A DNA stretch of 64,000 nt from Ectopseudomonas mendocina (GTDB taxonomy: Bacteria; Pseudomonadota; Gammaproteobacteria; Pseudomonadales; Pseudomonadaceae). Positions within the stretch are counted from its first letter, which is position 1, and every line of letters begins with the position of its first letter. Of the stretch, positions 1 through 64,000 are shown one piece after another. The position numbers and the translations under genes were made by a program. The notes beneath the pieces were generated by a model. The model was given only the letters and a program-made list of their open reading frames with translations, had not been told where the DNA came from and did not search any database. Location of the stretch: NCBI RefSeq assembly GCF_007049795.1, contig NZ_SCFY01000013.1:62001-126000 (forward strand). Reading direction: 5' to 3'.

Positions 1-842
1 ATGACCTGGTTGTCGATCAGTGGTTGGCCGAAGGTGTGGCGCTGCTTGCAGTAGTCGATGGTGGTGTCGACGCAGTGTTCCAGACCCTTGATCATGTTGG
101 CCGCGCCGAACAGGCGCTCTTCCTGGAACTGCAGCATTTGCATCATGAAGCCGGCGCCTTCGTGGCCGATGCGATAGCGCTGCGGCACACGCACGTTGTC
201 GAAGAACACCTGGGCGGTCTCGGAGCTGCGCATGCCGAGTTTGTCCAGGTGCGGACTGACGGTGATGCCGGGTGTCTTCATCGGCACCACGATCAGCGAC
301 TTGTTGACGTGCGGCTTGTCGTCGCTGGTGTTGGCCAGCAGGCAGATGAAGTCGGCTGACGGCGAGTTGGTGATCCACATCTTGCTGCCGTTGATCACGT
401 AATCGTCGCCGTCCTTGCGTGCAGTGGTCTTCAGGCCCGCCACGTCGGAGCCGGCGCCGACCTCGGAGACGCCGATGCAGCCGACCATCTCGCCGGTGAT
501 GGCCGGGCGCAGGAACTCTTCGCGCAGTTCATCGGAGCCGAAGCGGGCCAGGGCCGGGGTGCACATGTCGGTCTGCACGCCGATGGACATCGGGATGCCG
601 CCGCAATGGATGGTGCCGAACTCTTCGGCGGCGACGATCGAGTAGCTGTAGTCCAGGCCCATGCCGCCAAATTTCTCCGGCTTGGAGATGCCCAGCAGGC
701 CCAGCTCGCCAGCCTTCTTGAAAATGTCGTGGATGGGGAAGCGGCCTTCCTTTTCCCACTCATCGACGTACGGGTTGATTTCCTTGTCGACGAAGTTGCG
801 GACGGTACGGCGGAGTTCTTCGTGTTCTTGGGTGAAGATCAT
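1..842 (-). CDS. atuD: Citronellyl-CoA dehydrogenase AtuD (partial, C-terminus outside window)
   Basis: Acyl-CoA dehydrogenase, an FAD enzyme that would oxidise citronellyl-CoA to geranyl-CoA in acyclic terpene breakdown. The visible 280 residues start MIFTQEHEELRRTVRNFVDK and show the family's N-terminal helical domain and central beta domain (GVSEVGAGSDVAGLKT, then WITNSPSADF). The catalytic Glu region lies beyond position 1. It is the last visible gene of a minus-strand run atuA-atuB-atuC-atuD, the order I know from P. aeruginosa, and this context is the main reason for the AtuD call rather than a generic acyl-CoA dehydrogenase. An inverted repeat separates it from atuC upstream. A downstream atuEFGH would be expected off the window. 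Confidence 0.88.
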   Translation of the reverse strand, partial: MIFTQEHEELRRTVRNFVDKEINPYVDEWEKEGRFPIHDIFKKAGELGLLGISKPEKFGGMGLDYSYSIVAAEEFGTIHCGGIPMSIGVQTDMCTPALARFGSDELREEFLRPAITGEMVGCIGVSEVGAGSDVAGLKTTARKDGDDYVINGSKMWITNSPSADFICLLANTSDDKPHVNKSLIVVPMKTPGITVSPHLDKLGMRSSETAQVFFDNVRVPQRYRIGHEGAGFMMQMLQFQEERLFGAANMIKGLEHCVDTTIDYCKQRHTFGQPLIDNQV

Positions 843-871
843 TTTTGTTGTGCTCCGTATCGAATGGGTCT

Positions 872-921
872 GTAGGGCGGGTGAAACCCGCCACATGCTT
901 GGCGGGTTTCACCCGCCCTAC
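872..921. repeat. Perfect 22-bp inverted repeat (REP-like) inside the atu operon
   Basis: The arms begin GTAGGGCGGGTGAAACCCGCC and match exactly around a 6-base loop CATGCT. It fills most of the atuC-atuD gap. It shares the GTAGGG...CCCTAC edges with the elements at 3480, 14197 and 32654. As RNA it would form a very stable hairpin and could act as an mRNA stabiliser or attenuator between atuC and atuD. Confidence 0.9.
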
Positions 922-923
922 GT

Positions 924-2540
924 TTAAAATCTCGCGACGCCGAAGCTGCTCTTCTTCAGTGGTCGCAGGTTGGCTTCGGCGCAGATATCCAGCAAAAAGC
1001 CCAGCAGCTTGCGCGTATCGCGTGGGTCGATCAGGCCGTCGTCCCACAGGCTGGCGGTGCCGTACAGCGCGGTAGACTGGCTGTCGAGCTTCTGTGCGGT
1101 CACGGTTTCCAGCATGTCGAGCATCTTCGGATCGGCTTCCTTGCCTTCCTTGGCGTGCTTGTCCTCGGTGACGATGCGCAGCACCTTGCCGGCCTGGGCG
1201 CCGCCCATCACGGCGGTGCGGCTGTTGGGCCAGGCGAAGATGAAGCGTGGGTCGAGGCCACGGCCGCACATGGCGTAGTTGCCGGCGCCGTAGGAGCCGC
1301 CGACGACGATGGTGAGCTTGGGCACGGTGGCGTTGGCCACGGCCTGGATCATCTTCGAGCCGTGCTTGATCACGCCGTTTTGTTCCGATTCCGTCCCGAC
1401 CATAAAGCCGGTGGTGTTGTGGAAGAACAGGATCGGCGTGTTGCTTTGCTCGCACAGCTGGATGAACTGCGCTGCCTTGGCCGCACCCTGCGGGGTGATC
1501 GGGCCGTTGTTGCCGATGAAGCCGCAGGCCTGACCTTCGATCTGCAGGTGGCCGCAGACGGTCTGGCTGTCGAACTCGTTCTTGAAGTCGAGGAGCTCCG
1601 AGCCGTCAGCGATGCGCGCGATGATCTCGCGCACGTCGTAGGGCTTCTTGGCGTCGGCCGGCACCAGGCCGAGCAGCTCCTCGGCCGGGTACAGCGGCTC
1701 GCGCCAGCTTTTCGCCGGGCGCGCCGGCAACTGTTGATTCCATGGCAGCATGCCCAGGATCTCGCGCGCCAGGCGTACACCGTCGGCGTCGTTCTCAGCC
1801 AGGTACTCGGCGGTGCCGGCGACCTGGGCGTGCATCTCGGCGCCGCCGAGTTGCTCGTCGGTGGCGATCTCGCCGGTGGCGGCTTTCAGCAGAGGCGGGC
1901 CGGCGAGGAACATCTTGGCCTTGCCGCGCACCACCACCACGTAATCCGACAGGCCGGGCTGGTAGGCCCCGCCAGCGGTGCTGGAGCCATGTACCACGGT
2001 GATCTGCGGCAGGCCCATGGCGGACATGCGCGCCTGGTTGGCGAAGCCGCGTGCCCCTTCGACGAAAATGTCGGCGGCGTAGTTGAGGTTGGCGCCGCCG
2101 CTCTCGGCCAGGGTCACCACCGGCAGCTTGTTCTCGAAGGCGATCTGCTGCAGGCGCAGCGACTTCTTCAGGCCCGTGGGGGAGATGGTGCCGCCCTTGA
2201 TCGCGCTGTTGTTGGCGATCACCAGGCAACGTACGCCGGCGATGTAGCCGATGCCGGCGATCAGGCCACCGCCGGCCTGGCTGCCGTCCTTGTCGTCGTG
2301 CAGCTTGTAGCCGGCCAGCGAAGACAGTTCGAGGAACGGCGCGCCGGCATCGAGCAGCAGGTTGATGCGTTCACGCGGCAGCAACTGGCCGCGCTTCTCG
2401 AACTTGGCTTTGGCTTCCTGCGCCTTGTCGAGCACCTTCTGCTCGACGTCGCGGAAGGTCGCGATGGCTGCCAGCATAGCTTCGCGGTTCTGCGCGAAGG
2501 CTTCGCCATGGACATCGATTTCCGATTGGATCACGGGCAT
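924..2540 (-). CDS. atuC: Geranyl-CoA carboxylase beta (carboxyltransferase) subunit AtuC
   Basis: 538-residue biotin-dependent carboxyltransferase. Both crotonase-like halves are visible: the N-terminal half with LAESGGANLNYAADIFVEG and VHGSSTAGGAYQPGLSDY, the C-terminal half with NNGPITPQGAAKAAQFIQLC and VVGGSYGAGNYAMCGRG. These are the signatures of methylcrotonyl/geranyl-CoA carboxylase beta subunits. It would transfer carboxyl from biotin (on AtuF, not in this window) to geranyl-CoA, giving isohexenyl-glutaconyl-CoA. Choosing geranyl-CoA over methylcrotonyl-CoA rests on the atu neighbourhood. The start lies 4 bases after the atuB stop, so the two genes are probably co-translated. Confidence 0.92.
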   Translation of the reverse strand: MPVIQSEIDVHGEAFAQNREAMLAAIATFRDVEQKVLDKAQEAKAKFEKRGQLLPRERINLLLDAGAPFLELSSLAGYKLHDDKDGSQAGGGLIAGIGYIAGVRCLVIANNSAIKGGTISPTGLKKSLRLQQIAFENKLPVVTLAESGGANLNYAADIFVEGARGFANQARMSAMGLPQITVVHGSSTAGGAYQPGLSDYVVVVRGKAKMFLAGPPLLKAATGEIATDEQLGGAEMHAQVAGTAEYLAENDADGVRLAREILGMLPWNQQLPARPAKSWREPLYPAEELLGLVPADAKKPYDVREIIARIADGSELLDFKNEFDSQTVCGHLQIEGQACGFIGNNGPITPQGAAKAAQFIQLCEQSNTPILFFHNTTGFMVGTESEQNGVIKHGSKMIQAVANATVPKLTIVVGGSYGAGNYAMCGRGLDPRFIFAWPNSRTAVMGGAQAGKVLRIVTEDKHAKEGKEADPKMLDMLETVTAQKLDSQSTALYGTASLWDDGLIDPRDTRKLLGFLLDICAEANLRPLKKSSFGVARF

Positions 2541-2544
2541 CGCC

Positions 2545-3414
2545 TTACTCCTGATCTTTCAGTACGTCGGGCACGTAGGCCCGGTGGAAACCGTTGTAGG
2601 ACTCGCTGTTTTTCGCCTTGCCCAGCGTCCAGGCACGGGTGCCCTGGCTGGCGGCGCCATCGATGCGGACGGTGTTGCCACTGATGAAGTTGGCGCCGGG
2701 GCTGAGCAGGAAGACGATGGCCGCGGCGACCTCGGACTCGGTGCCGATGCGTTGCAGCGGCACGTGATCCTTGAGGTTGCGGATCATGTTCTTCATCGAC
2801 TCGGGGTAGGTGTCCATGCCACTGGAGGCGATCCAGCCCGGCGCCACGGCGTTGACCCGCACGCCGGCGTGGCCCCACTCGTAGGCGGCGGTCTTGGTGA
2901 AGTTCTCCATGCCAGCGCGTGCGGCGCCGGAGTGGCCCATGCCGGGCATGCCGCCCCACATGTCGGCGAGCATGTTGACGATGCTGCCGCCGTGCTTGCT
3001 CATGCTCTGCAGGAAGACTTCCTTGGCTACCAGAAAGCCGCCAACCAGATTGGTGCGTACCACGGTCTCGAAGCCTTTCTGGTTGATGCCGATCAGCGGC
3101 GCGGGGAACTGGCCGCCAGCATTGTTCACAAGCTGGTGGATGCGCCCGCGTTCCCTGATCACCGCAGCGATCATGGCCTTCACGGCTTCTTCGTCGCGGA
3201 TGTCGCAGACTTGGAAGCTGGCGCTGCCACCGTCCTCGGTGATCTCGGCGCAGGTCTTCTCCAGCTTTTCCTGCTTGCGCCCGACCAGCACCACATGAGC
3301 GCCCAGATGGGCCAGCTCGTGGGCCACGCAGCGACCGATGCCGCTGCCACCACCGGTGACCAGAATGGTCTGTTCATTGAACAGGCCAGGTTTGAATACG
3401 GAGTCGTAGCTCAT
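2545..3414 (-). CDS. atuB: Short-chain dehydrogenase/reductase AtuB
   Basis: 289-residue SDR. The start chosen (MSYDSVFKPGLF) has an AGGAC ribosome-binding site about 9 bases upstream; a longer frame upstream lacks one. The Rossmann motif TGGGSGIG and the NNAGG motif are present. The usual catalytic YxxxK is absent: the site reads HSGAARAG, so Tyr is replaced by Ser and Lys by Arg. From memory, that octapeptide and the following EWGHAGVRVNAVAPG are characteristic of the peroxisomal trans-2-enoyl-CoA / 2,4-dienoyl-CoA reductase branch. AtuB is commonly described as a citronellol/citronellal dehydrogenase; the sequence fits an acyl-CoA-level reductase better. The atu assignment from gene order is firm; the reaction is not. 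Confidence 0.88.
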   Translation of the reverse strand: MSYDSVFKPGLFNEQTILVTGGGSGIGRCVAHELAHLGAHVVLVGRKQEKLEKTCAEITEDGGSASFQVCDIRDEEAVKAMIAAVIRERGRIHQLVNNAGGQFPAPLIGINQKGFETVVRTNLVGGFLVAKEVFLQSMSKHGGSIVNMLADMWGGMPGMGHSGAARAGMENFTKTAAYEWGHAGVRVNAVAPGWIASSGMDTYPESMKNMIRNLKDHVPLQRIGTESEVAAAIVFLLSPGANFISGNTVRIDGAASQGTRAWTLGKAKNSESYNGFHRAYVPDVLKDQE

Positions 3415-3479
3415 TGTTGTTGTCCTTCGACCTTGCCGTGGGCACCACCATGTCAAGGTGGTGCGCTATTAATCAGGTT

Positions 3480-3548
3480 GTAGGGTGGAAAACCGCGAAG
3501 CGTTTTCCGCCAGGAGCCGGTGGATGGAGGAAGCGTCATCCACCCTAC
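3480..3548. repeat. Inverted repeat between atuA and atuB, overlapping the atuA stop
   Basis: Outer arms GTAGGGTGGA and its complement TCCACCCTAC, with internal sub-hairpins (GGAAAACCGC / GCGTTTTCC). The TAG stop of atuA (3547-3545 on the minus strand) is part of the right-hand arm. Same family as the elements at 872 and 14197 by the GTAGGG/CCCTAC edges. Confidence 0.85.
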
Positions 3549-5332
3549 AAAGTCTTGGCCAATGCGCTGGGCAGCGGAATCGGAAATTCCAGCAACTGCT
3601 GAGCGAACGCCTTGCCCTGCGGGTCGATGCGCAGGCTGGCTACGCCGCCACCGCCCAGCGCGTTTTCCAGCAGGAAGTTGAGGCTGTGGCTGCCCGGCAG
3701 GTACCAGCGGCTGACGCGGCCGTGCTCGGCGTCCAGTGTATGCGCCATCCAGTTGGCCACGGCTTCGGGCGTCAGCGCAGCAGCGATCCATGCCAGGTAT
3801 TCGGGCTTTCTGGCCATCACACCAATGTTGCTGTGGTTGCCCTTGTCGCCGGAGCGGGCCACGGCCAAGCGGATCAGCGGCACGGCCGCGTCGGCTTCGC
3901 CCATCGGTACGGGTAGGGCGGCGGGCGCGCGGAGTTGGGCGGGGTCGAAGGCATCGATCTGGGGCAGGGCGACCGGCTGGCGTTCGCCGTCGATTTCGAC
4001 GCTCAGGGTGCAGGCATTTTTGTCCACCAGGAAGCTGAAAAGGCGGATCACCGGGTAGACGGTGGGGCGGCCTCCGACGATGCCGGTCAGACCCGGCGCC
4101 ATGCCGGTGGCAGCCTGGGCGATCTCGCGGGAGAACAGGATCAGCGCCTCTTTCTTGGCGTGGCGTGCGGCGATCTTCACTACCACTTCGCGGCTGTATT
4201 TGCGGTGAGCATGGACGCCATAGGTGGCTTCGCTGCCGAGCAACTCGACGCTGACCTCCTGGTAACGGCCCCAGCCGCGCTCGGCGAACATCTCTTCGGT
4301 CTTGTTGATGATCGCCTCGGCAACGCGCTCAGCCTTGGCCACGGCATCGATGCCGGCCAGCAGGAAGCTGGCGGTGCAGCGGAAACCGTCCGGGTGCGTG
4401 GCGCTGACCTTGTACTGGTCGGTGGGCGGCACGCCGCGTGCGCCCTGCAGCTGCACGCGGTTGTCACCGACCTGGCTCAGCTCGACCTGGGTGAAGTCGC
4501 AGATCACGTCCGGCAGCAGGTAGGCGCGCGGATCGCCGATCTCGTAGAGCATCTGCTCGCCAACGGTAAAAGGCGTGACCAAGCCGCCGGAACCATCCGG
4601 CTTGGTCACGACGAAACGGCCATCGTCCTCGACTTCGACGATGGGAAAGCCGATGTGCTCGTAGTCCGGCACGTCGCGCCAGTCGGTGAAATTGCCACCG
4701 GTGCACTGCGCGCCGCACTCGATGATGTGCCCGGCCAGCGCGGCCTGGGCCAGCTTGTCGTAGTCGCTCCAGGCCCAGCCGAATTCGTGCACCAGGGCGG
4801 CGCTGACCACGGCGCTGTCGACCACGCGGCCAGTGATGACAATGTCGGCGCCCTGTTCCAGAGCGGCGACGATGCCCGGTGCGCCCAGGTAGGCGTTGAC
4901 CGACACGCAGAAGGGCGGCAGCGCGGCGTCCGTGAACATCTCGCGGATACCGGCCTTGACCAGCTCGCCGAGCTTGGGTTGCAGGTTGTCGCCGTGCAGC
5001 ACGGCGATCTTCAGGTTCACCCCGGCCTGCTCGCAGGCGGCGCTCAGGGCCGCAGCGCAGGCCATTGGGTTGACCCCGCCGGCGTTGCTGATGACGCGGG
5101 TTTTCTTCGCTGCCAGTTCTCCGAGCAGCGGCGCAAGCACCTCGACGAAGTCGCGGGCGTAGCCGTCATCCGGCTTCTTCATGCGCGCACCGGCCATGAT
5201 CGACATGGTGATCTCGGCCAGGTAGTCGAACACCAGATAATCCAGTTCGGCGCCGCGAACCAGTTGAGCGGCAGCGGTGGAGGTGTCGCCCCAGAAAGCG
5301 GAGGCGCAGCCGATGCGTACGGTTTTGGTCAT
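3545..5332 (-). CDS. atuA: Acyclic terpene utilisation protein AtuA
   Basis: 595 residues from the start [20 protein letters not shown], which is the conserved N-terminus of the AtuA family (DUF1446); the open frame extends further upstream but across the operator region, so that extension is unlikely. The body is the long AtuA domain (about 1-450). A smaller C-terminal domain (about 490-590) carries [20 protein letters not shown]. AtuA is required for citronellol/geraniol growth in P. aeruginosa, but its precise chemistry is not settled to my knowledge. It is the first gene of the minus-strand atu operon and is divergent from atuR, with operator-like repeats between. The stop codon lies in an inverted repeat. 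Confidence 0.92.
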
Positions 5333-5374
5333 TGGAATTGGCCCGTCACACATTTGAGAAGGTGAGCTCACACT

Positions 5375-5393
5375 ACCAAGCAAGCGCTTGGTT
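5375..5393. promoter_or_regulatory. Putative AtuR operator, site 1
   Basis: Sequence ACCAAGCAAGCGCTTGGTT, with a palindromic core CAAGCGCTTG, 43 bases upstream of the atuA start. In P. aeruginosa AtuR is reported (from memory) to bind two inverted repeats in exactly this gap. A weaker relative with CAAGCAAG and CAAGCACTTG lies at 5474-5493. Confidence 0.8.
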
Positions 5394-5430
5394 GAAAAGT
5401 GGCGAAAGACGACAATTCGGCCAAAAATGC

Positions 5431-5449
5431 GCCCAAGCGCTTGCTTGGT
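5431..5449. promoter_or_regulatory. Putative AtuR operator, site 2
   Basis: Read on the minus strand it is ACCAAGCAAGCGCTTGGGC, 17 of 19 positions identical to site 1 and in opposite orientation. Centre-to-centre distance is about 56 bp. The pair sits between the divergent atuA and atuR starts and could repress both. Confidence 0.8.
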
Positions 5450-5554
5450 CAGCTGGCGCCGCATACATTTCATCAAGCAAGACAAGCACTTGCCGGCAGC
5501 ATGAAGAATTAATCAGAACAATCGCCGAGCAGGGTAATCAGGGGAGAAGTCAGC

Positions 5555-6178
5555 GTGGACGAACACAGAGCCCAGGCCGTGATGCAGGAACTGGTCGATA
5601 GCGGCCAGGTGACCGATCCGGACAGTGCCCGCGGCAAGCTGTTGCAGATGGCTGCCCACCTGTTCCGCAGCAAGGGTTACGAGCGCACCACGGTGCGTGA
5701 TCTGGCCGCCGCCATTGGTATTCAGTCGGGCAGCATCTTTCATCACTTCAAGAGCAAGGACGAGATTCTGCGCTCGGTGATGGAGGAAACCATCGTCTAC
5801 AACACTGCACTGATGCGCTCCGCGCTGGCAGAGGCGCAAGGCACGCGCGAGCGCTTACTGGCGCTGATCCGCTGCGAGTTGCAGTCGATCATGGGCGGTA
5901 CCGGCGAGGCCATGGCCGTGCTGGTATACGAATGGCGTTCCCTGTCGGACGACGGCCAGGCGCAGGTGCTGGCCTTGCGTGATACCTACGAGCAGATCTG
6001 GCTGGCGGTGCTTGGCGAGGCGCGCGATGCCGGTTATTTCAAGGGCGACCCTTTCATTCAACGGCGTTTTCTCACGGGAGCGCTGAGCTGGACCAACACC
6101 TGGTTCCGCTCGCAAGGGCCGATGAGCCTGGATCAACTGGCCGAAGAAGCGTTGTCATTGGTCTGTAAGGAAGCTTGA
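5555..6178 (+). CDS. atuR: TetR-family repressor AtuR
   Basis: 207 residues from a GTG start preceded by GGGGAGAAG at good spacing. The N-terminal TetR helix-turn-helix is clear (residues about 28-75: LLQMAAHLFRSKGYERTTVR, then IGIQSGSIFHHFKSKDEIL), followed by an all-helical ligand and dimerisation domain. It is divergent from atuA with two near-identical operator repeats in the gap, the arrangement of the terpene repressor AtuR. By family logic the inducer would be a CoA thioester or intermediate of the pathway. A third operator-like copy near 33932 suggests targets outside the cluster. Confidence 0.88.
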   Translation: MDEHRAQAVMQELVDSGQVTDPDSARGKLLQMAAHLFRSKGYERTTVRDLAAAIGIQSGSIFHHFKSKDEILRSVMEETIVYNTALMRSALAEAQGTRERLLALIRCELQSIMGGTGEAMAVLVYEWRSLSDDGQAQVLALRDTYEQIWLAVLGEARDAGYFKGDPFIQRRFLTGALSWTNTWFRSQGPMSLDQLAEEALSLVCKEA

Positions 6179-6273
6179 GCGATTTCGGCTAGGCTAGTAG
6201 CAACTGCCGGTTTTCGGCTCGAACTCGGGCGCAGCGGTCTTCCCGCGCTGCGATCCGTGACGAGAGGTCGAGT

Positions 6274-7056
6274 TTGCGCGCATTAGCCTTTTGCCTGCTG
6301 TCCTGCCTGTTGCTGCATGTGCCTGTCGCGGTTGCGGTCGAGGAGGTGCGTGTCGGCGGTTATCACTTCCCGCCTTACCTGGATAAACCTGACTCGCAGC
6401 ACCCGCAAGGTCTGGTACCCAAGTTGCTGCAAGCGCTCAACGCGGCGCAGCAGCGGTATCGCTTCGTCCTGGTGCCGACCTCTGCAACCCGCCGTTACCG
6501 CGACCTGGAGAGCGGCCGCTTCGATCTGATGTTTTTCGAGTCAAGTCGTTGGGGGTGGCAGGGCACTTCATACCTGGTCTTGGGGGTGGATATCGATGAT
6601 GCGGAAGTTTATGACGCTGCGGCTGAGCCGGGGCGTGGCCAGGAGTATTTCGAGGACCTTAGCGACAAGCGCATGGCGCTCTATAACGGCTATCACTACG
6701 GCTTTGCCGGATTCGATGCCGACCCTGACTATCTTGCGCGCACCTTCAACGCGGTGCTGACCTACTCCCACGACAGCAACTTGCGCATGTTGCTGGCGCG
6801 ACGAGCCGACATCGCAGTGGTGACGCGTTCATACCTGGATTCGTTTCTGGCCCGACACCCGGGAATACTGCCTGAGCTTCTGGTATCCGAGCACCTGGAC
6901 CAGCTCTATCACCATCAGGTTCTGCTGCGGCCGAAGGGGGCTTTGAGTCCTGCCGAGGTGGCGGAATTGCTCGGTCAGTTACAAGCCAATGGCGAGCTAT
7001 CCAGGCTACTTGGACGGTATCGTCTGACATTAGGCGGCAAAGTGTCTGCGCAGTGA
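6274..7056 (+). CDS. Periplasmic solute-binding protein, family 3-like (paralogue 1)
   Basis: 260 residues from a TTG start with a GAGAGG site upstream. A signal peptide ends near VAVAVA (residue about 22). The mature part opens VEEVRVGGYHFPPYLDK, the lobe-1 start of family 3 solute-binding proteins (SBP_bac_3). It is clearly homologous to the next gene: both share RGQEYFE, GYHYGFA and SHDSNL at corresponding positions. No permease or ATPase gene is adjacent, so it may be an orphan receptor or sensor protein rather than part of an ABC importer. The ligand cannot be told from sequence. Confidence 0.78.
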   Translation: MRALAFCLLSCLLLHVPVAVAVEEVRVGGYHFPPYLDKPDSQHPQGLVPKLLQALNAAQQRYRFVLVPTSATRRYRDLESGRFDLMFFESSRWGWQGTSYLVLGVDIDDAEVYDAAAEPGRGQEYFEDLSDKRMALYNGYHYGFAGFDADPDYLARTFNAVLTYSHDSNLRMLLARRADIAVVTRSYLDSFLARHPGILPELLVSEHLDQLYHHQVLLRPKGALSPAEVAELLGQLQANGELSRLLGRYRLTLGGKVSAQ

Positions 7057-7131
7057 AAATCCATCTAGTCGGTCAGGAGAGACTGGAGTAGGCTGCACCA
7101 CACTAGAAGAAGGATTTTTTGGGGATTCGAC

Positions 7132-7950
7132 ATGCGGCATTCGCGGCGCTGGGTTCATGAGTGTTGGGCTGCCTTGGGTCTATTGTTTGCCAGTTCTCTC
7201 TACGCTGCCGAGGTCGTCAAGGTCGGCGGTGCGCACTTCCCTCCGTACGTCATCAAATCCAACCTGCAAGAGTCGAGCGGCCTATTGCCGCAACTGCTCG
7301 ATGCGCTCAATCAAGAACAGGCCGAATACCATTTCACCATGCTGCCCACGGCCATCGTGCGTCGCTTTAGCGATCTGCAACGAGGCCGTATCGACATGGC
7401 GATTTTCGAGAACCCGCGGTGGGGTTGGCAGGACATCGACGCCGAGGCCGTCGACATGGGGCTGGAAGACGCCGAGTTATTCGTCGCCAGAGTGGAAGAG
7501 CGGCGCGGCCAGGAGTACTTCGAGCAGCTCGAAGGCAAGCGTCTGGCGCTCTACCGCGGTTATCACTACGGCTTTGCCCAGTTCAACAGTGACCCGGAGT
7601 TTCTTACCCGCACCTTCAATGCCAATCTCGGCCACTCTCACGACAGCAACCTGCTGATGGTGGTGCGCGGGCGTGCGGATGTCGCGTTGGTGACCCGCTC
7701 CAACCTTTACGACTTCGTTGAGCGTAATCGCGAGCATGCGCGCAAGCTACTGATCTCGGAGGGGGTCGATCAGGTCTACCGTCATCACGCGATGATCCGT
7801 CCCGGCGCCCCGATAAGCCCTGAGCGCTTCGCCGCCTTGCTCGAGCGGCTACGGGTAAAAGGCGAATTGCAGCGCATCTTTTCGCCTTATCGTATTGCCG
7901 TCATGCCAGTCGTAGCGGATAGCTCAACAGCATTAGATGCAGCAGATTGA
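7132..7950 (+). CDS. Periplasmic solute-binding protein, family 3-like (paralogue 2)
   Basis: 272 residues. The signal peptide runs to about SLYA-AEVVKVGG. It is a tandem duplicate of the preceding gene with the same domain layout, including a short hydrophilic tail after the last conserved block (PYRIAVMP). 75 bases separate the two genes. The last 50 bases overlap the convergent membrane protease gene on the minus strand. As with its partner, no transporter components lie nearby. Confidence 0.78.
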   Translation: MRHSRRWVHECWAALGLLFASSLYAAEVVKVGGAHFPPYVIKSNLQESSGLLPQLLDALNQEQAEYHFTMLPTAIVRRFSDLQRGRIDMAIFENPRWGWQDIDAEAVDMGLEDAELFVARVEERRGQEYFEQLEGKRLALYRGYHYGFAQFNSDPEFLTRTFNANLGHSHDSNLLMVVRGRADVALVTRSNLYDFVERNREHARKLLISEGVDQVYRHHAMIRPGAPISPERFAALLERLRVKGELQRIFSPYRIAVMPVVADSSTALDAAD

Positions 7951-8659
7951 CTGCTGCGTGCAGGGCAATGGCCAGGCTAATGCGGCCGCTGTAGTGAAAG
8001 GCCAGCCCATAACCCAGCCCTGCGCAGGTCGCCACCACGGCAAATAGCGCGCTGAAGGGCAGGTGGGCTGCGCCGAAAAGACCCGCCGTCAACAGCAAAC
8101 CAGGCCATATGCCCAGACGCTTGATCAAGGCGTTTTGCAGCAGACCGCGAAAGAGCAACTCTTCCGCCAGCACCGCTACGCCGAGATTGACCGCCAGCCA
8201 CAGCAGCAGGCCCTGTGGCCATTTGGGTTGCCAGGCAACCAGGCCCAGCGCCATGGCCAGCAGCGGCACCAGCAGCAAGGTGGCGATGCACGCCAGCCAA
8301 GCATTTTTCAGCGAGTTCACGGGGCTGCGCGGTTGCCCCAGCCACCAGGCGAGCAGGGAGGTTCCCAACAGCAGTTTGTCCCAGGACAAGCGCAGCGCGT
8401 AGGGCGCGGCGTCCGGGCTGAGGAGGCGCGGTTGCCACAACTGCCAGGGGCGGAAACCGGGTATGAGATGCGCCGCCAGGGCGACCCCACCGAGCAGGAT
8501 CAAAGGCAGCCATAGCCAGTTTGGCAGGCGCGGTTGTCCGGCCAGCAAGACGATAACGAACACGCTGCCCAACAGCAGGCCGACGGGCTCGATGAAGCCC
8601 AGGCCAGCGCCCAGCGCGAGGGTAAGAGCGGGGAACAGCAAGCGCAGATGCAGGGGCAT
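7901..8659 (-). CDS. CPBP-family intramembrane metalloprotease
   Basis: 252 residues, very hydrophobic with about 7-8 membrane segments. It has the CPBP (Abi, CAAX-protease-like) motifs in order: EELLFRG (motif 1, about residue 166), GAAHLPFS (motif 2) and HAAVNLLH (motif 3), giving the Glu-Glu, His and His/Asn expected for an intramembrane protease. The substrate is unknown. Its 3' end overlaps the convergent solute-binding gene by 50 bases, so transcription of one could interfere with the other. Confidence 0.82.
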   Translation of the reverse strand: MPLHLRLLFPALTLALGAGLGFIEPVGLLLGSVFVIVLLAGQPRLPNWLWLPLILLGGVALAAHLIPGFRPWQLWQPRLLSPDAAPYALRLSWDKLLLGTSLLAWWLGQPRSPVNSLKNAWLACIATLLLVPLLAMALGLVAWQPKWPQGLLLWLAVNLGVAVLAEELLFRGLLQNALIKRLGIWPGLLLTAGLFGAAHLPFSALFAVVATCAGLGYGLAFHYSGRISLAIALHAAVNLLHLMLLSYPLRLA

Positions 8660-8762
8660 GGCACCTTCTCCTGAGAAGGCGCGCAGTCTAGCAGGCAGTA
8701 GAAAAACTACCTCGGCTTTGGCTTCTTGCGCTGCGAGGGCGCGGAGAGGAGAGTGGTGGCGC

Positions 8763-8936
8763 TTAGCGTTGACGCTCGCGTGCGTCCTTGGCTTCTTGCT
8801 CGACGGCGCGTTTACGCATGCGTTCGAGCTGGTCTTCGCTCAGACGCATCTTTTTGGCGCTGCTGCGCAGCACCAGCAAACTACCAATCACCGAGCCGAA
8901 CACCAGGACCAGCAGCAGCCAGACGTACCAAGGCAT
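8763..8936 (-). CDS. Small membrane protein, DUF2897-like
   Basis: 57 residues. One N-terminal membrane helix (MPWYVWLLLVLVFGSVIGSL) is followed by a charged tail with KKMRLSEDQLERMRKR and ending ARERQR. A strong AAGGAGT site lies 6-7 bases before the ATG. The shape and the MRLSEDQL-type tail match the DUF2897 family of small gammaproteobacterial inner-membrane proteins. Function is unknown. It lies between the protease gene and eutBC on the same strand. Confidence 0.75.
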   Translation of the reverse strand: MPWYVWLLLVLVFGSVIGSLLVLRSSAKKMRLSEDQLERMRKRAVEQEAKDARERQR

Positions 8937-8991
8937 GATGACTCCTTACAAAGGACTAGAGTCGTCACCATAACCCGAGGGCCGAAACTTG

Positions 8992-9756
8992 TCAGTCTGC
9001 CTGTACTGCGACTGCCTGCATGCTGCTGTCGTCCTTGAGCTTCACGCCGCTCAGTTGCAGGCGCAATGCCTGACGCGCCAGGTAGTCGAGCTTGTGTGCT
9101 GCCAGTTCGTATGGCAGGCCTTCAGGTCGCACATTGGAGATACAGTTACGGGCGCTGTCCAGGCAGCCCACGCGCGGTGCGTAGGTCAGGTACAGGCCGA
9201 GGCTGTCCGGCGAGGTCAGCCCCGGCCGCTCACCGATCATGACGATCACCAGACGTGCGCGCAGGGCTTCACCGATGCCGTCGCCAATCGCCACGCGCCC
9301 CTGTTCGGCTAGCACCACCGGGGTGTTGGCCCAATCAGTATCAAAACGCTCGCGCAGGGCTTGCAACAGCGGCAGGGCATGGCGCTGGACGGCAACGGCC
9401 GACAAACCGTCGGCGAGGACGATGGCGATTTCAGGCGCCGGCAGTTCGTGCTGCAGTTGCACCTGGCAGTCGCCGTGCAAGTGGCGGCCGTGATCGGGGC
9501 GCAGCAGGTAGGTCTGCCGGTCTTCGGCGTTGCTGCGTACTTTCAAGGTGCGAAAGCCCGCCGCATGCAGCTGGTGCTTGAGTTCGCTGAAGTCCAGCGG
9601 ACGATGCACCGCATCGCGTGCCTGGGCATGGGCCAGGCCGAACTTGAGCACCTCGCGGGTAGGCAGGCTGCAGCCGACGCGGCCGAGTGCTATGCGTGCC
9701 GAGGTATGCGCGCGAAGTTCGTCCCAGGGATTTTGCTGAATCAGATCATTGGCCAT
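8992..9756 (-). CDS. eutC: Ethanolamine ammonia-lyase small subunit EutC
   Basis: 254 residues if the ATG that overlaps the eutB stop (TGATG) is used; a GTG one codon earlier is possible. It is the light subunit of the adenosylcobalamin-dependent lyase that splits ethanolamine to acetaldehyde and ammonia. Family blocks seen: TSARIALGRVG, the VRSNAEDRQTYLLRPD region, IVLADGLSA and the C-terminal RNCISNVRPEGL. It is translationally coupled to eutB. No eutA reactivase, microcompartment shell genes, permease or acetaldehyde dehydrogenase are adjacent. Confidence 0.95.
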   Translation of the reverse strand: MANDLIQQNPWDELRAHTSARIALGRVGCSLPTREVLKFGLAHAQARDAVHRPLDFSELKHQLHAAGFRTLKVRSNAEDRQTYLLRPDHGRHLHGDCQVQLQHELPAPEIAIVLADGLSAVAVQRHALPLLQALRERFDTDWANTPVVLAEQGRVAIGDGIGEALRARLVIVMIGERPGLTSPDSLGLYLTYAPRVGCLDSARNCISNVRPEGLPYELAAHKLDYLARQALRLQLSGVKLKDDSSMQAVAVQAD

Positions 9757-11150
9757 CACGCGGCTCCCGAGATGTGCGGCAGTTGCTTGAGCATATGGTG
9801 GCCACGGCCGATCTCGCGCAGGCGGCCGCTCGGTTCGGTAATGGCCATGCGCGCCAGCCAGGCATCGAACTCCGGCGCGCGTTTCAGGCCCAGCACGCTG
9901 CGCAGGTACAGCGCATCGTGGAACGAGGTGCTCTGGTAGTTGAGCATGATGTCGTCGGCACCCGGGATGCCCATGATGAAGTTGATACCGGCGGTGCCGA
10001 GCAGGGTAAGCAGACTGTCCATGTCGTCCTGATCAGCTTCGGCATGGTTGGTGTAGCAGACGTCGCAGCCCATCGGCAGGCCGAGCAGCTTGGCGCAGAA
10101 GTGATCCTCCAGGCCTGCGCGGATGATCTGCTTGCCGTCGTAGAGGTACTCAGGGCCGATGAAGCCGACCACGGTATTGACCAGCAGTGGACGGAATTCA
10201 CGAGCGACGGCGTAGGCGCGGACCTCGCAGGTCTGCTGGTCGACGCCATGGTGGCCGCCGGCCGACAGCGCGCTGCCCTGGCCGGTTTCGAAATACATGA
10301 CGTTGTCGCCCAGGGTGCCGCGCCCCAGCGACAGTGCGGCCTCGTGGGCCTCGCGCAGGATCGCCAGGGACACGCCGAAACCGGCGTTGGTGGCCTCGGT
10401 ACCGGCGATGGATTGGAATACAAGGTCTATCGGCGCGCCGGCCTCGATGGCCTGAATCTGCGTGGTGACGTGGGTCAGCACGCAGCTCTGCATGGGAATT
10501 TCGAAGTGCTGGCGCACCTCGTCCATCATCTGCCACAGGCGCATCAGTGTTGGCAGCGAATCGCTGGCCGGGTTGATACCGACCGTGGCATCGCCGGAGC
10601 CATAGAGCAGACCGTCGAGCATGCTGGCAGCGATACCGCGCACGTCGTCGGTAGGGTGATTGGGTTGCAGGCGCACGGCCAGATGGCCGGGCAGGCCCAG
10701 GGTATTGCGAAAACGGGTGATCACCTGGCATTTGCGCGCTACCAGGATCAGATCCTGATTGCGCATCAGTTTGCTCACCGCGGCGACCATCTCTGGTGTC
10801 AGTCCAGCGGCCACGGCCGCCAGGCGCGCGCTGTCGGTCTTTTCCAGTAGCAGCCAGTCGCGCAGATCACCCACGGTCAGGTGGCTGATCGGGGCGAAGG
10901 CTGCGGCGTCATGGCGGTCGATGATCAGGCGGGTGACTTCGTCATCTTCGTAAGGAATCAGCGCCTCGTCGAGGAAACGCTTGAGCGGCACCTCGGCTAG
11001 CGCCAGCTTGGCCGCCATGCGTTCTTCGTAGGTAGCAGCAGCCAGCCCCGCCAGGTAGTCGCCGGAGCGCGCCGGGCTGGCCTTGGCCAGCAGCGTCTTG
11101 AGGTCGGCGAAGCGGTAGACCAGGCTGCCGATGGTGGTTTGATAAGGCAT
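9756..11150 (-). CDS. eutB: Ethanolamine ammonia-lyase large subunit EutB
   Basis: 464 residues from MPYQTTIGSLVYRFADLKTL, the usual EutB start; the upstream in-frame extension has no family similarity. It is the catalytic TIM-barrel subunit that binds cobalamin and ethanolamine. Blocks seen: IIDRHDAAAF, RNQDLILVARKCQVITRFRN, the YETGQGSALSAG-type segment (YFETGQGSALSAGGHHGVDQ), FIGPEYLYDGKQIIRA and GLPMGCDVCYTNHAEADQDD. It overlaps eutC by TGATG. The catabolic pair stands alone here, so uptake and acetaldehyde oxidation must be encoded elsewhere. Confidence 0.96.
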   Translation of the reverse strand: MPYQTTIGSLVYRFADLKTLLAKASPARSGDYLAGLAAATYEERMAAKLALAEVPLKRFLDEALIPYEDDEVTRLIIDRHDAAAFAPISHLTVGDLRDWLLLEKTDSARLAAVAAGLTPEMVAAVSKLMRNQDLILVARKCQVITRFRNTLGLPGHLAVRLQPNHPTDDVRGIAASMLDGLLYGSGDATVGINPASDSLPTLMRLWQMMDEVRQHFEIPMQSCVLTHVTTQIQAIEAGAPIDLVFQSIAGTEATNAGFGVSLAILREAHEAALSLGRGTLGDNVMYFETGQGSALSAGGHHGVDQQTCEVRAYAVAREFRPLLVNTVVGFIGPEYLYDGKQIIRAGLEDHFCAKLLGLPMGCDVCYTNHAEADQDDMDSLLTLLGTAGINFIMGIPGADDIMLNYQSTSFHDALYLRSVLGLKRAPEFDAWLARMAITEPSGRLREIGRGHHMLKQLPHISGAA

Positions 11151-11508
11151 GGCTGCAACCCGTTGCAGAGAGGATGTGCTCACCGTGCAGTGCTCATGCC
11201 AGAGGCCTGACCGCCGACCATCCGCCGCCTGTACCTGGATGCCGGTCGGATCGGACGAATGAAAAAGGTGCAGTGGCAGTGTGGATGCACCGCTCTGGCG
11301 CGCAGTCGCGCGATGCCTGTTACATGATGGCAACCGCAATTCGAATGCCGAATTTCCGATGGCAGAAGGTGGTTGGCAGCTGGATGGCCGCTAGACCGAT
11401 TTTCATTCGGGCTGCCGCTCTGCATGCGGGAGGGGCTTTAGCCGCGACCAGTGACAGGATGCTTTGCGCTACAATGCGCGGCGTTTTTATCCTGTTCGAG
11501 ACCCGCCC
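11151..11508. other. Divergent intergenic region eutB / pyrF
   Basis: 358 bases with no credible gene. A TACAAT at 11470-11475 could be the pyrF -10; no convincing -35 at 17 bp. A half REP-like element (GGGAGGGGCTTTAGCCGCGA) lies at about 11430-11449. I see no clear operator for eutBC. Confidence 0.5.
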
Positions 11509-12210
11509 ATGCCCGCCTGCCAAACCCCGATCATCGTCGCCCTCGACTTTCCCAGCCGTGATGCCGCTCTGGCGCTGGCCGACCAGCTCGATCCGGCGCT
11601 GTGCCGCGTCAAGGTCGGCAAGGAGCTGTTCACCCGCAGTGGTCCGCAAGTGGTCGAGGCGCTGCAGGCCAAGGGCTTCGAGCTGTTCCTCGATCTGAAA
11701 TTCCACGATATCCCCAACACCACGGCGATGGCGGTCAAGGCTGCTGCGGAGCTGGGTGTGTGGATGGTCAATGTGCATTGCTCCGGCGGTCTGCGCATGA
11801 TGGCGGCCTGCCGTAACGAACTGGACAAGCTCGCTGGCGCCAAGCCGCTGCTGATCGGCGTGACGGTGCTGACCAGCATGGAGCAGCAGGATCTGGCCGG
11901 CATCGGCCTGGACGTGCCGCCGCAGGAGCAGGTACTGCGCCTGGCCGGCCTGGCTGCTGAAGCCGGGCTCGATGGTCTGGTCTGTTCGGCGCAGGAAGCG
12001 CAGGCGCTGAAGGTCGCGCAGCCGCGTCTGCAACTGGTCACGCCGGGCATTCGTCCTGCTGGCAGCAGTGCCGATGACCAAAAGCGCATCCTTACTCCAC
12101 GCCAGGCGCTGGATGCCGGCTCCGATTACCTGGTGATCGGCCGTCCGATCAGCCAGGCTGCCGATCCGGCGCAGGCGCTGGCGGCTGTGGTTGCCGAACT
12201 GCAAGGCTGA
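11509..12210 (+). CDS. pyrF: Orotidine 5'-phosphate decarboxylase PyrF
   Basis: 233 residues, the usual PyrF length, from [16 protein letters not shown]; an in-frame upstream ATG lies within the promoter region and is rejected. It decarboxylates OMP to UMP in pyrimidine synthesis. The active-site signature [10 protein letters not shown] (about residues 61-70) and the phosphate-loop segment VTPGIRP plus YLVIGRPI are intact. It is a single-gene unit here, followed by a repeat. Confidence 0.97.
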
Positions 12211-12215
12211 GCCCT

Positions 12216-12285
12216 GTAGCCCCGAATGAAATCCGGGGCGCTCTGGCATGCCGTCCGAGCTGTCCCGGATTACATCCGGGCTATC
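12216..12285. repeat. Inverted repeat downstream of pyrF
   Basis: Left arm GTAGCCCCGAATGAAATCCG, right arm CCCGGATTACATCCGGGCTA. This is a second dispersed family (edges GTAGCCC...GGGCTA). A half copy with GTAGCCCGGTTGCATC lies at about 14269. It may serve as the pyrF terminator. Confidence 0.8.
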
Positions 12286-12429
12286 CGCTGATCGCGGCAG
12301 CGCGCTGGTGGCGTCGCCATCAGCGCCCTGCATGACCCGCCACTCCAGAGCCTGATAGTGCTGCTCTGCGCGCGGTCGCCTGGCTAGACTCCTCGCCAAT
12401 TCAACAAGAATCGCTGCGAGGAAGCAGAC

Positions 12430-13191
12430 ATGAGCATGACGTTCTCCGGCCAGGTCGCCCTGGTCACCGGCGGTGCCGCCGGTATTGGCCGTGCCACCGC
12501 CCAGGCTTTCGCTGCCGAAGGGCTCAAGGTGGTGGTTTCCGATGTCGACGTGAGCGGTGGTGAAGGCACCGTCGGGCTTATTCGTGCGGCCGGTGGCGAG
12601 GGTTGCTTCGTGCGTTGCGACGTGACCCGCGATGCCGAGGTCAAGGCGCTGATGGACGCGACCGTAGCTCAGTACGGCCGCCTGGATTACGCCTTCAACA
12701 ACGCTGGTATCGAGATCGAACAGGGCAAGCTGGCCGATGGCAACGAAGCCGAGTTCGACGCCATCATGGGCGTCAACGTCAAGGGCGTGTGGTTGTGCAT
12801 GAAGCACCAGATCCCGTTGCTGCTGGCCCAGGGCGGCGGCGCCATCGTCAATACCGCCTCGGTCGCCGGCCTGGGTGCCGCGCCGAAGATGAGCATCTAC
12901 GCCGCCTCCAAGCATGCGGTGATCGGCCTGACCAAATCCGCTGCGATCGAGTACGCCAAGAAGAAACTGCGGGTAAACGCGGTATGCCCAGCGGTGATCG
13001 ACACCGACATGTTCCGCCGCGCCTACGAAGCCGACCCGAAGAAGGCCGAGTTCGCCGCCGCCATGCACCCGGTCGGGCGTATCGGCAAGGTCGAGGAGAT
13101 CGCGGCTGCCGTGCTCTATCTGTGCAGCGACCACGCCGCGTTCACCACTGGCCAGGCGTTGGCCGTGGATGGTGGCGCCACGGCGATATAA
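12430..13191 (+). CDS. SDR-family oxidoreductase (canonical)
   Basis: 253 residues with every classical SDR motif: TGGAAGIG near residue 14, NNAGIE, Ser in NTASVAG, YAASK (Tyr/Lys catalytic pair) and the C-terminal TGQALAVDGGAT. It probably is an NAD(P)H-dependent alcohol/ketone or 3-oxoacyl-type reductase; the substrate is not evident. The next gene, 112 bases downstream, is a bile-acid-type symporter on the same strand, so an uptake-plus-oxidation pair is possible but not shown. Confidence 0.85.
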   Translation: MSMTFSGQVALVTGGAAGIGRATAQAFAAEGLKVVVSDVDVSGGEGTVGLIRAAGGEGCFVRCDVTRDAEVKALMDATVAQYGRLDYAFNNAGIEIEQGKLADGNEAEFDAIMGVNVKGVWLCMKHQIPLLLAQGGGAIVNTASVAGLGAAPKMSIYAASKHAVIGLTKSAAIEYAKKKLRVNAVCPAVIDTDMFRRAYEADPKKAEFAAAMHPVGRIGKVEEIAAAVLYLCSDHAAFTTGQALAVDGGATAI

Positions 13192-13303
13192 AGGCTCTAG
13201 CCCGGTCGTCTGCACGTCGGCTAAGGTTGGCTCGCAGGGCCACTGCCAGCACTGGCCCTGACTCAGCACAATCCTGCCAGGTTCAACTGGAGCGATAACA
13301 ATA

Positions 13304-14200
13304 ATGACCGCCGATCCCTTGCTGACGTTTTTCCTTCCCGCTGCGCTGGGCATCATCATGCTCGGGCTTGGCCTGTCACTGAGCCTGGCCGACTTCGCCC
13401 GCGTGGCCAATTTTCCCAAACCGGTATTGATCGGCCTGGCTTGCCAGCTGCTGTTGCTGCCGCTGGCGTGCTTCTTCCTGGCCAAGGCCTTCGGCCTGGC
13501 GCCGGCGCTGGCCGTTGGCCTGATGCTGCTGGCGGCCTCGCCGGGCGGCACCACCGCCAACCTCTACAGCCACCTGGCCCATGGCGACGTGGCGTTGAAC
13601 ATCACCCTCACCGCGGTCAATTCGGTGATCGCGATTCTGACCATGCCGCTGATCGTCAACCTGTCGCTGGCTTACTTCATGTCCGCCGATCAGGCCATCC
13701 CGCTGCAGTTCGCCAAGGTGGTGCAGGTGTTCGTCATCGTCCTCGGGCCGGTGGCCATCGGCATGTGGCTGCGCAGTCGTTTCCCCGGCTTCGCCGCGCG
13801 CATGCAGAAACCGGTGAAGATCATCTCGGCGCTGTTCCTGCTACTGATCATCCTGCTGGCGGTGGCCAAGGACTGGCGCACTTTCGTCGATTATGCGCCT
13901 GCGGTCGGCGGTGCGGCGCTGGCCTTCAACCTGCTGAGCATGGCGGTGGGCTATTGCGTGCCGCGCCTGCTCAAGCTCAATCTGCGTCAGGCGATTGCCA
14001 TCGCCATGGAGATCGGCATCCACAACGGTACCCTGGCCATCGCCCTGGCGCTGAGCCCGGCGCTGCTGAACAACCCGACCATGGCCATTCCGGCGGCCAT
14101 CTACAGCCTGATCATGTTCGTCACCGCAGCGCTGTTCGGGTTGTGGGTCAACCGTATGCACGGCGCCGAGCTCGCTCACGAAACGGTGGCTGAACAGTAG
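13304..14200 (+). CDS. Bile acid:sodium symporter (BASS) family transporter
   Basis: 298 residues, about nine or ten hydrophobic segments. Family blocks are visible: LMLLAASPGGTTANLYSHLA (the conserved core of the Na+-binding region) and ALAVGL, then MEIGIHNGTLAIALAL late in the protein. The likely substrate is an organic anion or keto acid carried with sodium. The TAG stop codon is the first part of an inverted repeat (GTAGGGTGCGC), one of three such cases in the window. Confidence 0.85.
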   Translation: MTADPLLTFFLPAALGIIMLGLGLSLSLADFARVANFPKPVLIGLACQLLLLPLACFFLAKAFGLAPALAVGLMLLAASPGGTTANLYSHLAHGDVALNITLTAVNSVIAILTMPLIVNLSLAYFMSADQAIPLQFAKVVQVFVIVLGPVAIGMWLRSRFPGFAARMQKPVKIISALFLLLIILLAVAKDWRTFVDYAPAVGGAALAFNLLSMAVGYCVPRLLKLNLRQAIAIAMEIGIHNGTLAIALALSPALLNNPTMAIPAAIYSLIMFVTAALFGLWVNRMHGAELAHETVAEQ

Positions 14201-14261
14201 GGTGCGCTGTGCGCACCGCTTGAACACGCTGTTATCCAGTGGTGCGCACGGCGCACCCTAC
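14197..14261. repeat. Inverted repeat carrying the stop codon of the symporter gene
   Basis: Arms GTAGGGTGCGC and GCGCACCCTAC with inner arms TGCGCACC and GGTGCGCA. Related to the element at 45881 (GGGTGTGC ... GCACACCC). The TAG at 14198-14200 is both the repeat edge and the stop of the preceding gene. Confidence 0.88.
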
Positions 14262-14286
14262 CGCTCGTAGCCCGGTTGCATCGGAG

Positions 14287-15477
14287 TTAGCGCTTGCCCC
14301 AGTTCAGCACGGCCAGGGTCAGCAGGCCGGCGACGATACCCCAGAACGCTGAACCGACGCCCGCCAGGGTCATGCCCGAGGCGGTGACCAGAAAGGTGAT
14401 CAGCGCCGCTTCGCGCTCATTGGGCTCGCTCATGGCCTGGGTCAGGCCGCCGATGATCGAGGCGAACAGTGCCAGCGCGGCGATGGACAGGATCAACGCC
14501 GCTGGCAGCGCCGCGAACAGCGAGGCCAGGGTGGCGCCGAAGATGCCGGCGATGGCGTAGAACACTCCGCACCAGACTGCCGCGGTGTAGCGCTTGCGCG
14601 GGTCTTCATGAGCTTCCGGGCCGGCACAGATGGCAGCACTGATGGCGGCCATATGAATGCCGTGGCTGCCGAACGGCGCCATCAGGATCGATACCAGGCC
14701 GGTACTGGTCAGCAGCGGCGAGGCCGGTACGTCATAGCCATTGGCGCGCAGCACGGCCATGCCCGGCAGGTTCTGCGAGGCCATGGCGACGATGAACAGC
14801 GGAATGCCGATGCTGATGGCGGCGGCCAGCGAGAAGCTCGGTGTGGTCCATTCCGGTGTGGCCAGCTGCAGCTGGAAGTTCGTGAAGTCCAGCAGGCCGA
14901 AGACCGCTGCCAGCACGCTGCCGACGATCAGCGCGGAGAGCACCGAGTAACGTGGCCACAGGCGCTTGCCAAGCAGGTAGGCGAGCAGCATGGCCACCAC
15001 CAGGATGGGCTGCTGCTCGGCGGCCACGCAGATTTCCAGGCCGATCTTGAACAGCACACCGGCCAGCAGGGCTGCGGCGATGGAGCCGGGGATGCGGCGC
15101 ATCAGGCGGTCGAAGGTACCGGTCAGGCCGATCAGCACGATCAGGCCCGAGGCGAGGATGTAGGCGCCAATGGCCTCGCCGTAGGACACCTGCGGCAGGC
15201 TAGTGATCAGCAGTGCGGCGCCGGGAGTGGACCAGGCGATCATCACCGGCGCGCGATAACGCAGCGACAGCACGATGCAGCACAACGCCATGCCGATCGA
15301 CAGTGCCCAGATCCATGAGGAAATCTGCCCTGCGGTGAGGCCGGCAGCCTGGCCGGCCTGGAACATCAGCACCAGGGAGCTGGTGTAGCCGGTGAGCATG
15401 GCGATGAAGCCTGCGACCACGGCCGAGGTGGAGGTGTCCGCCAGGGGGCGCAGACGAGTAGGGGCGGCGTCTTGCAT
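14287..15477 (-). CDS. BenE-family benzoate/H+ symporter
   Basis: 396 residues from MQDAAPTRLRPLADTS, whose ATG overlaps the stop of the upstream LysE gene (TGATG). It has about twelve hydrophobic segments and the BenE family pattern: GFIAMLTGYTSSLVLMFQAG at the N-terminus, WSTPGAALL, and APFGSHGIHMAAISAAICAG near the middle. BenE proteins carry benzoate or related aromatic acids with protons, but no ben/cat genes are nearby, so the substrate stays open. Confidence 0.85.
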   Translation of the reverse strand: MQDAAPTRLRPLADTSTSAVVAGFIAMLTGYTSSLVLMFQAGQAAGLTAGQISSWIWALSIGMALCCIVLSLRYRAPVMIAWSTPGAALLITSLPQVSYGEAIGAYILASGLIVLIGLTGTFDRLMRRIPGSIAAALLAGVLFKIGLEICVAAEQQPILVVAMLLAYLLGKRLWPRYSVLSALIVGSVLAAVFGLLDFTNFQLQLATPEWTTPSFSLAAAISIGIPLFIVAMASQNLPGMAVLRANGYDVPASPLLTSTGLVSILMAPFGSHGIHMAAISAAICAGPEAHEDPRKRYTAAVWCGVFYAIAGIFGATLASLFAALPAALILSIAALALFASIIGGLTQAMSEPNEREAALITFLVTASGMTLAGVGSAFWGIVAGLLTLAVLNWGKR

Positions 15478-16088
15478 CAGAACATTCCAGTGTCGACGAT
15501 GATGGGATAGAGCGAGGCGACTAGCAGCAGCGCCATGCCGATATTGAAGGCGCGCAACGCACGCGGGTTGTCCAGCCACTTGCGCAGCATGCTGCCGGCG
15601 ACGGTCCACAATCCCACGCTGGGGCAGTTGACCAAGGCAAACAGCGCGGCGATCAGTAGTACGTTGCTGAAGAAACCATCCTGTGGGGTATAGGTGGTAA
15701 TGGCGCCAATGGCCATGATCCACGCCTTGGGATTGACCCACTGAAAGGCCGCCGCCTGCAGAAAGGTGAACGGCTTCGCTTCAGGGTTATCTCGGCTCTG
15801 CGGTGCGCCGGACTGGGCGATCTTCCAGGCCAAGTAGAGGAGATAAGCGGCGCCGACATAGCGCAGTACGTCATGCAGCACCGGCAGGCGCTGGAACACC
15901 TGGCCGAGCCCCAGGCCCACGGCAGCCACCAGCAGCATGAAGCCCAGGCTGATGCCGAGCATGTGCGGAATGCTGCGGCGCACGCCGAAGTTCACCCCGG
16001 AGGCGAGCAGCATCATGTTGTTGGGCCCTGGCGTTACCGAGGTGACGAAGGCGAAGGCGATGAAGGCGAGCAGCAGTTCGGTGGACAT
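15477..16088 (-). CDS. LysE/RhtB-family amino acid exporter
   Basis: 203 residues from MSTELLLAFIAFAFVTSVTP, with GGAG 7 bases upstream; a longer frame upstream is not needed. It has six predicted membrane helices, with the LysE-family motif TPGPNNMMLLASG near residue 20 and WKIAQSG, FQWVNPKAW in the middle. It probably exports an amino acid or derivative. Translation is coupled to the downstream benE-type gene by a TGATG overlap. Confidence 0.87.
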   Translation of the reverse strand: MSTELLLAFIAFAFVTSVTPGPNNMMLLASGVNFGVRRSIPHMLGISLGFMLLVAAVGLGLGQVFQRLPVLHDVLRYVGAAYLLYLAWKIAQSGAPQSRDNPEAKPFTFLQAAAFQWVNPKAWIMAIGAITTYTPQDGFFSNVLLIAALFALVNCPSVGLWTVAGSMLRKWLDNPRALRAFNIGMALLLVASLYPIIVDTGMF

Positions 16089-16228
16089 GGTCGTTCTCCG
16101 GTGACTGGCAAAGCCTATTGCGCGGCCGCCACGCCGTCGCGGTACAGCCACTGGTGGGTTGAACCGTACAGTCTGGTCAAGCGCATCGTGGATGGTTAGC
16201 CTTGATCTTTTGCAGACAAGGAGGCCTC

Positions 16229-16876
16229 ATGCAGCCGGACACCCCCTACAGTGCCCCGCAGGTCGAACTGATCGATGACCAGCCGGTGCGGCAGCTCCCG
16301 GGCTGGAGTGCGCGCCAGTTACAGGTGCTTGGCTGGTTGGCACTGATGTCTGCGCTGGGCAGTGCGCTGATGCTGGGCGTTATTTTCGCTAGCAGTTGGC
16401 TGGGCCAGGCAGAGCTGGAGGAGGTCGAGCGCTATACCCGCTGGCTGGGACTGCTGCTGATGTTGTTGGGCAACTACTTGTTGATCCGCCTCAAGAGCTT
16501 CATCGAGCAGCGTTTTGCTGCGCCGGGGCTGAGCTGGCCTGTCTGGATCATCGTTGTTATTGCCCTGGTCAGCGGGGTGATGGACTTCATGGTTGGGGAT
16601 CAACTGTTCAAGGCACTTAGCGTGCTGACCATCGCCTACCTGGGCCTGATGGTACTCATGGGGCTCGGCATTGCCTGGTTCGGTATTCTCCTGCTCAAGG
16701 TGAGGCTGGCGTACGCCTCTCTGCGGGTCATGGCCTGGCTGTCCATCGCCAGCGGTGTGATGTTCGCCAGTGTGCTGTTTTTGCCGCTGGCTATAGTGCC
16801 GGCACTGGCGGTTTGCGTGGCGCAGGGGCTGGTGTTCTTCAGAGGGGCTGCCGAGTTGCAGGGGGCTGCGAGTTAG
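16229..16876 (+). CDS. Integral membrane protein of unknown function
   Basis: 215 residues from MQPDTPYSAPQVELIDDQPV, with a consensus AAGGAGG site 6 bases upstream. A short polar N-terminal tail is followed by about six hydrophobic segments (first at residues 28-52, last near 185-205). The opening MQPDTPYSAP resembles that of many Pseudomonas membrane proteins of no known role. A terminator follows at 16895. Confidence 0.75.
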   Translation: MQPDTPYSAPQVELIDDQPVRQLPGWSARQLQVLGWLALMSALGSALMLGVIFASSWLGQAELEEVERYTRWLGLLLMLLGNYLLIRLKSFIEQRFAAPGLSWPVWIIVVIALVSGVMDFMVGDQLFKALSVLTIAYLGLMVLMGLGIAWFGILLLKVRLAYASLRVMAWLSIASGVMFASVLFLPLAIVPALAVCVAQGLVFFRGAAELQGAAS

Positions 16877-16894
16877 CAAGGCCCAAAACGACAA

Positions 16895-16915
16895 GAGCCG
16901 CCCATCGGGCGGCTC
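16895..16915. terminator. Bidirectional rho-independent terminator
   Basis: GAGCCGCCC / GGGCGGCTC with a 3-base loop, followed by CTGTTTGT. It lies between the convergent membrane protein gene and the TonB receptor gene and can serve both. Confidence 0.82.
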
Positions 16916-16930
16916 CTGTTTGTCAGCCGT

Positions 16931-19339
16931 TTACCACTTGTAGTCGAGGCTGGCCATGACCCGGCGTGGGTCGCCGGCGTAGCAGTAGAAGCCGTCGCAG
17001 GTGGCCAGGTATTCCTTGTCGAACAGGTTGTTGGCGTTGAGCGACACGCTGGCGCCACGCAGGCTGGCATCGATCTGGCCAAGGTCGTAGCGCACCGCCG
17101 CGTCGTAGACGGTATAGGCGCTGCTGTGGCCGTCGGAAGGATCACGTACGAAGCCCATGCTACCGACAGAGATGTTGTCGGTGGAACCGACGAAGCGGGC
17201 GCCAAAGCCGACGCCGAAGCCCGCCAGCACACCCTGACTCCAGTCATAGTCGGCCCAGATCGACGCCTGATGCTCGGGGATCAGTGGCAGGGCGCGGTTC
17301 TTGTCGCGTGGATCGCCGACCTTGGTCATCTTGCTGTTGGTGTAGCTGTAGGAGGCGGTAAGGCTGAGGTTCTCGGTGATATTACCGGTGGCTTCCAACT
17401 CCAGGCCGCGGACTTCTACCTCGCTGACCGGCTCGGTGGCGCCGGCGATGTTGGTGGTCACGATGTTCTGCCGCGTGAGGTCATAGACCGCGGCGGTGAA
17501 CAGCATGTCGCTACCCGGCGGTTGATACTTGATACCCAGTTCGTACTGCTTGCCGGTGCTGGGTTTGAACGCCGCGCCGCCGTTGCCGCCCGCTTCGGCC
17601 TGGAAGGATTCGGCATAGGACACGTAGGGCGTGAAACCGGAGTCGAACACGTAGCTCAGCGCCGCATTGCCGCTGAATTGGCTGTCGCGACGGCTATCCT
17701 TGGCATCGTTGGCGTTGTGGAACACCGAATCGGTGTCCAGACGGTCCCATCGGCCACCGAGGGTCACGCGCCAGTTGTCCAGCGACATTTGGTCCTGAAG
17801 GTAAAGGCCTGTGTTACGACGCTTCTGGTTGTAGTCCTGGTAGGCCGTGTAGCTGACGCCGCTGAAATCCTGGCCGTAGATCGGGCGAATGATGTTGCTG
17901 CTGGGAGCAGAACCGTACAGCCAGCGGTAATCGGTATCCACGCGCAGGTAGTCGAGGCCCAGCAGCAGGGTGTGGCCGATGGCGCCAGTGCTGAAGTCTG
18001 CCTGGAAATTGTTGTCCACGGCGAAGTGGCTGATATTTTCGTCATACACGTTGGCGCCGCGCGCGACCGTACCGTCGTCAGCCACGGCGGTTGCCCAGCC
18101 CCCGGCCGTGATGATCTGGTTATCCAGTTCGAGCTTGCTGTAGCGCAGGTTCTGGTTGAATTGCCAGGTGTCGTTGATGCGGTGCTCGAAGGCGTAGCCC
18201 AGTGCGTAGAAGGTCTTGTCGTAGAACTCCCAGTCCGGGTCGCCGAGGTTCTTGTGGTAGTCGACCTTGCCGGCCGAGGTGCTCAGCTTGGTGCCTTGCA
18301 GCGGCAGGAACTGGCTGGTGCCGCCGGTATCGTCACGGTTGAACTGACCGAGGAAGGTGAGCTTGGTGGTGTCAGCGATCTTCCAGGTCAGGCTGGGCGC
18401 GAGGTTGAAGCGCTGGTCGTCGATATGCTCGACGGTGGTGCCGCTGTCCCGACCAGTACCGCTGAAGCGATAGAGGAAGCGGCCGTCGTCATCGATCTTG
18501 CCGGTGCTGTCGAAGCTGATCTGCTTGTGATTGTAGTTGCCGACCTGAACCTGCACTTCATGGCTGCTTTCAGCCTGTGGGCGGCGGCTGACGGCGTCCA
18601 CCAGACCGCCTGGTGGGGTCTGGCCATACACCGCCGAGGCCGGGCCGCGCAGCATGGCGACGCGCTCCAGGTTCCAGGTTTCCAGCTTGGCCATGGTGTA
18701 GCTGCCCTTGGGCAGCGGCAGGCCGTCGAGCATCTGGATCGGTTCGAAGCCGCGGATCTTCATCCAGTCGGCGCGGCTGTCGCTGCCGTAGCTGCTGGCG
18801 ATGACGCCCGGCATGTAGCGCACGGCGTCATCGAGGTTCTGCACCTTGCGGTCCTGCATCTGCTCGCGAGTGGCGACGGAGATCGAGCGTGGGGTTTCCA
18901 GCAGAGGCGTGTCGGTCTTGGTGCCGGTCGCGGTGCGGTTGGCCAGGTAACCACGGGTTGGGCCCCAGGCGGTCTCGGCGGCTTGTTCGCTGGCGGTCAC
19001 GGTGACGTCCGGCAGTGCCATTGCCGCTTCTGCGGCGGGGGCCAGGCTGTAGGCGCCGCCATTGCCGCTTTGCAACTGCAGGCCGGTGCCACGCAGCGCC
19101 TGATTGAGGGCTTCGATGGCTTCGTAGTCGCCGTTGACCGGTGCCGAGCTTTTGCCCGCGGTCAGGGCCGGGTCGATGCTCAGGGTCACGCCGGCCTGGC
19201 TGGCGATCTGGTTGAGCGTGGCCGCCAGGGGGCCGGCAGGCAGCTGATAGACCTCGGCGTGGGCCAGCCCGGCATGGCCGGCGAAGGCGATGGTCAGGGC
19301 CAGCAGCGTGTGGCGGAACGGGGCAGGGCGGAAGGGCAT
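16931..19339 (-). CDS. TonB-dependent siderophore receptor with N-terminal signalling domain
   Basis: 802-residue outer-membrane receptor. Signal peptide ends near AGLAHA (28). A STN (secretin/TonB short N-terminal) domain follows at about 29-105 (VYQLPAGPLAATLNQIASQA), as in receptors that signal to FecR. The TonB-box/plug zone begins near 112 (LPDVTVTAS), plug to about 270 (RGPASAVYGQTPPGGLVD), and the rest is the barrel, ending with the aromatic SLDYKW. It lies downstream of fecR and the sigma gene on the same strand, so it is the likely receptor of this cell-surface signalling trio. The ferric-siderophore substrate cannot be read from sequence. Confidence 0.92.
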   Translation of the reverse strand: MPFRPAPFRHTLLALTIAFAGHAGLAHAEVYQLPAGPLAATLNQIASQAGVTLSIDPALTAGKSSAPVNGDYEAIEALNQALRGTGLQLQSGNGGAYSLAPAAEAAMALPDVTVTASEQAAETAWGPTRGYLANRTATGTKTDTPLLETPRSISVATREQMQDRKVQNLDDAVRYMPGVIASSYGSDSRADWMKIRGFEPIQMLDGLPLPKGSYTMAKLETWNLERVAMLRGPASAVYGQTPPGGLVDAVSRRPQAESSHEVQVQVGNYNHKQISFDSTGKIDDDGRFLYRFSGTGRDSGTTVEHIDDQRFNLAPSLTWKIADTTKLTFLGQFNRDDTGGTSQFLPLQGTKLSTSAGKVDYHKNLGDPDWEFYDKTFYALGYAFEHRINDTWQFNQNLRYSKLELDNQIITAGGWATAVADDGTVARGANVYDENISHFAVDNNFQADFSTGAIGHTLLLGLDYLRVDTDYRWLYGSAPSSNIIRPIYGQDFSGVSYTAYQDYNQKRRNTGLYLQDQMSLDNWRVTLGGRWDRLDTDSVFHNANDAKDSRRDSQFSGNAALSYVFDSGFTPYVSYAESFQAEAGGNGGAAFKPSTGKQYELGIKYQPPGSDMLFTAAVYDLTRQNIVTTNIAGATEPVSEVEVRGLELEATGNITENLSLTASYSYTNSKMTKVGDPRDKNRALPLIPEHQASIWADYDWSQGVLAGFGVGFGARFVGSTDNISVGSMGFVRDPSDGHSSAYTVYDAAVRYDLGQIDASLRGASVSLNANNLFDKEYLATCDGFYCYAGDPRRVMASLDYKW

Positions 19340-19419
19340 TGCGAACGTCTCCTAAGAGTTAATGTATCTCAATGCCCTTTTGCCGAAGCAGGAAGTAAAA
19401 GTGACAGGGGCGGGGAAAA

Positions 19420-20379
19420 TTATTTTTCCGCCGGTAGCACGCGGGTCCACCAGGGGCTCAGTTGCTCGGTGCGCACCGGCAGGCTCAGTGCTACAGTGGC
19501 CAGTGCCTTGTCGCTGTCGTGCAACGGGAAGCTGCCGCTGATGCGCAGATCGGCCAGGCTCGGATCGAGGCTCAGGTAACCGCTGCTGTATTCGCCGAGC
19601 TTATCGATCAGACGCTGTAGGGGCAGGTTGTCCGCCACCAGCATGCCGCGGCTCCAGGCGTCGGCACCGATGGGGGCAGGGTGGCTTGCGCTGAGGTGCT
19701 GGCTGTCCATGCGCACCTGTTCGCCGCTGTGGATGATGCGTTCCTGTGAACCGGCCAGCGGCCTGGCGGCGACTGCCGACTGCAACACGATCAGCTCGGT
19801 CGCGGCGCCTTCACGCCGTACCAGAAAGCGCGTACCCAGCGCACGCAAGCGTCCCTGCTCCGTCTCGACGATGAAGGGACGACTATCGCCCTTTGCGGTC
19901 TGAATCAGAATTTCGCCGCTGTGCAGGTGCAGGCGCCGTTCGTTGTCGTCGAATTCGATATCCAGCGCACTGCGGCTGTTGAGGCGCACCTGGCTGCGGT
20001 CGGCGAGCAGCAGGTCACGCTGTTCTCCACTGGCGGTATGGTAGTCGGCGAGGTAGTCGCCCAGTGGGCGCTGCTGAGCCATCAGCACCAGTGTTACACC
20101 TGCTGCCAGCAGCAGGCTCAGGGCGCTGCCGCCAATACGGCGCAGGCTGCGGCGACGGCTGACGCTGCTCTGCAACAGGGCGCGTCGCGCCATCGGCGCG
20201 CTGGCGGCAGAAAGCTGCTGGTCGATACCGCCCAGGCGTTGCCAGACCAGGCCATGCTCCGGGTTAGCGGCCAGCCAGTCGGCGAAGTCATGGCGTTGCT
20301 GCTCGCTGGCTTCGCCAGAGTCCAGGCACAGCTGCCAGGCGATGGCCTCATCGAGCACACGAGCCGAGACCTGGCTCAT
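19420..20379 (-). CDS. FecR-family anti-sigma regulator
   Basis: 319 residues from MSQVSARVLDEAIAWQLCLD. It has the N-terminal FecR/DUF4880 cytoplasmic part with FADWLAANPEHGLVWQRL, one membrane helix near residues 95-112 (LSLLLAAGVTLVLMA), then the periplasmic FecR domain (HTASGEQRDLLLADRSQVRL to about 320). It would pass the signal of the occupied receptor to the sigma factor. It overlaps the sigma gene by ATGA and precedes the receptor gene by about 80 bases. Confidence 0.92.
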   Translation of the reverse strand: MSQVSARVLDEAIAWQLCLDSGEASEQQRHDFADWLAANPEHGLVWQRLGGIDQQLSAASAPMARRALLQSSVSRRRSLRRIGGSALSLLLAAGVTLVLMAQQRPLGDYLADYHTASGEQRDLLLADRSQVRLNSRSALDIEFDDNERRLHLHSGEILIQTAKGDSRPFIVETEQGRLRALGTRFLVRREGAATELIVLQSAVAARPLAGSQERIIHSGEQVRMDSQHLSASHPAPIGADAWSRGMLVADNLPLQRLIDKLGEYSSGYLSLDPSLADLRISGSFPLHDSDKALATVALSLPVRTEQLSPWWTRVLPAEK

Positions 20380-20894
20380 TGCGGCGCTCCGTAAAGCGCG
20401 ACGTAGCACTGGCGCAGGCCCTGGGCGAGGTACTGGCGCACGCGGGACGGCGACACACCAAGCCGCTCGGCGATCTCGGCGTGGCCTAGGCCATCCAGGC
20501 GGTTATAGAGAAACGCTGCGCGTGCCTTGCTCGATAGCTGGCCGAGCAAGCGGTCAATTTCGGTCAGTTGCTCCAATGCCAGGGCCTGTTCTTCCGGGCT
20601 GGGCTGCACTGCTTCTGGAGCCTGCGCGAGCGCTTCCAGGTAGGCGCGCTCCAGCGCGTTGCGGCGGAACTGGTCGACCAGCAGTCCCTTGGCGATGGTG
20701 GTGAGCAAGGCTCTGGGTTCGCGCGGGTTATGCAGTTCAGCGCGGCCGAGCAGGCGGACGAAGGTGTCCTGGCTCAGGTCTTCAGCGCGCTGCGCGCAAT
20801 TCAGGCTTTTGCGCAGCCAGCCGAACAGCCAATCACGGTGATCGCGATAAAGCATACCGACCAGCTGTTGGTTGCTGGAATCCTGAACCGACAC
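20376..20894 (-). CDS. ECF sigma factor, FecI type
   Basis: 172 residues from the GTG at 20894 (VSVQDSSNQQLVGMLYRDH), which has GAGG five bases upstream; a GTG two codons earlier abuts the same site and is less likely. Region 2 (DWLFGWLRKSLNCAQRAEDL, QDTFVRLL) and region 4 (AFLYNRLDGLGHAEIAERLG, SPSRVRQYLAQGL) are intact. It heads the sigma-fecR-receptor operon and would direct transcription of the receptor gene when ferric siderophore binds. A Fur-like sequence sits 30 bases upstream. Confidence 0.93.
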   Translation of the reverse strand: MSVQDSSNQQLVGMLYRDHRDWLFGWLRKSLNCAQRAEDLSQDTFVRLLGRAELHNPREPRALLTTIAKGLLVDQFRRNALERAYLEALAQAPEAVQPSPEEQALALEQLTEIDRLLGQLSSKARAAFLYNRLDGLGHAEIAERLGVSPSRVRQYLAQGLRQCYVALYGAPQ

Positions 20895-20922
20895 GCGCAC
20901 CTCGCGAGATCTAAGTTAAGGT

Positions 20923-20941
20923 GATAATGATTCGCATATGA
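20923..20941. promoter_or_regulatory. Putative Fur box upstream of the ECF sigma gene
   Basis: GATAATGATTCGCATATGA matches the 19-bp Fur consensus at 12 positions, with the first nine (GATAATGAT) perfect. Its place just upstream of a FecI-type sigma gene fits iron repression. Confidence 0.65.
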
Positions 20942-21024
20942 TTGCAGAGGTCGTGTCAGGGTGCAATCACGCGTTGGCGTGGCATGACCGGTGGTGCGGG
21001 GGAATGGAAAGGCAGGCTGAATCG

Positions 21025-21079
21025 GTAGGAGCGAGCTTTGCTCGCGAACAAGAGGGTTCGCGAGCATAGTTCGTCCTAC
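21025..21079. repeat. 55-bp REP-like inverted repeat (GTAGGAGCGAGC family)
   Basis: Arms begin GTAGGAGCGAGCTTTGCTCG and end ATAGTTCGTCCTAC. Same length and layout as the copy at 54294-54348. It lies between the marR gene and the sigma operon. Confidence 0.88.
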
Positions 21080-21101
21080 GGGGGGCTTGTGACGACGATG
21101 C

Positions 21102-21623
21102 TCAGGTGCGTTCCTGGCGGCTGCGTGCCAGAGCGTGATTGACGGCCAGCCAGCCTTGCACGGCCTCTTCGCCCATTTCGCCGAATACGCGTTGCAGCAG
21201 GCGCGCCTGCTCGCGGCGCAGTGCCTGTTCCAGCTTGGCGCCCTCGGCAGTGAAACCCAGCACACGCTTGCGCTTGTCGTCCGCGGCAGCTTCGCTCTGC
21301 ACCAGGTCCATCTCGATCAACTGGCGCAACGGCATGTTCAGCGCCTGTTTGCTCACCCCCAGGTAACCCAGCAGCTCGGTCATGTTCAGGCCCGGGTACT
21401 TGGCGATGAAGAACAGAATGCGGTGGTGCACGCGTGACAACCCGCGCTTGGCCAGCATTTCGTCCGGCTTGGCGGTGAAAGCCTGATAGCCGAAGAAGAA
21501 AGCCTCCATGGCGGCCTGCTGAGCTGCGCCGTTCTTGATCAGCTGCGCGCCGTGACGGCCGGCCTGCGTGCCCTCGGCGGGCGACGTCAAAAATTTCTCG
21601 GAGAAATTTTTTAGGTCAGTCAT
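21102..21623 (-). CDS. MarR-family transcriptional regulator
   Basis: 173 residues. The winged helix is at about 65-130: GLSRVHHRILFFIAKYPGLN, MTELLGYLGVSKQALNMPLR (recognition helix), then a wing with DDKRKRVLGFT. It has an N-terminal extension of roughly 35 residues relative to compact MarR proteins. It is divergent from the aminotransferase gene, 83 bases away, whose expression it may control. Confidence 0.85.
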   Translation of the reverse strand: MTDLKNFSEKFLTSPAEGTQAGRHGAQLIKNGAAQQAAMEAFFFGYQAFTAKPDEMLAKRGLSRVHHRILFFIAKYPGLNMTELLGYLGVSKQALNMPLRQLIEMDLVQSEAAADDKRKRVLGFTAEGAKLEQALRREQARLLQRVFGEMGEEAVQGWLAVNHALARSRQERT

Positions 21624-21706
21624 ATTGACGTATCTCTGGTTGGAGGCGTAGTTTCGGTCAAGCAGTTTGACTTAATTCCAATAACTTTTGCACCCCAGGA
21701 CATTCC

Positions 21707-22873
21707 ATGGCCTTCTCCGAACGCATCGCCCGCCTGAAAAGCTCCCTGATTCGTGAAATTCTTGCCGCGGCGCAGCGTCCGGAAGTGATGTCGTTCGCTG
21801 GCGGTCTGCCGGCCGAACCGATGCTGCCAAAGGTGGACTGGGCCGAGATGCCGGCGAGCATGGGTCAGTACGGTATGAGCGAAGGCGAGCCAGCCCTGCG
21901 TGAGGCCATCGCTGCCGAGGCGCGGGCGCTGGGCGTGCCTTGCGATGCCAGCCAGGTGCTGATCGTCAGCGGCTCGCAGCAGACACTGGACCTGGCCTCC
22001 AAGCTGTTCATCGATCCGGGCACCGAAGTACTGCTCGAAGCGCCGACCTACCTGGCGGCCCTGCAGGCTTTCCAGCTGTTCGGCGCCGACTGCATCAGCG
22101 TGCCACAGGAGGCTGACGGTCCTGAGCTGGCGGCACTGCGTCAACGCCTGGAGAACCATAAGCCGGCTTTCGCCTACCTGATCCCGACTTTCCAGAACCC
22201 GTCCGGCACCCGTTACAGCGAAGCCAAGCGTGAAGCCGTGGCGGCCCTGCTCGACGAGTTCGGCGTGACCCTGGTCGAGGACGAGCCGTACCGCGAGCTG
22301 GTGTTCGATGCCGGCAGCGCCACGCCCATCGTCAGCCGTCTGAAACAGGCCAGCTGGATCTACACCGGTACCGTGTCCAAGACTCTGCTGCCGGGCTTGC
22401 GTGTCGGTTACCTGATCGCCACCAAGGACCTGTATCCGCATCTGCTGCGCCTGAAGCAGTCGGCCGATCTGCACACTAACCGCATCGGTCAGTGGCAGGC
22501 GCTACAGTGGTTGGGCAGCGATCAGTACCGCGGTCACCTGGCCGAGTTGCGTGATTTCTACCGTATTCGCCGTGACGCCATGCAGGCGCAGTTGCTGGAG
22601 CATTTCGGCGACCTGGCCGATTGGGAAATTCCGCAGGGCGGTCTGTTCTTCTGGCTGACCCTGAAGCAGCCGCTCGATACCCGCACGCTGCTCGATGCGG
22701 CGCTGGCGCAGAACGTCGCCTTCATGCCGGGCGAGCCGTTCTTCATCGACCCGGATGCCAACCCAGGCCACCTGCGACTGAACTTCAGCCACGTGGCGCC
22801 GGAGCGCCTGGGCGAAGGGCTGCGCCGGTTGGCGGCGGTGATTCGTGATGCGCAGGGCGCAGCAGCGGTTTGA
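21707..22873 (+). CDS. PLP-dependent aminotransferase, class I/II
   Basis: 388 residues, fold type I. The N-terminal MSFAGGLPAEPMLP and GQYGMSEGEPALREAIA, the PTFQNPSGTRYS segment, Asp-Glu in VEDEPYRELVF, and the PLP lysine in TGTVSKTLLPGLRVGY (about residue 226) are the signature of the LysN/alpha-aminoadipate and MocR-like aminotransferase group. There is no DNA-binding domain, so it is an enzyme and not a MocR regulator. A GST gene follows after 48 bases, and a MarR regulator is divergent upstream. Substrate unknown. Confidence 0.88.
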   Translation: MAFSERIARLKSSLIREILAAAQRPEVMSFAGGLPAEPMLPKVDWAEMPASMGQYGMSEGEPALREAIAAEARALGVPCDASQVLIVSGSQQTLDLASKLFIDPGTEVLLEAPTYLAALQAFQLFGADCISVPQEADGPELAALRQRLENHKPAFAYLIPTFQNPSGTRYSEAKREAVAALLDEFGVTLVEDEPYRELVFDAGSATPIVSRLKQASWIYTGTVSKTLLPGLRVGYLIATKDLYPHLLRLKQSADLHTNRIGQWQALQWLGSDQYRGHLAELRDFYRIRRDAMQAQLLEHFGDLADWEIPQGGLFFWLTLKQPLDTRTLLDAALAQNVAFMPGEPFFIDPDANPGHLRLNFSHVAPERLGEGLRRLAAVIRDAQGAAAV

Positions 22874-22921
22874 TTTTGAGGCGGCGAGCTTGCCGCGAGG
22901 ATTGATAGGGAGAGCAACGCG

Positions 22922-23524
22922 ATGTTCAAGGTCTACGGCGATTACCGTTCGGGCAACTGCTACAAGGTCAAGCTGATGCTGCATCTGCTGGGCAAGGAGT
23001 ACCAGTGGATTGACGTCGATATCCTCAAGGGCGATACGCAGAGCGAAGCCTTTCTGGTCAAGAACCCCAACGGCAAGATTCCTGTGCTGGAACTGGACGA
23101 CGGCACCTGCTTGTGGGAGTCCAACGCCATCCTCAACTTCCTCGCCGATGGCAGCGAGTTCCTGCCGACCGAACCGCGCTTGCGCACCCAGGTGCTGCAG
23201 TGGCAGTTCTTCGAGCAATACAGTCACGAACCGTATGTCGCGGTGGCGCGGTTCATCCAGCTTTACCAGGGGATGCCCGAAGAGCGCCGCGAGGAGCACG
23301 CGCGCTGCCTGAAGCTCGGTTACAAGGCCCTGAAGGTGATGGAGAAACAACTCGAGCGCACGCCTTATCTGGTCGGTGAGCAGTATTCCATCGCCGATAT
23401 CGCGCTGTATGCCTACACCCATGTGGCCGACGAAGGCGGTTTCAGTCTCGAGGCCTTCCCGGCGGTCCGCGCCTGGCTCGAGCGTGTCGCCAGTCATCCG
23501 CGCCACGTGACCATGTGCGGCTGA
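22922..23524 (+). CDS. Glutathione S-transferase family protein
   Basis: 200 residues. An N-terminal thioredoxin-like domain (FKVYGDYRSGNCYKVKLMLH, residues 1-80, with NPNGKIPVLELDDG and the WESNAIL glutathione-gamma-Glu site) is followed by an all-helical C-terminal domain (about 90-200, with the YSIADIALYAYTHVADEGGF N-capping region). It is complete. It is probably transcribed with the upstream aminotransferase. Electrophile substrate unknown. Confidence 0.9.
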   Translation: MFKVYGDYRSGNCYKVKLMLHLLGKEYQWIDVDILKGDTQSEAFLVKNPNGKIPVLELDDGTCLWESNAILNFLADGSEFLPTEPRLRTQVLQWQFFEQYSHEPYVAVARFIQLYQGMPEERREEHARCLKLGYKALKVMEKQLERTPYLVGEQYSIADIALYAYTHVADEGGFSLEAFPAVRAWLERVASHPRHVTMCG

Positions 23525-23579
23525 GCTGCCTGGGCAAGCCTCGACTAAAGCTTGGCGGTAGTCCTGCGAGGGAGCTGCC

Positions 23580-23738
23580 ATGTCGAAAGGAAATCGCAAA
23601 CTGGGGTTAGGATCGCTGACCGCTCTGGTGGTGGGGCAGGTGCTGTTCAGTGGCTACGAGTGGCTGATCTTTGCTGCGGTGCTGGTGACGGCGCTACTGG
23701 CCGGGTATGGGCTGTACGGCGGCCACCTGAGCTTGTGA
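23580..23738 (+). CDS. Small hydrophobic protein (52 residues)
   Basis: ATG with GAGGGAG six bases upstream. The 52 residues have a basic start (MSKGNRKLGLG) and two hydrophobic stretches (SLTALVVGQVLF and WLIFAAVLVTALLAGYGLY). It looks like a genuine small inner-membrane protein. I do not recognise a family. It lies just before two copper-type periplasmic genes, but a link is only positional. Confidence 0.6.
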   Translation: MSKGNRKLGLGSLTALVVGQVLFSGYEWLIFAAVLVTALLAGYGLYGGHLSL

Positions 23739-23808
23739 ACGGGCTTGGAGGATCGCCACTCGAGGTGGATAATCGACGCCTGCAATCCAACTGGTAACTG
23801 GCTTACCC

Positions 23809-24171
23809 ATGCGCAAACGGCTGCGTACCGCTCTAGTCTGCCTCCTGATGCTGGCCTTGCCGATGCAGGCGATGGCCGCATTCGGCATGCAGCTTTGCCA
23901 GCAGGTGCACCGTAGCGCCACCGTGCATGTGATGTCCGAGCATGGTCAGCGGCATGCTGCGATCAAGCCAGCGGCCGACGGCCAGCATCACCCGGCGAAA
24001 GCCGCCTCCTGCAGCCTCTGCGCGTTCTGCGTCAGTGCGGTGGTGTTCACCCAGCCCCTCGTCCAGGCTGATGAGGCGCGGCGTGCCGAGCCACCTCCGG
24101 CGCTGAGCCCGCGCCTGGTGTCCATCGTGGCGGATACGCCCGAACGCCCACACCGTCCGACCTTCTCCTGA
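23809..24171 (+). CDS. DUF2946-like secreted protein, His/Cys-rich
   Basis: 120 residues. A signal peptide ends at about MQAMA (24). The mature part is rich in His and Cys (QLCQQVHRSATVHVMSEHGQ, HHPAKAASCSLCAFCVS) with a CSLCAFC cluster typical of DUF2946 proteins, which usually sit in copper-related loci. The next gene encodes a cupredoxin, supporting a metal-handling role. Function otherwise unknown. Confidence 0.72.
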   Translation: MRKRLRTALVCLLMLALPMQAMAAFGMQLCQQVHRSATVHVMSEHGQRHAAIKPAADGQHHPAKAASCSLCAFCVSAVVFTQPLVQADEARRAEPPPALSPRLVSIVADTPERPHRPTFS

Positions 24172-24267
24172 TCGAACACCTTTCAACCACGGCCTCAGGC
24201 CGGCTGCAACAGCCGGTACGCCGCGCGCTCTTGCGCGTGAACGTTACCAACGATTGGAGATGCACAG

Positions 24268-24777
24268 ATGAAGCGGCGTATCAGCCCCTTGCCGGCCCTG
24301 CTTGTCGCTGCGCTTTTGCCTGCACTGCCGGCGCAGGCCCATGAAGACAGTCACGCCGGGCATGGCGACATGCAGATGATGGATCACGGGCCAGCGCAGA
24401 AACCCTGGGGCATCGCCGGGCAGGCCGACAAGGTCGATCGCACTGTGGAGATTCGCATGGGCGACAGCATGCGTTTCACCCCGGAGCGGTTGCAGGTCAG
24501 GCAGGGCGAGACCATCCGCTTCGTCCATCACAACGATGGCAAGCTGATGCACGAGTTCGTGCTAGGGACGCGGCAGACGCTGGATGAACATGCCGCCGAA
24601 ATGCTCAGGGCGCCGGGCATGGCGCATGGTGAGGCGTATATGGCGCATGTTGCGCCCGAGGCGCAGGGCGAGATGATCTGGACGTTCAACCGAGCCGGCG
24701 AATTCGAGTTCGCCTGTCTGATCGCCGGGCATTACCAGGCCGGTATGCGCGGCAGCATCGAGGTGCTGGCTAACTAA
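24268..24777 (+). CDS. Periplasmic cupredoxin (plastocyanin/azurin-like) protein
   Basis: 169 residues. Signal peptide to ALPAQA (25). A His/Met-rich linker follows (HEDSHAGHGDMQMMDHG), then a cupredoxin fold whose type 1 copper ligands can be placed: His in LMHEFVLG, Cys in EFACLIAGH, His in AGHY and Met in AGMRG. Such proteins (CopI-type) protect the periplasm from copper. It follows the DUF2946 gene by 97 bases and ends at a hairpin. Confidence 0.87.
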   Translation: MKRRISPLPALLVAALLPALPAQAHEDSHAGHGDMQMMDHGPAQKPWGIAGQADKVDRTVEIRMGDSMRFTPERLQVRQGETIRFVHHNDGKLMHEFVLGTRQTLDEHAAEMLRAPGMAHGEAYMAHVAPEAQGEMIWTFNRAGEFEFACLIAGHYQAGMRGSIEVLAN

Positions 24778-24804
24778 CCAACTAAGGCGGGAAGGGTAGG
24801 GGAA

Positions 24805-24831
24805 GGCCGCGATCCAGAGGGGATCGCGGCC
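24805..24831. terminator. Hairpin between convergent cupredoxin and HU genes
   Basis: GGCCGCGATCC / GGATCGCGGCC, a perfect 11-bp stem with a 5-base loop. It lacks a U-tract on the plus side, so it may work as a weak or bidirectional terminator. Confidence 0.68.
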
Positions 24832-24841
24832 GCACTCTGAA

Positions 24842-25120
24842 TCAGTTCAGAGCGTCGGTCAGGGCCTTGGCAGGCACCAGCTTGACCACTTTCTTGGCAG
24901 CGATTTCGATGCTCTTGCCGGTCTGCGGGTTACGGCCAGTACGGGCCGGGCGCTCGCTCACCTTCAGCTTGCCGATGCCTGGCAGGGTGATCTCACCGTC
25001 GTTTTCCAGCGCGTCGCCGACAATTTCGCCCAGCTGATCGATCAGGGTGCGGACAGTGGCTTTGGGCAGGGAAACGGCCTCGGCCAGGTCGCTGATCAGT
25101 TGGTCTTTGGTGATTGCCAT
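24842..25120 (-). CDS. HU-family DNA-binding protein
   Basis: 92 residues from MAITKDQLISDLAEAVSLPK; a longer frame runs far upstream without family similarity. The DNA-binding beta arm is intact (GKLKVSERPARTGRNPQTGK) with the intercalating RNPQTG tip. It bends and compacts DNA, probably as a homodimer or with another HU subunit. A monocistronic gene. Confidence 0.94.
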   Translation of the reverse strand: MAITKDQLISDLAEAVSLPKATVRTLIDQLGEIVGDALENDGEITLPGIGKLKVSERPARTGRNPQTGKSIEIAAKKVVKLVPAKALTDALN

Positions 25121-25256
25121 GATGTAACTCCGTTTGCAGGTGAGAGGTTCGGCTTGGCAGACATGAAGCCGCACAGCCGAAAACGTGGGAAAGCTAGCAC
25201 AAAAGGGATGGCTCGGCAGCGCCTGACAGACTTTACCGATAGGGCTTAGTGTCGCA

Positions 25257-26848
25257 TCAGTCCTGGTGGTTCCAGCGTGCGACCAAAAAACGCAGTCGGC
25301 CGCTGATACCAGGTTCACTGGCGCTGTCAAACGGCACTTCGATCTCCAGGCTTCCATCCTTCTGAAGGTTGCCATAGAGTTTGCGGTCGGCGCTGTGTAC
25401 TCCCTGATTCTGCCAGGCGTGACTCACTTGCCAGTCACTGTCGGCGCCGGGTGGGGTTATTTCCAGCATCAGGCTGTTGCGGAACAGATAGCTCCCCTCG
25501 AAGTGCTGTTTGACCCACAGCTTGCGCTCCACCTCGTAGTCCGGCACGCGAACGTGAAGGTCAAGGTATAGGCCAGCCCCTTGCGCCTGCTATTCACCCG
25601 CGCCCGGTCAGCGAGAAACAGGCTGCCAAGGTACAGCTTGCCGTTCTCCTGCGGTGCCTTGAGCCAGTGCTGATGGGCGAGACAGGCCACCGAGTCCTCC
25701 TCGGCGGTGCGCCGGCTCAGGTACCAGAGCTTGCCGCGAGGGGCGGCGAGTACTTCGAACTGGTACAAGGCGTTGACTGATTGTCCCTGGCTTGCTGCTT
25801 TGCGCAGCTCCTTGGGCAGGCTGATGGCGTCAACTTCGGCCCAGATGTCTACACGCACATCGCCGAACAGAAAACGGGTGAGATTCTGGTACGCCTCCTC
25901 GCTGTTGACGATGCCGAAGTAGCCGGAATGCGCTCGGTAGGTAAAGGCTTTGGCGCAGGGAGCTGTCGGTTTGTTGCGAGCATCCAGCCCGCCGAGGGTC
26001 GCGTTGTCGATGCGCACCAGGCCGTCGCTGCCGTGACCTGCGAAGGTACGCGACAGGCCGAGACCGGCTTCGTAGTCCATGCGGTTGGTGCCAACCATGC
26101 AGAAGAAGCGCCTCGACGGGAAACGTGCCTCGGGTAGCCAGTCGACGCGCTCGGTGAGCTTGTAGGCTGCTTCCAGATCGAGAAAAGTCGCCAGGCGCTG
26201 GCGGTTGAAGTTGCTGATGTCGCTCAGGCTCAGCCAGCTTGGCGGGTTGATGCCGAGCAGGTCGATACCATTGTGTGGCGTGGCGTAGGTAAACACCTTG
26301 TCCACCAGTTTGGCCGCACCACCTGGATCCAGCTTGGGGTTTTGTAGCAGGCCTCGGCACACCAGGCCACCCATCGAATGGGCCACCAGGTAGCAACGGA
26401 AGTCGGTCTTGGTGATGGCGTTCTTCGGGTTGGCGCACACCAGCTCGCGCACCTTGAGAATCAGCTCGCCAAGCTTGCTGGCGAACACCTCCGGGCTCGG
26501 TGTGCTGCCGATACCCAGCAGCCGGGAGGCTTCGTCGTAGTAGCGATAGATGATGATCGAGCGGCTGCCCAGACGGTTATCCGGGTTGGCGGCCCATTCC
26601 GGATCGAGAATGTCGTATCCGTCTTCGTACACGTCCTGATAGTCGAACTCCGAGGCCAGGCGGATTACCGGCGACTCGAAGACAAACTTGCGTGGCTGGC
26701 GGGTCTTTTCCGCTACCGCACGGTAGACGGTGGAACCGAGGTTGAAGCCGCAGAACGGGTCGGCACTGGTCTGGTCGATCTCTCCCGGGGTCATGGCGTA
26801 GCCACGCACGTAGATGATCGGATGGAAGGGGCTATGTGAATTAGCCAT
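25257..26848 (-). pseudogene. Alpha/beta-hydrolase (lipase-like) gene with a frameshift near its 3' end
   Basis: Reading starts at 26848 (MANSHSPFHPIIYVRGYAMT, AGGAG upstream) and shows an esterase fold with the nucleophile elbow in YLVAHSMGGLVCR (Ser about residue 148) and a late acid/His region. The frame reads sensibly through LGSLFLADRARVN, then turns into Ser/Arg-rich nonsense ending at 25469. The alternative frame resumes plausible protein immediately (GLYLDLHVRVPDYEVERKLW) and continues to a stop at 25257. A one-base loss at about 25589-25592 explains both. The catalytic domain is before the lesion, so a shortened enzyme could still be made. A sequencing error is the main alternative. 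Confidence 0.78.
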
Positions 26849-27044
26849 GGTTGCTCCTGAGGTGGCGTGCGCGTGCCTCGGGAATGCTCATCATGGCCGA
26901 ACTGCGGGATGCGACGAGTGGCGCGGGTGGTCGTGAAGAAGATTAGCTCAGCGCTGGAGGTTTTCCGGATTTTTGCGCGGCTAGACGGCGACTTGGCAAG
27001 GCTCGACTAAGCTACTGAGACCTGCCTAATGCTGGAGTGCCATC

Positions 27045-28679
27045 ATGCTGCGCGCATTCACCGATCTGGGGTTCCGTTGGAAGATTGCCCTGCCGATTCT
27101 GTTGCTGGCCGCCTTGCTGGTAACGATGGGAGCCTTGGGTGTACGTGGTATCACCCAGGTCGCTGAATCCAGCACCACGCTGACCAATCGCCATCTGCCT
27201 GCCATCAGCCTGCTGCTCAATGCCGACCGGGACCTGTACCAGGCCTTCGTCGCCGAGCGCAGCCTGCTCGACGAAGACTCCGGTTCGCATGCCGCGCAGT
27301 TGCGCGCCTCGCATGCCGAGAACCTGCAACAGGCCTATGACCGCGTGCACAAGTTCGCCGCGATGCAGCCAGGCAGCGAAGCGCTGGCTCTGGTGGCTGA
27401 TTTCGACCGTGGTTTCGAACTCTGGAAGGCGACCTCGTTGCGCGTGCTGGAGCTGGCCAATAGCGACCCCAATGCTGCCAGTCGGTTGAGTTTCGCCGAC
27501 AGCGAGGCGCAATTCGAAGAGGCGCGCAGTGCCATCGACAAGCTCGGTGAGCTTGAAGACAACGCGGCCAATGCGGTGGGCACCGAAGCCATCGCCCGTG
27601 GCGAGTCTCTGGCCTGGCAGCAAGGGCTGATCATCGCCATCGGCCTGCTGGTGTGCCTGGTGCTGGTGGTGGGCTTCCCGCTATTGGTGACCCGTCCGCT
27701 GCACAACCTGCTGCATCGTATCGAACAGATCGCCGATGGTGACGGCGATCTGCGCGTGCGTCTGGACGTGCTGTCCAAGGACGAACTGGGCCAGCTCAGC
27801 CATGCCTTCAACCGCTTCCTCGACAAGCTGCAGCCCTTGATCAAGGAAGTCGGCCGCGTCACTGACGAAGTCGCCGATTCGGCCAAAAGCCTGGCTGGCC
27901 TGGCGGTTGCCAATGACCGGCTGATCAACAGCGAGCACGCGGCGGTGGATCAGGTCAGCACTGCGGCCACCGAAATGAGCGTGGCGGTGCATGAAGTGGC
28001 GCGAAACGCGCAGAGCGCTGCCGATGCAGCGCGCAATGCCGAGCAACAGTCGCGCGAGGGTGCCCAGGTGGTGGGGGCGACCATCCATTCGATCCGTCAG
28101 CTGGCTCAGGAAGTGGAAAGCGCCTCCGACACCATCCAGACCCTGGAGCAGGAAACCGCCAACATCGGCGCGGTACTGGCGGTGATCAAGGGCATCGCCG
28201 AACAGACCAATCTGCTGGCGCTCAACGCGGCCATCGAGGCGGCGCGGGCAGGCGAGCAGGGCCGTGGTTTCGCCGTGGTCGCCGACGAGGTGCGGGCGCT
28301 GGCCGCGCGTACCCAGGAGTCGACCAAGGACATCCAGCAAATGATCGAGCGCCTGCAGGCGGGTGTGCAGAACGCAGTCAAGGCCACGCACTCGGGCAGT
28401 ACCCGCGCGCGGCAGAGCGTGGAGCAGGCCGCTGGTGTGGATCAGGCGCTGAGCGTCACCGGTGACTCAGTGCAGCGCATCAACGACATGGCGGCGCAGA
28501 TAGCCACTGCCTGCGAGGAGCAAAGCAGCGTCACCGAAGAAATCGCCCGCAATATCAGCGATATTCGCGACCTGTCCAACGAGGCGGCGCAAACCTCCGA
28601 GCAGAGCTCGCGAGCCAGCCAGCACCTGTCCGATCTGTCTCATGGGCTGGCGCAGTTGGTGGGACGTTTCCGCGTGTGA
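27045..28679 (+). CDS. Methyl-accepting chemotaxis protein
   Basis: 544 residues. Membrane helix 1 at about 14-34, a roughly 150-residue periplasmic helical sensor domain (four-helix-bundle type), membrane helix 2 at about 189-211, HAMP at about 212-265, then the cytoplasmic signalling rod whose tip reads [20 protein letters not shown] and [15 protein letters not shown]. No C-terminal CheR-binding pentapeptide is seen (ends GRFRV). It senses an unknown ligand and signals to CheA. It stands alone, away from che genes. Confidence 0.92.
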
Positions 28680-28714
28680 CGTCAGTGTCTCGCGTATCTA
28701 AGTGTTTGAAGCAG

Positions 28715-28742
28715 TTGTAAGTTTACGTTTAGCCGTTACAAT
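28715..28742 (+). promoter_or_regulatory. Putative promoter of ffs
   Basis: TTGTAA at 28715-28720 and TACAAT at 28737-28742 with a 16-bp spacer, about 34 bases before the mature RNA. The spacing and -10 fit a strong sigma-70 promoter. Confidence 0.6.
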
Positions 28743-28775
28743 GGCGCGGCTCGTCGCAATGGCGGGCAGCGTTAT

Positions 28776-28886
28776 GGTGGCCCTGCCGGTCCCCTCGCAA
28801 CGATTACCCGTTAACCTGGTCAGGCCCGGAAGGGAGCAGCCACAGCGGGAACATTGTGTGCCGGGGTGTGGCTGGTAGGGTCCACC
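28776..28886 (+). ncRNA. ffs: 4.5S signal recognition particle RNA
   Basis: The SRP RNA core is unmistakable: GTCAGGCCCGGAAGGGAGCA (28819-28838), the GGAA tetraloop hairpin and the asymmetric loop bound by Ffh. The ends pair: GGTGGCCCTGCCGG at the 5' side with CTGGTAGGGTCCACC at the 3' side. Length is about 111 nt, as in other Pseudomonas. It works with Ffh and FtsY in cotranslational membrane targeting. Exact ends are set by pairing and are good to a few bases. Confidence 0.93.
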
Positions 28887-28958
28887 TCCAGTTTTCCAAG
28901 CCTCCCCCCTATCTAAATATCCTCAGTGTCTATCTGAAGGTTTTTGCTGTGCGCAGTA

Positions 28959-28987
28959 AAAAGCCCGCGCTTTGGGCGCGGGCTTTT
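28959..28987. terminator. Bidirectional rho-independent terminator
   Basis: AAAAGCCCGCGC / GCGCGGGCTTTT, a perfect 12-bp stem with a 5-base loop and A/T tracts on both sides. It lies between ffs and the convergent DUF3509 gene. Confidence 0.88.
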
Positions 28988-29001
28988 GGCTGTTTGCAGG
29001 C

Positions 29002-29289
29002 TCAGGCAATGCGGTAATTCAACACGCTGTCCTGTTCCTTGAGTGTCTTGCGCAGATCGGCTGGGATATTACCGGCGCGTACGGCCAGTTCCAGGCGAAT
29101 TTCTTCCAGGCTCTGGGCGAAGGCATCCTGATCGGTGACCTGTGGCTTGGCCAGGACGCGGCTGTAGACGGTGCTGTCGCTCTCGTCGAGCAGGGCGAGG
29201 ATGATGCTGCCGTCCGGGCGCGGCGAGCTGAAGCTGGCGCGCAGCGGATTGAACAGGTGATCGACGAGCTGTTGGTTGGTGAGTTCCAT
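29002..29289 (-). CDS. DUF3509-family protein (copy 1)
   Basis: 95 residues, acidic, no signal peptide: MELTNQQLVDHLFNPLRASF, with RPDGSIILALLDESDSTVYSR in the middle. This layout (a short amphipathic start, then a beta-rich segment with SxxLxLxD, then a helical tail) matches DUF3509, a small family restricted mostly to Pseudomonas and without known function. A second, diverged copy follows upstream on the same strand. Confidence 0.72.
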   Translation of the reverse strand: MELTNQQLVDHLFNPLRASFSSPRPDGSIILALLDESDSTVYSRVLAKPQVTDQDAFAQSLEEIRLELAVRAGNIPADLRKTLKEQDSVLNYRIA

Positions 29290-29342
29290 GTCCTACTCCA
29301 TCCTGAGGTTGGTCACCTTTGACCCCAGGATGACGACTTGGT

Positions 29343-29564
29343 TCAGGCAGTGAGCGACTGGCGGGTGCGTTCGATCACTTGTTGCAGCGACTCGTCGTTG
29401 TACTGGCCAGGGTACAGACGCTGGCTGTACTGGGCGATACCGGTCTTGTCGACCAGGGTAAAGCTGAAGCTGCCCTTGCGCGTTGCCTGGATGCGGCAAT
29501 CGAACGGCGCGAAGGCGTGAGTCAGGGTGCTGATGGCTTTCTGAATTTGATGTTGAGCATTCAT
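29343..29564 (-). CDS. DUF3509-family protein (copy 2)
   Basis: 73 residues: MNAQHQIQKAISTLTHAFAP, then GSFSFTLVDKTGIAQYSQRL. It aligns with copy 1 over the central block (GSFSFTLVDKTG against GSIILALLDESD) but is otherwise well diverged, so the two are old paralogues, 53 bases apart and probably co-transcribed. Function unknown. Confidence 0.7.
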   Translation of the reverse strand: MNAQHQIQKAISTLTHAFAPFDCRIQATRKGSFSFTLVDKTGIAQYSQRLYPGQYNDESLQQVIERTRQSLTA

Positions 29565-30028
29565 TTTTCTAGGTATTCCTTAAAGCATGTGCGCTTCGTT
29601 GCGCGTGGTGTAGCTCCATGTTGTTGGCCAAAAAGCGGCCATAGCATGTCAACCGATCGGAGCTTGATTAGCACGATAAAGTTCCATTGTTACGGTTCTT
29701 CGGCGTGGTCGGTACGTCGGAGGCAGGCAGAGGAACTGCACCGATAAACGGCGAGTCGGCCTGATCAGTCAGCAGGTGGGATCGGGGAGGGCGGCAGCGC
29801 AGAGATGCGCTAGGCGTTGAACCGGGAAACCAGCGAGGGGGCGCAAAGGCCTTAATGACTTACAGCGTGGTACGAACGGCGCGGATGATAATGCGTTGTG
29901 CAAGAAATAACCAGCACTATTTCTCAAGTCAGGGTGATGCAGCTCCACACATGCGGGGGGCGGATGCAATTTGCCGGTTGCTCCGCTAGGATTAGCCCAC
30001 TTTTGCTTTCCTCATATGACGGTTTTCC
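29565..30028. other. Intergenic region before dnaX
   Basis: 464 bases between the divergent DUF3509 gene and dnaX. Short frames here have unusual composition and no ribosome-binding sites. I see no repeat, convincing promoter or RNA fold. It should hold the dnaX promoter and part of the DUF3509 promoter. Confidence 0.5.
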
Positions 30029-32146
<2,118 letters not shown>

Positions 32147-32169
32147 TTCTGAACACCGAGGATACCGAC

Positions 32170-32496
32170 ATGATGAAAGGTGGCATGGCAGGCCTGATGA
32201 AACAGGCTCAGCAAATGCAGGAAAAAATGCAGAAGATGCAGGAAGAGCTGGCCAACGCCGAAGTCACCGGCCAGTCCGGCGCAGGTCTGGTCAGCGTGGT
32301 GATGACCGGTCGTCACGACGTCAAGCGCATCACCCTGGATGACAGCCTGATGCAGGAAGACAAGGAAGTGCTCGAAGACCTGATCGCCGCTGCGGTCAAC
32401 GATGCGGTGCGCAAGGTCGAGCAGAACAGCCAGGACAAGATGTCCGGCATGACTGCAGGGATGCAGCTTCCCCCCGGCTTCAAAATGCCCTTCTGA
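32170..32496 (+). CDS. YbaB/EbfC nucleoid-associated protein
   Basis: 108 residues: [20 protein letters not shown], a Met/Gln-rich helix, then the family core ([28 protein letters not shown]) and a helical C-terminus ending LPPGFKMPF, typical of YbaB. It is a dimeric DNA-binding protein. It lies 23 bases after dnaX and ahead of recR, the conserved bacterial order. Confidence 0.95.
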
Positions 32497-32653
32497 CAGG
32501 CCACGTGCCGTCCAGTCGACGCACATGGCGGCGTTGCCGGCGAACTCGGAATCCTCATGTGCTCCAGCACACTGCTGTTCCTCGTCCGCCGGCGCCTTGC
32601 CCTGTACGCCGCCTGATCGCCACTCTTACTTGTGTTGCTCGCGTGTGCACTTC

Positions 32654-32675
32654 GTAGGGTGGGCTTTAGCCCACC
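32654..32675. repeat. Short inverted repeat (GTAGGGTGGG family)
   Basis: GTAGGGTGGGCTTTAGCCCACC, with GGTGGGCT pairing to AGCCCACC around TT. It is a single short member of the GTAGGG family, in the ybaB-recR gap. Confidence 0.75.
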
Positions 32676-32708
32676 AGATCATTGCCCGCCAACTTTTGCA
32701 GGACTTCC

Positions 32709-33308
32709 ATGAGCTTCAGCCCTCTGATTCGCCAGTTGATCGATTCTCTGCGCATCCTGCCCGGCGTCGGCCAGAAGACTGCGCAGCGCATGGCGCTGCA
32801 GCTGCTTGAGCGTGATCGCCGTGGCGGTCAGCGTCTGGCGCAGGCGTTGAGTGCGGCGATGGAAGGCGTGGGGCATTGCAAGCGCTGCCGCAGCCTGAGC
32901 GAGGACGAGGTCTGCCAGCTGTGCCTGGACGAGCGGCGTGACGACAGCCTGCTGTGTGTGGTGGAAGGTCCGATGGACGTGCATGCAGTGGAGCAGACCG
33001 GCTTTCGCGGTCGCTACTTCGTGCTCAAGGGGCACCTGTCGCCGCTCGATGGCCTGGGTCCGGAAGCCATCGGTATTCCAGCGCTGCTGGAGCGCATCGA
33101 TGCCGGTGCTTTCAGCGAAGTGATTCTGGCCACCAACCCGACGGTGGAAGGCGAGGCCACGGCGCATTACATCGCCCAGATCCTTGCTGGCAAAGGCCTG
33201 ATCGCTTCGCGTATCGCCCATGGCATGCCACTTGGTGGCGAGCTGGAGTTGGTCGATGGCGGCACACTGGCTCACGCACTGGCCGGTCGGCGCCCGATCA
33301 GTCTCTGA
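32709..33308 (+). CDS. recR: Recombination protein RecR
   Basis: 199 residues from [20 protein letters not shown]; an in-frame start further upstream is ignored because the family begins here. Helix-hairpin-helix ([17 protein letters not shown]), a zinc-binding four-Cys motif ([16 protein letters not shown]), a Toprim domain ([11 protein letters not shown] to [20 protein letters not shown]) and a C-terminal Walker-like segment. It acts with RecF/RecO to load RecA at gaps. It follows ybaB after about 210 bases. Confidence 0.96.
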
Positions 33309-33337
33309 GCCATCAGTCCCTTCTATTCGGAGTGCTT

Positions 33338-33916
33338 GTGATCAACGACACTCTGCGCCGTATTGCCCTGCTGCTTCTGCTTGCAGCGCCCCTGGCCGCA
33401 CAGGCTCAGTGCCCGACCGGGCAGATACAGGTGTGCCTGGGCGGCTCCTGTCTGTGTGTGCCGGATCCCGTGCGTATGCGTGAGGACGGCCTGAACCTGG
33501 CGGCGGCGCGGCTCGAAGCCTGGTTGCTGCAGTCTCGTCAGGCAGCGCTACGCGCTGGCACCGAACCGATCCCTCTGATGATTCGCGCGCAGCTCGCGCC
33601 GTTCTACGACGATGCGTTGCTTGATGAAGTACGCTATCGCGTCGGCATCACCGACGAGATGGACGCCGCCACCGTCATCTTGCAGAACCCCGATGTGCAG
33701 GCCGTAACGCTGGTCGATGTGGTGGTGTTTCGCAGCAGCGATGCCGCCGTAGAGGATGCTGTGCTGTGGGCGCATGAGTTATGGCATGTGCAGCAGTACC
33801 GTGAGTGGGGCACCGATGGCTTCGCCCAGCGCTACACCCGTAATTTCCAGGCAGTGGAAGGGCCGGCCTACGAAATGGGCGAGCGAGTGAGGAAGGCGCT
33901 GCGCGAGCAGAAATGA
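33338..33916 (+). CDS. Secreted zincin-like protein (HELWH motif, DUF4157-like)
   Basis: 192 residues from a GTG with GGAG six bases upstream. The signal peptide ends at about PLAAQA (22). Right after it is a Cys-rich stretch (QCPTGQIQVCLGGSCLCVP). A metal-protease motif HELWH (in VLWAHELWHVQQYREWG, about residue 147) matches the DUF4157 group of putative metallopeptidases, though no further catalytic ligand is certain. A short gap after recR and no neighbours of related function. Role unknown. Confidence 0.78.
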   Translation: MINDTLRRIALLLLLAAPLAAQAQCPTGQIQVCLGGSCLCVPDPVRMREDGLNLAAARLEAWLLQSRQAALRAGTEPIPLMIRAQLAPFYDDALLDEVRYRVGITDEMDAATVILQNPDVQAVTLVDVVVFRSSDAAVEDAVLWAHELWHVQQYREWGTDGFAQRYTRNFQAVEGPAYEMGERVRKALREQK

Positions 33917-33931
33917 AACGCTCGCTTGAAA

Positions 33932-33950
33932 ACCAAGCAAGCGCTAGGTT
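33932..33950. promoter_or_regulatory. AtuR-operator-like site upstream of the acyl-CoA dehydrogenase gene
   Basis: ACCAAGCAAGCGCTAGGTT differs from atu operator site 1 (5375-5393) at one base of 19. It lies 33 bases before the ATG at 33983, a repressor-like position. No copy other than these three was noticed in the window. Confidence 0.72.
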
Positions 33951-33982
33951 AGGGTGGCCAAAATAATAACGGGAGTACCCGC

Positions 33983-35131
33983 ATGGCCGCTGCTCAGCCT
34001 TATTTCGATGAGTCTCACCAATTGGTTCGTGATTCCGTCCGGCGTTTCGTCGAGCGCGAGATCCTGCCGCATATCGACGAGTGGGAGGAGGCCGAGGAAT
34101 TTCCTCGCGAGCTGTACCTCAAGGCCGGCGCGGCGGGCATTCTCGGTATCGGCTACCCGGAACAGTTCGGCGGCAGCCACGAGGGTGATGTGTTCGCCAA
34201 GGTCGCCGCCAGCGAGGCGTTGATGCGCAGTGGCTCGGGCGGGCTGGTGGCCGGGCTGGGTTCGCTGGATATCGGTTTGCCGCCCATCGTCAAATGGGCC
34301 AAGCCCGCCGTACGCGAGCGTGTGGTGCCGCAGGTGCTGGCCGGCGAGAAGATCATGGCGCTGGCGGTGACGGAGCCTTCTGGTGGCTCCGATGTGGCCA
34401 ATCTCAAGACCCGTGCCGTGCGTGATGGCGACCACTACCGCATCAATGGCAGCAAGACCTTCATCACCAGTGGTGTGCGTGCCGATTACTACACGGTCGC
34501 CGTGCGTACCGGTGGCGAGGGCTTTGGCGGCGTCAGCCTGCTGCTGGTGGAGAAGGGTACGCCGGGTTTCACCGTCGGGCGCAAGCTGAAGAAGATGGGC
34601 TGGTGGGCGTCCGACACTGCCGAGCTGTTCTTCGACGATTGCAAGGTGCCGGTGGAGAACCTGATTGGTGTGGAGAACGCCGGCTTCGCCTGCATCATGG
34701 CCAACTTCCAGAGCGAGCGCCTGAGCCTGGCGATCATGGCCAACATGACCGCGCAACTGGCACTCGAAGAGTCGATGAAATGGGCGCGCGAGCGTCAGGC
34801 GTTCGGTAAACCGGTGGGCAAGTTCCAGGTGCTCAAGCACCGTCTGGCCGAGATGGCGACCCAGTTGGAGGTATCGCGTGAGTTCACCTACCGCCAGGCC
34901 GCACAGATGGCGGCTGGCAGAAGCGTGATCAAGGAGATTTCCATGGCCAAGAACTTCGCCACCGATATCGCTGACCGCCTGACCTACGATGCGGTGCAGA
35001 TCATGGGTGGCATGGGTTACATGCGTGAGTCTCTCGTCGAGCGGCTGTACCGCGACAACCGCATTCTCTCCATTGGCGGGGGTACGCGGGAGATCATGAA
35101 CGAGATCATTTCGAAGCAGATGGGTTTGTAG
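33983..35131 (+). CDS. Acyl-CoA dehydrogenase (candidate terpenoyl/fatty-acyl-CoA dehydrogenase)
   Basis: 382 residues, a complete acyl-CoA dehydrogenase. GGGAG lies 8 bases before the ATG. Signatures: MALAVTEPSGGSDVANLKT, FITSGVRADYYTVAVRTGG, the helical C-terminal domain with ARERQAFGKPVGKFQVLKHR, QIMGGMGYMRES and the FAD-contacting TREIMNEIISKQMGL at the end; the catalytic carboxylate cannot be placed with certainty by eye. Gene order after recR matches P. aeruginosa PA1535, an enzyme I recall being linked to citronellyl-CoA oxidation alongside AtuD. An AtuR-type operator upstream supports a role in the terpene regulon. Confidence 0.9.
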   Translation: MAAAQPYFDESHQLVRDSVRRFVEREILPHIDEWEEAEEFPRELYLKAGAAGILGIGYPEQFGGSHEGDVFAKVAASEALMRSGSGGLVAGLGSLDIGLPPIVKWAKPAVRERVVPQVLAGEKIMALAVTEPSGGSDVANLKTRAVRDGDHYRINGSKTFITSGVRADYYTVAVRTGGEGFGGVSLLLVEKGTPGFTVGRKLKKMGWWASDTAELFFDDCKVPVENLIGVENAGFACIMANFQSERLSLAIMANMTAQLALEESMKWARERQAFGKPVGKFQVLKHRLAEMATQLEVSREFTYRQAAQMAAGRSVIKEISMAKNFATDIADRLTYDAVQIMGGMGYMRESLVERLYRDNRILSIGGGTREIMNEIISKQMGL

Positions 35132-35139
35132 CTGCTGGC

Positions 35140-35207
35140 GTGGGAGGGGCTTCAGCCGCGGTCAGCCTAAATGAGACGAAAAAGCTCGCCGCTAAAGCGC
35201 CTCCCAC
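35140..35207. repeat. Inverted repeat (GTGGGAGG family)
   Basis: Arms GTGGGAGGGGCTTCAGCCGC and CGCTAAAGCGCCTCCCAC. It lies between the convergent acyl-CoA dehydrogenase and AraC genes and could end both transcripts. Half copies occur near 11430. Confidence 0.78.
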
Positions 35208-35219
35208 GGAAATCGGTGA

Positions 35220-36167
35220 TCAGGACGCGGCCTGACTCTGCGCTGCCTGGCGCAGGCGCGCGATGTCGCGTTGCGGTGGCGCACCGAACAGGCGGCTGTA
35301 TTCGCGGCTGAACTGTGATGGACTTTCGTAGCCGACGCGGTAGCTCGCCGCCGCCGCCTCGAGGTTGTCGCAGAGCATCAACCGGCGAGCCTCCTGCAGG
35401 CGCAGTTGTTTTTGGTACTGCAGCGGGCTGAAGGCGGTGACGGCCTTGAAGCGATGGTGCAGTGTCGATGGGCTCAGATTGACTTCGCGAGCCAGCTCCT
35501 CGATGCGCAGCGGCTGGTCGAAGTTCTTGCGTAGCCATTCGATGGCTCGGGAGATGCGTTGGCTCTGGCTATCGGCGATCACTACCTCATGCAGGCGATG
35601 GCCCTGCGGGCTGTGCAGCATGCGGTAGAAAATCTCGCGCAGTGCCAGTGGCGCCAGCATGGCGATGTCGCGCGGGGTTTCCAGCAGGCGCAGCAGGCGG
35701 ATCACCGCATCCAGCAAGCGTGGGTCGAGACGGTCCAGAAACAGTGCGCGCTGTGAGGCAGCATCGGGCGCCGGAATCGGCGGCATCTCGGTGAGCAGGC
35801 TGCTGATCAGTGCCGGATCGATCTCCAGCGCGATACTCAGGTAGGGCGCCTCGGGGCTGGCCTCGATGACCCGTCCGGTCACCGGTAGAACCACCGATGC
35901 CACCAGATAATTCAGTGGATCATAGACATAGAGTTCGTCACCCAGGCGTATCTCCTTGCGACCCTGGGCGATGATGCACAGGCACGGATCGTAGACCGTT
36001 TGCATCGGCAGGCTCGGCGTCGTGGCGCGCGCCAGTTTCAACCCTGGAATAGCAGTGAGGTGCAGGCCGTCCTCGGGAACGAAGCGTTCGACCAGGCGCG
36101 CCATTTCGTGGCTCAGTTCGGCAAGGGGGGTGTCGAGATTTGTGGCGGTGTGAATGGGTGACTGCAT
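35220..36167 (-). CDS. AraC-family transcriptional regulator
   Basis: 315 residues. An N-terminal AraC_N-type sensor domain (about 25-180, with TPSLPMQTVYDPCLCIIAQG and GDELYVYDPLNYLV) is followed by two helix-turn-helices in the C-terminal 100 residues (LRIEELAREVNLSPSTLHHR and AAAASYRVGYESPSQFSREY). It is divergent from a small secreted peptide gene, and two copies of a 23-bp direct repeat lie between. Ligand unknown. Confidence 0.9.
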   Translation of the reverse strand: MQSPIHTATNLDTPLAELSHEMARLVERFVPEDGLHLTAIPGLKLARATTPSLPMQTVYDPCLCIIAQGRKEIRLGDELYVYDPLNYLVASVVLPVTGRVIEASPEAPYLSIALEIDPALISSLLTEMPPIPAPDAASQRALFLDRLDPRLLDAVIRLLRLLETPRDIAMLAPLALREIFYRMLHSPQGHRLHEVVIADSQSQRISRAIEWLRKNFDQPLRIEELAREVNLSPSTLHHRFKAVTAFSPLQYQKQLRLQEARRLMLCDNLEAAAASYRVGYESPSQFSREYSRLFGAPPQRDIARLRQAAQSQAAS

Positions 36168-36234
36168 GGCGCGCCTCCGAAAGGTGAGCGAAGCCTAGCC
36201 AGGTTTTTCAGGCAAGTCATGAGGGGCGGCAGGA

Positions 36235-36364
36235 TTAGGCAAATATTTGCCGGTAATGGGCAAATTACCAGGTATACAGAGTATTTCTAGGTTTATCGCT
36301 TGAAGACTCGGCTGCCTGGAAGTGATCCAATCAATGCAGGTTTAGGCAAGAATCTGCCAGTAAT
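36235..36364. promoter_or_regulatory. Pair of direct repeats, likely AraC-type binding sites
   Basis: Two 23-bp copies at 36235-36257 and 36342-36364, both TTAGGCAA-N9-GTAAT apart from one base and with TGCC inside; 19 of 23 positions agree. They are spaced 107 bp, about ten helical turns, in the same orientation, which suits a looping AraC-family dimer. They fall between the divergent regulator and the small secreted gene. This 329-base gap has no gene. Confidence 0.75.
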
Positions 36365-36496
36365 CGACTAACGCTGGGATGACCATCTGCCTGATCTTTG
36401 TCGTCAGCGCGTCGTGCCTCTGTGCCGGCTCAAACACCTGCAGTAGCCATGTCCCCCGCTAAGTGGTGCCCGCATCCGGCACGAAAGGAGCGAGCC

Positions 36497-36643
36497 ATGC
36501 CGAGTAAATGGTTGATCGCGCCATTGCCCCTGTTGTTGCTCGCCACGGCCTGGCTCGACTCAAGAGCCATTGGCGGAGCGGCTTCTGCCGAACCAGGCGC
36601 AGCGCCCCATGTTTTGCAGCGAAACGCTGCCGGTCTGTATTGA
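36497..36643 (+). CDS. Small secreted peptide (48 residues), unknown
   Basis: ATG with a strong AAAGGAG site seven bases upstream. The 48 residues are a signal-peptide-like start (MPSKWLIAPLPLLLLATAWL) and a short Ala/Pro-rich tail ending RNAAGLY. No family recognised. It is followed 20 bases later by an ABM-fold gene and lies under the paired AraC-type sites, so it may be a regulated peptide. Small size makes the gene call tentative. Confidence 0.55.
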   Translation: MPSKWLIAPLPLLLLATAWLDSRAIGGAASAEPGAAPHVLQRNAAGLY

Positions 36644-36663
36644 TTTGGTTCCAGGAGGTTGCC

Positions 36664-36963
36664 ATGAGCATCATTCATCGTATGACCGTTTGTGCCCGTC
36701 ATGGCCGTTCGACTCGGTTGGGTCAATGCCTGGCGCGGTTGCACGAGGTTGGCCGAGATATGCCGGGCTGCGAACGCCTGCGCGTATTTCCTCTGCACAA
36801 TGATCCACTGACCTGGTTGGTAGAAGGGCAGTGGCGCTCAGCTGCGGCACGTGACGCTTTCCTCGGTAGCGAAGGCCTGCGCCGGGTAGTGGCGCAGGCG
36901 ATAGACGAAGGGCTGTTCACTCAGCTCGAATGCGGCATGGAGTTACAGCAGCAGGTCGCCTGA
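36664..36963 (+). CDS. ABM-domain (antibiotic biosynthesis monooxygenase-like) protein
   Basis: 99 residues from MSIIHRMTVCARHGRSTRLG, preceded by a consensus AGGAGG five bases before the ATG. The layout fits a dimeric alpha+beta ABM barrel: strand, helix (GQCLARLHEVGRDMPGCERL), strand RVFPLHNDPLTWLVEGQWRS, helix (RDAFLGSEGLRRVVAQAI), strand. Such proteins act in heme or quinone oxidation or as small sensors; substrate unknown. It is probably co-transcribed with the small peptide gene upstream. Confidence 0.7.
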   Translation: MSIIHRMTVCARHGRSTRLGQCLARLHEVGRDMPGCERLRVFPLHNDPLTWLVEGQWRSAAARDAFLGSEGLRRVVAQAIDEGLFTQLECGMELQQQVA

Positions 36964-37004
36964 GTCGCTCAGACTTGCCTTTGTGAATTTATCTCTATAG
37001 ATTT

Positions 37005-37034
37005 TCATGAAATTAATTATTAAAAATTTCATGA
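37005..37034. promoter_or_regulatory. AT-rich inverted repeat, candidate operator of the polyamine operon
   Basis: TCATGAAAT and ATTTCATGA separated by 12 bases (AT-only), in a GC-rich genome, ending 8 bases before the start of the FAD oxidase gene. It is a plausible target of the XRE-cupin regulator encoded in the operon. Confidence 0.62.
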
Positions 37035-37041
37035 GCCATTT

Positions 37042-38331
37042 ATGTTTCGCCACGCCAGTGAACACGTCGACAGCTACTACGCGCAGAGCTGTCAGGATCG
37101 GCTGAAGCGCTATCCTACCCTGCAGGGTGACTTGCAGTGTGATGTGCTGGTAGTCGGCGCCGGCTTCAGTGGCTTGCACACCGCCTTGTGCCTGACCGAA
37201 GCGGGACGCAAGGTCATTCTGCTCGAGGCCAGTCGCGTGGCCTGGGCCGCCTCCGGGCGTAACGGTGGACAGGCGATTCTCGGCTGGTCCTGCGATATGC
37301 CGCCGCTGGAAAATGCGCTTGGTATCGAGCGTGCGCGACGTCTTTGGGATGGCATGAGCTGGGCCGCCCGTGAGCTGCGTGAACTGCCCCAGCGCCATGG
37401 CTTCGACTGCGATTACCGACGTGGCCATCTGTGGACGGCGGTGCTGCCGCGCCGCGTGGCGCTGTTGCATGAATGGCAGGAAGAGGCCGCCTATAAGTGG
37501 GGGCACCGCGCGCTGCAGTTCGTCTCTCGTGAGCAGATGCCGCAATGGGTCGCCAGTGAGCGTTATCAGGCAGGTCTGTATGACCCAGAAGCCGGCCACC
37601 TCAACCCGCTCAAGCTGGCACTGGGTCTTGCCGAGGCCTTCGTTCGCGCCGGCGGGCAGATCTTCGAGCAGAGCCGTGCGCTGAGCCAGGAGATGCATGG
37701 TGACGGCTACCGCGTGCGTACCGAGCAGGGCAGCGTGCAGGCCGATCAACTGGTTCTGGCCTGCAACACCTATATCGACGATCTGGAGCCGCGCCTGGCC
37801 CGGCGCATCCTGCCGGTCGGCACCTACCAGATCGCCACCGCGCCGCTAGGTGCGGAGCGCGCCGAGGCCTTGCTGCCGCGCAATGCCTGCGTCACCGACA
37901 ACCAGTTCGTCCTCGATTACTTCCGCCGTACGCCGGATCACCGTCTGCTGTTCGGCGGGGGCTGCACATACCTCGGCGGTTTGCCAAAGGACATGGCTGC
38001 TGCCACGCGGCCATTCCTCGAGCGTGTATTCCCGCAGTTGTCAGGCGTGGCCATCGACTTTGCATGGGGCGGGCATATCGATATCACCCGTGCGCGCACG
38101 CCGGATATCGGTGGCGAGAACGGCCGCTATTGGCTGCAGGGCTTTTCCGGCCATGGCGTGCTGCCCACGCTCGCGGCGGCGCGGGCTGTCAGCGACGCGA
38201 TCCTCGGTCATGACGACGAACTGGCCCTGTATCAGCAGTTGCGCAACCCCGCCTTTCCATTTGGTGAGCGATTGGCGGCGCCGCTCGAGGCCATTGGCAA
38301 GGCCTGGTACCGATTAAGAGACAGCTTCTGA
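37042..38331 (+). CDS. FAD-dependent gamma-glutamyl-polyamine oxidase (PuuB-type)
   Basis: 429 residues. FAD-binding Rossmann motif LVVGAGFSGLHTALCLTEAG near residue 35, the ATP-helix VAWAASGRNGGQ, and a C-terminal FAD-contacting block (LQGFSGHGVLPTLAAARAVS) place it in the PuuB/DAO amine oxidase family. It would oxidise gamma-glutamylputrescine (or another glutamylated amine) to the aldehyde and release hydrogen peroxide. It heads an operon with an XRE-cupin regulator, a glutamate-polyamine ligase and an aminotransferase. Confidence 0.87.
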   Translation: MFRHASEHVDSYYAQSCQDRLKRYPTLQGDLQCDVLVVGAGFSGLHTALCLTEAGRKVILLEASRVAWAASGRNGGQAILGWSCDMPPLENALGIERARRLWDGMSWAARELRELPQRHGFDCDYRRGHLWTAVLPRRVALLHEWQEEAAYKWGHRALQFVSREQMPQWVASERYQAGLYDPEAGHLNPLKLALGLAEAFVRAGGQIFEQSRALSQEMHGDGYRVRTEQGSVQADQLVLACNTYIDDLEPRLARRILPVGTYQIATAPLGAERAEALLPRNACVTDNQFVLDYFRRTPDHRLLFGGGCTYLGGLPKDMAAATRPFLERVFPQLSGVAIDFAWGGHIDITRARTPDIGGENGRYWLQGFSGHGVLPTLAAARAVSDAILGHDDELALYQQLRNPAFPFGERLAAPLEAIGKAWYRLRDSF

Positions 38332-38332
38332 A

Positions 38333-38905
38333 ATGGACAGCCCAGAGATGGACAAGAACCTGGAAATGGCGGCCCTGGCCGTGCTCATCCACGACCTGCG
38401 CAAGCACAAGAAGGTCACCCTCAACGAGCTGGCCGAGCGTATCGGTCGTTCCGTGGGCTTTCTCTCGCAGGTCGAGCGTGGCCTGTCGCGCCCGACAGTG
38501 GAGGATCTGACTGCCATCGCCGAGGCGCTCGACGTACCTACTACCTATTTCTACAGCCTGCCCAAGCCCAAGGCGCTGGACTGGGTCACCCGTCCCGACG
38601 AACGCCGCACCCTGTACCTGGCCGGTGGCATCACCGACATCATGGCCTCGCCTACGCTGCAGGGTGCCTTCATGGTCGTCGACAGCCTGCTCGATCCGGG
38701 TGCCAGCAGTGGCGAGCGACAGATGAGTGACCGCTCCGAGCAGGCCGGCTACGTGCTCGAAGGCCAACTGACGCTGTGGCTGGGCGAGGACGAACAGAGC
38801 GCCACGCTTTACCCCGGCGACGTTTTCCAGGTGCCGAGCTATGCGCGCCTGCGTTATGCCAACCGAGGCGACACCCCCGCGCGGGTGTTGTGGATCTACA
38901 CCTGA
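38333..38905 (+). CDS. XRE-cupin transcriptional regulator (PuuR-like)
   Basis: 190 residues. N-terminal lambda-repressor-like helix-turn-helix at about 20-75 (LRKHKKVTLNELAERIGRSV, GFLSQVERGLSRPTVEDL), then a small cupin sensor domain at about 110-188 (AGYVLEGQLTLWLGEDEQSA, LYPGDVFQVPS). A start five codons later (MDKNLEMAAL) is possible. This domain pair is typical of repressors of polyamine catabolism. It starts one base after the oxidase stop and probably regulates its own operon. Confidence 0.87.
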   Translation: MDSPEMDKNLEMAALAVLIHDLRKHKKVTLNELAERIGRSVGFLSQVERGLSRPTVEDLTAIAEALDVPTTYFYSLPKPKALDWVTRPDERRTLYLAGGITDIMASPTLQGAFMVVDSLLDPGASSGERQMSDRSEQAGYVLEGQLTLWLGEDEQSATLYPGDVFQVPSYARLRYANRGDTPARVLWIYT

Positions 38906-38931
38906 CCTCCCGTGAATCGGAAATCACCACC

Positions 38932-40278
38932 ATGAACGCCACCCGAGTCGAGCTGCTCGACGAAGTCCGCCAATTCCGCCAGGCCCACCCCGAGGTGCGC
39001 TTCGTCGACCTGATCTGTCTGGATATCCCTGGGCATTTCTACGGCAAGCGCTACCCCATCGAGATGCTGGAGAAGGTCGCCGCCGGCAGCGCCCTGAAGT
39101 TGCCGCAGAACTGCGTGCTGCTTGGCGCCCAGGGCGGGCTCTACGAGATCGGCGACTACTGCTTCCATGACGGCGACCCGGACGCACCACGGCGACTGAT
39201 TCCCGGCACCCTCAAGCTGGTGAACTGGGAGCGCCAGCCGCTGGGGCAGATGCTGATCAGCTCCGATGGCACCGAAGCGCCCATCGAGTTCGAGCCGCGC
39301 GAGGTGCTGGCGCGCGTGGTGCAACGTCTGGCCGCCCGTGGCATTCGCCCGGTGGTGGCCTTCGAGCTGGAGTTCTACCTGTTCGACAAGGAGCTCAAGG
39401 ACGGCTTGCCGCAGTACCCGCGCGATGACCTGAGCGGTGATGCCGACGACCAGCCGAACATGCATATCGAACGGCTCTCGCGCTTTGCCGAGGTGCTCGA
39501 CGACATCACCGAGACCGCGCGCCTGCAGGGCATCGATACCACGGTAATCACTGCAGAGATTGGCCCGGGGCAGTTCGAGATCAACTTCAGCCATAACGCC
39601 GACCCGATGCAGGCAGCCGACTGGTCGGCGCTGTTCTGCCGGGTGACCCGAGGCGTGGCGCTCAAATATGGCCATCGCGCCAGCTTCATGGCCAAGCCGT
39701 ACCTGCAGTATCCGGGCAGCGGCATGCACATCCACGTCAGCCTGTACGACGAGGCTGGCGATAACTTGCTGGCCCGTGATGAGCAGCGCCCGTTGCGGCA
39801 TGCCGTGGCCGGTTGCCTGGAGCTGCTGCCGGAGCTCATGCCGGTCTACGCGCCGAACCACAACAGCTACCGCCGCTTTGGCGCCCAGGTGAACTCGGCG
39901 AGCAAGGCCAGCTGGGGCTTTGAGGATCGCGACGCCTGCGTGCGCATTCCCGAGTCGGACGCGCGCAATCTGCGTCTTGAATTCCGCCTGCCGGGCGCCG
40001 ATGCCAACCCTTACCTGGTGCTGGCGGCGCTGCTGACCAGTATCGAACAGGGCCTCGACGCCAAGGTCGAGCCCATTGCACCACTGAATGACGACCGCGC
40101 CAGCGGCGTCGACTTTCCCAAGGACATGCTCGATGCCGTGCGCCGCATGCAGGCCAGTGAGCGCGTCGCCGCTGGCCTCGGCAGCGAGTTCGTCATGGTT
40201 TATTGCGAGAACAAACGCCAGGATCACCTGGCCTTCATGCACGACATCAGCCCGCGCGAATACCGCTGGTACCTGTGA
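38932..40278 (+). CDS. Gamma-glutamylpolyamine synthetase (glutamine synthetase-like)
   Basis: 448 residues from MNATRVELLDEVRQFRQAHP; the open frame extends upstream but overlaps the regulator. It has the glutamine synthetase fold: ATP/metal site FELEFYLFDKE, AEIGPGQFEINF, the GSGMHIHVSL segment, NSYRRFG and the late RLEFRLPGADANPYL. Its divergence from GlnA and its neighbours point to ATP-dependent glutamylation of putrescine, spermidine or similar amines (PuuA/PauA). The substrate is not settled by sequence. Confidence 0.9.
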   Translation: MNATRVELLDEVRQFRQAHPEVRFVDLICLDIPGHFYGKRYPIEMLEKVAAGSALKLPQNCVLLGAQGGLYEIGDYCFHDGDPDAPRRLIPGTLKLVNWERQPLGQMLISSDGTEAPIEFEPREVLARVVQRLAARGIRPVVAFELEFYLFDKELKDGLPQYPRDDLSGDADDQPNMHIERLSRFAEVLDDITETARLQGIDTTVITAEIGPGQFEINFSHNADPMQAADWSALFCRVTRGVALKYGHRASFMAKPYLQYPGSGMHIHVSLYDEAGDNLLARDEQRPLRHAVAGCLELLPELMPVYAPNHNSYRRFGAQVNSASKASWGFEDRDACVRIPESDARNLRLEFRLPGADANPYLVLAALLTSIEQGLDAKVEPIAPLNDDRASGVDFPKDMLDAVRRMQASERVAAGLGSEFVMVYCENKRQDHLAFMHDISPREYRWYL

Positions 40279-40301
40279 TGTCCCGGATCGAAGGAGGCGA
40301 C

Positions 40302-41669
40302 ATGAATAACTCGAAAACCGCACACTGGCAGGCGCTGAGCCAGGCCCACCACCTGGCGCCGTTCAGTGATTACAAGCAGCTGGCCGAGAAGGGCCCGCGC
40401 ATCATCACCGAAGCCAAAGGTGTGCACCTGTGGGACAGCGAGGGCCACAAGATCCTCGATGGCATGGCCGGCTTGTGGTGCGTGGCCGTCGGCTATGGCC
40501 GCGAAGAGCTGGTCGCAGCAGCCGCCAAGCAGATGCTGCAGCTGCCGTTCTACAACACCTTCTTCCAGACCGCGCACCCGCCGGTGCTTGAGTTGGCCCA
40601 CGCCATTTCCCAGCTGGCGCCGGTTGGCATGAACCACGTGTTTTTCACGGGTTCGGGCTCGGAAGGTAACGACACCATGCTGCGCCTGGTACGCCACTAT
40701 TGGGCGTGCAAAGGCCAGCCGACCAAGAAAGTCATCATCGGCCGCGACAATGGTTACCACGGCTCCACCGTGGCCGGGGCTAGCCTCGGCGGCATGAAGT
40801 TCATGCACGAGCAGGGCGACCTGCCGATCCCTGGTATCGCCCATATTCCGCAGCCTTACTGGTTCGGCGAGGGCGGGGATATGACGCCGGAAGCCTTCGG
40901 CATCTGGGCGGCTGACCAGTTGGAGAAGAAGATTCTCGAATTGGGCGAGGAAAACGTGGCGGCCTTTATCGCCGAGCCGATCCAGGGTGCCGGTGGCGTG
41001 ATCATCCCGCCCGAGACCTACTGGTCGCGCATCAAGGAAATCCTTGCCAAGTACGACATTCTCTTCGTTGCCGACGAAGTGATCTGCGGCTTCGGCCGTA
41101 CCGGCGAATGGTTCGGCAGCCAGTACTACGACCTCAAACCTGACCTGATGACGATCGCCAAGGGCCTGACCTCGGGCTACGTGCCGATGGGCGGGCTGAT
41201 CGTCAGCGACAAGGTTTTCGAAGTGATCGAAGCGCATGGCGACTTCAACCACGGCTTCACCTACTCCGGCCATCCGGTGGCGGCGGCGGTGGGGTTGGAG
41301 AACCTGCGCATTCTCAAGGAAGAGGGCATCGTCGAGCGGGTGAAGGCAGAAACCGCGCCCTACCTGCAGAAGCGCCTGCGTGAGCTGGCCGATCATCCGC
41401 TGGTGGGCGAAGTACGTGGCGTCGGTATGCTCGGCGCTATCGAGCTGGTGCAGGACAAAGCCACGCGCAAGCGCTTCTCCGGTGATGTGGGTGTGGGCAT
41501 GGTGTGCCGTGGCCACTGCTTCAACAACGGTCTGATCATGCGCGCGGTGGGCGACACCATGATCATTGCGCCGCCATTGGTGATCAGCCAGACGGAAGTG
41601 GATGAGCTGGTAGAGAAGGCGCGCAAATGCCTGGATCTGACCTGGGAGCAGGTGCGTAATTCTGTCTGA
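40302..41669 (+). CDS. spuC: Polyamine:pyruvate aminotransferase, SpuC-like
   Basis: 455 residues from MNNSKTAHWQALSQAHHLAP with a consensus GAAGGAGG site; the long frame upstream is not needed. Class III PLP aminotransferase: VFFTGSGSEGNDTMLRL, NGYHGSTVAGASLGGMKFMH, VADEVICGFGRTGEWFGSQY, and the PLP lysine in LMTIAKGLTSGYVPMG (about residue 288). It matches the putrescine/spermidine aminotransferase SpuC of P. aeruginosa. It closes the operon; a terminator follows. Confidence 0.9.
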   Translation: MNNSKTAHWQALSQAHHLAPFSDYKQLAEKGPRIITEAKGVHLWDSEGHKILDGMAGLWCVAVGYGREELVAAAAKQMLQLPFYNTFFQTAHPPVLELAHAISQLAPVGMNHVFFTGSGSEGNDTMLRLVRHYWACKGQPTKKVIIGRDNGYHGSTVAGASLGGMKFMHEQGDLPIPGIAHIPQPYWFGEGGDMTPEAFGIWAADQLEKKILELGEENVAAFIAEPIQGAGGVIIPPETYWSRIKEILAKYDILFVADEVICGFGRTGEWFGSQYYDLKPDLMTIAKGLTSGYVPMGGLIVSDKVFEVIEAHGDFNHGFTYSGHPVAAAVGLENLRILKEEGIVERVKAETAPYLQKRLRELADHPLVGEVRGVGMLGAIELVQDKATRKRFSGDVGVGMVCRGHCFNNGLIMRAVGDTMIIAPPLVISQTEVDELVEKARKCLDLTWEQVRNSV

Positions 41670-41676
41670 GTAGAAA

Positions 41677-41748
41677 TTCGCGGCTGAAGGCGCTCCTGCG
41701 CGAAGATTGCATGTGTAGCGGCTGGGCGGCATTCCGCTTCAGCCGCGA
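41677..41748. repeat. Inverted repeat downstream of spuC
   Basis: Arms TTCGCGGCTGAAGGCGCTCC and CGCTTCAGCCGCGAA, 13 bases perfectly paired at the outer end. Another short REP-like family. Confidence 0.78.
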
Positions 41749-41762
41749 AAGACGATGAGCAA

Positions 41763-41805
41763 GAGAAACCCTGCGACCGTTACCGGTGGCGGGGTTTCTT
41801 TTTTT
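41763..41805. terminator. Terminator of the polyamine operon
   Basis: AGAAACCC...GGGGTTTCT stem followed by a run of seven or more T on the plus strand (41798-41805). It also faces the convergent ohr gene. Confidence 0.85.
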
Positions 41806-41821
41806 GGGGCGTAGGCGAGAG

Positions 41822-42247
41822 TCAGACGATGGTCAGAGTGACGTCGATGTTGCCGCGGGTGGCGTTGGAGTACGGGCAGACGATGTGCGCGCGATCCACC
41901 AGGGTTTGTGCGGCTTCCGGGGCCAGGCTGGGCAGGCTGATGCGCAGTTCCACTTCGATGCCGAAGCCGGTGGGGATGGCGCCGATGCCGACGGTGCCTT
42001 CGATGAAGGTGTCAGCCGGGATGCTCAGCTTGTCGCGGGCGGCGACGAATTTCAGGGCGCCGAGGAAGCAGGCGGAATAGCCGGCAGCGAACAGCTGCTC
42101 CGGGTTGGTGCCGTTACCGCCGGCGCCGCCGAGTTCTTTCGGGGTGGTCAGGGCGATGTCGAGGATGCCGTCGGAGGACACAGCGCGGCCTTCACGGCCA
42201 CCAAAGGCTTCAGCGGTTGCACGGTAGAGAACGTTTTCGATAGTCAT
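41822..42247 (-). CDS. ohr: Organic hydroperoxide resistance protein Ohr
   Basis: 141 residues. Both catalytic cysteines of the OsmC/Ohr fold are present: [15 protein letters not shown] (Cys about 60) and [14 protein letters not shown] (Cys about 124), with the N-terminal [17 protein letters not shown]. It reduces organic hydroperoxides with lipoyl-dependent thiols. ohrR lies upstream on the same strand and is its probable repressor. Confidence 0.95.
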
Positions 42248-42563
42248 GGCGATATTCCTCGTTAGGTCAGTGAATGATGGATTGGCTCGCTAATCTTTTG
42301 TGCGCTAACCGTTTCCATGGAGAGAACCTTAGTGTGCATATGGTTTGAGCGCAAGATAACTTTATAAGGTATTTGGTTATAGGGTCAGTGTTCGATGGAA
42401 TAACCAGATGCGGCGAGAGCTAGAGCCGTATAGGGGTGGCCATCTTGCGCTCATACGGAAGCCGTCTGGCAGGGTATGGAAGACGCAGGAGGGGGCAGGT
42501 TGGTAGGGCAGGTCAGGCGGGGAGAATGAGGGCGGACTGGGCGATGGCTCGCATCGCCCGCGA
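42248..42563. promoter_or_regulatory. ohr promoter region with tandem OhrR-type half sites
   Basis: Two copies of CGCTAA lie at 42288-42293 and 42303-42308 (GCTCGCTAATC and GTGCGCTAAC), upstream of ohr. They match half of the perfect palindrome before ohrR (43049-43062). The rest of the gap (316 bases to the ohrR stop) has no gene or repeat that I can see. Confidence 0.6.
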
Positions 42564-43016
42564 TCAGAGCGCGCCCTGCAGGTGCTGGCGCAGGTCGACC
42601 AGGTCGTCACGCAACTTGCCCAGGGTCGGCAAGTCGAGGCCCGAGGCCCTGAGAATGCAGGCCGGCAATGCCTTGGCCTGTTCGTGCAGGGCACGGCCCT
42701 TGTCGGTGAGGTGGAGCTGCACCACGCGCTCGTCCTGGCTGCTGCGTTGGCGCTGCAGCAGGCCCTCGCTCTCCAGGCGCTTGAGCAGCGGGGTGAGTGA
42801 GCCCGGGTCGGTCAGCATGCGGGCGCTGATTTCGCTGACGGTGATGCCTTCGTTCTCCCACAGCACCAGCATGGCCAGGTACTGCGGGTAGGTGAGCCCC
42901 AGTGCCTGCAGCAGCGGCTTGTAGGTCTTGGTCATCATCAGCGAGGTGGAATAGAGGGCGAAGCACAGCTGGTTGTCCAGCAGCAGTTCGGCGCAGGGTT
43001 CCACGGGAGTGGTCAT
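42564..43016 (-). CDS. ohrR: OhrR, MarR-family thiol peroxide sensor
   Basis: 150 residues. The reactive N-terminal Cys is at residue 18 in LLDNQLCFALYSTSLMMTK, with the conserved Tyr pair that activates it (FALYS and YKPLLQALGLTYPQY). Winged helix: ITVSEISARMLTDPGSLTPL and a wing around RSSQDERVVQLHL. Oxidation of the Cys by organic hydroperoxides would release DNA. It lies upstream of ohr on the same strand. Confidence 0.93.
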   Translation of the reverse strand: MTTPVEPCAELLLDNQLCFALYSTSLMMTKTYKPLLQALGLTYPQYLAMLVLWENEGITVSEISARMLTDPGSLTPLLKRLESEGLLQRQRSSQDERVVQLHLTDKGRALHEQAKALPACILRASGLDLPTLGKLRDDLVDLRQHLQGAL

Positions 43017-43048
43017 GGCGGCGGCCTGTGAAGTGGCGGGTGGTTCAA

Positions 43049-43062
43049 ATTAGCGCGCTAAT
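43049..43062. promoter_or_regulatory. Palindromic OhrR operator upstream of ohrR
   Basis: ATTAGCGCGCTAAT, a perfect 14-bp palindrome, 33 bases upstream of the ohrR start. It fits autoregulation by OhrR. Confidence 0.78.
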
Positions 43063-43111
43063 GATAGCTGCGCCAGAGGTTGGTGCGGGTAAGCCCGCAC
43101 CAGGGCGAGGC

Positions 43112-43429
43112 TTAGCCGCAGGTCACGCGAGTGATGACACGCTGCTCGTCGACGTTCAGGTTCAGGCGCTGACGGTTGTATTCCAGGGTCACCACGCTGG
43201 TCGGGGTGAGGATGCGTGCGCTGCTGGCACCAGCCTGCTTGCGGGCTTGCTCCAGCAACTCGGGCGTGGCCGTCTGGCCCTTGAGATGCTCGACCACGGA
43301 GGAGGTGCAGCTATCGGGCGTCGGGCCGCTCGGGGCCGCGGCGGCGGCCGGTTTGTCCGCCGTGCTGCTGCAGCCGGCAGCGAGCAGGGTGGCACCGAGG
43401 ATGAGGCAGAAGCGGGTCTTGAAAATCAA
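43112..43429 (-). CDS. I78-type peptidase-inhibitor lipoprotein
   Basis: 105 residues from a TTG start (no ATG in frame) with GGAG 9 bases upstream. The N-terminus is a lipoprotein signal (LGATLLAAGCSST, lipobox LAAGC). The C-terminal 40 residues (ILTPTSVVTLEYNRQRLNLN, then VDEQRVITRVTCG) match the inhibitor I78 family, ending in the characteristic CG. A periplasmic or outer-membrane lipoprotein that may block a serine protease. Its neighbour yceH is on the same strand, 18 bases upstream. Confidence 0.8.
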   Translation of the reverse strand: MIFKTRFCLILGATLLAAGCSSTADKPAAAAAPSGPTPDSCTSSVVEHLKGQTATPELLEQARKQAGASSARILTPTSVVTLEYNRQRLNLNVDEQRVITRVTCG

Positions 43430-43447
43430 TGCATGAGCTCCTTTGGG

Positions 43448-44098
43448 TTACTGCGCGCCTTCCAGGCGCGCCAGACGTTCTTCGAGTGCGGCGATGCGCG
43501 CTTCCAGTTCGACCAGACGATCATCGTTAGGTGCCGAAGCCTCGCTGCGGTTTTGGGGGCGGCTGGCAAGCAGACTGTCCAGATCGGCAGGCTCGCCGAG
43601 CAGATGCATGTAGCGATCCTCGCGCTGACCGCTCTGGCGCGGCAGCAGCAGGGCCAGCCCGCGACCGATCAGGCGCTCCAGTTGGTGCTGGACCTCTGCG
43701 ACATCGTCGAAGTCGTGCATGCGGTTACTGCGCGTGAGCAGCTCGTTGAGCGTTTGCGGGCCACGCAGCATTAGCAGGCCGAGTAGCACCGTCTGTGGCT
43801 TGACCAACTCCAGCTGCTTGTCGCAGCGCTGTTCCCAGCGATCGGCACGGCTGCCCATCACCAGATGCACCAACTGGCGACCTTCGAGGCTGCGCAGGTA
43901 GCGCCCGACTTCTCCGGTTTCCAGGTTCATCAGCGGTTCGCGGCTGGTCTTCTGGTTGCAGGCCAATTGCACGGCATTGAGCGTCAGCGGGTAGGTTTCC
44001 GGTGTGGTCAGTTGCTTTTCGATCAGGCAACCGAGGATGCGCACCTCGACGGCGTGCAGTGGGGTTTCACCAACCAGCGGGGAAGGAGTGTGCGACAT
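43448..44098 (-). CDS. YceH-family (DUF480) protein
   Basis: 216 residues. Two winged-helix-like repeats: [20 protein letters not shown] (about 14-80) and [20 protein letters not shown] (about 95-160). A C-terminal coiled coil ([20 protein letters not shown]) is long for the family. Found widely in gammaproteobacteria, function unknown. A gene pair with the inhibitor-type lipoprotein downstream. Confidence 0.9.
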
Positions 44099-44221
44099 GG
44101 ATCGATCCTGGCAGAAAGAACTCGCTTAGGTTAACGGCATCCGCCCCTGGCTGACACACTTCAATGTGTGTTCGAACATGACGTTCGCTAAGCTAATGAC
44201 CGTCAATCAACGGAATGGGCC

Positions 44222-44953
44222 ATGAACGAGAACAAGAAGGTCGCTTTGATCATTGGCGCTGGCGATGCCACTGGTGGCGCCATCGCCCGGCGCTTCGCCC
44301 GTGAAGGGTATGTCGCCTGCGTCACCCGTCGTAGTCTGGACAAACTGCAACCGCTGCTGGAGGAAATCCGCCGCGAGGGCGGTGAGGCGCACGGTTTCGC
44401 GTCCGATGCACGGCGTGAGGAGCAGGTGGCTGAACTGGTTGAGAGCATCGAGCGTGACATCGGGCCGATCGAGGTAATGATGTTCAATATCGGCGCCAAC
44501 GTGCCCTGCAGCATTCTCGAGGAAACCGCGCGCAAATACTTCAAGATCTGGGAAATGGCCTGCTTCTCCGGCTTCCTGACCAGTCAGGCGGTGGCCAGAC
44601 GCATGGTCGGCCGTGGCCGTGGCACCATTTTGTTCACTGGCGCCACTGCGGGTTTGCGTGGTGCTGCTGGGTTCGCCGCGTTCGCCGGAGCCAAGCACGG
44701 CATTCGGGCGCTGGCGCAGAGCATGGCGCGTGAGTTGGGGCCGCTGAACGTGCATGTCGCTCATGTCGTGGTGGATGGCGCCATCGATACCGCGTTCATC
44801 CGCGATAGCTTTCCGGAGCTCTACGCCAAGAAGGATCAGGATGGCATTCTCGATCCCGAGCACATCGCCGACAGTTACTGGTTTCTGCACAGCCAGCCGC
44901 GTGATGCCTGGACCTTCGAGCTGGACCTGCGGCCGTGGATGGAGCGCTGGTAA
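44222..44953 (+). CDS. SDR-family protein with an altered active site (Phe for Tyr)
   Basis: 243 residues. Nucleotide-binding GAGDATGGAIARRFAREG near residue 12 is a variant of the classical Gly motif. The catalytic YxxxK aligns to FAGAK: Phe replaces Tyr (codon TTC), and the Ser of the triad aligns to Thr (LFTGATAGLRG). An ordinary SDR oxidoreductase mechanism would be impaired, so it may be a non-catalytic or differently working member. Next on the same strand are a 2-hydroxychromene-2-carboxylate isomerase-like gene and a DUF3820 gene. Confidence 0.83.
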   Translation: MNENKKVALIIGAGDATGGAIARRFAREGYVACVTRRSLDKLQPLLEEIRREGGEAHGFASDARREEQVAELVESIERDIGPIEVMMFNIGANVPCSILEETARKYFKIWEMACFSGFLTSQAVARRMVGRGRGTILFTGATAGLRGAAGFAAFAGAKHGIRALAQSMARELGPLNVHVAHVVVDGAIDTAFIRDSFPELYAKKDQDGILDPEHIADSYWFLHSQPRDAWTFELDLRPWMERW

Positions 44954-44996
44954 CCTGCGTTGAACCCACGATAACGATAAAGAGCGAGTGAACCTG

Positions 44997-45590
44997 ATGA
45001 GCAAGACGGTGGAGTTCTTCTTCGACCTTGGCAGCCCGGCGTCCTACCTGGCCTATACCCAGTTGCCTAGCCTGTGCCGCGAGGCCGGCGCCGAGCTGGT
45101 GTATCGGCCGATGCTGCTCGGCGGCGTATTCCAGGCCACCGGCAACGCCTCGCCAGCGATGATTCCGGTCAAGGGCCGCTACATGATTCGCGACCTGGCA
45201 CGTTTTGCCGAGCGTTACGGCGTATCGATGCGTTTCAACCCGCATTTCCCGATCAATACTCTGACGCTGATGCGCTTGCTGGTAGCCGTCCAGCTGCATC
45301 AGCCGGAGCGCTTCGACGATGCCTTGCAGGCGCTATTCCGGGCTATCTGGGTCGATGGGGTGAACATGGGGGATCTGGCCAAGGTGGCAGGCGTGCTGGT
45401 GGCCGCTGGCTTCGATGCGGCGCAGTTGCAGGCGCAGATCGCGGAACCGGCAGTCAAGGACGCACTCAAGGCGACTACCGAGGAAGCGGTCAAGCGCGGC
45501 GTATTTGGTGCTCCGACCTGCTTCGTCGGCGAGGAGATGTTCTTTGGCCAGGATCGCCTGGATTTCGTTCGCGAAGCCCTTCGCGCCTAG
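44997..45590 (+). CDS. 2-hydroxychromene-2-carboxylate isomerase family protein (DsbA-like fold)
   Basis: 197 residues from MSKTVEFFFDLGSPASYLAY; a GTG three codons upstream is possible. DsbA-like thioredoxin fold with an inserted helical domain, as in glutathione-dependent HCCA isomerases: LGSPASYLAYTQL at the N-terminus, RFNPHFPINTLTLMR in the middle, GVFGAPTCFVGEEMFFGQDR at the cis-Pro region. The family acts in naphthalene-type breakdown, but no such pathway is near, so the substrate is open. Confidence 0.88.
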   Translation: MSKTVEFFFDLGSPASYLAYTQLPSLCREAGAELVYRPMLLGGVFQATGNASPAMIPVKGRYMIRDLARFAERYGVSMRFNPHFPINTLTLMRLLVAVQLHQPERFDDALQALFRAIWVDGVNMGDLAKVAGVLVAAGFDAAQLQAQIAEPAVKDALKATTEEAVKRGVFGAPTCFVGEEMFFGQDRLDFVREALRA

Positions 45591-45658
45591 GTGGTTTTCG
45601 TACAGGGCCTGATGCCTGGCACAATGGCCGGATTATTGTCCGGCCGTTCGAGCACCCG

Positions 45659-45874
45659 ATGAAGCCCGAAGCATTGAAACTCCTGGTGACCCGCCGAATG
45701 CCTTATGGCAAGTACAAGGATCGGCTGATCGCCGATCTGCCGGGGCACTACCTCAACTGGTTCGCTCGCACGGGCTTCCCCAAGGGCGAGTTGGGCCAGT
45801 TGTTGGCGCTGATGCAGGAGATCGACCACAACGGCCTCAAGCCGCTGCTAGACCCGCTGCGAAAGAATGCGTAA
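45659..45874 (+). CDS. DUF3820-family protein
   Basis: 71 residues: MKPEALKLLVTRRMPYGKYK, LIADLPGHYLNWFARTGFPK. This is the whole DUF3820 domain, whose members carry the annotation of putative quorum-sensing-regulated virulence factor without a known mechanism. It lies 68 bases after the isomerase gene on the same strand. Confidence 0.8.
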   Translation: MKPEALKLLVTRRMPYGKYKDRLIADLPGHYLNWFARTGFPKGELGQLLALMQEIDHNGLKPLLDPLRKNA

Positions 45875-45880
45875 GCCGTC

Positions 45881-45940
45881 GGGTGTGCCATGCGCATCAG
45901 CGTGTGCGTGCAGGAATTGAGGTGCGCACAGCACACCCTA
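45881..45940. repeat. Inverted repeat (GGGTGTGC family)
   Basis: Outer arms GGGTGTGC and GCACACCC, with inner GTGTGCGTG / GTGCGCACA-type pairing. It resembles the element at 14197 in layout and in its CCCTA edge. Could end transcription of the DUF3820 gene. Confidence 0.75.
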
Positions 45941-45956
45941 AGGTAATGCCGTTATC

Positions 45957-46205
45957 TCAATGCCAGTTGCGCCCGTGATCCAGCTTTTGATCCACCAGCC
46001 ACTTGCCGTGTGCGATGGACGCGTGCTGGGCTTTGCTCAGGTCGTCCATGAAGGCGCAATCCAGCGGTAGCGTCTGCCGTTTGCTGGTACGACCGTTGGG
46101 ATCTGTGATCTGGCAACCACCGGCCCAGGGTGTCGGCAGGCCAGGGTGTTCCATGACGCTGGCACGGATGGTGTGGTCGCGGTGGTTGCAGGTAAGCGCG
46201 CTCAT
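45957..46205 (-). CDS. Small cytoplasmic protein of unknown function (82 residues)
   Basis: 82 residues from MSALTCNHRDHTIRASVMEH, GAGG seven bases before the ATG. Contents: GLPTPWAGGCQITDPNGRTS, then SKAQHASIAHGKWLVDQKLD. No signal peptide or membrane helix; rich in His, Asp, Lys. I do not recognise a family. By position it may equal a small gene preceding the SDR in P. aeruginosa, but that is from memory. The ATG overlaps the last codon of a short upstream frame with no normal start. Confidence 0.68.
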   Translation of the reverse strand: MSALTCNHRDHTIRASVMEHPGLPTPWAGGCQITDPNGRTSKRQTLPLDCAFMDDLSKAQHASIAHGKWLVDQKLDHGRNWH

Positions 46206-46403
46206 GAGGCCACCTCGTAGATCGAGGCGCCGCCCTCGGCGTCGACGCCATACCGAAGTTCCAGCCGGGAGCCGGTAGCGGCGCCGCTTGGATGAGTGAT
46301 GCGTCTGTTCTCCTACCTTAGCCCAGTTGGCGCAGCAGCGAGCTTGGTCCGACAAACGCACAGGGCAGGCATTGGCCGGCCCTGAGTGGTGCTTGCCGTG
46401 AGG

Positions 46404-47291
46404 CTACTCGGTCGCCTCGCGCGCTTTGTCCGCGTTTCGTGGCTTGGGCGTGAAGCGGGCGGCCAAGCGCATCGAGACGGTGACCAGACGCTGATACAGC
46501 GCCGGCATGCTGCGCTGCATCCAGTCCAGGGCGTTGGCATCGGTGCCGATGAGGATGCGCCGCTTGTTGGCCAGCACGCCATTTACGATGACCTTTGCCG
46601 CCTGGTCCGGCGTGGTGCGCAGCAACTGGTCGTTGAATTGCTGACGCGCCTGTTCGGCGGCCTGGCCGGTGACCTTGGCCAAGCTGTCATTCATGTGCGC
46701 GGTCTTGGCGATGTTGGTGCGGATGCCGCCGGGGTGCACGCAACTGGCGGACACCCCGCAAGCGGCCATGTCCAGCTCCTGGCGCAATGACTCGGTAAAA
46801 CCGCGCACGGCGAACTTGCTGGCGTTGTAGGCGCTCATTCCGGGCTGGGAGAACAGCCCAAAGACGCTGGAGACGTTGACCACATGACCCTGGCCAGCCG
46901 CCTTGAGATAAGGCAGGAAGGCCTTGGTGCCGTTGATCACATCCCAGAAGTTGATGTTCATGATCCACTCGTAGTCGGCGTAATCGTTGCCTTCCACGGT
47001 GCCACCCTGAGCCACGCCGGCATTGTTGAAGATGGCATTGACCCTGCCAAATTCGCTGACGATCTGCTCGGCCCAGGCCTCGACGGCTGCGCGGTCGGCG
47101 ACGTCGACGCGCTGCTGGCTGATGGTGACACCAAGTTTGCGCGCCTGCTCGGCGGTTTCCTTGAGGCCCTCGACGTTGACGTCGGACAGCGCCAGGTGAA
47201 AGCCCTGGCGTGCCAGGTGATAGGCGAGGGCGCGGCCGATACCAGAGTCGGCGCCGGTGATGGCGGCTACCTTGTTCTCTAAGGATTTCAT
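46404..47291 (-). CDS. SDR-family oxidoreductase (coupled to the broken monooxygenase)
   Basis: 295 residues from MKSLENKVAAITGADSGIGR; the longer frame upstream belongs to the monooxygenase remnant. Classical motifs: TGADSGIGRALAYHLARQGF, NNAGVAQ, Ser in NVSSVFGLFSQ and YNASKFAVRGFTESLRQEL. The long C-terminus (about 250-295) is like that of fatty-acid or steroid-type SDRs. Its ATG overlaps the TGA of the upstream flavin monooxygenase remnant (ATGA), so the two were an operon with related chemistry, for example ketone formation followed by Baeyer-Villiger oxidation. Confidence 0.87.
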   Translation of the reverse strand: MKSLENKVAAITGADSGIGRALAYHLARQGFHLALSDVNVEGLKETAEQARKLGVTISQQRVDVADRAAVEAWAEQIVSEFGRVNAIFNNAGVAQGGTVEGNDYADYEWIMNINFWDVINGTKAFLPYLKAAGQGHVVNVSSVFGLFSQPGMSAYNASKFAVRGFTESLRQELDMAACGVSASCVHPGGIRTNIAKTAHMNDSLAKVTGQAAEQARQQFNDQLLRTTPDQAAKVIVNGVLANKRRILIGTDANALDWMQRSMPALYQRLVTVSMRLAARFTPKPRNADKAREATE

Positions 47292-47900
47292 GCGCTGGTC
47301 TCCTGCACGTCGAGGTCGACGGTGTTGCTCTGTGCCGGGTGAGCGGCCTGCTTGCGGCTGAAGTGGTAGGCAGGGGGATCGAAGTGACGCGTCAGCATGC
47401 GGTAGCGCCAGGTGAAGCCCGGCCACACCGTGCAGTTGCGGCCACTGACCGGGTGCAGGTACCAGCTCATGCATCCGCTACCACGAACTGCGCGCTGTAC
47501 TGGTTGCCAGCACGATCCAGCAGGTACCACAGCTCGGCGTGCTCATCCCAGCGCATCTGCACCACTTCGGTACCGAGCAGGGTCTTATCCTGCAGCCGAT
47601 ACTTCTCCCAGCAACCTTGCAGATACGCCTTGATTTCCGGCTGCCTGGCGAACATCCGCGTCCAGTTCGGGTTCGGTTCGAAGGAGAACGAATACAGGTG
47701 TGATTGCACGTCGCAGCCGCAGCCCGGGTAGTTGTTCACGCGCCAGGTGCCGCCAACGCCGGCTTCCTTCTCGAACAACAGGAAATCCTGCTCACCCTGC
47801 TGCTTGAGGCGAATGGCCATGCCGAGGCCGGAGAAACCGCTGCCAAGAATGGCGATCTTGCAATGACGGGCAGCGGTAGGGGGGACACGGACGCATTCAT
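47288..47900 (-). pseudogene. Flavin-containing monooxygenase remnant (internal deletion plus frameshift)
   Basis: Starts at 47900 (ATG after AGGAG; MNASVSP) and ends at 47288 next to the SDR start. The N-terminal FAD domain is readable in the neighbouring frame (ARHCKIAILGSGFSGLGMAI, EKEAGVGGTWRVNNYPGCGC), and a 6-C run where seven C would keep the frame (47879-47884 on the plus strand) is the first lesion. The coding then reaches AQFVVADA and, within a few bases, jumps to the far C-terminal GCMSWYLHPVSGRNCTVWPG. Full-length members are around 500 residues, so about 300 central residues, including the NADPH-binding part, are missing. Junction near 47472-47480. Non-functional. Confidence 0.88.
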
Positions 47901-47950
47901 GGCCGAGCTCCTGATTGTCGTTCTTGTTGGTGTCTGCACGCCAAAGGACG

Positions 47951-48787
47951 TCAGTTACTGAAACCGAGGCGCTCGCGCCAACGATTTTCCAGCTTGTCGG
48001 TGTCGTGATCCTTGGGGTGGAAGCCCGGGCTGTAGTAATCCAGGTACGGACCAAGCAGCTTGGTGAAAAAACCGTTGCGCGGGCCAAACAGCTTCTTCAG
48101 GCCGAATCCCCAGCTGCGCCAGTTGAACAGCTGGCCGTCCTTGCGCAGTAGATGGATCTGGAACCAGCCGATCACGCCGAAGAACAGCGCTGTGGTCAGC
48201 AGCATCACCAAGGTGCGGGTGAAGTAGCCGCCGTAGACCTTCTGGTAGACGTCGTAGCACACGGCCTTGTGCTCGTTTTCCTCGATGGCGTGCCACATCC
48301 ACAGTTGATACAGCTTCGGGTCGTTCATCTGCGTGGTGAGGTCTTCACGCTTGAGCAGTTGCTCGGCCATGGTCGCGGTGAAGTGTTCCAGGGCGCAGGT
48401 GGCGGCCAGGCGCTGCTTCTTGGTGCTGAAACGGGTGACCCATTCCAGCAGCACCTTGATGCGCAGCTCGAGGCGTTCCAGGTCGATATCGTGCTCTTTG
48501 GCGTAGTCGTTGTAGGCCGCATGCTCCTTGGAGTGCATGGCCTCCTGACCGATGAAGGCGCTGATGTCCTTTTTCAGCTGCGGCTCGCTGACCTGGTCGC
48601 GTACGGCGCGCACGCTGTCGACGAAGAGCTTCTCGCCGTAGGGGAACAGCGACGATAGGTTGTTCATGAAATGGCTCATGAAGGGGTCGTCATAGAACCA
48701 GTATTTCGGTGTTTCGCTGAAACTGAAGTCCATGCGACGCACGGGGAAGCTGGATTTTGGCTGCGGTAGGGCGGTACTGGCGCTCAT
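47951..48787 (-). CDS. Metal-dependent hydrolase family protein (PF10118-like)
   Basis: 278 residues from MSASTALPQPKSSFPVRRMD. Family features: FSETPKYWFYDDPFMSHFMN, an iron/zinc-binding helical bundle with FIGQEAMHSKEHAAYND, and the HAIEENEHKAVCYDVYQ block. One hydrophobic stretch (LVMLLTTALFFGVIGWFQIH, about 190-210) suggests membrane association. It probably formed an operon with the downstream monooxygenase remnant (51 bases) and SDR. The substrate of this family is unknown to me. Confidence 0.85.
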   Translation of the reverse strand: MSASTALPQPKSSFPVRRMDFSFSETPKYWFYDDPFMSHFMNNLSSLFPYGEKLFVDSVRAVRDQVSEPQLKKDISAFIGQEAMHSKEHAAYNDYAKEHDIDLERLELRIKVLLEWVTRFSTKKQRLAATCALEHFTATMAEQLLKREDLTTQMNDPKLYQLWMWHAIEENEHKAVCYDVYQKVYGGYFTRTLVMLLTTALFFGVIGWFQIHLLRKDGQLFNWRSWGFGLKKLFGPRNGFFTKLLGPYLDYYSPGFHPKDHDTDKLENRWRERLGFSN

Positions 48788-49020
48788 CGTTCGAGTCCTC
48801 TTCCGAGTTGGAACTCCCAAGTGTCGTGCGGCTCTGGTTGGCAGCACACGGGGTCGCAGGTGGTCAATCTCGACAGACCAACTGTTTCATTGAACGATGT
48901 AACTATCGGGCGTGCGGGCGCTGAGCGCCGCCAATTTAAGGCGGGTCTGTTAGGCAGGTGCAAGGGAGAGGGCGTGCAGCCCGCCGTACCAGAGACGGCG
49001 GATTGCGCTGGTGGCGGGGT

Positions 49021-49836
49021 TTACGGCGCGTTACGGCGCAGCTCGGCCACTTCGCTACGCAGTGCGCGCAGCTCGTCGAGAATGGCCTGTTCGCGAGCTA
49101 CTGCGGCTTGCTCCTCGGCATTTGGCTCGTGGGTGTTCTGCATCGCGTTGACGATAACGGCGATGAACAGGTTGAGCATCATGAATGTCGCGACGAGGAT
49201 ATAGGGCACGAAGAACAGCCAGGCCAGCGGATGTTCTTCCATTACCGGTCGCACGATGCCCATCGACCAGCTTTCCAGAGTCATCACCTGGAACAGGGTG
49301 TACAGGCTGGCGCCGATGTTACCGAACCACTCTGGAAAGCTCTCACCGAACAGCTGGGTGGCCATCACCGCGGCGACATAGAACACCAACCCCATCAGCA
49401 TGACGATGCTGCCCATGCCGGGTAGCGAGGCGAGCAGCGCCTGCACCACCTTACGCATGCTTGGGTTGATCGACACCAGTCGCAATACCCGCAGCACGCG
49501 CAAGGCACGCAGCACGGCGAAGGGTTCGCTGGCCGGTATCAGGGCGATGCCGACCACCAGGCAATCGAATACGGCCCAGGGATCTCGCAGCAAGCCTATG
49601 CCACGCGCAGTGAAACGCAGGGCCAGCTCGATGACGAAGCAGGTGAGTATGAAGGTATCGAGGATCAGCAGCGGCGTGCCCCAGTCGGTCATGATCGACG
49701 GTGACGTCTGCAGGCCGAGGATGACGGCATTGATGATGATCAGCAGGGTTACCAGGCGTTGCATGGTGGCGCCGTCCATGACAGCGCCCAGGCGCTGACG
49801 CCAGTCGCTGGATGGGTTCAGTTCGAGTTCGTGCAT
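49021..49836 (-). CDS. Bacterial voltage-gated cation channel (NaChBac-type)
   Basis: 271 residues from MHELELNPSSDWRQRLGAVM; an ATG 12 codons earlier sits in a hairpin and is less likely. One six-helix channel subunit: S1-S3, an S4 with regularly spaced Arg (RALRVLRVLRL, about residues 110-120), the S5-pore-S6 part with selectivity filter TLESWSM (186-192), then a C-terminal coiled coil (AAVAREQAILDELRALRSEV) as in tetramers. The filter LESW indicates sodium selectivity. Physiological role in Pseudomonas is unclear. Confidence 0.88.
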   Translation of the reverse strand: MHELELNPSSDWRQRLGAVMDGATMQRLVTLLIIINAVILGLQTSPSIMTDWGTPLLILDTFILTCFVIELALRFTARGIGLLRDPWAVFDCLVVGIALIPASEPFAVLRALRVLRVLRLVSINPSMRKVVQALLASLPGMGSIVMLMGLVFYVAAVMATQLFGESFPEWFGNIGASLYTLFQVMTLESWSMGIVRPVMEEHPLAWLFFVPYILVATFMMLNLFIAVIVNAMQNTHEPNAEEQAAVAREQAILDELRALRSEVAELRRNAP

Positions 49837-49920
49837 GGGAGTCTGGTCAAGGTCATCGGTGATGCCGGGCATTGCCCGGCAGAATCATCAACCCACTTGT
49901 GGGTTGGCAGGCGCTTCGGC

Positions 49921-50469
49921 TCAGTGATCGTCGAGGGCGAAGGCCGTCAGCGTGAAGGTGGGGATGCCGGCGTCCTGCAGTTTCTGCGAACCACCCAGCT
50001 CAGGCAGGTCGATGATCGCGGCGGCCTCGAAGATCGTTGCGCGCATGCGTCGTACCAAGTTGGCTGCGGCGATCAGGGTGCCGCCGGTTGCGATCAGGTC
50101 ATCGAAGATCAGTACCGAATCGCCTTCGCAGAGGCTGTCGCTATGGACCTCGAGAAAGGCTTCGCCGTACTCGGTCTGGTAACCCTCGCTGAGGACGTCC
50201 GCCGGCAGTTTGCCCTGCTTGCGAAACAGCACCAGCGGCTTGTTCAGTTCGTAGGCGATGATTGAGCCGATCAGGAAGCCGCGCGCGTCCATGGCGCCGA
50301 TATGGCTGAACTCGGCCTCCACGTAACGTTGGATGAAACTGTCGGCGACCATGCGCAGGGCACGCGGCGACTGGAACAGCGGGGTGATGTCGCGAAAAAT
50401 GACGCCCGGCTTGGGGAAGTCCGGTACCGGGCGGATCAAGGTCTTGATGCTGAATTCGTCAAAGATCAT
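49921..50469 (-). CDS. apt: Adenine phosphoribosyltransferase Apt
   Basis: 182 residues. PRPP-binding motif [14 protein letters not shown] (about residues 124-137) is exact, and the N-terminal [20 protein letters not shown] is the Apt hood region. It salvages adenine to AMP. Upstream is anr, 41 bases away on the same strand; co-transcription from anr is possible, the order apt-anr-hemN also known in P. aeruginosa. Confidence 0.97.
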
Positions 50470-50510
50470 CGTGGGGTCCTAATGCGTTGAGCCCGCGAAC
50501 TCGTGCGAAC

Positions 50511-51245
50511 TCAAACGTCGAGATTACCGCCGGCCAGAGCACACAGTTCGATCGGGTCGAGAATATGTACTTCCTTGCCTTCGGCTTCGAGCAGCTTGTT
50601 CTGTTGGAAGCGGGTAAATACGCGAGAGACTGTTTCCACCGCAAGGCCCAAATAGTTACCAATTTCGTTGCGCGACATGGCCAGGCGGAACTGATTGGCC
50701 GAGAAGCCACGCGCCCGGAAGCGGGCAGAGAGGTTGACCAGGAAGGTGGCGATGCGCTCGTCGGCAGTCTTCTTCGACAGCAACAGCATCATCTGCTGAT
50801 CGTCGCGGATCTCGCGGCTCATGATACGCATCAGTTGGCGGCGCAGCTGTGGCAATTGCAGGGCCAGGTCATCGAGGCGCTCGAAGGGAATCTCGCAGAC
50901 CGAGGTGGTTTCCAGTGCCTGCGCGGAGACCGGGTAGCGCTCGCCATCGACCCCGGACAGGCCGACCAGCTCGCTGGGCAGGTGGAAGCCGGTTATCTGC
51001 TCTTCGCCGCCATCGCTCAGGCTGAAGGTTTTCAGCGCGCCGGAACGCACGGCGAATACGGAGCCGAAGGAATCACCCTGACGGAACAGGAATTCGCCTT
51101 TTTTCAGCGGTCGACCACGCTTGACGATGTCATCGAGGGCGTCCATATCTTCCATGTTCAGCGAGAGCGGCAGGCACAAGCTGGCCAGGCTGCAATCCTT
51201 GCAATGGGCTTGGTGCTGCGTACGCAGCTTGATGCTCTCGGACAT
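50511..51245 (-). CDS. anr: Anr, oxygen-sensing Crp/Fnr-family regulator
   Basis: 244 residues. The N-terminal 4Fe-4S ligands C15, C18 and C24 in [11 protein letters not shown] are present, with a fourth in TTSVCEIPF. Cyclic-nucleotide-like beta roll ([20 protein letters not shown]), a long dimer helix and a C-terminal helix-turn-helix whose recognition helix reads [20 protein letters not shown]. It activates anaerobic and microaerobic genes including hemN and cbb3 genes in Pseudomonas. Partial Anr-like half sites (TTGATCCTAGTCTG at 51338) lie upstream. Confidence 0.97.
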
Positions 51246-51395
51246 CGTTCAGCTTCCTGATAGATACGCAATGGCGCTTAGGGTACAGCAGGGGCGGGTT
51301 TGCGACCAGCCATGCAAGCCTGACTGCTTGCTCAAGTTTGATCCTAGTCTGCCGATGTGACCCTGAGATGATAGATCAAGGCAGGGAGCAGGGTA

Positions 51396-51839
51396 ATGCG
51401 CATCGCTTCGCTGGGTTCACTGAACAATCTGGCTCAGGGTGTTCAACGACAGTTCAGCACGGCTGAACGAACTGCGCAGGAGAGTCGCGAAGGATTGCGC
51501 GTTAGCCTGTCCGAGCTGGGCAAGGGCATGTCGACCAGGTCTGAGAAGCATCAAGATATCGACGATAGCGACCTGCCTCAGGCGATCAGGGATCTGCTCA
51601 AGATGATCCGCGAACTGCGTGCACAGATCGTCGAGAAACAGGCGCAGATCGAGGCCGTCATGAGCGACCAGAGGCTTGACGCCGAGGGCAAGCGTCAGCA
51701 GTTGGAAGGGCTGCAGACCGAGCTGGCCTCGCTCAACAGTGCGCTGACTTCGGCCAACGCCCAGCTGATCAAGTTGATGCGTGACAATGGCCTTTCCAGC
51801 GAGCAGATGCAGGCTGCGAGCCTGCTGGCGATGAGTTGA
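51396..51839 (+). CDS. Coiled-coil protein of unknown function
   Basis: 147 residues: MRIASLGSLNNLAQGVQRQF, then a long helical, Leu-heptad part (IRELRAQIVEKQAQIEAVMS ... QLEGLQTELASLNSALTSAN). No signal peptide or membrane helix. It is divergent from anr and convergent with hemN, a position conserved with the P. aeruginosa neighbourhood as I remember it. No function assigned. Confidence 0.8.
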   Translation: MRIASLGSLNNLAQGVQRQFSTAERTAQESREGLRVSLSELGKGMSTRSEKHQDIDDSDLPQAIRDLLKMIRELRAQIVEKQAQIEAVMSDQRLDAEGKRQQLEGLQTELASLNSALTSANAQLIKLMRDNGLSSEQMQAASLLAMS

Positions 51840-51840
51840 G

Positions 51841-51866
51841 AAGCGCCCGTAACGGAGCGGGCGCTT
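51841..51866. terminator. Bidirectional rho-independent terminator
   Basis: AAGCGCCCG / CGGGCGCTT, a perfect 9-bp stem around 8 bases, ending at a TT. It lies between the convergent coiled-coil protein gene and hemN. Confidence 0.8.
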
Positions 51867-51873
51867 GCCCGGC

Positions 51874-53256
51874 TCAGATCACCCGCGAGAAGCGCTGGCG
51901 CACCTGATCGTTGAGATAGCGATCGAACAGCATACACAGCGAACGCACCAGTAGGCGCCCGGCCGGGCGCACTTCAATACCCTGAGCGTCGAGGCTGATC
52001 AGGCCGTCAGCCGCGAGTTGCTCCAACTCGGGCCACAGGGCGCAGAAATAATCACGGAACACCACGCCACGCGTTTGCTCGATGTCGGCGAAGCGCAGTT
52101 GGAAATGGCAGATCAGCTGCTGAATCACGGCGCGACGCAGGCGGTCGTCGGCATTGCAGTGCAAGCCGCGGCGCGTCGCCAATTGGCCGTTGCCCAGGGA
52201 CTGCTGATAACTGGCGATATCGCTGTCGTTCTGGCTGTACAGATCGCCGATCTGGCTGATGGCGGATACGCCCAGGCCGATCAGGTCGCAGTGGCCATGG
52301 GTGGTATAGCCCTGGAAGTTGCGTTGCAGCGTGCCTTCTTCCTGGGCGATGGCCAGTTCGTCATCGGGCAGGGCGAAGTGGTCCATGCCGATGTAGCGAT
52401 ACCCGGCGCGCGTCAGCTGCTCGATGCTGGCCTGCAGCATGGCCAGTTTGTCGCCCGGACTGGGAAGGTCATCGTTGTTGATGCGCCGTTGCGGCATGAA
52501 GCGTTCCGGCAGGTGCGCATAGTTGAACAGTGACAGGCGATCCGGTTGCAGGGCGATGACCTCGGCCACGGTGCGCGCGAAGCGCTCTGGGGTCTGTTTG
52601 GGCAGGCCGTAGATCAGGTCAATGTTCACCGAGCGGAACTGCAGGGTGCGGGCCGCCTCGACAATGGCACGGGTCTCTTCCAGGGTCTGCAGACGGTTGA
52701 CCGCGCGTTGCACCTCGGGGTCGAGGTCTTGTACGCCGAGGCTGACGCGATTGAAACCCAGCTCACGCAGCAGGCCCATGGTCGACCAGTCCGCTTCGCG
52801 TGGGTCGATCTCGATGCTGTAATCACCGGAGTCATCATCTAGCAGGTTGAAGTGCTGGCGCAGGTGCTGCATCAGGCGGCGCAGCTCGTCATGGCTGAGG
52901 AAGGTTGGCGTGCCGCCACCGAAATGCAGTTGCTCGATTGGCTGGTTGCGATCGATGTAGCGACTGATGATCTCGATTTCCCGCTCGAGCTTTTCCAGAT
53001 AGGGCAAGGCGCGGCCACGATCCTTGGTGATCACCTTGTTACAGGCACAGTAGTAGCAGATGTGCGCGCAGAACGGGATGTGCACGTACAGCGACAGCGG
53101 ACGCCCGGCCTTGCGACTGTCGCGTAGCGCATGCAGCAGATCGAACGGGCCGATGTCGTCGTGAAACTGCACTGCGGTCGGGTAGGAGGTGTAGCGCGGG
53201 CCGGCGAGATCGTAGCGGCGGATCAGGTCGGCATCCCACTGGATGGTTTCGAGCAT
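51874..53256 (-). CDS. hemN: Oxygen-independent coproporphyrinogen III oxidase HemN
   Basis: 460 residues. Radical-SAM iron-sulfur ligands in HIPFCAHICYYCACNKVI (CxxxCxxC plus an extra Cys), the SAM-binding FGGGTPTFL, IEIDPRE and the C-terminal HemN domain (from about 360). It converts coproporphyrinogen III to protoporphyrinogen IX without oxygen. An Anr box lies about 60 bases upstream, and anr itself is 0.6 kb downstream, so expression should rise at low oxygen. Confidence 0.97.
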   Translation of the reverse strand: MLETIQWDADLIRRYDLAGPRYTSYPTAVQFHDDIGPFDLLHALRDSRKAGRPLSLYVHIPFCAHICYYCACNKVITKDRGRALPYLEKLEREIEIISRYIDRNQPIEQLHFGGGTPTFLSHDELRRLMQHLRQHFNLLDDDSGDYSIEIDPREADWSTMGLLRELGFNRVSLGVQDLDPEVQRAVNRLQTLEETRAIVEAARTLQFRSVNIDLIYGLPKQTPERFARTVAEVIALQPDRLSLFNYAHLPERFMPQRRINNDDLPSPGDKLAMLQASIEQLTRAGYRYIGMDHFALPDDELAIAQEEGTLQRNFQGYTTHGHCDLIGLGVSAISQIGDLYSQNDSDIASYQQSLGNGQLATRRGLHCNADDRLRRAVIQQLICHFQLRFADIEQTRGVVFRDYFCALWPELEQLAADGLISLDAQGIEVRPAGRLLVRSLCMLFDRYLNDQVRQRFSRVI

Positions 53257-53314
53257 GGGAAATAATCCTGGACAGGCTGTGTGGCCAGTCTAGGGATGCG
53301 CGTAGAGGGCGGCC

Positions 53315-53328
53315 TTGACCTGAATCAA
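53315..53328. promoter_or_regulatory. Anr/FNR box upstream of hemN
   Basis: TTGACCTGAATCAA matches TTGAT-N4-ATCAA at nine of ten fixed positions. It is centred about 65 bases before the hemN start; with a short leader this would suit activation. Confidence 0.82.
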
Positions 53329-53388
53329 GGGCGCGTCGAGCACCGCAGGTGTTGTCGCGGCGTAGTGCGGATGTAATCCGGTTATAGG

Positions 53389-54072
53389 TCAGTGCCCCAT
53401 CAGCCAGTGTTGGTGAGGGCCGGGCAGGGTCCAGATACCGAACAGGATGACCAGCAGGCCGCCGGCCATGCGCACGCCACGCTTGCGTAGCAGAGCGGTG
53501 ATGCGTTCGGCAGCCAGGCCGGTAGCCAGCAGTACCGGACAGGTGCCCAGGCCGAAGGCCAGCATCAGCAGCGCGCTGTTCAGTGCATTACCCTGGCTCG
53601 ACGCCCAAAGCAGGGTGCTGTAGACCAGCCCGCACGGCAGCCAGCCCCATAAACCGCCGAGAATCAGGGCGCGCGGCAGGCTGCTGACGGGCATGACGCG
53701 TCGCGTCAGCGGCTGGATACGCCGCCACAGGCCACGGCCCAGTGCTTCGATACGCGTCAGCTCGCTCCACCAGCCGGCCAGATAAAGGCCCATGGCAATC
53801 AGCAGCAAGGCAGCCAGCGTGCGCATCGCCACTTCGGCTTTGCTGCCGGCAATGGCCCAGCCGGCCAGGCCCAGGAGCAAGCCTGCAAGGCTGTAGCTGA
53901 GAATGCGCCCGAGGTTGTAAGCCAGCAGCAGCTGTAGACGCCTGCCGCGTTGCTCGGGGGGAATCGCCAGCGTCAGTGCGCCCATCAGGCCGCCGCACAT
54001 ACCGAGGCAATGGCCGCCGCCGAGCAGGCCAAGGATCAGCGCCGACACCAGCAGCGGTGCCAGCTCAAGCAT
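53389..54072 (-). CDS. Sulfite exporter TauE/SafE-like membrane protein of the cco cluster
   Basis: 227 residues from MLELAPLLVSALILGLLGGG; the longer frame upstream overlaps ccoS. Six or more membrane helices; a CxxxC near residue 23 (GGGHCLGMCGGLMGALTLAI) and GWLPCGLVYSTL mid-protein are typical of the branch found next to cco and copper genes, and suggest copper or thiol contact. Overlaps ccoS by 8 bases, so translation is coupled. Its role in cbb3 maturation is likely but undefined. Confidence 0.82.
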   Translation of the reverse strand: MLELAPLLVSALILGLLGGGHCLGMCGGLMGALTLAIPPEQRGRRLQLLLAYNLGRILSYSLAGLLLGLAGWAIAGSKAEVAMRTLAALLLIAMGLYLAGWWSELTRIEALGRGLWRRIQPLTRRVMPVSSLPRALILGGLWGWLPCGLVYSTLLWASSQGNALNSALLMLAFGLGTCPVLLATGLAAERITALLRKRGVRMAGGLLVILFGIWTLPGPHQHWLMGH

Positions 54073-54271
54073 CAGGTTTGCCCGGCTTGTTGTGGTCCGC
54101 GGCCTGCTCGACGCCCGCCTTGTGCAGCGGATCTTCGTCGTCGAACAGAATGCTGTGCGCTGGGCCATCGAGATCGTCGTACTGACCGCTGTCCACCGCC
54201 CAGAAGAACAGCCAGATGGCGAAGCCGACCAGGCCGATGGCGACAGGGATCAGGATGTAGAGGGCGGACAT
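54065..54271 (-). CDS. ccoS: cbb3 oxidase maturation protein CcoS
   Basis: 68 residues from MSALYILIPVAIGLVGFAIW; one membrane helix then WAVDSGQYDDLDGPAHSILF, which is the CcoS/FixS signature, and an acidic tail. It is needed for heme/copper insertion in cbb3 oxidase in other bacteria. It overlaps the downstream exporter-like gene; an inverted repeat separates it from ccoI upstream. Confidence 0.92.
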   Translation of the reverse strand: MSALYILIPVAIGLVGFAIWLFFWAVDSGQYDDLDGPAHSILFDDEDPLHKAGVEQAADHNKPGKPDA

Positions 54272-54293
54272 GCGGTCTCCAGGGGGCATCTAA

Positions 54294-54348
54294 GTAGGAG
54301 CGAGCACTGCTCGCGAACCGCTTCCTTGCGAGCAGAGCTCGCTCCTAC
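54294..54348. repeat. 55-bp REP-like inverted repeat carrying the ccoI stop
   Basis: Arms GTAGGAGCGAGCACTGCTCG and CGAGCAGAGCTCGCTCCTAC (right arm ends 54348). Same family and length as 21025-21079. The TAG stop of ccoI (54347-54345 on the minus strand) lies in the right arm. Confidence 0.9.
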
Positions 54349-56753
54349 GTATTCGGGGTTCGGCTCAGGCGCAAGGCATTGAGCACTACCAGCAGCGAGC
54401 TGAGGGACATGCCCACGGCCGCCCAGATCGGTGTGATCCAGCCCAGGGCGGCGAAGGGCAGTACCAAGCCATTGTACAGCGTCGCCCAGGCCAGGTTTTC
54501 GATGATGATGCGGCGCGTGCGTTTGGCCAGCTTCAGGCCGTCGACCAGGCTGCTCAGGCGGTTCGACAGCAGCACGGCGTCGGCGCTGGTTTTCGCCAGA
54601 TCGGAGGCCGAGCCCATGGCCACGCTGATATCGGCAGCGGCCAGCACCGGTACGTCGTTGACGCCATCGCCGAGCATCAGCACGCGCCGCCCTTCGCTGT
54701 GCAACTGCTTGAGCACTGCCAGCTTGGCATCTGGGGTCAGGCCGCCCCGAGCGTCTTCGATGCCCAGTTGGCGGGCGACTTCGCCCACCATCGGCGAGCT
54801 GTCGCCGGAGAGCAGGTGAATATGCCAGCCGCGGGCGCGGGCGGCGGCGATCAGCGCGGGGGCGTCTTCACGCAGGCGGTCATCAAGAACGAACCAGGCC
54901 AGTGGGCCCTGTTCGTTGCCTAGCAGCAGCCATTGCCCGTGCTCGCTGGCAATCGCGGGTACGGCCTGGCCACTGAGGGCGCAGACGAAGCTGGCCTCAC
55001 CAATGCGTAGCAGGCGACCGTCGACGCTGCCCTGCAGGCCCTGGCCTGGGTGGCTGTCGACAGATTCCGCCGCGCGTGGCGCCTGGCTGAAGGCGCGGGC
55101 GATAGGGTGTTCCGAACGGTTTTCCAGTGCCGCTGCCAGCGCCAGGCAATCGCCTTCGTCGAGGTCGCGCAGCGGGTGGATGGCTTTGAGTGTCAGGCGG
55201 CCTTCGGTAAGCGTGCCGGTCTTGTCCAGCACCAGGGTGTCGATCTGGTTGAGGCCTTCGAGGACGTGGCCGCGGGTCAGCAGCATGCCCAGTTTGTGCA
55301 GGGTGCCGGTGGCCGTGGTCAGGGCCGTCGGGGTGGCCAAGGCCAAGGCGCAGGGGCAGGTGGCTACGAGCAGGGCGAGCACGACCCAGAAGGCACGGCT
55401 GGAATCGATTTCCCACCAGGCGAAGCCGACCACGGCGGCCGCCACCAGGATGAACAGCAGGAACCATTGCGAGACGCGGTCGGCGATTTCCGCCAGGCGT
55501 GGTTTCTCGCTTTGCGCACGTTCCAGCAGGCGCACGATGGCCGACAGGCGCGTGGCATCTCCGAGTGCCTGCACCTCGACGGTCAGTGGGCCTTCGACGT
55601 TCAGGGTGCCGGCGGTGACGCTGTCGCCAATACCGCGTGGCAGCGGCAGGTATTCGCCGGTCAGCAGTGATTCGTCGACACTGGATTGACCCGCGCGGAT
55701 GCGGCCGTCGGCGGGAATCAGCGAGCCGGGTTGCACCAGCACCTGCTCGCCTTCACGCAATTCGCTGAGCAGGATGCGCTGGCTCTGGCCGCTGTCGTCC
55801 AGGCGCAGGCAGGAAGCCGGCAGCAGCTTCACCAGTTGCGCCGTAGCGGCGGCCGTGCGTTCTCGCGCACGGCGCTCCAGATAGCGTCCGGCGAGCAGGA
55901 ACAGTGCGAACATGCCCACGGCGTCGAAATACAGTTCGCCCTGGCCGGTGATGGTCGACCAGATGCCGGCCACGTAGGCGCCGCCGATGGCCAGCGAGAC
56001 AGAGACGTCCATGGTCAGGTGACGGGTGCGCAGGTCGCGCAGGGCGCCGCGGAAGAACTGACCGCAGCAGTAGAAGACGATGGGTGTGGTGAGGAACAGG
56101 CTGGTCCAGCGCAGGATCTTGTCCAGCTCCGGCGACAGGTCGATGTTGAATTCCGGCCAGGTGGCCATGGTCGCCATCATCACCTGCATCCACAGCAGCC
56201 CGGCCACGCCCAGCTCGCGCATGCGTCGGCGGTTTTCCGCAGCCAGGCGTTCAGCGGCCTCGTCTGCCCGCCAGGGGTGCGCGGCATAGCCGATGCGGCG
56301 CAATTCGGCGAGCAGCTTGCTCAGGGGGATCTGGCTGTCCTGCCAGCGCACCTGCAGGCGGTGGTTGGACAGGTTCAGGTGCGCTTCGGCCACGCCCGGC
56401 ACGCCGCGCAGGTGCTTCTCGATCAGCCAGCCGCAGGCGGCGCAGCTGATGCCCTCGATCAGCAACTGGGTTTCACTCAGCTCGCCTTCGTGCTGGACGA
56501 AGGGCTGCTGCACATCACTGCGGTCGTACAGCGCCAGTTCGTCAGGCAGCGCGGCGGGCAGCGCCTGAGGATTGGCGGCGTTTTCGCTGCGATGGCTGTA
56601 GTAGTGCTCAAGACCGCCGGCGACGATGGCTTCGGCCACGGCCTGGCAGCCGGGGCAGCACATCTCGCGAGTCTGGCCGAGCACGTCGGCGCGGAACTGG
56701 CTGCCGGCAGGAACCGGCAGGCCACAGTGGTAGCAGGGAGTCGTGGCGGGCAT
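54345..56753 (-). CDS. ccoI: Copper-translocating P-type ATPase CcoI
   Basis: 802 residues. N-terminal zinc/copper finger (PCYHCGLPV, REMCCPGC), heavy-metal domain with EGISCAACGWLIEKHL, eight membrane helices, the ion path CPC in VATCPCALALATPTAL, phosphorylation site DKTGTLTEG, and the hinge GDGVNDVPVL. It supplies copper to CcoN during cbb3 assembly rather than for general resistance (FixI/CcoI branch). It starts 8 bases after the ccoH stop and its own stop codon is part of an inverted repeat. Confidence 0.96.
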   Translation of the reverse strand: MPATTPCYHCGLPVPAGSQFRADVLGQTREMCCPGCQAVAEAIVAGGLEHYYSHRSENAANPQALPAALPDELALYDRSDVQQPFVQHEGELSETQLLIEGISCAACGWLIEKHLRGVPGVAEAHLNLSNHRLQVRWQDSQIPLSKLLAELRRIGYAAHPWRADEAAERLAAENRRRMRELGVAGLLWMQVMMATMATWPEFNIDLSPELDKILRWTSLFLTTPIVFYCCGQFFRGALRDLRTRHLTMDVSVSLAIGGAYVAGIWSTITGQGELYFDAVGMFALFLLAGRYLERRARERTAAATAQLVKLLPASCLRLDDSGQSQRILLSELREGEQVLVQPGSLIPADGRIRAGQSSVDESLLTGEYLPLPRGIGDSVTAGTLNVEGPLTVEVQALGDATRLSAIVRLLERAQSEKPRLAEIADRVSQWFLLFILVAAAVVGFAWWEIDSSRAFWVVLALLVATCPCALALATPTALTTATGTLHKLGMLLTRGHVLEGLNQIDTLVLDKTGTLTEGRLTLKAIHPLRDLDEGDCLALAAALENRSEHPIARAFSQAPRAAESVDSHPGQGLQGSVDGRLLRIGEASFVCALSGQAVPAIASEHGQWLLLGNEQGPLAWFVLDDRLREDAPALIAAARARGWHIHLLSGDSSPMVGEVARQLGIEDARGGLTPDAKLAVLKQLHSEGRRVLMLGDGVNDVPVLAAADISVAMGSASDLAKTSADAVLLSNRLSSLVDGLKLAKRTRRIIIENLAWATLYNGLVLPFAALGWITPIWAAVGMSLSSLLVVLNALRLSRTPNT

Positions 56754-56761
56754 TGGCGGGA

Positions 56762-57280
56762 TCAGTAGGAGGGGTTGTCACCGATTATGATGGTCTGGCC
56801 ATCGGTGATGTTCTCTTCCTCGAACAGGCGCCAGTTCTGGCTGCCTTCCTGGCCGAGCAGTTCGACGAAGCGACGCCCACTGACTTGATCAACCATCTGC
56901 CCATGGTACTGGCCATCGGCATTGGGCTGCAGGATCACGCGGCGGTCGCGCTCCGGCTGGGTTGGCGAGATCAGATTGAGGACGATCTGCTGCGGTCTGC
57001 TGTTGCCTTCCAGCGACAGGGTGGCGACACCGGTGGTGTTGTCCAGTACCAGCTCGCCATGCAGTTGCAAACGCTCGGCCAGCTTTTCGCGTTCCAGCGA
57101 CTGGTTGATGCCCTTGCCGACGTCGTAGTAGTCGTCGGAGATCAGCCCTGGCGGGTTCTTAGTGGCGATGGTCAGCAGGGTCAGGCCCTGGACCACGGAG
57201 TAGCCCAGCAGGAACAGGATGAACCAGGGCCAGAACTGCTTGTACCAGGGTTTGACGGGCGATTGGGTTTGCTCGGTCAT
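56762..57280 (-). CDS. ccoH: cbb3 oxidase assembly protein CcoH
   Basis: 172 residues from MTEQTQSPVKPWYKQFWPWF; the longer upstream frame is not needed. A single N-terminal membrane helix (FILFLLGYSVVQGLTLLTIA) and a periplasmic FixH domain with the conserved YYDVGKGINQS (about residues 47-57). It assists assembly of the cbb3 complex. It sits 13 bases after ccoG in ccoGHIS order. Confidence 0.92.
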   Translation of the reverse strand: MTEQTQSPVKPWYKQFWPWFILFLLGYSVVQGLTLLTIATKNPPGLISDDYYDVGKGINQSLEREKLAERLQLHGELVLDNTTGVATLSLEGNSRPQQIVLNLISPTQPERDRRVILQPNADGQYHGQMVDQVSGRRFVELLGQEGSQNWRLFEEENITDGQTIIIGDNPSY

Positions 57281-57293
57281 GCGTTTTCCGTTG

Positions 57294-58706
57294 TCAGCGG
57301 ACGCTTGGGCCGATGAAGCGGCTGTCGGCGTCGTTCTTGATACTGGAGTCATCCGCGGATTGTACGTGGAAGACGATGTTGTTGGCGCTCGACGGCAGCT
57401 TCTCCGGTGCGATGGACAGCTCTACCGGGAAGGAATACACCTCGCCCGCCAGGGCACGCACTTCGCGCTTGCCTTCGTAGACCAGACCATCGAGGCCGTC
57501 GGCGCTGATCACGTAGGTCATGTCGCGTTGCGACTTGTTCATGATCTTCAGGGTGTAGACGTTCTCGATGTGGCCGCGCTCGTTCTCGCGGAACAGTACG
57601 CGGTCCTTGAGCACGTCCAGCTCCACCAGCGGGCGATTGGCCACGGCCCAGGCGAATAGGCCGATCATGGCGACCAGCGCGACAGCGTACCCGATCAGGC
57701 GCGGGCGCAGCAGGTGGGTCTGGCGGCCAGACAGGTTGTGTTCAGTGGTGTAGCTGATCAGCCCTTTGGGGTAGTTCATCTTGTCCATGATGTCGTCGCA
57801 GGCGTCGATACACGCGGCGCAGCCGATGCACTCGATCTGCAGGCCATCACGGATGTCGATGCCAGTGGGGCAGACCTGCACGCACATCTTGCAGTCGATG
57901 CAGTCGCCCAGGCCCTGCGCCTTGTAGTCGGCGTCCTTCTTGCGCGGCCCGCGCGATTCGCCGCGGCGCGGATCGTAGGAGACGATCAGGGTGTCCTGGT
58001 CGAACATCACGCTCTGGAAGCGCGCATAGGGGCACATGTAGATGCATACCTGCTCACGCAGGTAGCCGGCGTTGCCGTAGGTGGCGAGGGTGAAGAAACC
58101 GATCCAGAAATAGGCCCAGCCGCTGGCTTCACCGGTAAAAATCTCGATCACCAGGTCACGGATCGGCGTGAAGTAGCCAACGAAGGTGATCGCGGTCAGC
58201 AGTGACACGCCCACCCAGATGCCATGCTTGGCCAGCTTCCGCCCGAATTTCTTGCCGCTCATGGGCTGCTTGTCGAGCTTCATGCGCTGGTTGCGGTCAC
58301 CTTCGGTGATTTTTTCCGCCCACATGAATACCCAGGTGAACACGCTTTGCGGGCAGGTGTAGCCGCACCAGACACGGCCGGCGAACACGGTGATGAAGAA
58401 CAGGCCGAAGGCGCAGATGATCAGTAGCCAGGACAGCAGCATGAAGTCCTGCGGCCAGTAAGTGGCGCTGAAAATGTGGAACTTGCGTTCGGGGAGGTTC
58501 CACCAGACCGCCTGGCGGCCGTTCCAGCTCAGCCACACCGTGCCGAAGAAGAGAATGAAAAGGAGGGCGCCGCCAGCGACTCGCAGGTTGCGAAACAGGC
58601 CGGTGAACGCGCGGGTGTAGATCTTCTCGCGGCTGGCGTAGAGATCGACGCTGGCATTCTTGGCGGGAGGAGGGGTGACGTCCTGGACGGGAATCTGTTC
58701 GCTCAT
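57294..58706 (-). CDS. ccoG: Iron-sulfur membrane protein CcoG
   Basis: 470 residues. About five membrane helices, a WCGYTCPQSVFTWVFMW motif near residue 112, CIYMCPYARFQSVMF, and two ferredoxin-type clusters (CIDCKMCVQVCPTG and ECIGCAACIDACDD). The C-terminal part is an Ig-like periplasmic domain. It is thought to reduce copper for cbb3 maturation. Head gene of ccoGHIS, transcribed away from a terminator that ends the cbb3 operon. Confidence 0.96.
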   Translation of the reverse strand: MSEQIPVQDVTPPPAKNASVDLYASREKIYTRAFTGLFRNLRVAGGALLFILFFGTVWLSWNGRQAVWWNLPERKFHIFSATYWPQDFMLLSWLLIICAFGLFFITVFAGRVWCGYTCPQSVFTWVFMWAEKITEGDRNQRMKLDKQPMSGKKFGRKLAKHGIWVGVSLLTAITFVGYFTPIRDLVIEIFTGEASGWAYFWIGFFTLATYGNAGYLREQVCIYMCPYARFQSVMFDQDTLIVSYDPRRGESRGPRKKDADYKAQGLGDCIDCKMCVQVCPTGIDIRDGLQIECIGCAACIDACDDIMDKMNYPKGLISYTTEHNLSGRQTHLLRPRLIGYAVALVAMIGLFAWAVANRPLVELDVLKDRVLFRENERGHIENVYTLKIMNKSQRDMTYVISADGLDGLVYEGKREVRALAGEVYSFPVELSIAPEKLPSSANNIVFHVQSADDSSIKNDADSRFIGPSVR

Positions 58707-58797
58707 CAGTGCATACCACGGCGGTTGGTTGGCAGCCCGGGCCGATGCGTGCCGGTCAGGGTCAGTTCACGATGACTATATGGTACGCCTGAAAGAC

Positions 58798-58835
58798 AAC
58801 GCCCGGGTGCGACCAGCAGTCGCGACCCGGGCGTT
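58798..58835. terminator. Hairpin terminator of the first cbb3 operon
   Basis: AACGCCCGGGT / ACCCGGGCGTT-type stem, extended by GCGAC / GTCGC, just beyond the ccoP stop (minus strand). GC-rich with no long U-run. Confidence 0.75.
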
Positions 58836-58867
58836 CATTGACCCTTGTCAAAAGAGTCGCTTTGCGC

Positions 58868-59863
58868 TTACTGCTCTTCGGCCTTGTGCGACAGGCTGTA
58901 CACATAGGCAGCCAGCAGGTGCACCTTGTCGTTGCCGAGGAATTCTTCCTGGGCCGGCATCTTGCCGTGACGACCGTAACGGATGCTCTGCTGCAGTTGT
59001 GCGTAGCTGCTGCCGTAGATGAACGCTGCCGGGTTGGTCAGGTTCGGTGCACCCATCGCCGCGGTACCCTTGCCGTCAGCACCGTGGCAGGCGAAACAGG
59101 TACCGGCGAAGACCTTCTGACCTGCTTCGATATCGGCTTCCACGCCTTCTGGCAGCTCACGACCGGCCAGTTGAGTCAGGACGTAGGCGGCAACGTTGCG
59201 CACGCCGTCTTCGCCGATGGCCGGACCTTGAGCCGGCATGGCGCCTTCACGACCCTTGAGAATGGTGGTCTTGATGGTTTCCGGCTCGCCGCCCCAGCGC
59301 CACTCGTTGTCGGTCAGGTTGGGGAAGCCGTAGCTGCCTTTGGCATCGGAGCCGTGGCAGACCGAGCAGTTGGAGGCGAACAGACGACCACCCATTTTCA
59401 GGGCTTGCTCGTCCTTGGCCACTTCCTCGATCGGCATGGCGGCGTATTTGGCGAACAGCGGGCCGTACTGCTCATCGGCGCGCGCCATTTCCTTTTCCCA
59501 CTGGTGTACGCCGGTCCAGCCAGCGTGACGCATGGAGCCGTCAGCGATTTGTACGCCAGCAGCAAAAGGCGTCTGCTTTTCGTTGTCGACGTAGTCGTAG
59601 CCAGGCAGCAGGCCTTTGAAGTTGCCCAGCCCCGGGTACAGGGCGAGGTAACCGAGGGCGAAGATGATGGTGGCGACGAACAGCATGAACCACCACTTCG
59701 GCAGCGGGTTGTCATACTCCTCGATGCCGTCGAAGCTGTGCCCGACGGTTTCCTCGGTAGTCTCCTGGCGCTGGCCCTTGCGGGTGCCGAAGATCAGCCA
59801 GGTCAGGGCGAAGATGGTGCCCAGAGACAGAATGGTTACGTACCAACTCCAGAACGTGGTCAT
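58868..59863 (-). CDS. ccoP: cbb3-type cytochrome c oxidase diheme subunit CcoP (copy 1)
   Basis: 331 residues. One or two N-terminal membrane helices, [20 protein letters not shown] (FixP N-domain), then two c-type hemes: [16 protein letters not shown] and [16 protein letters not shown], each with a distal Met (GAMPAQGP and GKMPAQEE). It carries electrons to CcoO/CcoN. It differs from copy 2 by about 23 extra residues in the loop after [18 protein letters not shown]. Overlaps ccoQ by ATGA. Confidence 0.96.
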
Positions 59864-60048
59864 TGGTTATTGCTCCTGGAAGAGTCCTGATCGCGCTTGG
59901 AATCGGGCTTGGGATCGTCGGCGAAGGGCAGGTTGGCAGCTTCGTCGAAGCTGGACTTGCGCTTGCTGCTGTAAGCCCAGAGCACCACGCCGATGAAGGC
60001 GATGAACACCACCGCCGTGCCGATGCCACGAATCATCCCGATGTCCAT
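59860..60048 (-). CDS. ccoQ: cbb3 oxidase subunit CcoQ (copy 1)
   Basis: 62 residues, one membrane helix ([20 protein letters not shown]) and a polar tail with [13 protein letters not shown], the CcoQ/FixQ shape. Non-redox stabilising subunit. It overlaps ccoP by 4 bases and lies 6 bases after ccoO. Confidence 0.95.
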
Positions 60049-60054
60049 AGCGTC

Positions 60055-60662
60055 TTACCGTTTGTTCTTGATGGAAGTGCCGAGAGCCTGCATGTACGCG
60101 ATCAGCGCGTCCATTTCGGTCTTGCCTTTCACTGCGTCACGGGCACCGGCGACATCTTCGTCGGTGTACGGGATGCCGAAGCCCCGCATGACTTCCATCT
60201 TCTTGGCGGTGTCGCGACCGTCGAGCTTGTTCTCCACCAGCCATGGGTAGGCGGGCATCTTCGACTCAGGCACTACGTTGCGTGGGTTGTACAGGTGGGC
60301 GCGATGCCACTCGTCCGAGTAACGACCGCCTACACGAGCCAGATCTGGGCCGCGACGGTTGGAGCCCCACAGAAAGGGATGATCCCAGACGCTCTCGCCG
60401 GCTACCGAGTAGTGGCCGTAGCGCTCGGTTTCAGCGCGAAATGGGCGAATCATCTGTGTGTGGCAGCCGACGCAGCCCTCACGGATGTAGATGTCGCGGC
60501 CTTCCAGTTGCAGCGCTGTATAAGGCTTTAGGCCTTCTACCGGTTCGTTGGTGACGTCCTGGAAGAACAGCGGGACGATCTGTGTCAGGCCGCCGATGCT
60601 GACGGCAATCACCATCAGCAGCGCCATCAGGCCGATATTCTTCTCGATGATTTCGTGTTTCA

Positions 60663-60663
<1 letters not shown>
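60055..60663 (-). CDS. ccoO: cbb3 oxidase monoheme subunit CcoO (copy 1)
   Basis: 202 residues from [21 protein letters not shown]-terminal membrane anchor, a single c heme in [20 protein letters not shown], then [20 protein letters not shown] with the distal Met. Overlaps the ccoN stop by TGATG. The open frame extends upstream into ccoN in another reading frame and is not part of the gene. Confidence 0.97.
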
Positions 60664-62452
<1,789 letters not shown>

Positions 62453-63379
62453 TTACTTGTTTTCGCCCTGGCTCAGCTTGAGCACATAGGCGGCCAGCAG
62501 GTGGGCCTTGTCATTGCCGAGGAAGTCGCCCTGAGCTGGCATGTTGCCACTGCGTCCGTAGCGAATCGTCTGCTGCAGTTGGGCGAAGCTGCTGCCGTAG
62601 ATGAACGCGCTGGGTTGAGTCAGGTTCGGTGCGCCCATCGCCGGCATGCCGGTGCCGGCCGGGGTGTGGCAGGCGGAGCAGACCGTGGCGAAGATCTGCT
62701 TGCCGGCGGCGACGTCGGCCTGGGCGTCGTCTGGCAGTTCACGGCCACCGAGTTCGGTGAGGACGTAGGCAGCGACGTTGCGTACGCCATCTTCGCCGAT
62801 CACCGGGCCCTGTGCCGGCATCATGCCCATACGGCCATGCATGATGGTGGTCTTGATGGTTTCCGGCTCGCCGCCCCAGCGCCAACTGCTGTCGGCCAGG
62901 TTGGGGAAGCCGTAACTGCCCTTGGCATCGGAGCCGTGGCAAACCGCGCAGTTGGAGGCGAACAGGCGACCGCCCATTTTCAACGCGCGCTCGTCCTTGG
63001 CCACTTCTTCGATGGGCATGGCGGCATATTTGGCGAAGATCGGCCCGTATTGCTCATCGGCACGGTTCATCTCGCGCTGCCACTGGTTGACCTGGGTCCA
63101 ACCGTCCTCATAGCCCGGCAGCAGGCCCTTGAAGTTGCCCAGGCCGGGATACAGCAGCAGGTAGCCCACGGAGAACACCAGGGTGCCGAGGAACAGCATG
63201 AACCACCACTTCGGCAGTGGGTTGTCATATTCCTCGATGCCATCGAAGGCATGGCCCATGGTCTGTTCGGTCGGGCTCTTGTGCACCTCGCTCTTGCGAG
63301 TGGCGAAGATCAGCCAGAACAGGGCGACCATGGTGCCGAGGGTCAGCAGGGTGATGTACCAACTCCAGAAGGTGGTCAT
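62453..63379 (-). CDS. ccoP: cbb3 oxidase diheme subunit CcoP (copy 2)
   Basis: 308 residues. Same plan as copy 1: N-terminal helices, [20 protein letters not shown], hemes in [16 protein letters not shown] and [16 protein letters not shown], distal Met in GMMPAQGP and GNMPAQGD. It is shorter than copy 1 in the linker before the first heme ([14 protein letters not shown] against a longer loop), and its second heme site is followed by TPAG rather than GADG. Overlaps ccoQ of its own operon by ATGA. Confidence 0.96.
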
Positions 63380-63555
63380 GCTTGGGTCCTCGAAACGGCG
63401 GGCTTGGGCTCATCGGCGAAGGGCAGGTTGGCGGCTTCGGCGAAAGCGTCGCGGCGTTTGCCGCTGTAGGCCCAGAGGGTGACGGCGGTGAAGGCGATCA
63501 GGACCAGCGCGGTGCCTATGCCGCGCAGGGTGCCGATATCGATAAGCTCGAACAT
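63376..63555 (-). CDS. ccoQ: cbb3 oxidase subunit CcoQ (copy 2)
   Basis: 59 residues: [20 protein letters not shown], one membrane helix, then [12 protein letters not shown] as in copy 1. Start set by comparison with copy 1; the open frame continues upstream without meaning. Lies 5 bases after the ccoO stop. Confidence 0.92.
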
Positions 63556-63560
63556 GGCAC

Positions 63561-64000
63561 TCACCTCTTGTTCTTCACGGCGGTGCCAAGCACCTGCAGG
63601 TAGGCGACCAGAGCATCCATCTCGCTCTTGCCCTTGACCGCGTCGCTGGCCCCGGCGATATCGTCGTCGCTGTAGGGCACGCCCAATGTGCGCAGTGCGC
63701 TCATCTTCTTGGCGGTGTCCTTGCCGTCGAGGGCGTGCTCCACCAACCAGGGGTAGGCGGGCATGATCGACTCCGGCACGACGTTGCGCGGATTGTACAG
63801 GTGAGCGCGATGCCACTCGTCCGAGTAGCGACCGCCGACGCGAGCCAGGTCCGGGCCGGTACGCTTGGAACCCCACAGGAAGGGGTGATCCCAGACGCTT
63901 TCGCCGGCGACGGAGTAGTGGCCGTAGCGCTCGGTCTCGGCACGGAACGGGCGGATCATCTGCGAGTGGCAGCCGACGCAGCCTTCGCGGATGTAGATGT
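63561..64000 (-). CDS. ccoO: cbb3 oxidase monoheme subunit CcoO (copy 2, N-terminus outside window)
   Basis: The last 146 residues are present and nearly identical to copy 1: heme motif [20 protein letters not shown] next to the window edge, [18 protein letters not shown] with the distal Met, C-terminus VKNKR. The start and the second ccoN lie beyond 64000. Part of a tandem second ccoNOQP operon. Confidence 0.95.

Follow-up and report, generated by a model that had tools for sequence, protein, structure and literature searches.

The closest described counterparts of the site analysed here are operators of AtuR and of its homologue RdmA. Both proteins bind 13-bp repeats. RdmA negatively regulates the dmg genes and, together with them, serves DSF degradation in P. 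nitroreducens (PMC9973270). In strain HS-18 of that species the 13-bp repeats are identical and belong to an atu-like cluster that is inducible by DSF; the gel shifts described concern the dmgA promoter, with truncated promoter fragments being shifted just partly and at higher protein amounts, and a PA1535-type gene is not mentioned in the available text of that paper (PMC9973270).

The closest described counterpart of the gene behind our site is PA1535 of P. aeruginosa, the product of which has been described as a citronellyl-CoA dehydrogenase that is formed on acyclic terpenes and is not essential (abstract quoted in PMC4714473). According to the same source, the protein is present in terpene-grown cells and absent from isovalerate- or succinate-grown cells, has a high citronellyl-CoA dehydrogenase activity but a lower affinity, and accepts octanoyl-CoA as well, while AtuD alone is essential (PMC4714473). 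A third protein of relevance is the 555-residue product of fadD4 (PA1617), which has been called a terpenoyl-CoA synthetase (PMC8637051) and which, as judged from mutant growth, acts as the principal CoA ligase for both citronellic acid and geranic acid (PMC3667196). An operator or regulator for PA1535 or fadD4 does not appear in the available text of PMC9973270, PMC4714473, PMC4412052, PMC8637051, PMC3667196, PMC4847356 and PMC3511530, although the 2008 paper on AtuD and PA1535 and the 2010 paper on AtuR may differ in this respect. The main text of the two fadD4 papers does not discuss control by AtuR: atuRABCDEFGH is named in the introduction only of PMC8637051, and AtuR does not occur in that of PMC3667196.

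When set against the atu control region (Foerster-Fromme and Jendrossek 2010, as described in PMC9973270), the site at 33932-33950 in Ectopseudomonas mendocina represents the same palindrome, and the published 13-bp AtuR repeat AGCAAGCGCTTGG is found at 33936-33948 with 12 of 13 bases conserved (one mismatch). Further points of likeness are the agreement with atu site 1 in 18 of 19 bases, the overlap with a promoter, and the presence of just one close AtuR in the genome; the points of difference are that the dehydrogenase gene has one copy rather than two about 40 bp apart, that one half-site base is off consensus, and that the gene is unlinked to the cluster. As compared to PA1535, the dnaX-recR neighbourhood is the same and the operator is present there too, with the sequence ACCAAGCAAGCGCTAGGTA in the P. 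aeruginosa-group strain PA7. Taken as a whole, these and the following data are best explained if the site is a genuine operator of AtuR that would control an accessory citronellyl-CoA dehydrogenase, a reading to which we assign a probability of about 0.9.

The site and the genes it may connect

The window, by which we mean the complete stretch of 64,000 nucleotides that was analysed, contains the following features of interest.

924-2540, minus strand: atuC, carboxyltransferase subunit of geranyl-CoA carboxylase (PF01039)
2545-3456, minus strand: atuB, short-chain dehydrogenase (PF13561; named by position and family)
3545-5332, minus strand: atuA, first gene of the atu operon (PF07287 AtuA, E 4.7e-151)
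5375-5393, plus strand: atu operator site 1 (window match)
5431-5449, minus strand: atu operator site 2 (window match)
5555-6178, plus strand: atuR, TetR-family repressor of 207 aa (PF00440, PF17932)
33926-33931, plus strand: predicted -35 element, TTGAAA, directly adjoining the operator (all 78 unique upstream sequences have the TTG)
33932-33949 within 33932-33950, plus strand: AtuR-type operator, an 18-bp imperfect palindrome, ACCAAGCAA GCGCTAGGT (window match, 80/80 orthologues, conservation footprint)
33949-33955, plus strand: predicted -10 element, either TTAGGG with a 17-bp spacer or TAGGGT with an 18-bp spacer
33983-35131, plus strand: acyl-CoA dehydrogenase of 382 aa, PA1535 orthologue (PF02771, PF02770, PF00441; PA7 identity and synteny)

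A pattern scan of the window identified ACCAAGCAAGCGCTAGGTT as an AtuR-type 19-bp site on the plus strand, which differs at one base from atu site 1 and at three bases from atu site 2. The preliminary description, made from the letters alone, had listed three close sites with just these differences, and this proved correct: no further match with up to three mismatches exists in the window, where 0.01 would be expected, and three sites were reached in none of 100 shuffles. Both atu sites are located between atuA and atuR, while the third is found about 28 kb from the cluster and is separated by 32 bases from the ATG of the dehydrogenase gene.

The atuA-atuR region has two copies with a spacing of about 40 bp, while the dehydrogenase gene has a single site. 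In our judgement, two operator copies are a trait of the atu promoter and no requirement, as fadD4 (see below) likewise has one main site.

The gene order behind atuA fits atuB-G, as Pfam assignments beyond the window, past atuC, revealed the AtuD acyl-CoA dehydrogenase, an enoyl-CoA hydratase, a biotin carboxylase and a second short-chain dehydrogenase. The window-encoded dehydrogenase is 39% identical to this AtuD. We regard it as an orthologue of PA1535: it is 90% identical to the protein from PA7 and occurs in the same dnaX-recR setting, an assignment that was tested against PA7 and combines three domains with recR/dnaX synteny. In P. aeruginosa, this dnaX-recR-dehydrogenase block has the locus numbers PA1532-PA1535. 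E. mendocina differs from PA7 by an extra gene with an eCIS_core domain (PF13699; window 33305-33916) between recR and the dehydrogenase gene; in PA7 a distance of about 135 bp separates the end of the recR match from the dehydrogenase, leaving no room for it.

In the acyl-CoA dehydrogenase family, a Glu/Gly pattern marks the catalytic base of the isovaleryl/long-chain type. An alignment shows that the Glu of an FQxERL stretch is common to the dehydrogenase and AtuD, and that a Gly occurs in an SIGGG stretch; as far as can be read from the protein sequences, these residues would fit a base of this type. Citronellyl-CoA activity has been published for PA1535 only and is predicted for the enzyme from E. 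mendocina.

Conservation of the operator and layout of the promoter

The best 80 of 452 confirmed relatives in a genome collection were used as the orthologue sample. Each of the 80 has, on the same strand, a site with up to three mismatches that is located 28-42 bp ahead of the protein match (the 28-bp value stems from a locus whose protein match starts at residue 3), while no such site occurs elsewhere in those 80 loci (821,485 positions). These loci are from related species and do not represent independent trials, so that kinship inflates this and every other species count. Among the 78 unique upstream sequences, positions 2-14, 16 and 18 of the site are invariant or vary in one row, and position 17 differs in two; free variation inside the operator is confined to positions 15 and 19. 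Most flanking positions vary widely, while the adjoining TTG is invariant.

This pattern bears on the possibility that the match is fortuitous or belongs, as one arm, to a terminator separating the dehydrogenase gene from the gene that precedes it, which we consider to have next to no likelihood. In E. mendocina, a 13-pair hairpin (33917-33945), terminator-like on the minus strand, overlaps the site and could be taken as an argument for a terminator, but its left-arm positions vary among species while the operator and the adjoining TTG do not, and no T run follows the site on the plus strand. A chance match was rejected in view of the expectation of 0.01 sites for the window, the lack of any match in a reversed scan of the genome, and the conservation in 80/80 orthologues.

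On the basis of conservation, a promoter can be predicted in which the operator fills the 17-bp spacer from the conserved TTG of the -35 element to a -10 element of the form T[A/T]..... Of the 78 unique sequences, 42 have TTGAAA and 21 have TTGTAA as the -35 hexamer. The -10 element is weak in E. mendocina and resembles TAAGTT or TAATTT in many other species, and a generic promoter scan found no promoter above threshold in the region upstream of the dehydrogenase.

Position 15 is C in 43, T in 19 and A in 18 of the 80 orthologue sites, and thus deviates from the consensus T of the atu sites in 61 of them, and likewise in E. mendocina, while T is found in all of 30 fadD4 sites. A T at this position would complete the palindrome and, at the same time, an extended -10 TG. 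The affinity at the dehydrogenase operator may be lower because position 15 is off consensus. The -35 element TTGAAA occurs in 1 of 19 sequences with T at position 15 and in 41 of 59 without it (nominal p 6e-7, the related species not being independent), and it is possible that operator position 15 and the -35 element are jointly tuned.

If AtuR is indeed the protein that binds, its dimer would occupy the 18-bp palindrome ACCAAGCAAGCGCTAGGT, thus covering the spacer that separates the -35 (TTGAAA) from the -10 element, and would exclude RNA polymerase. Acyclic terpenes or an intermediate of their breakdown would presumably act as inducer and release AtuR, upon which synthesis of the dehydrogenase would set in along with that of the atu enzymes and of FadD4. 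The enzyme would then oxidise citronellyl-CoA to geranyl-CoA as a partner of AtuD with lower affinity and broader range. With a single, slightly off-consensus site, repression is predicted to be weaker than at atuA.

Co-occurrence with AtuR and the role of the dehydrogenase

An AtuR orthologue (76-98% identical) was found in each of 50 genomes tested out of the 80. Upstream of atuR, the exact 18-bp site ACCAAGCAAGCGCTTGGT occurs in 30/30 loci that were read from these 50 genomes, and a second site with up to three mismatches to the 18-bp consensus is likewise present in 30/30.

A broader survey covered 218 genomes of the family Pseudomonadaceae that were drawn from a larger group, some being shared with the 80 loci, with cut-offs of E up to 1e-120 for the dehydrogenase (the weakest accepted match having 8e-198) and up to 1e-50 for AtuR. 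The dehydrogenase is present in 87 and AtuR in 97 of these genomes, and those having the dehydrogenase all have AtuR (87/87), with AtuR occurring alone in 10 and neither gene in 121 (Fisher 4.7e-50, uncorrected for kinship). The number of sites with up to two mismatches follows the same distribution, with a mean of 4.77 per genome (minimum 3) where both genes are present, 1.5 where only AtuR is found (2 of these 10 genomes having none at all), and 0.31 where AtuR is lacking (at least one site in 31/121, maximum 3), as compared to about 0.22 for a reversed-pattern control; the site pattern was drawn up after the orthologue sites were known, which favours them.

Outside the family, a dehydrogenase with 52-61% identity was detected in 3 of 370 genomes of the class (the own genome excluded), all of which have an AtuR homologue (42-53% identical). 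Two of the three have no site before the dehydrogenase gene, and in the third the contig extends to no more than 11 bases ahead of the gene; the best sites upstream of the three atuR homologues depart from the 18-bp consensus at 1, 3 and 4 positions. It thus looks as if the operator at the dehydrogenase gene is a trait of the Pseudomonadaceae, unless the distant genes are not true orthologues.

Binding of a different TetR-type regulator with the same half-site could be envisaged, as position 15 is unlike the atu sites in the majority of species (61/80) and as a CCAGGC..GCCTGG-type palindrome takes the corresponding position ahead of acs in some genomes. We consider this very improbable, as the dehydrogenase is found in AtuR genomes only and the 13-bp core of the site departs from the published AtuR repeat at a single base. 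A second close AtuR-like protein was looked for in the genome of E. mendocina and rejected: AtuR is the sole close one, the three other matches (E up to 1e-5) being 25-33% identical. Control of the dehydrogenase gene by AtuR, as proposed in the preliminary description, thus gains support at the level of sequence comparison, with a site in 80/80 orthologues that is placed inside a predicted promoter and with a gene that was found in AtuR genomes only (87/87).

The second proposal made there, that the enzyme works beside AtuD on terpenoyl-CoA esters, is borne out in so far as PA1535 has been reported to be a citronellyl-CoA dehydrogenase, but has to be qualified, as that enzyme is non-essential, has a lower affinity and also uses octanoyl-CoA. 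Even with a true AtuR operator, the gene might serve mainly for medium-chain or cis-2-unsaturated fatty acyl-CoA, such as octanoyl-CoA or DSF-type acids, with terpenes as side substrate. The use of octanoyl-CoA and the dispensability of PA1535 for terpene growth (PMC4714473) would be consistent with this, as would the role of RdmA and dmg in P. nitroreducens (PMC9973270) and the altered expression of PA1535 and atu genes upon exposure to cis-2-decenoic acid (PMC4412052). In the latter case, PA1535, PA2885 and PA2887-PA2891 are contained in a table of responding genes, but as this comprises 666 genes and lacks PA1617, the support is weak (PMC4412052). We regard a predominant fatty-acid role as rather unlikely, as the PA1535 protein is found on terpenes, is absent on isovalerate and succinate and is highly active with citronellyl-CoA (PMC4714473), and as the dehydrogenase was not found without AtuR (87/87 with it). 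The assignment as an accessory citronellyl-CoA dehydrogenase, although predicted from sequence alone, agrees well with the published properties of PA1535.

Further sites and the extent of the AtuR regulon

No fourth close copy was noticed in the preliminary description. This is true of the window, but the complete genome of 5.10 Mb in 58 contigs contains 7 sites with up to three mismatches to ACCAAGCAAGCGCTAGGTT, as compared to 0 for the reversed pattern. A scan with the consensus form returned 12 places vs 0, one being the fadD4 site on the other strand and two overlapping at a single place on contig C22. Specificity drops sharply when just the 13-bp core is used, with 482 matches at up to two mismatches vs 136 for its reversed form. 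Sites of comparable quality are thus few, and many equally good sites next to unrelated genes, which had been named as an observation that would speak against AtuR control, were not encountered. The additional sites are as follows.

C17, 6580-6598: 2 mismatches, 33 bp before a fadD4-type gene
C3, 166171-166189: 3 mismatches, 46 bp before acs (ACAS_N)
C6, 84675-84693: 3 mismatches, before an ORF with an LEA_2 domain
C11, 58343: 3 mismatches, inside a gene for a Clp-type ATPase

The match on C11 is probably due to chance. The sequence of the C6 site is also found, identical or nearly so, in some relatives.

The target on C17 is an AMP-binding enzyme of 555 aa, upstream of which are a glycerol-3-phosphate dehydrogenase gene and a gene of the histidine-phosphatase family. 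In PAO1, gpsA is located near PA1617, and by its length and setting the C17 gene fits the fadD4/PA1617 type. In a selection of 30 of the 50 genomes, the operator precedes the fadD4 orthologue with up to three mismatches in 29 and with up to four in all 30, frequent forms being ACCAAGCAAGTGCTTGGT or the perfect palindrome ACCAAGCAATTGCTTGGT. At fadD4 the operator directly follows an AATANT/TATANT -10-like element (27/30) with a TTG upstream of it (25/30). A bound dimer would sit over the transcription start, and occlusion would be the simplest reading at both promoters. The fadD4 site is probably the strongest extension of the finding at the dehydrogenase gene.

For acs the picture is less uniform. 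A site with up to three mismatches at 43-46 bp was found in 8 of 27 loci, of which 25 are from AtuR genomes and 2 from genomes without AtuR, while none of 540 shuffled stretches scored below 5 mismatches. As the remaining 19 loci have no such site, acs is only partly upheld as a core target of AtuR. In some acs loci, a different palindrome (CCAGGC..GCCTGG type) is seen at about the equivalent place. Acetate is released by AtuA (PMC4847356), and its recycling by Acs would make sense.

Several other Pseudomonadaceae genomes have AtuR-type sites near genes for DUF1302-type proteins, some of these being adjacent to a gene for an AMP-binding ligase (as assigned by Pfam for two DUF1302 proteins and one ligase). 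These proteins may possibly be involved in uptake and activation of terpenoid acids. In one genome, a palindromic site is found about 50 bp before a gene resembling flavin-binding monooxygenases.

AtuR appears to run a dispersed regulon that consists of the atu genes, the dehydrogenase gene and fadD4. A more far-reaching version is speculative and in our view rather doubtful: AtuR would be the master of a dispersed regulon spanning the whole route, with fadD4 for activation, the dehydrogenase and the atu core, to which some lineages would add acs and DUF1302 genes, with position 15 setting both the affinity for the repressor and the extended -10 TG, and with selection for a set output.

The operator itself is an ordinary kind of element, and it is well supported that an extra AtuR site adds the accessory dehydrogenase and fadD4 to the AtuR regulon. 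This recasts AtuR from the repressor of a cluster to the controller of a dispersed pathway, with one conserved operator accounting for both the PA1535-type gene and fadD4. By the simple rule that such an operator is found in a genome that also encodes AtuR, further genes for the breakdown of terpenes and DSF may be spotted across Pseudomonas.
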